This document shows, piece by piece, positions 1-33,936 of a stretch of DNA of 33,936 nucleotides (position 1 is the first letter of the stretch; every line of letters begins with the position of its first letter). The DNA is from Thermogemmatispora sp. (GTDB lineage Bacteria > Chloroflexota > Ktedonobacteria > Ktedonobacterales > Ktedonobacteraceae): the NCBI RefSeq assembly GCF_019683635.1, contig NZ_JADGIA010000030.1:1-33936 (forward strand), written 5' to 3'. The position numbers were made by a program, and so were the translations under genes. The notes below the pieces were generated by a model. The model was not told the DNA's origin and searched no databases. It saw only the letters and a list, made by a program, of their open reading frames with translations.

Positions 1-24
1 AAATGGTCCCTCTTTCCGGGCCGC

Positions 25-52
25 CTGTTTTTTAATCGTCATAATTTATGAT
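25..52 (+). promoter_or_regulatory. Possible promoter of the nuclease pair
   Basis: A good -10 hexamer TATGAT lies at 47-52 in a locally AT-rich stretch. The -35 region (CTGTTT, 25-30, 16-bp spacing) is weak. It would give a leader of about 90 nt before the first gene at 151. The call rests on the -10 match only. Confidence 0.35.
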
Positions 53-150
53 AGACTCCTCTTACCATCCATTCTATGTGCAGGAAAGATCACTGCGACT
101 TGTTGCACGGCAGTAAGATCGTCTCTCAGTTTAGTTGGAAGTAGCTTGCG

Positions 151-1590
151 ATGACAGAAGAACTTGTGGAGGAGGGTTCAGAAAAGAAGCTGGACCCTGA
201 GCAGCAGGCGAATGAGGAGCAGGATGCGGCGTCGCGCCCGCGCGATGTGATCACGGTGGTCCTGACGGCGGATAACCATCTGGGCGCTGCCGCTGGCCAG
301 CCGATGCGCCGACGCGAGGAGCGAGCGCGCCAGCTACGGCATGCCTTTCAACAGGCGGTGGATTTCGCGATTGGCCAGGGCGTCGATCTTTTCATCCAGG
401 CCGGGGATCTTTTCGATTCATTAAATCCGGCTGAGCATGAGCGTAGCTTTGTGGCCGAGCGTCTGGTTCAGCTCCGTCAGGCGGGTGTGCGCACGTTTAT
501 GGTTGGTGGCTTGCACGATACACCGCCGCTGGGCCGGGCCCTCGCTGAGGGAGCGCTACCAGCGCCTCACTTGAGCTTCGCTCGCCTCGGCGCCCTCCAT
601 TATTTTGAGCCGCTCTCGCCCCCTTCCCGCCCGTCCGCGGCGATGGCTACGGGCGCCAATCTGGGAAGAGGGCAGCCTCTAGTCGAGTTAACGCCGGCCC
701 TCTGTGAGATCGGGCAGCTACGGGTCGGCCTCTGTGGTCTGAGTGTGCGCGCAGGCCAGGAAGGCGACCCTCTGGCCTACGTTCGTCCCGCCGCTGAGCT
801 TGAGCGTGCCCAGATCCGTATTTTGATCCTCCATGCCCCCATTGAAGGTCTGAGCACCGAATCCGTCCCAGCTGAAGCCCAGGCCCTGGTGAGCCGCTCG
901 ACGTTGGCACGGCAGACAGCGTTCCAGTATATCCTGGCCGGTTATCACCATGCCTTTCAGCAGTTGCGCGTCGGCCAGTGCGAGCTGATCGTGGCTGGTC
1001 CAACTCAGCATATTGATTTCAATGACCCCGATGCCGAGCCTGGCTTTGTCTTTCTCGGTCTGGCGAGCGATGGGGTCCGCTGGTGTAAACATATCACCGT
1101 CGAGGCTGTGCGCCTGCGTCGCCTGGTTGTGCCGACCAGTGCGCTCTGGCCAGCTCCACCAACAGGGGCAGGGGCGCCCAGCGGCGAAACCGGGGCCGTG
1201 GCTTCTGCTTCTGCTACCGCTGGCTCTCCCACTGCAGTAATTCTGGAGCGCCTGCGCCCTCTCTGCAATCAACAGACGATGGTCCAGCTGAAACTGGAGG
1301 GCGAGCTGACGCGCCAGCAATATCATCAGCTCGACCTGAACCAGATCCGCCGTTACGGCGAGCAGCATGCTTTCTCTCTGGCCATCGACGACACAGCCTT
1401 GACACTGCTGCCTGACTATGAGGCTTCCGCCAGCTCTGGCCCGGCTGAGGCCACTGAGCGTTTCTCTCCTCGCGAGGAGCTGGCTGCTCTGGCCGACGAG
1501 TGGATCGCTGCCGCCTCTGATGAACAAGAGAAAAAAGCTCTGTTGGTAACAAAAGAGGTGTTGTTGACTGCTCTGGATGAGATCCATTAG
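151..1590 (+). CDS. SbcD/Mre11-like (YhaO-type) metallophosphoesterase with altered metal site
   Basis: A 479-aa calcineurin-like phosphoesterase of the DNA-repair exonuclease family, expected to act with the ATPase encoded next to it. Visible motifs are TADNHLG (D41, H43), GDLFD (85-89), LHAPIEG (H228) and a C-terminal capping region. A charged, low-complexity extension of about 30 residues precedes the domain. Two usually invariant metal-site positions differ. The GNHD motif reads GLHD (L121 replaces Asn), and the GHxH motif reads GYHH (264-267, Tyr at the first His). In Mre11/SbcD, Asn and both His coordinate or activate the metals, so activity may be changed or lost. The ATG at 151 has GGAAG about 10 nt upstream. 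A 208-bp gap separates it from the ATPase gene, a pairing like B. subtilis YhaO/YhaN. Family confidence is high; enzymatic competence is uncertain. Confidence 0.85.
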   Translation: MTEELVEEGSEKKLDPEQQANEEQDAASRPRDVITVVLTADNHLGAAAGQPMRRREERARQLRHAFQQAVDFAIGQGVDLFIQAGDLFDSLNPAEHERSFVAERLVQLRQAGVRTFMVGGLHDTPPLGRALAEGALPAPHLSFARLGALHYFEPLSPPSRPSAAMATGANLGRGQPLVELTPALCEIGQLRVGLCGLSVRAGQEGDPLAYVRPAAELERAQIRILILHAPIEGLSTESVPAEAQALVSRSTLARQTAFQYILAGYHHAFQQLRVGQCELIVAGPTQHIDFNDPDAEPGFVFLGLASDGVRWCKHITVEAVRLRRLVVPTSALWPAPPTGAGAPSGETGAVASASATAGSPTAVILERLRPLCNQQTMVQLKLEGELTRQQYHQLDLNQIRRYGEQHAFSLAIDDTALTLLPDYEASASSGPAEATERFSPREELAALADEWIAAASDEQEKKALLVTKEVLLTALDEIH

Positions 1591-1798
1591 CGCGAAGTGC
1601 TCTGAGCGCCCGCTCCTGTGACGCCTGATCGGTGCGCTCGCTGGTCGGAGGATCTGCACCGCTGAGCTATGTGAAGGAGATGTGGTAGCGTAAGGGCGGA
1701 TCGCGGCGAGCATGCTGGCCTCTCTGCTCAACTCTCTCAAGAAACCGGCGGAGAGCGCTCGCATCTCCCGAGAGGAGTGTGAACGGAGTGAAGCAGAA

Positions 1799-4700
1799 AT
1801 GATTATTCTGAAACACCTAACAGTCGAGCGTTTCAGGCTCTTGCGAGAAATAGATCTGCACTTTCCCCAGCGCGGAAGTATCCTGATCCAGGGGCCGAAC
1901 GAGGCTGGTAAATCAACTCTCTTTGAATGTATCTACTTTGCTCTCTTTGGCGAGCCACTCACTACCCATCGGGAGAAACGGGCGCTGGATGATCTCATTA
2001 TGTACGGAGAGACGGAGGCCACTGTCAAGCTGACGCTCTCCGTTGGCGCCACTGAATTGGCCATCACGCGCACTATTGAACGCGGCAGCGGTCAGCGCGT
2101 CTCGCTCTTGGTCCGCCGCCTCGGCATGCCCGAGAGCGAGCCAATCACCCAACTGCGAGCCGCTAATGAACGCATCATTGCAGAGTTGGGCCGCCTCGAT
2201 GGTGAGACACTGCGCAATTCCTGCTTGATCGAACAGAAGGGCCTCCAACGTCTTGAGCAGATCACTGGCCGCGAGCGCGAGGTCGCCCTGCGTCGCCTCT
2301 TGGGCCTGGAGAAGCTGACTCGCCTGGCTGAGCAGTTCCGCCTGACCCCCGAGGACGAGGAGCAGCTGCGTGAGTGCGCTGCTCGCCTGCGGCTGGCCGA
2401 GCTGCAGGCCCGCATTCCTGAGCTAAGCGCCAGACTAGGCCAGGTCGAGGAGGCCCTGGATGCTGTCACAGTGAATGAGCATCTGGCCGAGATCGAGCAG
2501 CAAGAGGCAGAGATCGCTGAGCAGGAGAGCACTCTCTCTACTATCCAGCAGAAGCGTTCCGAGCTAAAGAGCCGTCAGGCGCGCGTGCAGCAGCTGAAGA
2601 AAGCCGAGGCGATCCTCGCTGAGCTGATTACTGCCTACGATGAGATGGCCGAGGCCCGCCGCGAGTTGCCAGAGTTGGACCGACAGATCGCTGATCTGGA
2701 ACTGCGCGAGCGGGAAGAACTACCAGCTCTGGAGAAGCGCGTGCGCGAGCTGGAAGATCTCTCGCGCTCGTTCGGTACCCTGGAGCGTATGGCTACTGAC
2801 CTCCTGGCCACAGTGAATACGATTAAGGAATTGGAGCAGGAGGTTCAGGAGCGCACAACCTTTGAGGAGAACCTTGAGCAGTTGGAGGCGCAAATCAGCC
2901 GCGCTCAGGCTCGCCTCGATCAGGCGCGCTTGACGCGCAGCGAGCTGGAAGAGCGCCGCCGCGCCGGACGACCCTCCCTGGAGGAGCGGCTGCGACGCCT
3001 GCGTCATCTGGCCTCCCGTTTGGAAACACTGCGTCAGGCGGAGGAGCGCTACGCCCAGCGCCTGGCGGCGCGCGAGCAGGCTGAGCAGCTGGAGAACCGC
3101 ATCGAGGATGCGCGCCGTCGCCTGCGCGAAGCCGAACAGGAACAGGCTCGCTATGAGCAGGAGGTGCGTCAGACCGAGCAGCTGGTCACAACCTATGAGG
3201 AGCGCTGGCGTCGTCAGAATCTGGCGCGCCAGTTCGAGGAATGGCTGCGCCTGCGCGATAAGTTACGCGGCTTGACCGAGGCTGAACGGCAGGTACGCGC
3301 CGCCTATCAGCAACACGAGCGCTGCCATCAGGAAGCCGCCGCCACCCTCAGCGTGATGCGCCGCCTGTTCGCTTTTCTGATTGTGGCCGGAGTCGGCTTC
3401 GGGATCGCTGCGCTCCTGAGCTTCATATGGGCGCTCTCGCAGCTCCTGGTCCCGGCGGTGATCGGCATTGTACTGGCGGCTGCCTGCGTTGCTGCTTTTG
3501 TTGTCATCTTTATCCGCTATAGTCGTGCTCGTGTCTCTGTCCAGCAAGCCCTGCAGCGCGAGCAGGAGGCCCTCAATCATGTCCGTGCAATGGTGGCGGC
3601 CCGTGAGGCGGCGGCCCGTGCTAACGGCGGTCAGGAAGCTCTGGCTCGCGTCGAAGAGGAGATTCGAAACCTTGGGGCTGAGGTTCCGGCTTCCCCTGAT
3701 GAAGCACGGCGCGTGATCGAGCAGGCCCAGGCCGAGCGCTCCTCTGTCAATGAGCAGCAGGCTCTGGCTGAGGCGCGCGAGCGTCTGGCTACCTTGCGTG
3801 GACAAGTGACTCAGACTGCTGAGAGAGTCACCACCCTGCGCAAGCAAGCGAGCGAATTGGAGGAGGAGGCGCACGCTAAAGATTGGGATGATATCCACAG
3901 CAAACTCCGCAGCGACCTGGTAGCTGTAGAGCAGGCTCGCCATGAGCTGGCAACTTTGATGGGTCAAGAGGGCCTGCCAATCCCCACTTTCGAGGCCAAC
4001 GTCTTCAATTCACCTGCAAAGCATGCCGAGCTGCAGACGATCATTGAGGAGGCGCTCAAGACTGCCGAGCTGGAGATTGCCGCGCTCGACGGCAAGATTG
4101 ATGCGATCACCGAGTTGCAAGAGCAGATCAAGGTTTGTGAGCAGGAGCTGGAAAACCTCCAGACTCGCAAGCAGGTGCTCCTCGGGCGCCTCGAACGCTT
4201 TCAGACGAGTGATCCCCTCCAGCAGCTGGAGCGCGCCCGCGAGCAGCAGGCCGCTCTCAGAGAAGCCTTGCAGAAGTTGACAGATTCCTTGCGTCAGCGT
4301 GTCAAGCCCCTCGGCCTGCAGTTCGGTCAGGCCCAGGTCAGCAGCGCCGAGAGTGCAGCTCGCCGCGAGCTGGAGGCCCTCCATATTACTCTCGGACGCC
4401 GCATCGAGCTGCAGGGTCGCCGCGAGCACTACGCCGCCCTCCTCAAGGAGCGCCAACAGTCGCTCTCTGGTTACTATCAGCAGCTTGCCAAGTTCAGCAC
4501 AGTGCTCGGTAGCTGGATTATCCCGCCCAATCCTTTTGCCGAAACGCTCAACGGTCTGCGTGCACGCTGTCAGCAGGAGCTGCAGGCAGCCAGTGAGGAG
4601 AGCATTCTGCAGGAGTTGGAGCAGCTGCAGATGCAAGAAGGAGCTGCGCGGGCCAAGATCGAACTGTGTCGACAAGAGATCGAGGAGATCCGCGAGCAGA

Positions 4701-5581
4701 TTCGCGCTCTGCTTGAGCTGCGTGGCCGTCCCGCTCCCCAGGGCTATCAGCGCGAGGAGATTGTGGCGGTCTGGCCTCTGGTCGGCGAGTATGGCGTCGC
4801 CGATCGCCAGCGTTTGGAAGAGGAGCGGGATCGTCTGGAGCAAGAGCTGCAGCAGCGTGAGAAGGAGGAGCTGGAGCTGAGCCAGCAACTCGGCACTGGC
4901 GGCGAGCAGCTCGATCTGGAGCAGACTCGCAAGCGCATGGAGCAGCAGGAACGCAGCTATCAAACCAAGAAGCGTGGAAGCATGTTGATCACGGCGGTCA
5001 TCGAGCGCTTGATGCGCAAGATGGTCCCGCGTACCGAGTACTACATGCAGCAAATTCTGCCGCTCCTGACCAGCGGTCGCTATCACGATGTGCAGCTGGT
5101 GACCGAGCCGGAGGAGGGCAGCGCAAGCGGCGGGCCGCTGCGCTGGCGGGTCTGGGATTCGGCGGCTGGCGAGTATATCCCTCGTGAAGCGCTCTCCAGT
5201 GGGGCAGCGGATCAAATTTCCTTCGCCCTGCGTCTGGCCTTTGCGATCGCCGCCCTGCCACGCGAGCTAAATGCCGCTCCAGGCTTTTTGCTCCTCGACG
5301 AGCCACTCAGCTCCTTCGATCAGCGGCGGGCCCAGGCTGTGGTCGAAGTGGTGACCGGTGAGATGCTGGGACAGCACTTCGAGCAGATCTTCTTTATCTC
5401 ACACAGCGGCGCTTTCGATCCCGCTCAGTTCCCCTACTATCTCTTGATCGACGGTGGACAGGTGGTCGAGAGCAACCTGCCTGTGATAACGCCGCGCAGC
5501 TCGCTCAACGGCAATGGCAGCCGCCCCTCATCTGAAGAAGGACCTGAAACCAGCTCGGAAGCAACCTCGGTGGTGGCCTAG
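1799..5581 (+). CDS. SbcC/Rad50-like (YhaN-type) ATPase with a transmembrane hairpin in the coiled coil
   Basis: A 1260-aa SMC/Rad50-type ATPase. Walker A GPNEAGKST is at 32-40, the ABC signature LSSGAADQ at 1132-1139, Walker B FLLLDEP at 1163-1169, followed by a D-loop (LSSFDQ) and H-loop (FFISHSG). Between the ATPase halves are long Glu/Gln/Arg/Leu-rich coiled coils. There is no CxxC zinc hook anywhere. Near the middle, two hydrophobic helices (about 524-546 and 550-572) flanked by Arg form a membrane hairpin. This resembles YhaN-type proteins rather than soluble SbcC and suggests the coil apex sits in the membrane. The chosen ATG gives the usual start just before the first beta strand (MIILKHLTVERFR), with GGAG upstream. 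An in-frame ATG at 1712 would add 29 residues without family similarity. It is probably co-transcribed with the phosphoesterase gene. Confidence 0.88.
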   Translation: MIILKHLTVERFRLLREIDLHFPQRGSILIQGPNEAGKSTLFECIYFALFGEPLTTHREKRALDDLIMYGETEATVKLTLSVGATELAITRTIERGSGQRVSLLVRRLGMPESEPITQLRAANERIIAELGRLDGETLRNSCLIEQKGLQRLEQITGREREVALRRLLGLEKLTRLAEQFRLTPEDEEQLRECAARLRLAELQARIPELSARLGQVEEALDAVTVNEHLAEIEQQEAEIAEQESTLSTIQQKRSELKSRQARVQQLKKAEAILAELITAYDEMAEARRELPELDRQIADLELREREELPALEKRVRELEDLSRSFGTLERMATDLLATVNTIKELEQEVQERTTFEENLEQLEAQISRAQARLDQARLTRSELEERRRAGRPSLEERLRRLRHLASRLETLRQAEERYAQRLAAREQAEQLENRIEDARRRLREAEQEQARYEQEVRQTEQLVTTYEERWRRQNLARQFEEWLRLRDKLRGLTEAERQVRAAYQQHERCHQEAAATLSVMRRLFAFLIVAGVGFGIAALLSFIWALSQLLVPAVIGIVLAAACVAAFVVIFIRYSRARVSVQQALQREQEALNHVRAMVAAREAAARANGGQEALARVEEEIRNLGAEVPASPDEARRVIEQAQAERSSVNEQQALAEARERLATLRGQVTQTAERVTTLRKQASELEEEAHAKDWDDIHSKLRSDLVAVEQARHELATLMGQEGLPIPTFEANVFNSPAKHAELQTIIEEALKTAELEIAALDGKIDAITELQEQIKVCEQELENLQTRKQVLLGRLERFQTSDPLQQLERAREQQAALREALQKLTDSLRQRVKPLGLQFGQAQVSSAESAARRELEALHITLGRRIELQGRREHYAALLKERQQSLSGYYQQLAKFSTVLGSWIIPPNPFAETLNGLRARCQQELQAASEESILQELEQLQMQEGAARAKIELCRQEIEEIREQIRALLELRGRPAPQGYQREEIVAVWPLVGEYGVADRQRLEEERDRLEQELQQREKEELELSQQLGTGGEQLDLEQTRKRMEQQERSYQTKKRGSMLITAVIERLMRKMVPRTEYYMQQILPLLTSGRYHDVQLVTEPEEGSASGGPLRWRVWDSAAGEYIPREALSSGAADQISFALRLAFAIAALPRELNAAPGFLLLDEPLSSFDQRRAQAVVEVVTGEMLGQHFEQIFFISHSGAFDPAQFPYYLLIDGGQVVESNLPVITPRSSLNGNGSRPSSEEGPETSSEATSVVA

Positions 5582-5607
5582 TGCTGCGAGAAGCCTTCAG
5601 ACCGACG

Positions 5608-5646
5608 CCAGGAGGAAGCTGCTCCTAGCGAGCAGGCTCCTCCTGG
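5608..5646. terminator. Hairpin between convergent genes, probable terminator
   Basis: CCAGGAGGA (5608-5616) pairs perfectly with TCCTCCTGG (5638-5646), and TGCT (5620-5623) with AGCA (5631-5634) extends the stem inward. It lies between the ATPase gene (+) and miaA (-). There is no U-tract on either side, so termination is inferred from position and stem strength. Confidence 0.45.
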
Positions 5647-5720
5647 ATGGACGGGAAGCCTGTGCTGATGACCCTTCCTGATCCTCCACCTGCTCTATCT
5701 GCTATCCTTGCCTCCCCCCG

Positions 5721-6659
<939 letters not shown>

Positions 6660-6679
6660 TGTCTCTTTCCCATCCACAG

Positions 6680-8995
6680 CTACGGATGCCCGATCAGTCG
6701 ATCGATGCGGAAGATCAATGCTAAAGCGACAGCAGCCCCCGCGGCCACGGCCAGCGGCGTCAGCAGACTCAGGCTGGTTCCCAAAGCCAGGCTCAGGCCA
6801 AGGCTGACGCCAGTAACCATCAAGAGGGCCAGCGTTGGCAAGCGGAAACGCTTCATTGCCCAGGTCGCTCCAGCCAGCAAGCGACTGCTGATCAGCTGGC
6901 TACTCCCCAGGGTACCAGCCAGAGCGGCCAGAGCAAGCAATGTCAGGGCATGAAGGGCGGGCGCCCCATCCTGGAAAACGCTGTGCCAGGCAGGCTCCAG
7001 CAAGCCAAGGGCCGCCAGGGTGGTGGCCAGTCCCGTACAGAAACGGTTCACCAGCGCTGATAGCTGCCAGCGGTGATCGGTGTTCAGCAAGAGGGCCCCC
7101 AGTGGAGCCAGTGGTAGCATTGCAAGCAACGCCGGCAAAAAAGCTGGATCAGGTGGCAGAGGAGCATGCGAAAAGAAAGGCAGCTGCGAGAATAACTCAT
7201 AAAACAAAGAAGGAGCGAGCAAAGCCGCAGCAAAAACCTGGAGCCAATGGAGCCGGCGGCGCTCAGCGGGACTTGCCCGCAGCAGGTCCCAGCCACCAGG
7301 TTGGCCATACTTCGCCTTATAAGCCTCATCCTGCGGATTGATATAGGCTGGCAGAGCTGGGGCAATCGAGCCAGAGCGTTGGCTGGGGGGTAGCAAGCGT
7401 TGGCCAGCGCCGGCGCCGACGCTACCGGAGACCTGACCGCTGGCCGTTCTTGACCCGCTAGCCGACACCGGCCCCGTGACGGTATAATCCATAACCTCCA
7501 CCTCTACTTTCACCTCCGCTGGTTTCCCCGCCGTCTCGCCCAGAGGCGTAATCACAATGGTGCCGTTATAGCGCTGCGAGCCGGCAAGCTGGCTGCTATC
7601 GACTCGCACGCGCACCAGCGTACTCATGCCATCAAAGCGCGTCTGATCCACGATAATCCACGGCTCTACCGGCTGAATGGTACCCTGAACAACCGAACCC
7701 TGATTGCCCGTGATCGTGAGCAACATAGGAGCAGAGAGGCCCGGGTAAACCTGGCCGAAATTAATCGTGGCCGGGCGCACAATCATCAGCGGGGCCTTGC
7801 GAGGACGGGCAGGGGGACGCCCGCGCGCCCCCTCAGAGGCCGCGGACGCTGTTGCACTAACGGACCCCTGGGATTTCGTGCGCAAGTGGGCATCTGGCCC
7901 CATGATTAGCTGGACCAGCCGTTCAACACCCAGCTCGGGATCGCCGGTCGTCGTCCGTAAGCGGCGCACCTTGCGGGCCAGGTCGCTCTCGCCGATCTCC
8001 TCTAGCCATGACTCGATCTCCCCATTGAACAGGTAGTCGGCCCCCTCCTCGGGAAAGCGGGCGCACAGCTCAGCTAACTCTTCTGGTGTTGTGGCCTCCT
8101 GACCGTTCTCAAAGGGGAGCGTCCCCACGCGGAAGAGGGCCCGACGGAAAACGGCCACGCTTGGATAGCGATCGTTGGGATCAAGAGAGGCCGCTTTCTC
8201 CAAAGCGCGTGCCACTGTTGACGAGACCGCCGGGTTCAGCGTGCGCGCATCTGGCAAGCCAAAGCCCTTCTCGGGCAATGCGCCCGTCAAAAGCTGGAAG
8301 AGCGTCACCGCCAGTGAGTAGATATCGGAGCGCTGATCTGTCTGAGCGCTGCCATACTGCTCTGGGGGAGCAAAACCGGGCGTACCCAACAGCTGGGTAT
8401 CCTGCGAGGAAGAGCGACGCACCAGCCGGGCAATACCGAAGTCGATCAGCTTGATGCGCCCGTCTCGACGCAGCATAATATTGCCCGGCTTTAAATCGCG
8501 GAAAATCACCGGCGGCTGCTGACTGTGCAAGTACTCCAGGACATCGCAGAGCTGACGAGCCCAGCCCAACACGCGCCGCTCAGAGAAAGGCCCGCCGTTC
8601 TCCTCCAGCAGCTCCTCCAGCGTCTTCCCATCGATATACTCCATCACCAGAAAATGGCGCTCACCCTCGCTGAAGAAGTCGGTAAAGGCGGGAAGGTTAG
8701 GATGGCTGAGGCGCGACAAAATGGTAGCCTCAGCCAGAAAGTTCTCCAGAGCCTTGCCCTGTTCGCTAGGCGGCACGGAAGAAAGGCTCATCTCCTTCAC
8801 CGCGCAAATCTCGCCCCGCTTCGTATCGCGCGCCTGGTACACTGCTCCCATGCCCCCCTGGCCGATCACACGCAGGATGATGTAGCGCTTGTGGAGCAGG
8901 GTATTGCGTCCCAGGCGTCCCGTCTGGGCATTTCCCTGACCGTTCTGTGGACTGATGGGACTGATGGCGAACCCCCTGTCTCTCCTCACGGACAT
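6680..8995 (-). CDS. Membrane-anchored Ser/Thr protein kinase (PknB type) with Ig-like domain
   Basis: A 771-aa Hanks-type kinase. It has a glycine loop GQGGMGAVY (45-53), catalytic Lys67, helix-C Glu89, catalytic loop FRDLKPGN (165-172, Phe in place of the usual His of HRD), DFG (185-187) and an APPEQY motif. Around 403-503 lies a beta-rich segment (ATINFGQVYPG...) of the Ig-like kind often attached to Chloroflexi kinases. From about 585 to the C-terminus there are five or six hydrophobic helices, so the kinase domain is N-terminal and cytosolic and anchored by a C-terminal membrane bundle. The ATG at 8995 is chosen because GAGGAG lies 5 nt upstream; an in-frame GTG at 9013 lacks a comparable site. 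The substrate is unknown. miaA follows 20 nt downstream. Confidence 0.9.
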   Translation of the reverse strand: MSVRRDRGFAISPISPQNGQGNAQTGRLGRNTLLHKRYIILRVIGQGGMGAVYQARDTKRGEICAVKEMSLSSVPPSEQGKALENFLAEATILSRLSHPNLPAFTDFFSEGERHFLVMEYIDGKTLEELLEENGGPFSERRVLGWARQLCDVLEYLHSQQPPVIFRDLKPGNIMLRRDGRIKLIDFGIARLVRRSSSQDTQLLGTPGFAPPEQYGSAQTDQRSDIYSLAVTLFQLLTGALPEKGFGLPDARTLNPAVSSTVARALEKAASLDPNDRYPSVAVFRRALFRVGTLPFENGQEATTPEELAELCARFPEEGADYLFNGEIESWLEEIGESDLARKVRRLRTTTGDPELGVERLVQLIMGPDAHLRTKSQGSVSATASAASEGARGRPPARPRKAPLMIVRPATINFGQVYPGLSAPMLLTITGNQGSVVQGTIQPVEPWIIVDQTRFDGMSTLVRVRVDSSQLAGSQRYNGTIVITPLGETAGKPAEVKVEVEVMDYTVTGPVSASGSRTASGQVSGSVGAGAGQRLLPPSQRSGSIAPALPAYINPQDEAYKAKYGQPGGWDLLRASPAERRRLHWLQVFAAALLAPSLFYELFSQLPFFSHAPLPPDPAFLPALLAMLPLAPLGALLLNTDHRWQLSALVNRFCTGLATTLAALGLLEPAWHSVFQDGAPALHALTLLALAALAGTLGSSQLISSRLLAGATWAMKRFRLPTLALLMVTGVSLGLSLALGTSLSLLTPLAVAAGAAVALALIFRIDRLIGHP

Positions 8996-9114
8996 CAATG
9001 CTCCTCGGTCCACCGCCGGCGCCGCCGGGCCAGCTCAATCTCGCTGCCGCTCTTGTCCAGCCAGACCCGGCCAGGCAGAGGGCCTGCAGCGCCTTCGTGG
9101 CTCTCGTGCATTCC

Positions 9115-9120
9115 AGTATA
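9115..9120 (-). promoter_or_regulatory. Possible -10 of the kinase-miaA operon
   Basis: On the minus strand a TATACT hexamer occurs at 9120-9115, in the AT-rich stretch upstream of the kinase. It would give a leader of about 110 nt. No convincing -35 is present. Confidence 0.35.
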
Positions 9121-9185
9121 GCATACCATTTATGGGAGATACTACCTATGCTGAATGCTATTGATACAAGTAAATTCGCGCTGCA

Positions 9186-9194
9186 TGGTACAAT
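9186..9194 (+). promoter_or_regulatory. Extended -10 promoter (TGGTACAAT)
   Basis: TGG (9186-9188) followed by TACAAT (9189-9194) is a TGn-extended -10. The same nine bases occur at 17425-17433 in front of another gene. No good -35 is seen at 16-18 bp. Transcription would run through a leader of about 315 nt towards the lysozyme-like gene. Confidence 0.45.
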
Positions 9195-9519
9195 CAGCAT
9201 AGACGCTCTCGGTCTTCCGACCGTTCCTGCTGGCGTAGGAAAGGAGAAAGGCGCCGGGCGCCTGTCCTACTCTACAACGTTTGAGAGCTGCAACATCCGG
9301 TAAAGAAGATTATCCTGAGAGACGCCAAGCAAAGGACAGGACGAGGATCAAACCCAGAGTCATGGGTGAGGTTTCAGAACAGGAGAGAGGGAGCAAGGGA
9401 CTGATCTCAGCAATCTGATCTACGCTGGAATAGGCAGTGAGGCGCGGGTGTGGCGTGACTGAGGTGGGGCGCGGAGGTGACTCGCCTGCCTCTCTGGCTT
9501 CAGCGATAACAGGAGCATG
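9195..9519 (+). other. Long non-coding leader with two hairpins
   Basis: No gene is recognisable here. Two stem-loops stand out. CGGTC/GACCG around a TTCC loop is near 9210-9223. A larger one at 9235-9270 has GTAGGA pairing with TCCTAC outside and AGGCGC/GCGCCT inside. If the upstream extended -10 is used, both lie in the 5' leader of the lysozyme-like gene. No known riboswitch class was recognised. Confidence 0.35.
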
Positions 9520-10836
9520 ATGAAGAGCAAGCTGATCACTCAGACTGTTCCGCCGGCGCTTCCACGGCCACACCTCCGGCGTTCGCTGCAAGCGATATTG
9601 ATCAGCCTGGCGCTGTTACTCGTCGGGGCTCTGGTTCTGACCTGGCAAATTATGAATGGTAGCATCGGTAGCCAGGCCAGCGGCGCCAGCGTGCTGGGAC
9701 CGCCAACATTGCCAGCGGAAACCGTCAACACTATTCTGGCGTCGACCCCTATGGCTGGCACTGGTCAGGTTGTTGAAGCGGCGGCTCGCCAGACAAATAT
9801 CGACGATGCCTTTGCCCTGGCCGTCTGGTACGTCGAAACGAACCAGGGAGCGGCGGGGGTTGGCCTGGGCGACCACAATCCCGGCGGTGTCCGCGCTAGT
9901 GCCAGCTATCCAAGCGATGCCGGTGGCTATACTATTTATCCCTCCTATGCTGCAGCTATTCAGGACTGGTTTTCAATCGTGCAGCAGCGCTATATCGCTC
10001 GCGGACTGACGACCGTTTATCTGATCGCTGGCCCCTACGTTGGGACGTCTAGCTCAGGTTCTTGGGCCGCTAAGGTCATGAATTTGATGACCATCTATCG
10101 CAACGAGGCTCCGCCGCCAACGCCGACCCCAACCCCAACGCCGGCGACGTTGAAGTATAAGATTGCCACAACCCTGCAGAATAAGAGCGGGCAACAGGCC
10201 GATGCTGAGCGAGAGGATAGTCAGCCTCAGCCGGCTGTCTCTTCCTCCACTGCTTCCTCTGCGCCGGCGATAACGGCAACCTCTTCCGCGGACGAGCTGG
10301 GCAAGCCGAGCAGACAAAACATTGTCGTGGTAGTCCTTGGCCTAAGCTCTGCGCTGGCGTTGGCTCTCGGCGCCATCTGGTTGCGCCGCCGCCAGCGTCT
10401 CCTGACTGCTCTGCTGAGCAGCGCACCGGCAGGAGTGGAGTCAAAGCCAGAGCCGATCACCGATACTCTCGTGCTCGCCGCCGTGCCTGTCCAGACTGCT
10501 TCAGAAACATCTCTCGCCGGACTGGTTGGCTCGCCGCCTGGACGCGATACAGATGCTCTACCGCTCTGGAATCTACCAGTCCAACCTGAAACCCAGGAGG
10601 CAGTCTTGGCTGCCGCCAGCCACAGCGGGCCTTGGCCTGGCTCCTTCTCCCATCTGCCAGAGCTGCAGCCAATGCCAGCAGGCGCAGCTCCCTCGTCTGC
10701 TACCCGGCCAGCTCCAGTGGCTGTGCCTTTGCTCGCTGGACGGAGCACAGGCCCGGGCAGCGGCCTCTTGAGCCGTTACGGCTCTGGCCACCCCCTGCCT
10801 TCTAGTGCACAGGCAGCTCGCTCAGAGCCGAGTTGA
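9520..10836 (+). CDS. Membrane-anchored lysozyme-like (glucosaminidase-type) domain protein
   Basis: A 438-aa protein. It has a first membrane helix at about 24-43, then an extracellular domain at about 80-195 that resembles the lysozyme/GH73 fold. Its AVWYVETNQGAAGVG segment places Glu106 where these enzymes keep the catalytic Glu, and it is followed by an NPGGV segment, a GGYTIYPSYAAAIQDWF strand and a YRNEA end. A Pro-Thr repeat linker follows, then a Ser/Ala-rich stretch, a second membrane helix (about 266-287) with RRRQR on its inner side, and a Pro/Ala-rich tail of about 150 residues predicted to be cytosolic. Wall hydrolysis or wall binding is inferred, not shown. The second of two tandem ATGs (9517, 9520) is preferred because AGGAG at 9511-9515 leaves 4 nt to it. 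Confidence 0.7.
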   Translation: MKSKLITQTVPPALPRPHLRRSLQAILISLALLLVGALVLTWQIMNGSIGSQASGASVLGPPTLPAETVNTILASTPMAGTGQVVEAAARQTNIDDAFALAVWYVETNQGAAGVGLGDHNPGGVRASASYPSDAGGYTIYPSYAAAIQDWFSIVQQRYIARGLTTVYLIAGPYVGTSSSGSWAAKVMNLMTIYRNEAPPPTPTPTPTPATLKYKIATTLQNKSGQQADAEREDSQPQPAVSSSTASSAPAITATSSADELGKPSRQNIVVVVLGLSSALALALGAIWLRRRQRLLTALLSSAPAGVESKPEPITDTLVLAAVPVQTASETSLAGLVGSPPGRDTDALPLWNLPVQPETQEAVLAAASHSGPWPGSFSHLPELQPMPAGAAPSSATRPAPVAVPLLAGRSTGPGSGLLSRYGSGHPLPSSAQAARSEPS

Positions 10837-10885
10837 TGAGGTGACCAGACCTCCGCTTCTCACTCCTGCCTGTTCCAGAGTAAGA

Positions 10886-10928
10886 GGAAGAGGCAATCGT
10901 TGGCTGACTTTGGCCAACAGCCTCTTCC
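10886..10928 (+). terminator. Two-step hairpin after the lysozyme-like gene
   Basis: GGAAGAGGC (10886-10894) pairs with GCCTCTTCC (10920-10928), and TTGGC (10900-10904) pairs with GCCAA (10913-10917) inside. It lies 50 nt after the stop codon and just before the tRNA promoter. There is no U-tract. Confidence 0.5.
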
Positions 10929-10932
10929 CTAC

Positions 10933-10961
10933 TTGACGGGAAGCGCCAGATATGCTATCCT
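10933..10961 (+). promoter_or_regulatory. Promoter of the split tRNA-Lys gene
   Basis: TTGACG (10933-10938) and TATCCT (10956-10961) are spaced by 17 bp. Predicted transcription starts near 10968, 57 nt before the tRNA. It lies directly after a terminator-like hairpin, so the tRNA appears to be its own transcription unit. Confidence 0.55.
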
Positions 10962-11062
10962 TCACTGTGCAGTGCCACCGCAGCACCCGAAGCAAGCTCG
11001 GGGCTACGGCTTCACTGTAAAGCTGGGTGACTAGCTCAATCGGTAGAGCAAGCGACTCTTAA

Positions 11063-11709
11063 GTGCGCCGTTGTGCTCACAGCGTCCCTGTCGGGAGAGA
11101 CCCGACGCCACTGGAGCAGACGTGGCTAAAGCACCATCTTACCTCGCGCCGAAAGGTTGCGGGGGACAACAGCATGATGGAAAAGTCGTTGTTGGAAGCC
11201 TCTCGCAGCTCATTGTCGTGCTCATCCGCCTCCCCGAGGTGGAGGGAGAGCCGATAAAATGATGCCAGCTTCTGCAACGGCAGCTAGGCCGTATATGGTC
11301 AAGCCCGCCAGGGGTTGAATCCCTCGATAGCCTGCCCTGATGTTGTCAGCTGTGATTAGGAGGGCTGGCAAATGCTCCCATCAGGTGGGCGGTTGTCCGC
11401 GAAGGGAGACCTACGTACGGAGCGGGGCGTTGTGGGAACTACGGGATCACCTAAAAGCTACAGGGTTTTTCTCGTCCCCTGTGGCTCATGGTGACGGAGC
11501 GCCCATAGTACTCAAACGATCAGCGTAATGGCTGATACATGGGGAAGGGGCGCAGGAGAAGTGTCCTTCAGGCGCTTCTCTGGAGAGCCGGATGCATTGA
11601 AAGGTGCACGTCCGGTTCGGGAGGGGATGACCAGCATAGTCCAGGCCGGACCTGGTTCAGTCCCGGCTTGAGACTCCCGCCGTCAGGTGATGCTGGCTGT
11701 CTGCTTCAC
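11063..11709 (+). mobile_element. ORF-less group II intron inside tRNA-Lys
   Basis: The 647-nt insertion starts GTGCG, the group II 5' consensus, and ends CTTCAC, the same last six bases I recall for Ll.LtrB. Domain V is at 11585-11618, with domain VI following to the 3' splice site. A hairpin with a 6-bp stem (11345-11350/11364-11369) presents TTAGGA (11356-11361) in its loop. This pairs at all six positions (one G-U) with the last six exon bases TCTTAA, giving EBS1-IBS1. The base before it, A11355, can pair with T11710, the first base of the 3' exon, as in a delta-delta' contact. A possible EBS2 GTCGTT (11185-11190) matches exon AGCGAC but is less certain. No reverse transcriptase/maturase is encoded, so splicing would need a maturase supplied in trans or self-splicing. 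Confidence 0.92.
11585..11709 (+). ncRNA. Group II intron domains V and VI
   Basis: Domain V (11585-11618) folds as GAGCCGGA/TCCGGTTC, a T opposite an ACG bulge, GCATT/GGTGC and a GAAA tetraloop. The catalytic triad AGC is at 11586-11588. Domain VI has basal pairs GGAG (11620-11623) with CTTC (11704-11707). These are followed by G-U, G-C, G-U pairs (11624-11626 with 11700-11702), an internal loop, and CCAGCAT (11631-11637) with ATGCTGG (11690-11696), topped by a CCAGG/CCTGG hairpin. The single bulged base at the branch position, seven from the 3' end, is G11703 rather than A. Confidence 0.88.
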
Positions 11710-11846
11710 TCGCTAGGTTCAGGGTTCGAGTCCCTGGTCACCCACTATGCATTGTCTGCTGCATCAGTCCGTGAGCCCGCCTGGTTTATCGGCTCATGGC
11801 CTGCTCGGCCTGAGATCGTCAGAAAGAATGCTCATGGATAACGAAG

Positions 11847-11889
11847 GCCGGAAGTGGTTATGAAGACGCTCCACTTCCGGCTGTTTTTA
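11847..11889 (+). terminator. Intrinsic terminator of the tRNA-Lys unit
   Basis: A perfect 11-bp stem, GCCGGAAGTGG (11847-11857) with CCACTTCCGGC (11871-11881), is followed by TGTTTTTAT. This is the clearest Rho-independent terminator in the window and lies about 100 nt after the tRNA 3' end. Confidence 0.85.
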
Positions 11890-12096
11890 TCTGCTTCCCC
11901 GTTCTTGCTCAGGCCACTTTGCTCTCCTGAATCTGCCGATCTCCCTCCTCGCCTCTGCAAACTTTCCGAGGGCCGCTCTTGCCTGTGGGCCTGCCCCTCC
12001 TCCGCTGACGATGTATTTACAGTAGAGCTGGTCAATCTCTACCGCGAGAAAGCGCTCCTTGAGCGCTCCTGCAGCTCTGCTGTCCCAGTTCCCATC

Positions 12097-12142
12097 TTGA
12101 CAGCCTTGCTGACACGCGTTAGTATATAAACAAAGATTTATA
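12097..12142 (+). promoter_or_regulatory. Promoter with overlapping operator-like dyad, upstream of the ArsR gene
   Basis: TTGACA (12097-12102) and TAGTAT (12120-12125) are spaced by 17 bp. A perfect 6-6-6 inverted repeat, TATAAA-CAAAGA-TTTATA (12125-12142), covers the end of the -10 and the expected start site. Its place and size fit an autorepressor site for the ArsR-type regulator encoded 34 nt downstream. The promoter match is direct; the operator role is inferred. Confidence 0.6.
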
Positions 12143-12175
12143 CAAAATCGTCTGCGCACGCAAAGAAGGATCGAC

Positions 12176-12538
12176 TTGGACAGATCGAATGACTGGCGTG
12201 AACTGAAAACCATGATGAAAGCGCTGGCGGATGTGGTGCGCCTGACCATCATTTACCACCTGGCGCGGAAGCCGGAAATGACGGTCACAGCACTCACTGA
12301 TGCTCTGGAGATCAGCCAGCCCCTGGTTTCCTGGCATCTGCGGAAGCTACAGCGCGCTGGGCTGACGCGCATGCGTCGCGCCGGACGCCAGGTCTACTGT
12401 TCACTGGATAAAGAGCGCTTTCAGTATTGCCTGCAGCGGCTGCAGCAACTGGTCGATCCCGGGTTCGTGCTGGCAACGCTGCCTGTCGGGAGCGTTTCCT
12501 GGGTGGAGACGGCGGCTGAAGTCAACCTGGAGGAGTAA
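12176..12538 (+). CDS. ArsR-family winged-helix regulator
   Basis: A 120-aa DNA-binding protein with the ArsR-type winged helix. ALADVVRLTIIYHLA is helix 1-2, ALEISQPLVSWHLRKLQRAG is the recognition helix-turn-helix, and RMRRAGRQVYCSLD is the wing. There are no Cys clusters of the classic metal-sensing type (the only two Cys are isolated), so the signal is not obvious and a metal role is not supported. The start is TTG, decided by AAGAAGGA at 12163-12170, 5 nt upstream; the next ATGs at residues 12-13 have no such site and would cut helix 1. The following acyltransferase gene begins 3 nt after its stop, so the regulator probably controls that operon and itself through the dyad at 12125-12142. 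Confidence 0.88.
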   Translation: MDRSNDWRELKTMMKALADVVRLTIIYHLARKPEMTVTALTDALEISQPLVSWHLRKLQRAGLTRMRRAGRQVYCSLDKERFQYCLQRLQQLVDPGFVLATLPVGSVSWVETAAEVNLEE

Positions 12539-12541
12539 CCG

Positions 12542-13432
12542 GTGTCTGTCATCTACTGGCTGGCACGTGGCACAAGTGCGCTCGCGGGGCGTACTCCCCG
12601 GCCCTTGCGCCATGCCATCGGGGCGACGGTTGGAACGGCAAGCTACCTGGCCTGGCGCTCGAAACGCCGGGTGACGCAGCGCAATATGGCTCAGGTCCTG
12701 GGCCGCCCTCCCAGCGATCGTACTGTGCGCCGCTTGGCGCGTGCCTCCTGGAGCAACTACGGGCGCTACGCCTCAGATTTCTTGAGCTTCGCCCACCTCG
12801 ACATCGAGGCCATTGAGCGGCAGGGGCGCGACCTGACGCGAGGAGCCTCCTCCTGGCGTGAGTACCTTCAGCAGGCGCTCCAACCCGGTCGCGGTGTGAT
12901 TCTTACCACCGCTCATTTTGGCAACTGGGACCTGGCCGGCGCCATTATCGCCCGCGAGGTGCCCTTCTCGGCTATCGCCGAAACCTTCGCCGATCCCCAG
13001 CTGAATGCCCTGGTGCAAAAGCAGCGCCAGGATAAAGGGATCGTCATTATCCCAATGGAGCGCTCGGCCCGACCGATTTTGCGCGTTCTGCAGCAAAATC
13101 AGATGCTGGCCATCGTGATCGATCGCCCCTTGATGGAGAACGAAGGCGTTCCCGTGAGATTCTTCGGGCGCACAACGTATGTGCCCGCTGGTGCGGCAAG
13201 GCTGGCGGTAAGGACTGGAGCCGCGATTATGTCCGGTTTCGTCTGGTACGGCAGGCGGGGACAGCACTATATGCGCGCTTTTCCCCCCGTCTTCCCTCGC
13301 ACTGAGGGAGACCGCGAGGCCGAAGTCGTGCGCCTGACCCAATATATCTTTGATACGCTAGAGGAGATGGTCCGTAGCTATCCCGATCAGTGGTATATGT
13401 TTCGCCCATTCTGGCCTGCTGCTGATCCCTAG
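12542..13432 (+). CDS. Lysophospholipid acyltransferase family protein (LpxL/PatA-like), first copy
   Basis: A 296-aa protein of the HtrB/LpxL and PatA superfamily, which transfers acyl chains from acyl carriers to glycolipids on the inner membrane face. The active-site motif is HFGNWD (H125-x4-D130). Also present are VIDRPLMENEGVPVRFFGR, matching the family's second block, and a C-terminal YPDQWYMFRPFW motif. The GTG start is preceded by GGAGGAG with 6 nt spacing. It is nearly contiguous with the ArsR gene. As this lineage is not expected to make lipid A, and because of the downstream PimA-like and phosphatidylinositol-synthase-like genes, a PatA-like role in acylating a mannosylated inositol lipid is the better guess. 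Confidence 0.85.
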   Translation: MSVIYWLARGTSALAGRTPRPLRHAIGATVGTASYLAWRSKRRVTQRNMAQVLGRPPSDRTVRRLARASWSNYGRYASDFLSFAHLDIEAIERQGRDLTRGASSWREYLQQALQPGRGVILTTAHFGNWDLAGAIIAREVPFSAIAETFADPQLNALVQKQRQDKGIVIIPMERSARPILRVLQQNQMLAIVIDRPLMENEGVPVRFFGRTTYVPAGAARLAVRTGAAIMSGFVWYGRRGQHYMRAFPPVFPRTEGDREAEVVRLTQYIFDTLEEMVRSYPDQWYMFRPFWPAADP

Positions 13433-13767
13433 CTGCGGCGAAAACCACCTGACTGCTCTCTGCATTCCTGCGAGGGCGGCCAGAGAGAGAAAGGCAGCTC
13501 GGGCGACGCGACAGCAAAGGCGCAGATGCTTGCCTGGTCCTGCTTCTGGAGCGGGTCAGGAGATCACCTACGCCAGAGACGGGACAACGGAATGCAGAGA
13601 GAACGTCATGCCAGCCCAGGTAACTGGCTGGTCAGATGCCAGCGCGACTCTCAGAAAGGGACGCTTCTCGGCAACTGCAGGCAGCCAGGAAGCCGGGCCA
13701 GGTATTGCGAGGCAACGGGCCACGATCTTTATGAAAGAAGCGCTCCTTGAGCCAGAAAACGACGACG
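13433..13767 (+). other. Gap between the two acyltransferase genes, no gene seen
   Basis: These 335 bases hold no recognisable gene, RNA or clear promoter. Open frames here continue out of frame into the next gene and show no family similarity. A 14-base string, AAGCGCTCCTTGAG, just before the second acyltransferase gene also occurs near 12050; this may be chance. Confidence 0.4.
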
Positions 13768-14724
13768 ATGTATCTGCTATTTCGCCTTGCCGCTGTCATT
13801 GTGCCGCGCCTGCCGCGTCGCTGGCTACCTGCGCTGAGCGTTCTACTGGGCTGGCTTGCCTGGATGATTGCCTTCAAAGCGCGTCGGCAGGCCACCGTCA
13901 ATATGCTGCACGTGCTGGGGCCAGAGATGCAAGCCACGCGTCCCGGACGCCGGCGTCTCCGACGCACCGTGCGTCGAATGTTTATCAACAATGCACGCAA
14001 TTATCTCGAAGGCTTTTGTTTGCCCTATGTACCCGTCGAGGAGATTGTCAGCAATATCATTCCCGGGGGCGAGGAACATCTGGCCGCCGCTCTGGCCCGT
14101 GGCAAGGGCGTGCTGATTGTCTCTGCCCACTTTGGCCCTTTCGACTACCTGAGCCAATGGTTGGTTGCCAGAGGCTACGAGCTGGTGATTCCGGTCGAGC
14201 AGCTCAAAGATCGACGCATGCTCGAACTGATGCTGAGCCTGCGCTGCAGCCACGGCATCAAATATCTTCCTGTAGGGAATGGCACGGCCATGCGGGCGAT
14301 TCTGCGCACGCTGCGCCAGAATCAACTGGTGCTCATTACCGCCGACCGGGCCGTAGTGGGCCAGAGTGTCGAGCTGCCTTTTTTTGGCGCCACGGCTCGC
14401 CTGCCGGGAGGACCGGCCATGTTGGCACAGCGCACAGGCGCGGCTCTCGTTGGCGCCTTCGGCTGGCGCCTGGAGGGCACGCGCATGCAGGGCGAATTTA
14501 CGCCGATTTCCCTGGCGCTTCCTGAAGAAGAGCAGCAGAATCCCGAGGCGCTCATGCGCTCAATCGTGCAGGTCATGGAACGCTACATCCGGGCCCATCC
14601 CGAGCAGTGGCTTGTCTTCGCTCCTGTCTGGTTGGATCATGCTACTGCGGGCGCAGAGGATCAAGGGCGCCAGATCGGGGCCGAGGAGAGTGGGGAAGAA
14701 GAGGGCATGGTCGGCTGCCAATAG
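13768..14724 (+). CDS. Lysophospholipid acyltransferase family protein, second copy
   Basis: A 318-aa member of the same superfamily as the preceding gene, with HFGPFD (H121-x4-D126), ITADRAVVGQSVELPFFG and HPEQWLVFAPVW. The two proteins share layout but differ enough to be distinct enzymes, which suits two successive acylations, or one acylation plus another function. The ATG gives an N-terminus (MYLLFRLAAVIV) like the family's membrane-associated first helix. A TTG at 13747 with a weak purine stretch upstream would add seven residues, so the start is uncertain. A charged tail of about 25 residues follows the last motif. It sits in the putative inositol-lipid cluster and is followed by the PHP gene after 88 nt. 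Confidence 0.83.
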   Translation: MYLLFRLAAVIVPRLPRRWLPALSVLLGWLAWMIAFKARRQATVNMLHVLGPEMQATRPGRRRLRRTVRRMFINNARNYLEGFCLPYVPVEEIVSNIIPGGEEHLAAALARGKGVLIVSAHFGPFDYLSQWLVARGYELVIPVEQLKDRRMLELMLSLRCSHGIKYLPVGNGTAMRAILRTLRQNQLVLITADRAVVGQSVELPFFGATARLPGGPAMLAQRTGAALVGAFGWRLEGTRMQGEFTPISLALPEEEQQNPEALMRSIVQVMERYIRAHPEQWLVFAPVWLDHATAGAEDQGRQIGAEESGEEEGMVGCQ

Positions 14725-14812
14725 GTTCGTCCGCTGAGTGAGTGGCGGTAAGGAGCGAATGCTTCTTCTCCTCCGCTTAAGTAGCACACCTTCTCAATCC
14801 CGAAGGAGTAGT

Positions 14813-15634
14813 ATGGCTAGACATATGAGCAACAGGATGACTGAGGAATTACGACCTGCCAGCCTGGCCAGGCGCCTGCTAGGCCGCCATCGGCAAATGA
14901 CGGCTGTCGAGGCCTCTCTGGCTGGAAAGCTGGGTCGGGCCGATGTCCATATTCACAGTACCTACAGCGATGGGACAGCTACAATTGAGGAGATTCTGGC
15001 GTACACCGAGCGCTTTAGCGACCTGGACGTGATCGCCATCACCGATCACGATTCCATTGAAGGCTCGCTACGTGCGCGCGACCTGTGGACCAGGGGCCAC
15101 TACCGCTTTGACTACATCGTCGGTGAGGAGGTCAGTACGCGCGAGGGGCACCTGCTGGCCCTCTTTATCGAGCAGCGCATTCCGCCCGGGCTGAGTATGG
15201 AAGAGAGCATTGCCCTGATCCATGAGCAAGGGGGCCTGGCCATTGTCGCCCATCCCCTCCATCGCCTCTTCCGCCATAGCTGCCAGCGTGAGGTGCTTGA
15301 TCGTCTGGTCAGCTCAGATAGCGCGCGACTCGACGGTATCGAGACCTGGAATGCCAGCTTCTGCGGCATCTATGCCAATCAGGTGGCCATGCGCGCTAAT
15401 CGCCGGGTCTATCGCCTGCCCGAGGTTGGCAACAGCGATGCCCATACACTCAATGCCATTGGACGCGGCTGCACCTGGTTTGAAGGGAAGACAGCCCACG
15501 ATCTGCGCGCATCGCTGCAGGCCGGGACTACAGCCCCTGGCGGAAAGCTCTGGCAGATGTACGATTATCTGCAGCTGGCTCAGTATCACTTTAACAAGCG
15601 AAATCAGCGGAACCGTCGCGTCTTTGCGGCGTGA
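14813..15634 (+). CDS. PHP-domain phosphoesterase (TrpH/YciV-like)
   Basis: A 273-aa polymerase-and-histidinol-phosphatase-fold protein. Metal-binding motifs are DVHIHSTYSDG (H46, H48, D53), ITDHD (78-80 with D78, H79), GEEVST, IVAHP and GNSDAHT. Family members hydrolyse small phosphoesters such as nucleoside 3',5'-bisphosphates; the substrate cannot be read from the sequence. The ATG at 14813 is chosen because GAAGGAG (14802-14808) lies 4 nt upstream. In-frame GTG 14738 and ATG 14759 would add 25 or 18 residues with no domain content. Its place between acyltransferase and glycosyltransferase genes suggests, but does not prove, a role in the same lipid pathway. Confidence 0.87.
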   Translation: MARHMSNRMTEELRPASLARRLLGRHRQMTAVEASLAGKLGRADVHIHSTYSDGTATIEEILAYTERFSDLDVIAITDHDSIEGSLRARDLWTRGHYRFDYIVGEEVSTREGHLLALFIEQRIPPGLSMEESIALIHEQGGLAIVAHPLHRLFRHSCQREVLDRLVSSDSARLDGIETWNASFCGIYANQVAMRANRRVYRLPEVGNSDAHTLNAIGRGCTWFEGKTAHDLRASLQAGTTAPGGKLWQMYDYLQLAQYHFNKRNQRNRRVFAA

Positions 15635-15681
15635 AGTGCGCAGAGCCTTCCTTTTGGAAGAGGCAAGCTCTTGCGAAAGTC

Positions 15682-15690
15682 TGGTAAAAT
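15682..15690 (+). promoter_or_regulatory. Extended -10 promoter (TGGTAAAAT) before the glycosyltransferase
   Basis: TGG plus TAAAAT at 15682-15690 is a TGn-extended -10 with no good -35, matching the style of the sites at 9186 and 17425. The expected start near 15697 leaves a leader of about 98 nt. Confidence 0.5.
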
Positions 15691-15794
15691 GTTGTATGGC
15701 GCCTTTGGCTGAGTAGGAGGGGACCGTGGCCGGGCTTGCGTAAGGTCCAGGGGATAGTCGCGTCTCTACAACATTGTAAGGCAGGGAGCGACTC

Positions 15795-16964
15795 GTGAAA
15801 ATAGGTCTCGTGACTCCATACGACTGGAGCTATCCTGGTGGAGTGCGTGAACATGTCCGCCATTTGGCGCATGAATTTCGCAAAATGGGTCTGGAGGTGC
15901 GCATCCTTGCCCCGGTCTCGGGAGATGATGAGCGGCTGGCTGAGGAGCAAGTCTATAAGATGGCCGGGGCTTCTCCCGTTCCTTTTAATGGTTCAATTGC
16001 GCGTGTGGCGCTGAACCCCTATCTCGGTCGGCGCGTGCGCTCTGTACTGCAGCACGAGCGCTTTGACATTATTCACCTCCATGAGCCGTTGATTCCGGGT
16101 TTGCCGCTGGCTGTGCTGCGTTTCTCGCGTGCGATTAACGTAGGAACATTTCACGCCTTTGCTGCTGCCAGGATCACCTCCACGCCCTATCTGGCCTATG
16201 CATCGCTGCATCCTTTCCTGCGCCCTTACTTTCGCCGGCTGGCCGGGCGCATCGCCGTTTCACCGGCGGCCTACCAGTTTGTCTCACGCTACTTTCCGGC
16301 GGACTATCGCCTGATCCCGAACGGGATCGATCTGGAACGTTTCAACATCTGGAACCAGCCTTTGCCCTGGTTCATGGATGGGAAGCGGAACATCCTCTTT
16401 GTCGGGCGGTTTGAGAAGCGCAAGGGCGCCAAGTACCTGTTACGCGCTATCCCCATGATCCGCGAGCGCTATCCCGACACACGGTTTATTCTCGTGGGTG
16501 AAGGCGGGTTGAAGCGCGGTTTCGAACGCTTTGTTGAGAAGCAGGGCTGGCAGGACGTGGTTTTTGTAGGCCGCGTCTCAGCGGAAGAACTACCACGTTA
16601 CTTCGCCAGCGCTCACGTCTTCTGCGCGCCCTCGATCGGCGGCGAGAGCCTGGGCGTGGTCTTGCTGGAGGCAATGGCCTCCGGTGTGCCCGTGGTGGCC
16701 AGCAACATCGAGGGCTATGCCACAGTCATCACACATGGCCTCAATGGCCTCTTAGCGCCCCCACGCGATAGCCTTGCGCTGAGCATGGCCATCTGCCGCC
16801 TGCTGGAAGATGAGCCGCTGCGGCGCCGCCTGGTTGAAGCTGGGCTACAAACAAGCCAGCAATATGCCTGGCCGCGGATCGCCCGCCGTGTGGTGGACTA
16901 CTATCAGGAGCTGCTGGAGGAGCGTCAGCTACTCCATACCCTGCGCGAGCGGGAGCCGGTCTAG
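15795..16964 (+). CDS. GT4 glycosyltransferase, PimA-like
   Basis: A 389-aa GT-B-fold retaining glycosyltransferase. The N-terminal VTPYDWSYPGGVREHV resembles the acceptor-side motif of PimA-type mannosyltransferases (YSFDVPGGVQ-like). Further on are LIPNGIDLERFN, NILFVGRFEKRKG and the donor-binding E-x7-E motif in GGESLGVVLLEAMASG (about E283 and E291). PimA adds the first mannose to phosphatidylinositol on the cytoplasmic face. MshA, the first mycothiol enzyme, is a related GT4 and cannot be excluded, but proximity to a CDP-alcohol phosphatidyltransferase and two acyltransferases favours a lipid acceptor. The GTG start has GGGAG six nt upstream. The length is normal for the family. Confidence 0.87.
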   Translation: MKIGLVTPYDWSYPGGVREHVRHLAHEFRKMGLEVRILAPVSGDDERLAEEQVYKMAGASPVPFNGSIARVALNPYLGRRVRSVLQHERFDIIHLHEPLIPGLPLAVLRFSRAINVGTFHAFAAARITSTPYLAYASLHPFLRPYFRRLAGRIAVSPAAYQFVSRYFPADYRLIPNGIDLERFNIWNQPLPWFMDGKRNILFVGRFEKRKGAKYLLRAIPMIRERYPDTRFILVGEGGLKRGFERFVEKQGWQDVVFVGRVSAEELPRYFASAHVFCAPSIGGESLGVVLLEAMASGVPVVASNIEGYATVITHGLNGLLAPPRDSLALSMAICRLLEDEPLRRRLVEAGLQTSQQYAWPRIARRVVDYYQELLEERQLLHTLREREPV

Positions 16965-17424
16965 CCTGATCCTCTGCGGCTACCGCCCCACCGCGAGAGC
17001 GCTGCAGCCCGGCCAGCTCCTCCACCTGGTACCGGCCAGAACATCGGCCAGGGGAGCAGGCCCGCAGGTCGTCCGTTGATCGGTTCTTCGTCCCGGCTGG
17101 GGACGGAGGGACTGCCAATCTGGGGGCACAGGTAGCAAAGAGGCCGTCCCTGTGTCCGGCCTTAGCTCAATGCCGGCTTTGTTCGCTGATCGGCGACGCT
17201 TCTCATCGCTGGATGACCCGCGCTGTGCAATGGTGGCACGGCGTCGCCTTCTCTTGTGCTCTTCGCTTCGCTCTGGCCTTTGTCCAAAGGAATGGCCAGA
17301 GGCCAGATCACTGCTCGTTTCGTTTCATTTCGTTTCGTCCGGTAGTGCGTATCTACATCATTGAAAGCGGCTCTCCAAGACAGGCTCGCCGCCAAAAAAG
17401 AGCTAGTCCGAAGAGGGCCAGGTA
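16965..17424 (+). other. Long intergenic region with small hairpins
   Basis: No gene is recognised. Short stem-loops occur at 17089-17105 (CGTCCC/GGGACG) and 17141-17162 (AGGCCG/CGGCCT), either of which could end the glycosyltransferase transcript. A pentanucleotide repeat follows at 17316-17338. Short open frames here lack plausible start signals. Confidence 0.4.
17316..17338 (+). repeat. Pentanucleotide tandem repeat, CGTTT-type
   Basis: Four and a half tandem units of CGTTT, with one unit reading CATTT, run from 17316 to 17338. It lies about 90 nt upstream of the CDP-alcohol phosphatidyltransferase promoter and outside any gene. Confidence 0.7.
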
Positions 17425-17433
17425 TGGTACAAT
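17425..17433 (+). promoter_or_regulatory. Extended -10 promoter giving a leaderless transcript
   Basis: TGGTACAAT (17425-17433) ends 6 nt before the ATG at 17440, so the predicted start site coincides with the start codon. No Shine-Dalgarno sequence could fit. The -35 region is poor, as at the two similar sites at 9186 and 15682. Confidence 0.6.
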
Positions 17434-17439
17434 AAAGAT

Positions 17440-18261
17440 ATGTTAAGCAGACGCATCCAGCAACAAGTTCGACTCCTGGTGGCTTTCATTATCAGACCGC
17501 TGGCCAACCTTGGCGTGACTCCAAATATGTTGACGCTCGTCGGGCTGTTGCTTAGCGGCTTAACAGCCCTGGTGATTGCGCAGGGGTACCTGGTGGCAGG
17601 CGGTTTGCTGGTGTTGTTTGCTGGCATTTTCGACATGTTCGATGGGGCCGTGGCTCGCGTTCGCCAGGCTGCCACGACCTTTGGCGCTTTCTTCGACTCG
17701 ACTCTCGACCGCTATTCGGAAAGCATCATTCTCTTTGGGTTGCTCTGGTACGTGTTGCAGCGGCCAGATCTCCATGAGCAGCTCTGGCCCTTTGGCCATG
17801 AGCAGCTCTGGATGATTGTCCTGGTGTTTGTCGCTGTCGTCGGCTCACTGATGGTTAGCTATACTAAGGCGCGCGCCGAAGGTCTGGGGCTGGAATGTAA
17901 AACAGGATTGCTTGCCCGCCCCGAACGTGTCGTCATTCTGGCCATTGGCCTGATTGCGGGTATTGAGATCTGGGCACTGGTTCTGCTGGCGGTTTTCTCC
18001 CAGGTGACCGCCCTTGAGCGCATGTTCTACGTTTGGCGCATCACACGCCGGCAGGAGCGCGAGCGCCCCGCGCCTCAGCTGGCTCCTGCCCCCACAACGC
18101 TCGCCAGTGATCAGGAGAGCAGTGCCCGCCTCAACCGCGATCGCGAGCGCCGCGCGCGGTTCCTGGGCCGGGGCCGGGCCGGCGAGGCCCAAGAAGCACC
18201 CGCTCACCCCGTTCCCAGCCATGTTCCGCCTCTCAGTGGCGGTATGCAGCAACAAGAGTGA
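17440..18261 (+). CDS. CDP-alcohol phosphatidyltransferase, phosphatidylinositol-synthase-like
   Basis: A 273-aa integral membrane enzyme that joins CDP-diacylglycerol to an alcohol. The complete family motif D-G-x2-A-R-x8-G-x3-D-x3-D is present (D68, G69, A72, R73, G82, D86, D90), preceded by FDMFDG. Around it are about six hydrophobic helices. The C-terminal 70 residues are charged, Arg/Glu/Pro-rich and probably cytosolic. The alcohol could be inositol(-phosphate), glycerol-phosphate or another. The neighbouring PimA-like and acyltransferase genes recall the actinobacterial order PI synthase, acyltransferase, PimA, so an inositol substrate is inferred. The ATG at 17440 appears leaderless. 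Confidence 0.87.
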   Translation: MLSRRIQQQVRLLVAFIIRPLANLGVTPNMLTLVGLLLSGLTALVIAQGYLVAGGLLVLFAGIFDMFDGAVARVRQAATTFGAFFDSTLDRYSESIILFGLLWYVLQRPDLHEQLWPFGHEQLWMIVLVFVAVVGSLMVSYTKARAEGLGLECKTGLLARPERVVILAIGLIAGIEIWALVLLAVFSQVTALERMFYVWRITRRQERERPAPQLAPAPTTLASDQESSARLNRDRERRARFLGRGRAGEAQEAPAHPVPSHVPPLSGGMQQQE

Positions 18262-18590
18262 ATCCAAGCTTTGCGAACGGTGTAGAGGAGATCGGGATCG
18301 GACGTGCATGTAGCGTGAGGTGCCTGTCGCAAGAAGCGAAGGACAGGCAGGGCGGATAGATGGCGGCGCGCATCCGCCCATCTTTGCAACGCGGATCGGT
18401 GAAAGTACGGCGTGCATCCTATATGCTTACTCTTTGTTGTCTTGCCTTTTCCCGAGCACCCGTTGAGGTAGAGCAGACGATAGGCGAGCAATGACGGCGT
18501 CCATTCGCCCTGGCAGTTCTGTGCGTCAAGTACCTCTCCACACGATCGCCTGCGCTCCGGTCCCGAATTAGTGAGACTGGAGATCTTTTT
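18262..18590 (+). other. Structured intergenic region before the NYN gene
   Basis: No gene is seen. A hairpin TGCCTGTC (18321-18328)/GACAGGCA (18342-18349) could end the upstream transcript. GGCGGAT/ATCCGCC directly after it can form a second stem. A TATATG hexamer near 18420 is a possible -10 for the NYN gene, without a good -35. Confidence 0.35.
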
Positions 18591-21143
18591 GTGACAAGAG
18601 AACATTCGCAGCCAGAGAAGAGCGACGTTGATGTGTCCGTCGCAAAGGAAGCATTTGCCTCCGAAGACGCAGCAACTCCTGCTTCTCTAGAGCCTACTGC
18701 GCCCCCCGGGGCGCAGCTGCCGGAGGGTACCGTGGAAGGGCAGAAACAACCACCTGAACGGGAGAGTACGGACGCGGCCCCTGGCTATGAGCTTCCGTCT
18801 CAGACGGGGGCTTCCTCCCAACGCATCCAGGAAAGCGTCGCTGCCTACTCACCCGCTGAACCCCTTTCCGCCTTTTCCACTCCCTCTACACCACCTGCAC
18901 AGGAGGCCTTTGCGACGCGGGATGAGGAGCCTTCCCCGCTCATGGAGGGCTTTCTGCCGTTCAGCGAGGGGAATGTTCGCCCCTTCAGTGAGTTCATTGA
19001 GGAGTTCCGTCAGGCTGAAGAAGCTCGCCAGGCCGCTACCTTCGAAGCGGTGCACGAGGCCCTGGATGCCCTGAGTACCTTGAATACCCTGGGCAATCTC
19101 ACCTCGCCTGCTGAAGATGAGAGCAGCTCCTCTGCTGCGCTGTCGGCCTCTTCTGGACCGCTCTCGCCACTCCCTACGGTGGCTATCCCCGGGCGCCTCT
19201 CCTTCGTGGAGAGCAGCAGCAGCATCACAGTCAGCTCGTTTGCTACTGGTGAGATGCAGGCCGAGTCGCTGGCACCGGCACCATCCTCCGAGACTACTCC
19301 AGGGGCGGAAGGTGGCGCCGCGCAGGAACAGCCTGAGCCGGCCTCTCCTGCCGCAGAAGAGCGCTCGGCAAAGGTTGAAGAGGAGCCACAGTCGGTAGCC
19401 CAAACATCGCAGACTTCTCAGGCCCCAGCGGCTCCTGAGAAGCCAGCGGAGCGCCCGCCCTCGCCGCTGCTGCGCCCGGCTACGCGCATTCGTTTACCTC
19501 GCTATGGGCGCCTGCGCGAGCCGTTTGTCGAGGAGCGCCTCCCCTCTGAGAGCGAAAAAAGCACTGAGGAGGAGAGCCAGCCAGCCGCTGCCGCCAGCAC
19601 TCAGGCTGGTGGCGAGCCTGCCCCCGCCTCTTCTGGCCCGGGCACCGGCGAGAGTGGCAGCGCCGAGACCACTGCGCCCGCTAGCGAGGAGGGACCAGTT
19701 ACCCGCCCCGCACGCCGCTATCGCTTCGATCGCCCAGCAACAGCGGCCAACAGCGCTATGTTCCTGGTTAATTCGTCTCAGCAGTCGACGTCACCTGAGC
19801 AGCAGCGCGAGACGGGGGAGAAGCTCGCTGCTGCTGGCACCTCTGCCGTCCAGGAGGAGCGTCGACCCGAGATTGAGCAGTCCCAGATGGTGGCCGCTCC
19901 CAGCCAGCCCCTCGAAGAAACTTACCCTCTCTCGTCTCGTGAGATGCTGAACGAGCAGAGGGTCGAGGAACAGCGGAGCAAGCAGCAAAGCAAGAATAAC
20001 CGGCAACAAGAGAAAGAAAAGGAAGAGGAGCAGCCGGCTGCCCCTGTGGCATTGCCAGTGCAGCCGACGGCCAACGGCGCCAGGCCGGCGGCTCAGGAGA
20101 CCCAGGTTCCTGCCCCTGAAGATCTGCCTCCCCTGGAGTACTCTGAGATTCAGGCGGCCACCTCACGCCGGCGCCGCCGCCGTCGTTCCAAGTCGGCGGC
20201 TGCCGCCTCCGCGCCCGCGCCGGCCACTGAGCCGACGCCACCCCCGATCGCTCCGCCGCCTATGCCGGTCTCACCGGTCACTGTGCCGCCCGTGACCCAG
20301 CCGGCGTCGGCATCGGTCTCGCAGCCGACAGCTCCTGCCGGACTCTACCATATTATCTCCGGCACTACTATGAACCAGATGAATCTGGGCAACGAGTTCG
20401 GAGGTCCTTTCATGGCGCCAGAACCTTCGCCCGCACGCGGCAGCGTGGCTGTGCGCGAAGCTGGTGTGCGCCCCTCACGCTCCGATGTGCAGCGGAACAA
20501 TCTAGTCTATCCGAGTAATCGCGGGAATGACCCGATGGCTCAGTTCGCCAATACGGTCGTGCAGGCTATCCAGTCGCAAACTGACCGCATTGTGGCCGAA
20601 CTGCGCCGCACCAATCAGTCGCCGACCAATGTGTCGGTCTCGATCCCCCCTCCGCCTTCGACGGAGCGGGTGGGAGTCTTCGTCGATGTGGCCAACCTGC
20701 TCTACTCTGCGCGTACGCTGCGGCTGACCATTGACTTTGGCAAGCTGCTCGATTTCCTGCGCGGCAACCGCCGCCTGGTGCGGGCCCATGCCTACTGCCC
20801 GACCAGCCCGCAGCCCGGCGATGAGCAAATGTTTCTGCAGGCCGTCAAGGGCCTGGGATACCGCATTACGACGAAGAACTATAAGACGTTCTCCAGTGGT
20901 GCAAAGAAGGCTGATCTCGATCTAGATCTGTGTATGGACGTGGTGCGGCTTGTGGAAAGCCGGGCTGTTGACTGTATTGTGCTGGTCAGCGGCGATAGCG
21001 ATTTTATGCCGATGCTTGATTACTGCTCGGATCACGGCGTGCGCGTCGAGGTGGCAGCCTTCGACGAGGCAATGTCGGCCACCCTGCGCCAGAGCTGCGA
21101 CCTGTTCATTAATCTTTCGGTGCTGGAGGAGATCCGCGCCTGA
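18591..21143 (+). CDS. NYN-domain (LabA/DUF88-type) protein with long disordered N-terminus
   Basis: An 850-aa protein. Roughly the first 690 residues are low-complexity, rich in Glu, Ser, Ala, Pro and Gln, without recognisable domains. A run of eight Arg sits near residue 530 and a proline-rich stretch follows. The last 155 residues form a NYN/PIN-like nuclease domain: VGVFVDVANLL (first Asp about 699), KADLDLDLCMDV (about 773) and VLVSGDSDFMPML (about 800-806), with the acidic residues that bind metal in this fold. RNA cleavage is the family expectation; the target is unknown. The N-terminus could act as an RNA- or protein-binding scaffold, as in RNase E-like proteins. The GTG start has GGAG 8 nt upstream. 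It appears monocistronic, with a terminator at 21263. Confidence 0.85.
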   Translation: MTREHSQPEKSDVDVSVAKEAFASEDAATPASLEPTAPPGAQLPEGTVEGQKQPPERESTDAAPGYELPSQTGASSQRIQESVAAYSPAEPLSAFSTPSTPPAQEAFATRDEEPSPLMEGFLPFSEGNVRPFSEFIEEFRQAEEARQAATFEAVHEALDALSTLNTLGNLTSPAEDESSSSAALSASSGPLSPLPTVAIPGRLSFVESSSSITVSSFATGEMQAESLAPAPSSETTPGAEGGAAQEQPEPASPAAEERSAKVEEEPQSVAQTSQTSQAPAAPEKPAERPPSPLLRPATRIRLPRYGRLREPFVEERLPSESEKSTEEESQPAAAASTQAGGEPAPASSGPGTGESGSAETTAPASEEGPVTRPARRYRFDRPATAANSAMFLVNSSQQSTSPEQQRETGEKLAAAGTSAVQEERRPEIEQSQMVAAPSQPLEETYPLSSREMLNEQRVEEQRSKQQSKNNRQQEKEKEEEQPAAPVALPVQPTANGARPAAQETQVPAPEDLPPLEYSEIQAATSRRRRRRRSKSAAAASAPAPATEPTPPPIAPPPMPVSPVTVPPVTQPASASVSQPTAPAGLYHIISGTTMNQMNLGNEFGGPFMAPEPSPARGSVAVREAGVRPSRSDVQRNNLVYPSNRGNDPMAQFANTVVQAIQSQTDRIVAELRRTNQSPTNVSVSIPPPPSTERVGVFVDVANLLYSARTLRLTIDFGKLLDFLRGNRRLVRAHAYCPTSPQPGDEQMFLQAVKGLGYRITTKNYKTFSSGAKKADLDLDLCMDVVRLVESRAVDCIVLVSGDSDFMPMLDYCSDHGVRVEVAAFDEAMSATLRQSCDLFINLSVLEEIRA

Positions 21144-21262
21144 ACTTGCCTTTGCGGGAAGCGCTGAGTGAGCGGTCATCACTGTGGCCGCCAGCTTCCT
21201 CTGGAAGAACGTTGCTACTATAGCCACTATAGCTAAGGCGCACAGCATAGCACACCAGCAAG

Positions 21263-21325
21263 GCGGCGAGGAGCAAGGGAAGGAACGACTCACAACTGTC
21301 GCCCTCTCTCCTCGCCGCTTTTCTT
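21263..21325 (+). terminator. Intrinsic terminator of the NYN gene
   Basis: A perfect 11-bp stem, GCGGCGAGGAG (21263-21273) with CTCCTCGCCGC (21308-21318), is followed by TTTTCTT. AGGG/CCCT and CGAC/GTCG extend the hairpin inward. Confidence 0.75.
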
Positions 21326-21445
21326 CTCCCCTTCACCCTGCTTAGGCAGGAAGGTCAGCCACTAAACATGTGCGCAACCTCGATCTGCCTGCCGCGGCCC
21401 GGCGCCTGAACCTTGCTGCGTGTGAGATGTCACAAACCAACAGCG

Positions 21446-21451
21446 TATAAT
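21446..21451 (+). promoter_or_regulatory. -10 of the Bmp transporter operon
   Basis: A consensus TATAAT at 21446-21451. The -35 region at the expected distance (TGAGAT) is poor. Predicted transcription starts near 21458, giving a leader of about 235 nt before the lipoprotein gene. Confidence 0.5.
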
Positions 21452-21499
21452 TGTCATGGAACCGCTACGAGGTCTGTTCCCTGCCCGGGTGTTATCCCA

Positions 21500-21533
21500 C
21501 CAGAACAGTTAGACGGTGCTGTCCTGGTTTCTT
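21500..21533 (+). promoter_or_regulatory. Leader hairpin of the Bmp operon, possible attenuator
   Basis: CCAGAACAG (21500-21508) pairs with CTGTCCTGG (21519-21527), with one mismatch, and TTTCTT follows. It sits about 42 nt into the predicted transcript and 165 nt before the start codon, where a conditional terminator would act. The conserved core of the purine riboswitch was not seen. Confidence 0.4.
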
Positions 21534-21692
21534 GAGGCTCTGCTTGTCTGTGAGTCGGCAGCTTGCTTTTGGCGATGCCAGAGACAGAAGCAGAGCGTCT
21601 TATTTGTTTGTAGGGCACCGCTACAATAACAGGAAGAGAGCCTTTCTACTGATACACCAGGTTCTCCGGGGAGAGAAGAAAGGAACGCGCGT

Positions 21693-22778
21693 ATGCGAAA
21701 CGGTGGCATATCAGCCCGCATCGTGGCACTGTTCGCCTTATTTAGTATTCTCCTGGCTGCCTGTGGGGGAAGTAACACAGGCAGCACTGGTGGCGGCGGC
21801 GCTACCACCCCCACGGCTCAGACGCCCATCTCGGTGGCCCTCGTCACCGATATCGGTGGTTTGAACGATCGGGGTTTCAACCACCTGGCCTACGTCGGCT
21901 ACACCAAGGCCATGAACGAGTTTCATTTCACGCGCCAGGTGATCGAATCCAAAAATCAGGCCGATTATGTCAAGAACTTGACGCTGGCGGCTCGCAGCGC
22001 TGACCTGGTCTTCGCGGTCGGCTTCCTGATGCAAAATGCAGTCGACCAGGTGGCCCATCAGTTCCCCACGAAGAAGTTTGCGATTATCGATGGCTGTGCC
22101 GTTCCTGCGGGTAAGCAGGATTGCGAATCGCTGTCGAATGTGGCTCCGCTCTTCTTTAAGGAGCAGGAGGCAGGCTGTCTTGTTGGGGCCATCGCCGCCC
22201 AGATGGAAGTTGACGGCAAGGCCAAGATCCCCCAGCTGCGTGGCCATAATACGATTGGTGCCGTCGGCGGACTCCCCATTCCTCCCGTCACTCGCTACAT
22301 CGCTGGCTACAAGTTCTGCGCTCAAAAGGTCGATCCGAGCATTACGGTGGTGATTAATTATTCTCAGGACTTCGCAGCCACCGACAAGTGTAAGGACGCT
22401 GCTCTCAGCCAGATCAATCAGCACAATGCCGATATCATTTTCCAGGTGGCTGGTGGCTGTGGCGTGGGTGCTCTCGATGCTGCCGACCAGGAAGGGGTCT
22501 TTGGCATCGGCGTTGATGCTGATCAGAACTATCTCCACCCAAAGAGCGTCATTACTAGTGCCCTTAAGAAGGTGGACGTGGCCGTCTACGATACGATCAG
22601 CGATTACGCTCATGGCAAGTTCACGAACAACCCCCCGCGCTTTGACCTGGCCCATGATGGAGTCGGCTACGGTACGCTGAGCAGCGTGGTGCCCGCTGAT
22701 GCGAAGAACAAGGCCGACCAGTTCGCCGATCAGATCAGGTCCGGCACGCTGGTGGTTCCTGAGACGATTCCTTCCTGA
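21693..22778 (+). CDS. BmpA/PnrA-family nucleoside-binding lipoprotein
   Basis: A 361-aa substrate-binding protein of the basic membrane protein family, which captures purine nucleosides outside the cell for an ABC importer. It has a lipoprotein signal peptide with lipobox LLAAC (Cys24), a Gly/Ser/Thr linker, then the type-I periplasmic-binding fold: VALVTDIGGLNDRGFNHLAY, DLVFAVGFLM, the central hinge after NTIGAVGGL, and GIGVDADQNYLHPKSVITSALKK near the end. These are hallmarks of PnrA-like proteins. Two permeases and a double ATPase follow. A strong hairpin after its stop and a second promoter suggest that it is expressed in excess over the membrane parts. Confidence 0.93.
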   Translation: MRNGGISARIVALFALFSILLAACGGSNTGSTGGGGATTPTAQTPISVALVTDIGGLNDRGFNHLAYVGYTKAMNEFHFTRQVIESKNQADYVKNLTLAARSADLVFAVGFLMQNAVDQVAHQFPTKKFAIIDGCAVPAGKQDCESLSNVAPLFFKEQEAGCLVGAIAAQMEVDGKAKIPQLRGHNTIGAVGGLPIPPVTRYIAGYKFCAQKVDPSITVVINYSQDFAATDKCKDAALSQINQHNADIIFQVAGGCGVGALDAADQEGVFGIGVDADQNYLHPKSVITSALKKVDVAVYDTISDYAHGKFTNNPPRFDLAHDGVGYGTLSSVVPADAKNKADQFADQIRSGTLVVPETIPS

Positions 22779-22803
22779 CCTGCGTAGTGAGTGGCCCGGG
22801 CAC

Positions 22804-22841
22804 GACCAGATCGAGCCGCCCTCGAACGGCTCGATCTGGTC
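22804..22841 (+). terminator. Strong hairpin between lipoprotein and permease genes
   Basis: A perfect 15-bp stem, GACCAGATCGAGCCG (22804-22818) with CGGCTCGATCTGGTC (22827-22841), has an 8-nt loop and is followed by CCTTCTTCTC. It can terminate or protect the lipoprotein message. Apart from the promoter near 23031, nothing was seen in the rest of the gap to 23163. Confidence 0.65.
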
Positions 22842-23030
22842 CCTTCTTCTCTCGCCGTTGGCCGCTCTTGCTCCGCTTCTTGCCCTTGGCCTGCGATGGA
22901 CTCCAACCGGCTCCGCTCGGGAACCCCGCTCCATTGTTGGCCCTGCTCCGTTGTGGGCTATCGCGGCTGAACTACGGCTGCGAAGGGCTTACTGGCGCGC
23001 AGCCCGGTTTTTGTCTTCCTCAGACGCTGC

Positions 23031-23059
23031 TTGTCTCTGCCCTGTGGCAATGCTATCAT
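23031..23059 (+). promoter_or_regulatory. Internal promoter for the permease-ATPase genes
   Basis: TTGTCT (23031-23036) and TATCAT (23054-23059) are spaced by 17 bp, with a TGC extension before the -10. Transcription would start near 23066, about 100 nt before the first permease gene. Confidence 0.5.
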
Positions 23060-23163
23060 TACAAGTCAGTTTTTTATGTCTCGTAACCGAGCACTTAGCC
23101 TGGCAGAAGGCTAGCCGCTTCTTCCTCCTGCCTGGTGACTGCTGATCTGGGAGGATCCGCTCT

Positions 23164-24555
23164 ATGGCCTTGCAGACTGCTCAACCGCGCTCACCTACTC
23201 CCCCGGCGTTGGAGACCAGGTCAACGGCCTGGCTGCTCTGGCTGCGCAGGGTTGGCTCTGGGCTAGGGCGTCCGCTGCTGGCCCTGGTCCTGGCGCTGAT
23301 CGCCGGCGTGGTTGTAATCATGATTACCGCTTCCGGTTCGCTCATCGATCGTTTCAACGCCGCCTTGCTGGCCTACGGTTACCTCTTCGTGGGGGCCTTT
23401 GGCAACGCCGCTAATCTCTCATTTTCGCTGGTCAATGTCACCCCCCTCATTTTTACGGGCCTCTCGGTGGCCATTGCCTATCGGGCGCGCCTCTTTAATA
23501 TCGGCGCCGAGGGCCAGTTTGCTGCCGGAACCATTCTGGCGGCGATCATCGGCCTCAAGTGCTCGACATGGCCAGGTTGGCTGCTGGTGCCGCTGATGAT
23601 TGTGGCTGGGGCTTTGGCCGGCGCGGTCTGGGGAGGGATCGTCGGCCTGCTCAAAGCCTGGCGCGGCGCTCATGAGGTGGTGACGACGATCATGCTCAAC
23701 TGGATTATTTTCTATGTCAGTGACTGGCTTGTCTCGGGACCACTGCAGGCCCCCGGCCAGGCTGATCAGACGTCCTCTATGCCCCCGCAGACGAATCTTC
23801 CGAAGCTCTCGGTGCTCTACAATCAGACGCTTGGCCATTTCCTTCCCACCATTAGTCAGCCTGAGCAGTACATTGTGGACATTAGTTTCCTCTTTGCGCT
23901 CGCAGCTCTGGTAGTCTACTGGTTCCTGATGACACGCACGACTTTCGGCTACGAGACGCGCGTGGTGGGGGAAAATCCGCGTGCCGCTCAGTACGCCGGG
24001 ATCTCGGTGAAGCGCAATGTGGTGCTGGTGATGGCGCTGGCTGGTCTCTTTGCCGGCCTGGGGGGGACACTGCAGCTGATGGGACAGTACCCTTACGAGG
24101 TCATCGGCCAGGTCTTTCGTAACGATACAACTGGCTTCGATGCAATTGGCGTGGCCTTGCTGGGGCGCATGACGGCCATTGGCATCTTTCTGGGGGCCTT
24201 GCTCTTCGGAGGCATGCGCCAGGGTGGCTCTCTGATGCAGCTGAAGGCCAATGTGCCTGGCGACCTGGTCTATATTATCGAAGCTCTGGTCCTCTTTAGT
24301 ATCGCTGTCCAGTTCCTCCCGGTAATCCAGCAGGCCATCGTTAAGCGCTTCTCGGCGGCACGTCGACCGACGGTGGTGGCCGCCCTCGCCGGTGGGGTGG
24401 TCGACCTGGACCAGGAGCCTACCAACGGGGCGGAGGCTCCAATGATGAATGATCAGCCGCTGCCCGAGACCGACAAGGCCGCCCTGGCTGATGGTCAAGG
24501 GCAGGTTCAGACGCCGGCTCAGGAACGTCAACATCAGCAGAACGGGGAGGCGTGA
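23164..24555 (+). CDS. Nucleoside ABC transporter permease (BmpC/NupP-like)
   Basis: A 463-aa multi-pass membrane protein of the BPD_transp_2 family (LivH/RbsC-like permeases). It has about ten hydrophobic helices. The family segments RARLFNIGAEGQFAAG and WRGAHEVVTTIMLNWI are followed by the coupling-region sequence ENPRAAQYAGISV and a final FDAIGVALLGRMTAIGI segment. The N-terminal about 35 and C-terminal about 60 residues are hydrophilic; the latter is Gln/Glu-rich and likely cytosolic. The ATG has GGAGG about 8 nt upstream. It forms the channel with the next permease. It matches the longer of the two Bmp-type permeases, whose gene usually precedes the shorter. Confidence 0.92.
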   Translation: MALQTAQPRSPTPPALETRSTAWLLWLRRVGSGLGRPLLALVLALIAGVVVIMITASGSLIDRFNAALLAYGYLFVGAFGNAANLSFSLVNVTPLIFTGLSVAIAYRARLFNIGAEGQFAAGTILAAIIGLKCSTWPGWLLVPLMIVAGALAGAVWGGIVGLLKAWRGAHEVVTTIMLNWIIFYVSDWLVSGPLQAPGQADQTSSMPPQTNLPKLSVLYNQTLGHFLPTISQPEQYIVDISFLFALAALVVYWFLMTRTTFGYETRVVGENPRAAQYAGISVKRNVVLVMALAGLFAGLGGTLQLMGQYPYEVIGQVFRNDTTGFDAIGVALLGRMTAIGIFLGALLFGGMRQGGSLMQLKANVPGDLVYIIEALVLFSIAVQFLPVIQQAIVKRFSAARRPTVVAALAGGVVDLDQEPTNGAEAPMMNDQPLPETDKAALADGQGQVQTPAQERQHQQNGEA

Positions 24556-24558
24556 AGC

Positions 24559-25509
24559 GTGTTCTGGCCTATCTTTTTGCGGGTAATTACTTCTGGCGAT
24601 CTCTGGCAGGCTTCTCTGCAGTTTGCCGCTCTTCTCTTGCTGCCAGCTCTCGGGGGCGTAATCTCAGAGCGCAGCGGCGTGGTGAACATTGCGATGGAGG
24701 GCATGATGTTGATCGGCTGCTATGTTGGGGTGGTGATCACCCTGGCCAGCCATAGTGTCCTCGTCGGGCTGCTGGCGGCAATCATCGCTGGCGGCTTGCT
24801 GGCCCTGGTGCACGGTGTGGTCTCGATTCATCTCAAGGCCGACCAGATTATCAGTGGTATTGCCATCAACGTCGCCGCTCTGGGATTGACCAACTACCTC
24901 AATATTATACAGACTGGTGGTCAAGGTATCCCTAGCCTCGCTTCTAATCTGCGCCTTCCCATGCTGAGCTGGGGGCCGCTGGCACAGATCCCTTTCCTTG
25001 GTCAGGTGCTCTTTCAGCAGAATGTAGTGTTTTACGTGACGATCGTCATCCTGATAGGTCTGCAGTTCCTGCTATTTAGAACGAATCTGGGCCTGCGCAT
25101 TCGGGCTGTGGGGGAGCATCCGCAGGCCGCGGACACCGCCGGCATTGCCGTACGCCTGATCCGCTATGCCTGTGTGGTCGCCAGCGGCCTGCTCTCAGGG
25201 CTGGCGGGGGCTTTCCTGGCTTTGGGTGTGGCCGGCACGTTTAATTCCAATATGACTGCCGGGCGTGGCTTCATCGCGCTGGCGGCGGTCGTCTTTGGGA
25301 AGTACACGCCGCTGGGGGCTGCCGGGGCCTGTCTCATCTTTGGCCTGGGCCTGGCCTTGAGCGTGCGCCTGCAAGATACAGGCATTGATTCCAATTTGCT
25401 GGCGACGTTGCCTTACATTCTCACCATTATTGCTCTGATCGGGCTGGTCGGGCGCACTGTGGCCCCGGCTGCCGATGGCGTACCCTACGAGCCGGGCAGC
25501 GCCGAATAG
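24559..25509 (+). CDS. Nucleoside ABC transporter permease (BmpD/NupQ-like)
   Basis: A 316-aa multi-pass permease, the shorter partner of the preceding protein. Family features are SERSGVVNIAMEGMMLIG near the N-terminus, HLKADQIISGIAINV, the coupling segment GEHPQAADTAGI and GRGFIALAAVVFGKY. It has eight or more hydrophobic helices. The GTG start lies 3 nt after the stop of the preceding gene, with GGGGAGG 8 nt upstream inside that gene, indicating translational coupling. The ATPase gene follows after 35 nt. Confidence 0.92.
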   Translation: MFWPIFLRVITSGDLWQASLQFAALLLLPALGGVISERSGVVNIAMEGMMLIGCYVGVVITLASHSVLVGLLAAIIAGGLLALVHGVVSIHLKADQIISGIAINVAALGLTNYLNIIQTGGQGIPSLASNLRLPMLSWGPLAQIPFLGQVLFQQNVVFYVTIVILIGLQFLLFRTNLGLRIRAVGEHPQAADTAGIAVRLIRYACVVASGLLSGLAGAFLALGVAGTFNSNMTAGRGFIALAAVVFGKYTPLGAAGACLIFGLGLALSVRLQDTGIDSNLLATLPYILTIIALIGLVGRTVAPAADGVPYEPGSAE

Positions 25510-25544
25510 CAGGCATTGCCAGCGCCCAAGGAGGTCAAGGAAGC

Positions 25545-27191
25545 ATGCACGAACAGGAGAAGGCGCCTCTCGCTCAGGCGGCAAGTCCAGACCTGGCTGC
25601 CTCGCCCTATGCTGTGGAGATGCGTGATATCTGCAAAGCCTGGCCCGGCGTGGTGGCGAACGATCACGTGAACTTACGCGTCCAGCGGGGCGAAATTCAT
25701 GCTCTGGTCGGAGAAAATGGGGCCGGCAAGACGACCCTCATGAACATTCTCTATGGGCTGGTGCGCCCCGATAGCGGGGAGATCTATGTCAACGGTGAGC
25801 GTGTCCATATTAGCGGCCCCCGCGATGCTATTCGCCTCCATATCGGCATGGTGCATCAGCATTTCATGCTCATTCCCCCGCTGACGGTAGCTGAGAACAT
25901 TGTGCTGGGCCAGGAGCCGGGTGGGCCTTTGGCCGTCTATGATCGACGGCGGGCCCGTGAGCTGGTGCTCCAGCTCAGTGCTCGTTATGGGCTGCCTATT
26001 GATCCCGACGCCCGCATCGAGAAGCTCTCTGTCGGCCTGCAACAGCGCGTGGAGATTCTCAAGGCTCTCTACCGGGCTGCTGACATCCTCATTCTGGATG
26101 AACCAACTGGTGTGCTGACACCCCAGGAGACCTATGAGCTGTTCGATGTGCTACGCGCTCTTTCTCGCCAGGGCAAGACTGTCATATTCATTACTCATAA
26201 GCTGCGTGAGGTGCTCGACCTCACCGACCGCGTGACGGTTCTGCGCCGCGGGCGCAACGTCGGCGAGCTGGTGACGCGCGAGACGAATCAGGCGGAGATT
26301 GCACGTCTGATGGTAGGACGCGAGGTCCTCCTGCGCGTCGAGAAGCGTCCGGCGCGGCCTGGGCCAGTGGTGCTGCGCGTGGAGAATCTGCATGCCAGCT
26401 CCGATCGGGGGCTGGAGGCGCTGCAGGGGGTCAGCTTTGAGGTGCATGCTGGCGAGATCCTGGGAATCGCTGGAGTGGAAGGCAACGGCCAAAGCGAGCT
26501 GGTCGAGGTCCTGAGCGGCATGCGCCGTGCCACGGCTGGCCGCGTTACCGTTACCCATGCCAGCGGTGAGCAGATTGGCAAAACCTACGACATTACCAGC
26601 ATGAATGCACGCGAGGTGCGCCTCGTCGGTGTGGCGCACATTCCCGAGGACCGCCGCGGCACTGGTTTGGTGCTCAGCGACACTATTGAAAACAACGCTA
26701 TTCTGGGACGTGAGCGCTGGCCGCGCTTTGCCTGGGCGCGCTTCATCCTGCGTCTAGGCGAGATTGCTCACTGGGCGCGACGCCTGGTGCGTGAATTCGA
26801 CGTTCGCACACCGAGCACCAGACTACCAGTGCGCGCTCTCTCCGGCGGTAACCAGCAGAAAATAATTGTGGCGCGCGAATTCGCCGCTGATCCACAGCTG
26901 CTGATCGCGGCTCAGCCAACGCGTGGCGTCGATATTGGCGCCATCGAGTTTATTCATCGGCGTCTGGTTGAGCAGCGTGACGCTGGCAAAGCTATCTTGC
27001 TCGTTTCTGCCGAGCTGGACGAGATCCGCTCGCTATCCGATCGCATCGCTGTAATGTACGAGGGGCGGATTGTCGATATCGTCACGCCCGAGGCCAGCGA
27101 GGAGGAGCTGGGACTGCTCATGACAGGCGGGCGCCCGTCGGGAGCCTCACGAGAGGAACAGGCGCAGGCGACGGGTGACTCGGGAGCATGA
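25545..27191 (+). CDS. Nucleoside ABC transporter ATP-binding protein, double domain (NupO-like)
   Basis: A 548-aa ATPase with two fused ABC domains, as in Bmp and sugar importers. The N-terminal domain is complete: Walker A GENGAGKTT (about 55-63), signature LSVGLQQR and Walker B ILILDEPTG. The C-terminal domain has LSGGNQQK, but its Walker A reads GVEGNGQSE without Lys and its Walker B reads LLIAAQPTRG with Gln in place of the catalytic Glu. This second site is typically degenerate in the family, so the protein is not considered broken. About 25 hydrophilic residues precede the first domain. It ends the operon; a hairpin follows at 27201. Confidence 0.93.
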   Translation: MHEQEKAPLAQAASPDLAASPYAVEMRDICKAWPGVVANDHVNLRVQRGEIHALVGENGAGKTTLMNILYGLVRPDSGEIYVNGERVHISGPRDAIRLHIGMVHQHFMLIPPLTVAENIVLGQEPGGPLAVYDRRRARELVLQLSARYGLPIDPDARIEKLSVGLQQRVEILKALYRAADILILDEPTGVLTPQETYELFDVLRALSRQGKTVIFITHKLREVLDLTDRVTVLRRGRNVGELVTRETNQAEIARLMVGREVLLRVEKRPARPGPVVLRVENLHASSDRGLEALQGVSFEVHAGEILGIAGVEGNGQSELVEVLSGMRRATAGRVTVTHASGEQIGKTYDITSMNAREVRLVGVAHIPEDRRGTGLVLSDTIENNAILGRERWPRFAWARFILRLGEIAHWARRLVREFDVRTPSTRLPVRALSGGNQQKIIVAREFAADPQLLIAAQPTRGVDIGAIEFIHRRLVEQRDAGKAILLVSAELDEIRSLSDRIAVMYEGRIVDIVTPEASEEELGLLMTGGRPSGASREEQAQATGDSGA

Positions 27192-27200
27192 GCGAAAATA

Positions 27201-27230
27201 AGCCGCGGCTCGGCTGGGAGTCCCGCGGCT
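27201..27230. terminator. Hairpin at the end of the transporter operon
   Basis: AGCCGCGG (27201-27208) pairs with CCGCGGCT (27223-27230), 8 bp with a 14-nt loop, 10 nt after the ATPase stop. It faces the convergent cysteine-ligase gene. There is no U-tract. Confidence 0.5.
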
Positions 27231-27374
27231 CTTGACCTCGTCTCCTGGCTGTGATCTCGATCTGGTCTAACCTGAGCGGGGAGGCTTCTCTGCTCTGCCA
27301 GGCCGGTCCCAGGGTTTGGCTATCTCCTCGTGGTCTACCTGGGATGACCTGGGATGACAGGCTTCAGAGAGGAC

Positions 27375-28571
27375 CTAGCAACGCAGGCCCAGCACGCGCA
27401 ACAGACGAGCAACGTCGCTGGCGCGACAGGCATCGCGGCTGGCCAGCGCGGCCTGCCCGGTCTCCTGTAGTAGCTGCACCGCCTCGGGCGTCTTCAGATC
27501 GTCATCTAAGAGGGACTCGAAGTGAGCGCGCAGCTCGCTGCTGCTCTCCGTGGTCTCCGCCGGGCAGCCGGCGGCCAGGGCAGCGACCTCCTCGAAAAGG
27601 GCGGCTTGCTGGCTGGCCAACTCCAGGTCAGCAGGGAAGCACTCCCAGGGCTGGCGATAATGATGATTGAGCAGCAGGAGGCGGATCGCATTAGCGCTAT
27701 ACTGCTTCAGCAGGTCGCTGACCAGGGTCAGGTTGCCCAGCGACTTGCTCATCTTCTCTCCCTGCTGGTAGACCATGCCGGTATGCAGCCAGTAGCGGAC
27801 AAAAGGCGTCTTACCCGTGTAGTGCTCAGATTGGGCGATCTCGCAAGTATGGTGAGGGAAAGCCAGATCGGCTCCGCCGCCGTGGATATCGAGCTGCTCC
27901 CCCAGGTAGTGGAGTGCCATCGCGCTGCATTCGATATGCCACCCCGGGCGTCCCGGTCCCCAGGGACTGGGCCAGGCCGGCTCACCGGGAGCCTGAGCCT
28001 GCCAGAGCACAAAATCCAGTGGATCGCGTTTGCGCCGGTCATCAGGATAATTGCCGCGCTCGTTGGCCACCGCCAGCATGGCGTGGTAGTCTTGGAGGCC
28101 GATGGCGCGTCCCAGGGCACCGAAGTCGGGATCACGACGCACATCGTAGTAGACGCAGCCATCGCTCACGTAGGCGTAGCCGCGCTCGATCAGTTTCTGC
28201 ACCATTTCGATAATGTGTGGAATCTCATCGGTTGCGCGCACATAGAAAGTCGGGCGGCGGACATTGAGCGCATCCATATCGCGCAGAAACCTCTCGGTCT
28301 CGCGCCTGCCCAGCTCATCCCAGGGCACACCCAGTTCGCGCGCCTTGCGCAAAATATCGTCATCGATGTCCGTGACATTCTGCACGTAGCGCACAGAGTA
28401 ACCACGGAATTCCAGATAGCGAATGAGCGTATCGAAAGAAGCGTAGGTGAAGGCATGACCCAGGTGAGTAGTATCGTAGGGAGTCACCCCGCACACGTAG
28501 ATACGCACATTGTTCCCTTCGAGGGGTACAAACGTCTCCACTCGCTGGGTGAGCGTATTAAACAGCTTCAT
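27375..28571 (-). CDS. MshC-like cysteine ligase (cysteinyl-tRNA synthetase family, short form)
   Basis: A 398-aa class I synthetase-fold enzyme that activates cysteine with ATP. The N-terminal VCGVTPYDTTHLGHA (HLGH at 36-39) matches MshC, the mycothiol cysteine ligase, rather than the YVCGPTVYDYIHIGNA-type motif of CysRS. KMSKS is present (274-278). As in MshC, the protein stops shortly after the DDDLKTPEA segment (end VARLLRVLGL) and lacks the anticodon-binding domain of CysRS (about 460 aa). Zinc ligands C27, C215 and H240 are present, and E244 is kept as in CysRS, so the protein has mixed traits. It could make a mycothiol-like thiol or be a minimal CysRS. The ATG at 28571 has GGAG 6 nt upstream and overlaps the end of the TatD gene by 14 nt. 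Confidence 0.8.
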   Translation of the reverse strand: MKLFNTLTQRVETFVPLEGNNVRIYVCGVTPYDTTHLGHAFTYASFDTLIRYLEFRGYSVRYVQNVTDIDDDILRKARELGVPWDELGRRETERFLRDMDALNVRRPTFYVRATDEIPHIIEMVQKLIERGYAYVSDGCVYYDVRRDPDFGALGRAIGLQDYHAMLAVANERGNYPDDRRKRDPLDFVLWQAQAPGEPAWPSPWGPGRPGWHIECSAMALHYLGEQLDIHGGGADLAFPHHTCEIAQSEHYTGKTPFVRYWLHTGMVYQQGEKMSKSLGNLTLVSDLLKQYSANAIRLLLLNHHYRQPWECFPADLELASQQAALFEEVAALAAGCPAETTESSSELRAHFESLLDDDLKTPEAVQLLQETGQAALASRDACRASDVARLLRVLGLRC

Positions 28572-29352
28572 GGCGTTCTCCAAGACCGAACAGGCGCGTG
28601 GCGTTCGCTGTAGTGATCTGAGCGATTTCATCCAGCGTCAGGCCCCGGATCTCGGCTAGCTTCTGAGCCACATACTTCACGAAGAGCGGCTCGTTGCGTC
28701 TGGCGCGCAGGGGCAAAGGGACAAGATAGGGACTATCGGTCTCGACCAGCACGCGATCGAGGGGAACCAGGCTGGCGACCGCGGGCAGGGCGTTGCCCGG
28801 GCGGGTCAAAGGGCCAGCGAAGGAGAGCATGAAGCCCTCGAAGGAAAGACATTCCTCAGCCTGGGCTACATCGCCCGAGAAGCAGTGGAAGACCCCACGC
28901 AGTCCCCGGCCATGAGCACGCAGCAGCTCCATCACATCTTCGTGGGCATCGCGCACGTGGATAATGCAGGGGAGGTTGCAGCTGCGAGCAAGCTCCAGAT
29001 GGGCACAGAAGACCGCCCTCTGCACATCACGCGGTGAAAGCATGCGGAAGTAATCAAGCCCAAATTCGCCAATGGCCACCACCTCGGGAGCGCGTGCCAG
29101 ACTGCGCAGTTGAGCCTCTACCTCCTCGTTGTAAGAGGTGGCCTCGTGAGGATGCACGCCAACGGCGGCGAAGATCTGACCAGGATAGCTCTGGGCCAGA
29201 GCTAGCGCCGCACGACTCGACTCCAGATCGCAGCCGGGATCAACGATGTAGCCGATCCCCCCTGCGAATGCGGCGCGCAGCACCGCATCGCGATCTTTCT
29301 TAAAACGGGGAGCATCGACATGGGCGTGGCTATCAACAAGCAACCGCTGCAT
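28558..29352 (-). CDS. TatD-family metal-dependent deoxyribonuclease
   Basis: A 264-aa TIM-barrel hydrolase of the TatD family (3'-5' exonuclease/DNase in repair or turnover). Metal ligands are visible: HAH (H9, H11) in LLVDSHAHVD, the Glu of AIGEFGLDY, His in CIIHVRDAHED, HCFSG and Asp in LVETDSPYL. The ATG at 29352 is chosen because GAGGAAAGG directly precedes it and the protein then begins MQRLLVDSHAH, as usual; an upstream in-frame start at 29382 would add ten residues. It is first in a two-gene minus-strand unit and overlaps the cysteine-ligase gene. Confidence 0.92.
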   Translation of the reverse strand: MQRLLVDSHAHVDAPRFKKDRDAVLRAAFAGGIGYIVDPGCDLESSRAALALAQSYPGQIFAAVGVHPHEATSYNEEVEAQLRSLARAPEVVAIGEFGLDYFRMLSPRDVQRAVFCAHLELARSCNLPCIIHVRDAHEDVMELLRAHGRGLRGVFHCFSGDVAQAEECLSFEGFMLSFAGPLTRPGNALPAVASLVPLDRVLVETDSPYLVPLPLRARRNEPLFVKYVAQKLAEIRGLTLDEIAQITTANATRLFGLGERHEAV

Positions 29353-29435
29353 CCTTTCCTCTGTGAACAGGAAGACACGCAAAAAAAAGAAGGGTCAACG
29401 CTGGCTTATTCTTTGTCTGTTCAAGAGCTTTCTTT

Positions 29436-29465
29436 AGTATAGTCTATCGCTGAAATGGATGTCAA
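29436..29465 (-). promoter_or_regulatory. Promoter of the tatD-cysteine ligase unit
   Basis: On the minus strand, TTGACA (29465-29460) and TATACT (29441-29436) are spaced by 18 bp, close to the sigma-70 consensus. The start site is expected near 29429, about 77 nt before the TatD start. Confidence 0.7.
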
Positions 29466-29598
29466 CAACGCGGCGGTGATGGTAGGCGGGCCGGGCGCAA
29501 GCGCCCCAGCTCAGGCTGAGTTTTGAGCGGGCTGGGCCGCCTTCAGGCCAGGCCAGGTCAGAACCCTATAAAAAAATACCCAGGGAGGCCCAGACAAA

Positions 29599-29616
29599 AT
29601 CAGGTGATTACCTGAT
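29599..29616 (+). promoter_or_regulatory. Perfect 18-bp dyad, operator-like
   Basis: ATCAGGT (29599-29605), GATT, ACCTGAT (29610-29616) form a perfect 7-4-7 inverted repeat in the divergent region between tatD and the HemA-like gene. Its size suits a dimeric regulator. It could equally be an RNA stem; nothing identifies the binding protein. Confidence 0.45.
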
Positions 29617-29729
29617 GCCTGGCACTTTGCCATACGCTACGATAAACAGGAACATCTTGAGCCATGCTGTCAGAGCATGGCATCTGGCACTCGCGATCAA
29701 GAGGATGTTTCTGGAGGAGAGAGAATCGC

Positions 29730-30143
29730 ATGCAGAATCTCGCGCCACAGGTTGTATCAATTGCAGATGCGTGCCTGGGAGGCTTGCACGGTCGTTCCGC
29801 CCTACTGATTGGACCGGAAGAGCTAAGGCGGCCATTTGTGCAATTGCTGAAGCAAGCTGGTATGCAATCTATCTATGAGGAAGAGAGTGCAAATCAACTG
29901 GACAGGCTGCTACCACAAGTACAGTTGCTTATCAGCATTCCGGCTGCAGCACCTGCCGCGCCGCTCATTTCCGCGGCGGCTATTGCCCAGGGGTGCGGCA
30001 ATCGCCAGGTTCCCTTAATCATTCTGGATCTGGCGCGTAGCCCTTCCGTTGAAGAAATGGTCGGCCTATTGCCCTTTGTCTGCCTCTATACCCCCGCCGA
30101 CCTCCAGCGTATTCTCCACAACAGCTGTGCTAAAGCGAGCTGA
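29730..30143 (+). CDS. Stand-alone glutamyl-tRNA-reductase-like NADP-binding domain, degenerate
   Basis: A 137-aa protein resembling only the central Rossmann domain of glutamyl-tRNA reductase (HemA): LGGLHGRSALLIG, then VQLLISIPAAAPAAPLIS and a diagnostic PLIILDLARSPSVEEM...CLYTPADLQRIL, matching the HemA pattern PLFxIDLAVPRDI...LYDIDDLQ. The catalytic N-terminal domain (with its active Cys) and the dimerisation helices are absent. The dinucleotide motif GAGEM reads GPEEL (28-32), so cofactor binding is doubtful. The ATG at 29730 has GGAGGAG about 8 nt upstream; 22 upstream in-frame residues are not domain-like. It is intact rather than frameshifted, which suggests a retained, repurposed domain. 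ispH follows 121 nt downstream. Confidence 0.75.
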   Translation: MQNLAPQVVSIADACLGGLHGRSALLIGPEELRRPFVQLLKQAGMQSIYEEESANQLDRLLPQVQLLISIPAAAPAAPLISAAAIAQGCGNRQVPLIILDLARSPSVEEMVGLLPFVCLYTPADLQRILHNSCAKAS

Positions 30144-30146
30144 TTC

Positions 30147-30158
30147 TATGGTACCATA
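30147..30158. promoter_or_regulatory. 12-bp palindrome, possible -10 or operator
   Basis: TATGGTACCATA is fully self-complementary and contains TGGTACCAT, which resembles the extended -10 sites elsewhere in the window. It sits between the HemA-like gene and ispH. Its role is uncertain. Confidence 0.3.
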
Positions 30159-30264
30159 AGAATGGCCACAGAGAGCCTTCTCTTGAGGTCCTAGCTGGCC
30201 GCTCTTCTGTTGAGAAAGCTATCTATCTGCCTGCTCTCAGGCGCAGGGAGCGAATGAGGACGTT

Positions 30265-31149
30265 ATGGAAGTGATCAAGATCTCTCCCCGCGGCTACTGC
30301 TATGGCGTCGTTGACGCTTTGCAGATTGCTCGTCGGGCTGCCAAAGATCCAATGCTGCCCCGTCCAATCCATATCATTGGCCAGATCGTTCACAACCGTC
30401 ATGCTATTGAAGAGCTGACCGCCCTGGGCATCATTACCCTCGATGGGCCGAACCGTGCGGCGATCCTTGAGCAGGTCAAAGAAGGAACAGTAATCTTTAC
30501 CGCGCATGGCGTCTCGCCCCTGGTCAAGGAGCGAGCGCGTGAGCGTGGCCTCTGCTGTATTGATGCCACCTGTCCTGATGTGACCAAGACCCATGATCTA
30601 GTGCGCGAGCTGGTGGCGGAGGGCTACTATATTCTCTACATTGGCAAGAAAGGGCATCCTGAGCCCGAGGGAGTCATGGGAGAGGTCCCGGGCCATATTA
30701 GCCTCATCGAGAGCGAAGCCGACGTCGATGCCCTGCAGCTCACGCCAGAGCAGGAAAAGAAACTGGCTATCTCGACACAGACCACTCTCTCGCAATGGGA
30801 CACACAACGTATCATTGAGTACATCAAGGCTCGTTATCCCCAGGTCAAGGTCTACATTGACATCTGCGCCGCCACGCAGCTCAGGCAAGAGGCAGTGGTG
30901 CGGCAGGCGAAAGGGGCCGATCTTACGATCGTGGTGGGTGATCCCCGAAGCAACAACACCAACCGTCTTGTGCAGGTCTCAGAAGAGCTAGCCGGCGTTC
31001 CTGCCGTCCGCATCGAGGATCTCTCTGAGCTGAAACTGGAATGGCTCAAGGGCAAGAAGCGCGTCGCAGTGACAGCGGGAGCCTCGACCCCCAGCCAGAT
31101 CACGCGCGAAGTGATTCGTTTTCTTGAACAATACGAGCCAGAGCCCTAG
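30265..31149 (+). CDS. ispH: 4-hydroxy-3-methylbut-2-enyl diphosphate reductase IspH
   Basis: Last step of the MEP isoprenoid pathway: reduces HMBPP to IPP and DMAPP with an iron-sulfur cluster. The three cluster cysteines are C12 (GYCYGVVDA), C103 ([11 protein letters not shown]) and C201 ([10 protein letters not shown]). Substrate-binding [22 protein letters not shown] and SNNTNRL segments are also present. At 294 aa it is of normal length. GAGGA lies about 5 nt before the ATG. It is followed by hairpins at 31308 and 31351 and converges with folD. Confidence 0.95.
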
Positions 31150-31307
31150 CGCAGCAGGGCTGCCCTGGTCTGGTTGGGCTGGGCATGGCTCTCATGAGGA
31201 CGAACAAGCGGAACGGGCTGCCGGCCCCTGTCCTCGCTCGCAAGAAGCGCCTCCTTTCACCTCGGCCCTCGCGCCGACGCTGAGCCGTTGGTCGAGGGGC
31301 AACCGCC

Positions 31308-31325
31308 AGAGCGCAAAGGCGCTCT
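31308..31325 (+). terminator. Hairpin after ispH
   Basis: AGAGCGC (31308-31314), loop AAAG, GCGCTCT (31319-31325), followed by GTCTTGTCC. It has a compact 7-bp stem but only scattered T residues. Confidence 0.5.
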
Positions 31326-31350
31326 GTCTTGTCCTCCCCGCGCAAGACCA

Positions 31351-31386
31351 GGTCCGGGCCTCAACGACGAGGCTCAGGCCCGGACC
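31351..31386. terminator. Second hairpin between ispH and folD
   Basis: GGTCCGGGCCT (31351-31361) pairs perfectly with AGGCCCGGACC (31376-31386). It lies between convergent genes and could serve either strand. There is no U-tract. Confidence 0.5.
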
Positions 31387-31451
31387 AATCGCCGCAGGGC
31401 AGTCCCGAAAGCGACATCTCTTGCTCTTTGCTCCCTCTTCTTCGACATGCT

Positions 31452-32291
31452 TCACTGAGGTCCAAGTAGCGTATGGCGAATCAGCATCAGGTGAGTCAGA
31501 GGGCCGAGACCGCCGGGTACTGGTGTCAGAAATGAGGCCACGCGGGCTACACTCTCGCTATCGACGTCGCCAACCACCTTCCCATCAACCGTGGTAATGC
31601 CAGCGTCCAGCACCACCGCCCCAGGCTTCACCATCTCGGCAGTGATCAGCCCTGGCTTGCCCGTGCTTACTACCAAAATATCCGCGCTGCGGGTAATCTC
31701 CGCCAAATCGCGGGTCTGTGAGTGGCAGATTGTCACCGTGGCATCCTCACGCATCAGCGTCAGCGCGATCGGCTTGCCCCCGATATTGCTCCGACCCACA
31801 ATGACCGCATGCTGACCAGCTACGCGGATGCCAGCCTCGCGCAGCACTGTTAGCACCACATCTGCGGTCGAGGGGATAAAGCTAGGAAAACCGAGCAGGA
31901 GATTGCCGGCATTGCGTGGCCCAAGGCCATCAACATCCTTTTCGGGGCGCAGGACCTCGGTCACCACGCGCTGGCGAATATGGTCCGGCAAGGGCAAGAG
32001 TAGCACGATCCCGTCAGTCGTTGGGGCCTCGCTCAGTGTGGCGACCTCTGAGCGGATCTCTTCCTCCTCTACCTCGAATGGGTAGGCCAGCGTCACGCAG
32101 CTCAGACCAATGCGACGGCAGGAGCGGACAAGCTGGCGGCTGTAGACCTCAGCGGCGGGATCGCGGCCAATGATAATTTGTGCCAGGCGCGCCGAGCGAC
32201 GATGCTGCTTGCGAAACTCGGCTGCCTCCTGCTGTAACTCAGCCATCATGCGCGCCGCCAGAGGGCGGCTGTCGAAGATCGTTGCAGACAT
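31452..32291 (-). CDS. folD: FolD-family protein lacking two catalytic residues
   Basis: A 279-aa homologue of the bifunctional methylenetetrahydrofolate dehydrogenase/cyclohydrolase. The fold and cofactor site are clear: PEKDVDGL (117-123), GRSNIGGKP in the dinucleotide loop (Gly where Val is usual), TICHSQT and PVPGGLGPLT. The YxxxK active-site motif reads YSRQL (50-54), with Leu at the catalytic Lys (K56 in E. coli). The usual VQLPLP reads LLLPLP, with Leu98 replacing the conserved Gln. Cyclohydrolase activity depends on these residues, so the enzyme may be dehydrogenase-only or changed. The ATG at 32291 has AGGAGG 7 nt upstream; an earlier start at 32312 is unnecessary. Confidence 0.88.
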   Translation of the reverse strand: MSATIFDSRPLAARMMAELQQEAAEFRKQHRRSARLAQIIIGRDPAAEVYSRQLVRSCRRIGLSCVTLAYPFEVEEEEIRSEVATLSEAPTTDGIVLLLPLPDHIRQRVVTEVLRPEKDVDGLGPRNAGNLLLGFPSFIPSTADVVLTVLREAGIRVAGQHAVIVGRSNIGGKPIALTLMREDATVTICHSQTRDLAEITRSADILVVSTGKPGLITAEMVKPGAVVLDAGITTVDGKVVGDVDSESVARVASFLTPVPGGLGPLTHLMLIRHTLLGPQ

Positions 32292-32361
32292 CAAGAAGCC
32301 TCCTTCCTCCACAGGCGAAATCTCCTGGCGTCCATCATACCATAGCCGAGAATGCGGCGCT

Positions 32362-32406
32362 GCGTCGTTCTACCCTGCGATCAAGCCACCCAGGGTAGAA
32401 CGACGC
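32362..32406. terminator. Perfect 16-bp inverted repeat between the MFS gene and folD
   Basis: The arms at 32362-32377 and 32391-32406 are exactly complementary over 16 bp (core TTCTACCCTG/CAGGGTAGAA), with a 13-nt loop. It lies 48 nt after the MFS stop on the minus strand. There is no U-tract follow-up, so termination, RNA protection or a binding site are all possible. Confidence 0.5.
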
Positions 32407-32453
32407 TCAGCAAACATGGTCGGGAAGGAGAAAGGGAGGAGAGGAAGGCGCTT

Positions 32454-33662
32454 TCAGGCCGACGTCGCCCGCGGCTCAGTACGCTGCACCAGGAGCAGCA
32501 AGAGAATGCCGAGCGGCGCCAGCTCCAGGAAGGCCACGCCTGCCGTAATGCCCAGGCGACCGGCGATGAGTCCTACAATACTGGGCAAGACCACGGAAAA
32601 AGGAGTACCCAGGCTCAACAAGGCTCGACCCGTGCCCGAGCGGCCCGGCAAGCGCTCATAGACCTGAGCCCGGCCTAGCGGAAACCAGGAGATCGAACTG
32701 GCCCCCACCACACAGAGCAGCAAACCGGCCAGCCAGAACGAGCGAGTCAACAGCAAGGCCGTCATCCCGATCAGCGCCACCAGCGCCGAGCCAGCCAGGA
32801 GCTGACGCACCGTCAGCCCCACGGCCAGCAGCAGCTCGCAGAGCAGCAGGCCGGCGAAGCCAGAAGCGCTCTCAAACGTGATCAAACTCTCTACTGCGTC
32901 ATCTGATAAATGGAGCATATCTTGCAAATAGAGAGATACAAATGATCGATAGACTTCATCAAGCATCACTGGCAGCGTGGCGATCACCACCCAGCCGAGC
33001 AGAAGAGGGTTGCGCACCGCTGCCAAAAAGCCTTCCAGCAAGAGGCCCAGACGCGAACGTCGCCCCTCGCGGCGCTCCACCTGGGGGAAGCGCAGGGCGC
33101 AAGAAAACAAAGCCACCGCCAACCAGATCGCCGCGGCCAGCCAGCAAAGACTGGGCCAACCCAGGGCCAGCAGCGCAACAATGGTCACCGTCAGCGGTGT
33201 CAGGAAATCGCCCAAATTGCCGATGAAGGCCAGACGCAGCATCGTACGCGTACTGCGGTGGGGATTCTCATCGATCAACGAAGATTGTGCCGCTCCCAGG
33301 GCAATATCGTTGGAGGGATAAAGCAAGGCGAACGCTAACAGAATAACCGCGAACGAGCGAGCCAGACCGGCTAGCACGAACGAACCAGAGAGCACCAGCA
33401 GACCGCCAATCACCCAGATCTTCTTCGTTTGCCCCAGGTCGCTCAGCACGTTGCTCAAAGGCTCCAGCACCATTGACATCGCCGCCCCCAGCGTAAAAAG
33501 CAGGCCAATCTGCGTATAGGTCATCGGTACCTGGTGACGCAGTAAAGGTAAGCCAATAGTGGGAATGCCTGAGAGCATTTCCTCTAACAGTGTGATACTA
33601 AAAAGCGTCAAGCGCAGAGGGGAGAGAGAGAGGCGGCCCGAGAAGGCCCGTGTGAAGAGCAT
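32454..33662 (-). CDS. MFS transporter
   Basis: A 402-aa major facilitator superfamily protein with about twelve hydrophobic helices and a cytosolic middle loop (FPQVERREGRRSRLG, near the halfway point). A loop DLGQTKKIW after helix 2 corresponds to the family's motif A position but is diverged. No substrate-specific motif was recognised, so drug, sugar or metabolite export are all open. The ATG at 33662 is chosen because AAGGAGG lies 4 nt upstream; an in-frame start at 33788 would add 42 Arg-rich residues without membrane character. It lies upstream of folD in the same direction but is separated by the 16-bp inverted repeat. Confidence 0.87.
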   Translation of the reverse strand: MLFTRAFSGRLSLSPLRLTLFSITLLEEMLSGIPTIGLPLLRHQVPMTYTQIGLLFTLGAAMSMVLEPLSNVLSDLGQTKKIWVIGGLLVLSGSFVLAGLARSFAVILLAFALLYPSNDIALGAAQSSLIDENPHRSTRTMLRLAFIGNLGDFLTPLTVTIVALLALGWPSLCWLAAAIWLAVALFSCALRFPQVERREGRRSRLGLLLEGFLAAVRNPLLLGWVVIATLPVMLDEVYRSFVSLYLQDMLHLSDDAVESLITFESASGFAGLLLCELLLAVGLTVRQLLAGSALVALIGMTALLLTRSFWLAGLLLCVVGASSISWFPLGRAQVYERLPGRSGTGRALLSLGTPFSVVLPSIVGLIAGRLGITAGVAFLELAPLGILLLLLVQRTEPRATSA

Positions 33663-33928
33663 GAGACCTCCTTCCTTGTGTCTGGCTCCAGGCCAGCGGT
33701 GCCGGGCGATCCGGCTTTGCTGGTAGGGCGCGGCAAGCGCGGACGTGCAGCACCGCTGCCGGTCTTCGCTCTTGAACCTGTGAGGCATTCATCGTAGCTA
33801 GAATTTTCTTGCTACTATTCAGTATACTCGAAAATATAAATATATGCTATTGTCTGTAACAAGCGAGCAGTATTATTGGCTGTTTCTATAGCAAGCAATC
33901 TGTTTTTTCTACGGGGAAGGAGGGAGAG
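33663..33928. promoter_or_regulatory. AT-rich upstream region of the MFS gene, likely divergent promoters
   Basis: About 33800-33900 is the most AT-rich stretch of the window. On the minus strand, TATACT lies near 33829 and TTGTTA upstream near 33860, possible elements of the MFS promoter. Plus-strand -10-like hexamers (TATAAA, TATGCT) could serve a gene starting at the right edge. No other gene is seen. Confidence 0.4.
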
Positions 33929-33936
33929 GTGAGCAG
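33929..33936 (+). CDS. Possible start of a gene cut by the window edge
   Basis: A GTG at 33929-33931 is preceded by AAGGAGG (33917-33923) with 5 nt spacing, an ideal ribosome-binding arrangement. Only the first codons are inside the window, so nothing can be said about the product. Confidence 0.3.

Follow-up and report, generated by a model that had tools for sequence, protein, structure and literature searches.

ORF-less group II introns at the anticodon loop of tRNA-Lys(CTT) and other tRNA genes of Thermogemmatispora and their mobile bacterial relatives

A tRNA gene that is interrupted at its anticodon loop raises the question of whether it can still give rise to a tRNA and, if so, what kind of element interrupts it and how this element might be removed. 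Such a gene is found in the window, the 33,936-nt stretch of Thermogemmatispora DNA analysed here, which belongs to a 5.4-Mb draft genome in 361 contigs. ARAGORN identifies no tRNA in the window when introns are disallowed and a single tRNA-Lys(CTT) at 11025–11745 on the forward strand when they are allowed, with a 647-nt intron after base 38 (11063–11709). The 5' exon (11025–11062; tRNA positions 1–38) comprises the 5' strand of the acceptor stem, the D arm, the 5' strand of the anticodon stem and the entire anticodon loop (CTCTTAA) and is 100% identical across six Thermogemmatispora species; the 3' exon (11710–11745), which starts at position 39 and finishes with the acceptor stem, is likewise identical in the six species. 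Excision exactly at the GTGCG…CAC ends of the intron restores the tRNA, with the joined exons giving a complete 74-nt cloverleaf. The preliminary description of this DNA, made from the sequence alone, had proposed a tRNA-Lys(CTT) split by a group II intron at 11063–11709, which is borne out by ARAGORN and by the Rfam model RF00029. It had also placed the interruption in the anticodon stem; the two strands of the stem are indeed split apart, but the site (38/39) is the junction between the loop and the 3' stem strand and lies inside neither strand. Just downstream of the tRNA gene, at window positions 12542–16964, this Chloroflexota genome encodes a protein resembling lipid A biosynthesis acyltransferases (Lip_A_acyltrans) and a group 1 glycosyltransferase.

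A check of the intron against the Rfam group II models, as advised in the preliminary description, gave a match of RF00029 (group II domain V/VI) to 11583–11709 with 49.4 bits against a gathering score of 40 (E 5.7e-7). The GTGCG 5' end, the AC 3' end and the domain V recognized earlier were all confirmed and agree with the GUGYG/AY ends of group II introns. Domain V (GAGCCGGATGCATTGAAAGGTGCACGTCCGGTTC; 11585–11618) has the two-helix form with the catalytic AGC at 11586–11588 and also gives sub-threshold matches to plastid domain V families; it is followed by a linker and domain VI (11619–11709), delineated using RNAfold and comparison with relatives. A putative EBS1 (TTAGGA, 11356–11361), found at the equivalent place in 28 introns, is complementary, with one G–U pair, to IBS1 (TCTTAA, 11057–11062), which corresponds to tRNA positions 33–38 and includes the anticodon CTT. 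The delta base, A11355 directly before EBS1, pairs with T11710, the first base of exon 2, as in group IIA introns. The domain VI hairpin is present, with a G (11703) as the bulged base at −7 in place of the usual branch-point A expected 7–8 nt from the 3' end; relatives have A at −7. Loss of the branch-point A is known among splicing-competent group II introns and does not exclude membership. By the sequence features examined the Lys intron thus classifies as a group II intron, with the branch-point A as its sole departure. No reverse transcriptase or maturase ORF was found within the intron or, as discussed below, in the genus, and the locus lacks this mark of a mobile retroelement. A bulge–helix–bulge intron of the archaeal/eukaryal tRNA type was considered and rejected on the basis of size and domain V.

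Group II introns hold their 5' exon through EBS1, and the pairing of delta with the 3' exon is the group IIA rule. In all 28 introns compared, which interrupt eight tRNA species, the EBS1 6-mer lies at about intron position 210–305 and complements tRNA positions 33–38 with at most one G–U pair. Its sequence follows the host gene: TTATGA for Ile (target TCATAA), TTTGGA for Trp (target TCCAAA), TTAGGA or TTAAGA for Lys(CTT), TTAGAA for Lys(TTT), TTAGGA for Arg(CCT), GTGTGA for Val, TTTTAA for Leu(TAA) and ACCTAA for Leu(TAG). Among 40,320 reassignments of EBS1 to tRNA over the eight types, two reach the observed score, namely the true one and a swap of identical EBS1s. The delta base pairs with exon base 39 in 24 of 27 introns, the exceptions being the three Thermogemmatispora Trp introns tested, which are orthologous. 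A column scan for an EBS3–IBS3 pairing of the IIB type gave the delta position as its top candidate outside the exon, and the later comparison bore this position out. Since EBS1 matches positions 33–38 and delta pairs with base 39, the intron appears to read the anticodon loop itself, and exon recognition is, on these predicted pairings, group IIA-like. A structure was derived from 18 tRNA introns aligned together with their 5' exons; in this same alignment, its 31 predicted pairs in the 5' part of the intron are formed in 95% of cells compared with 80% after shuffling (none of 500 shuffles being as good) and 33–46% in a sliding control; 17 of these pairs have changed on both sides. A promoter-like or chance origin of the signals was rejected in view of the orthologues in six genomes and of this covariation.

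The same arrangement occurs throughout the genus. RF00029 gives exactly three matches in the genome of the window, each in a tRNA gene at 38/39, the other two being tRNA-Trp(CCA) with a 607-nt intron and tRNA-Ile(CAU) with a 673-nt intron. Six Thermogemmatispora genomes were compared, including T. carboxidivorans PM5, which is closed in one contig, T. tikiterensis T81 and T. aurantia A1-2, the set being mostly drafts; each of the six has exactly three matches, all resolved as the interrupted Lys, Ile or Trp gene, so that the search of Ktedonobacteria for further split copies suggested in the preliminary description found the orthologous Lys locus interrupted in the five other genomes. The interrupted CAU gene is labelled 'Met' by ARAGORN. 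Its acceptor stem has C4–G69 and C5–G68, similar to tRNA-Ile2, a pattern that we take to be an identity rule for this tRNA, and separate initiator and elongator Met genes are present beside it; on both grounds it was assigned as Ile2. Mean identity among the six species is 100% for the joined Lys exons, 100% for Ile and 99.5% for Trp, and 87–90% for the introns (87% for Lys).

In the closed T. carboxidivorans genome, the 46 uninterrupted tRNA genes were each inspected, and the tRNA set is complete when the interrupted genes are counted. Trp, Ile(CAU) and Lys(CUU) exist there solely as interrupted genes; an intact second copy of tRNA-Lys(CTT), named beforehand as evidence that would speak against a working split gene, is not present. 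The search for further tRNA-Lys genes did yield an intact tRNA-Lys(TTT), which could read AAG by wobble, so that the Lys(CUU) gene taken by itself could be dispensable, as the preliminary description had allowed. Such dispensability is implausible for the sole Trp and Ile(CAU) genes. Because Trp, Ile2 and Lys(CUU) occur only as interrupted genes in a closed genome, which would otherwise have no tRNA-Trp, we infer that the introns are spliced in vivo in Thermogemmatispora, the single-copy state being the strongest indirect evidence. A separate peculiarity concerns tRNA-Arg(TCG), which in the genome of the window (L044:300–450; G000:C271:6241–6306) retains its 3' part and lacks a normal 5' half; the T. 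carboxidivorans gene has a normal 5' half (L107), and the loss reflects a rearrangement or an assembly fault.

An assembly or binning artefact could be suspected in a draft of 361 contigs, yet five further assemblies, made independently and including a single-contig one, show the same three interrupted genes, and this explanation has a negligible probability. The Lys locus could instead be a dead insertion, that is, a tRNA-Lys(CUU) pseudogene broken by a mobile element, with tRNA-Lys(UUU) reading AAG by wobble. The intact tRNA-Lys(TTT) gene would permit this, and two other Ktedonobacteraceae (G006 and G009) offer a precedent in Val(CAC) copies that are split at 38/39 and have decayed second exons, with an intact tRNA-Val just downstream. 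In Thermogemmatispora, however, divergence of the intron among the six species reaches 18% without a single change in the Lys exons, the splice sites, EBS1, delta and domain V are retained, and the sibling introns occupy the sole Trp and Ile(CAU) genes, which makes a dead insertion very improbable. The tRNA-Lys(CUU) gene is, to judge from its sequence and that of its relatives, very probably functional and interrupted after position 38 by an ORF-less group II intron that serves splicing only and has IIA-type recognition.

How such an intron might be removed bears on the branch point and on the maturase. The domain VI bulge 7 nt from the 3' end is an A in the intact mobile relatives that were folded and in most ORF-less relatives; in Thermogemmatispora the Lys and Ile introns have a G there, and the Trp introns have an A at −8. 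A maturase was sought in the six Thermogemmatispora genomes, mostly drafts with one closed, by homology searches with the intron-encoded protein (IEP) of a relative and with PF01348 (Intron_maturas2), and in the window's own genome with PF08388 (GIIM), a profile ill suited to this protein clade, and none was found; most other members of the Ktedonobacteraceae have several IEPs each. In tRNA introns of five other Ktedonobacteraceae (G007, G013, G015, G016 and G020), 1–7 extra bases lie between position 38 and the GUGCG-like start of the intron, and EBS1 still complements positions 33–38 despite them; in G015 and G016 (a Trp intron in the latter) the branch A is missing too. An altered 5' splice site is a known variant, described for a fungal rRNA intron (PMC4424553).

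In the proposed mechanism, the precursor would fold as a group II ribozyme without a cognate maturase, perhaps aided by general RNA chaperones. EBS1 would pair with anticodon-loop positions 33–38 and delta with base 39, and these two pairings would place both splice sites at the end of the anticodon loop; two transesterifications, or hydrolysis replacing branching, would then ligate the exons to give a normal tRNA. Because the branch A is a G and no maturase was found in the genus, maturase-free folding and a first step by hydrolysis, or by branching at the G, suggest themselves, and a hydrolytic first step is the one we infer for the Thermogemmatispora introns. Removal might alternatively require a trans-acting protein, either an unrecognized maturase or a host RNA-binding protein, so that the intron would not be self-splicing. 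For most bacterial ORF-less group II introns, a related IEP is believed to act in trans (PMC4424553), and the loss of the branch-point A would fit such a requirement, whereas the searches for Intron_maturas2, GIIM and IEP homologues described above were all negative and C.te.I1 provides a precedent for an ORF-less, self-splicing intron in a genome without an IEP (PMC4424553). Dependence on a protein is thus a reasonable possibility, although somewhat doubtful.

The Thermogemmatispora introns have relatives within the family. A covariance model of exon 1 and the 5' end of the intron, searched in the Ktedonobacteraceae, detected related ORF-less introns at 38/39 in five tRNA species of other members: Ile in six genomes (G007, G011, G013, G015, G020 and G023), Trp and Arg(CCT) in G016, and Lys(CTT) and Lys(TTT) in G013. 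In G013 (L054, L080 and L081) a gene of each of the two tRNA-Lys isoacceptors thus carries an intron, with the CTT gene spread over two contigs. The intact alleles asked for in the preliminary description also exist, as uninterrupted Lys(CTT) genes are present in at least eight members of the family. Across 400 Chloroflexota genomes from 224 genera, no match above 45 bits was found outside the Ktedonobacteraceae. Weak matches to a model, R1 (40–95 bits), in Ktedonobacter and others were set aside, those inspected (L161–L164) being group II introns outside tRNA genes. In L161 and L188 (Ktedonobacter racemifer, G044), one group II intron seems to sit within another, each time at the same internal point (..GTAGTA|GTGCGCC). 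In G008 (C397, L159) an intact tRNA-Ile(CAU) has beside it a piece of an Ile intron that contains stretches of N and whose 5' exon is broken, probably a scaffolding fault.

Mobile forms of these introns were found both within and beyond the family. In Dictyobacter vulcani, tRNA-Arg(CCT) is cut at 38/39 by a 2.6-kb intron encoding a 620-residue RT–maturase–HNH protein. A pattern scan over 85,000 species was used for mobile relatives, the counts of which are lower bounds because the scan pattern is exact. A tRNA-Ile(CAU) split at 38/39 by an intron with a full IEP occurs in Pseudomonas fragi, Marinobacter maroccanus and Psychrobacter sp.; the same gene is split in Burkholderia sp. Bp8963 and Microvirga splendida, in both of which the intron reaches a contig end, and in an Acidobacteria metagenome-assembled genome by an ORF-less copy so near the Ktedonobacteraceae type that mis-binning is possible. 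Megaplasmids carry a split Leu(TAA) in Pseudomonas sp. FeN3W and a split Leu(TAG) in P. silesiensis, and the split Val(CAC) copies of G006 and G009 have been mentioned above. The joined outer exons fold as the expected tRNA except in the two Val cases (for Burkholderia and M. splendida no joined tRNA could be built). The split tRNA-Leu of P. silesiensis lies within a tRNA array (Ser, Thr, Pro, Leu and Met-type) on the 1.17-Mb plasmid pPL1 (L245). Two pattern matches in viral contigs were ordinary tRNAs, and no Leu-type match was found there; E. coli genomes contain no similar DNA, and RT relatives in phages are below 60% identity.

Five of the mobile introns contain an intact tRNA gene of their own (55–75 bits with RF00005), and its anticodon is that of the host gene in five of the five determinable cases: Arg(CCT) within Arg(CCT) in Dictyobacter, CAU within Ile(CAU) in P. 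fragi and Burkholderia, Leu(TAA) within Leu(TAA) in FeN3W and Leu(TAG) within Leu(TAG) in P. silesiensis. The Marinobacter intron retains the 5' half of a CAU tRNA at the matching position, as a remnant, and no internal tRNA was found in the Psychrobacter intron. The spare tRNA lies upstream of the IEP ORF in four introns and downstream in P. silesiensis, two positions that point to more than one acquisition. A pattern search found no other intact Ile2-like CAU gene in Marinobacter or Psychrobacter, so that splicing seems to be required there. The spare tRNA may act as a rescue copy, and spare tRNAs with the anticodon of the host gene suggest a safe route for a retroelement into an essential gene. 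In a Microvirga lotononidis plasmid (L246:4050–4200) a CAU tRNA separates a group II IEP from the corresponding domain V, which itself seems to be interrupted by another intron starting with GTGCGCC, a possible twintron. We propose that the series ran from mobile to fixed: the Thermogemmatispora copies would have lost their ORF and come to fixation in three tRNA genes, of which two are essential.

In a tree with LtrA-like and other IEPs, a clade with 100/100 support unites the tRNA-intron IEPs, a Microvirga IEP that has a CAU tRNA beside it and three IEPs of Ktedonobacterales located at non-tRNA sites; the non-tRNA members indicate that insertion into tRNA genes is common in the clade and not exclusive. 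The Pfam profile MatK_N matches the D. vulcani tRNA-Arg IEP above the gathering score (E 1e-10) and six further clade IEPs at E 1e-4 or better, seven in all within the E 1e-3 limit. Eight IEPs from elsewhere in the tree gave no match, although their RT domains score equally or higher. These introns and the plastid trnK/matK intron could, in place of separate entries into tRNA genes, go back to one ancestor already inserted in a tRNA gene, as the group IIA-type delta pairing and the confinement of MatK_N matches to the clade among the IEPs compared would suggest. The IEPs of the two Leu introns, Marinobacter and G009 nevertheless give no MatK_N match at E 0.001, the plastid site is 37/38 (PMC4033280) compared with 38/39 here and members of the clade also occur outside tRNA genes, all of which render common ancestry unlikely; the MatK_N similarity is a lead towards plastid trnK and no more. 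Taken together, the data probably describe a bacterial group II retroelement lineage specialized on tRNA anticodon loops, in which EBS1 is an anti-anticodon, which often carries an intact tRNA with the anticodon of the interrupted gene and which has degenerated, more than once, into fixed introns that lack a maturase and interrupt essential tRNAs. That the plastid trnK/matK intron should in addition stem from this bacterial lineage, a part drawn from profile similarity, makes for an improbable combination.

Bacterial tRNA introns have been described as group I (PMC4033280, PMC3984707), and one sentence mentions group I and group II together, citing Vogel and Hess (PMC4033280). The open-access literature yielded no earlier account of a bacterial tRNA gene with a group II intron, or of a group II intron carrying a spare tRNA. 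The paper by Vogel and Hess is said to be a work on barley plastids. The main novelty is the wider pattern across relatives, group II introns in tRNA genes being otherwise known from plant chloroplasts. Bacterial group II introns lie mostly outside housekeeping genes and are rarely IEP-free, and the sole ORF-less one recorded from a genome that lacks an IEP is C.te.I1 (PMC4424553). Here they are fixed in the sole tRNA-Trp and tRNA-Ile(CAU) genes of a cultivable bacterial genus in which no maturase was found, and since these genes exist only in interrupted form the translation of all Trp codons and of AUA would depend on a ribozyme. The relatives offer a natural series from mobile element to obligate intron that parallels plastid trnK. 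Automatic annotation overlooks the interrupted genes, so that the tRNA sets of such genomes appear incomplete.

Among known systems, the plastid trnK intron (trnKI1, of group IIA, encoding MatK) likewise belongs to group II, interrupts the anticodon arm of a tRNA-Lys gene and has IIA-type recognition, and distant IEP-bearing relatives of the present intron match MatK_N; the plastid trnK gene is essential (PMC4424553). It differs in that the present intron lies in a Lys(CUU) gene on a bacterial chromosome, at 38/39 and not 37/38, without an ORF and with no maturase found in the genus; with no MatK-type ORF in domain IV and a different site, the Lys intron is not, on its sequence, classed in the plastid trnK lineage. 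The group I introns of cyanobacterial tRNA-Leu(UAA), tRNA-fMet and Azoarcus tRNA-Ile are likewise ribozyme introns in the anticodon arm of bacterial tRNAs and belong to another ribozyme class, whereas group II domains V/VI and an EBS1–IBS1 pairing are present here. C.te.I1 of Clostridium tetani shares the lack of an ORF and a genome without an IEP (PMC4424553), while the introns described here occupy tRNA genes, two of them essential, at three loci fixed throughout the genus. Mobile introns of the Ll.LtrB type encode the same protein domains (RT–maturase–HNH) as the mobile tRNA-intron relatives, which in contrast form a separate clade, are mostly inserted after tRNA position 38 and in several cases carry a spare tRNA.
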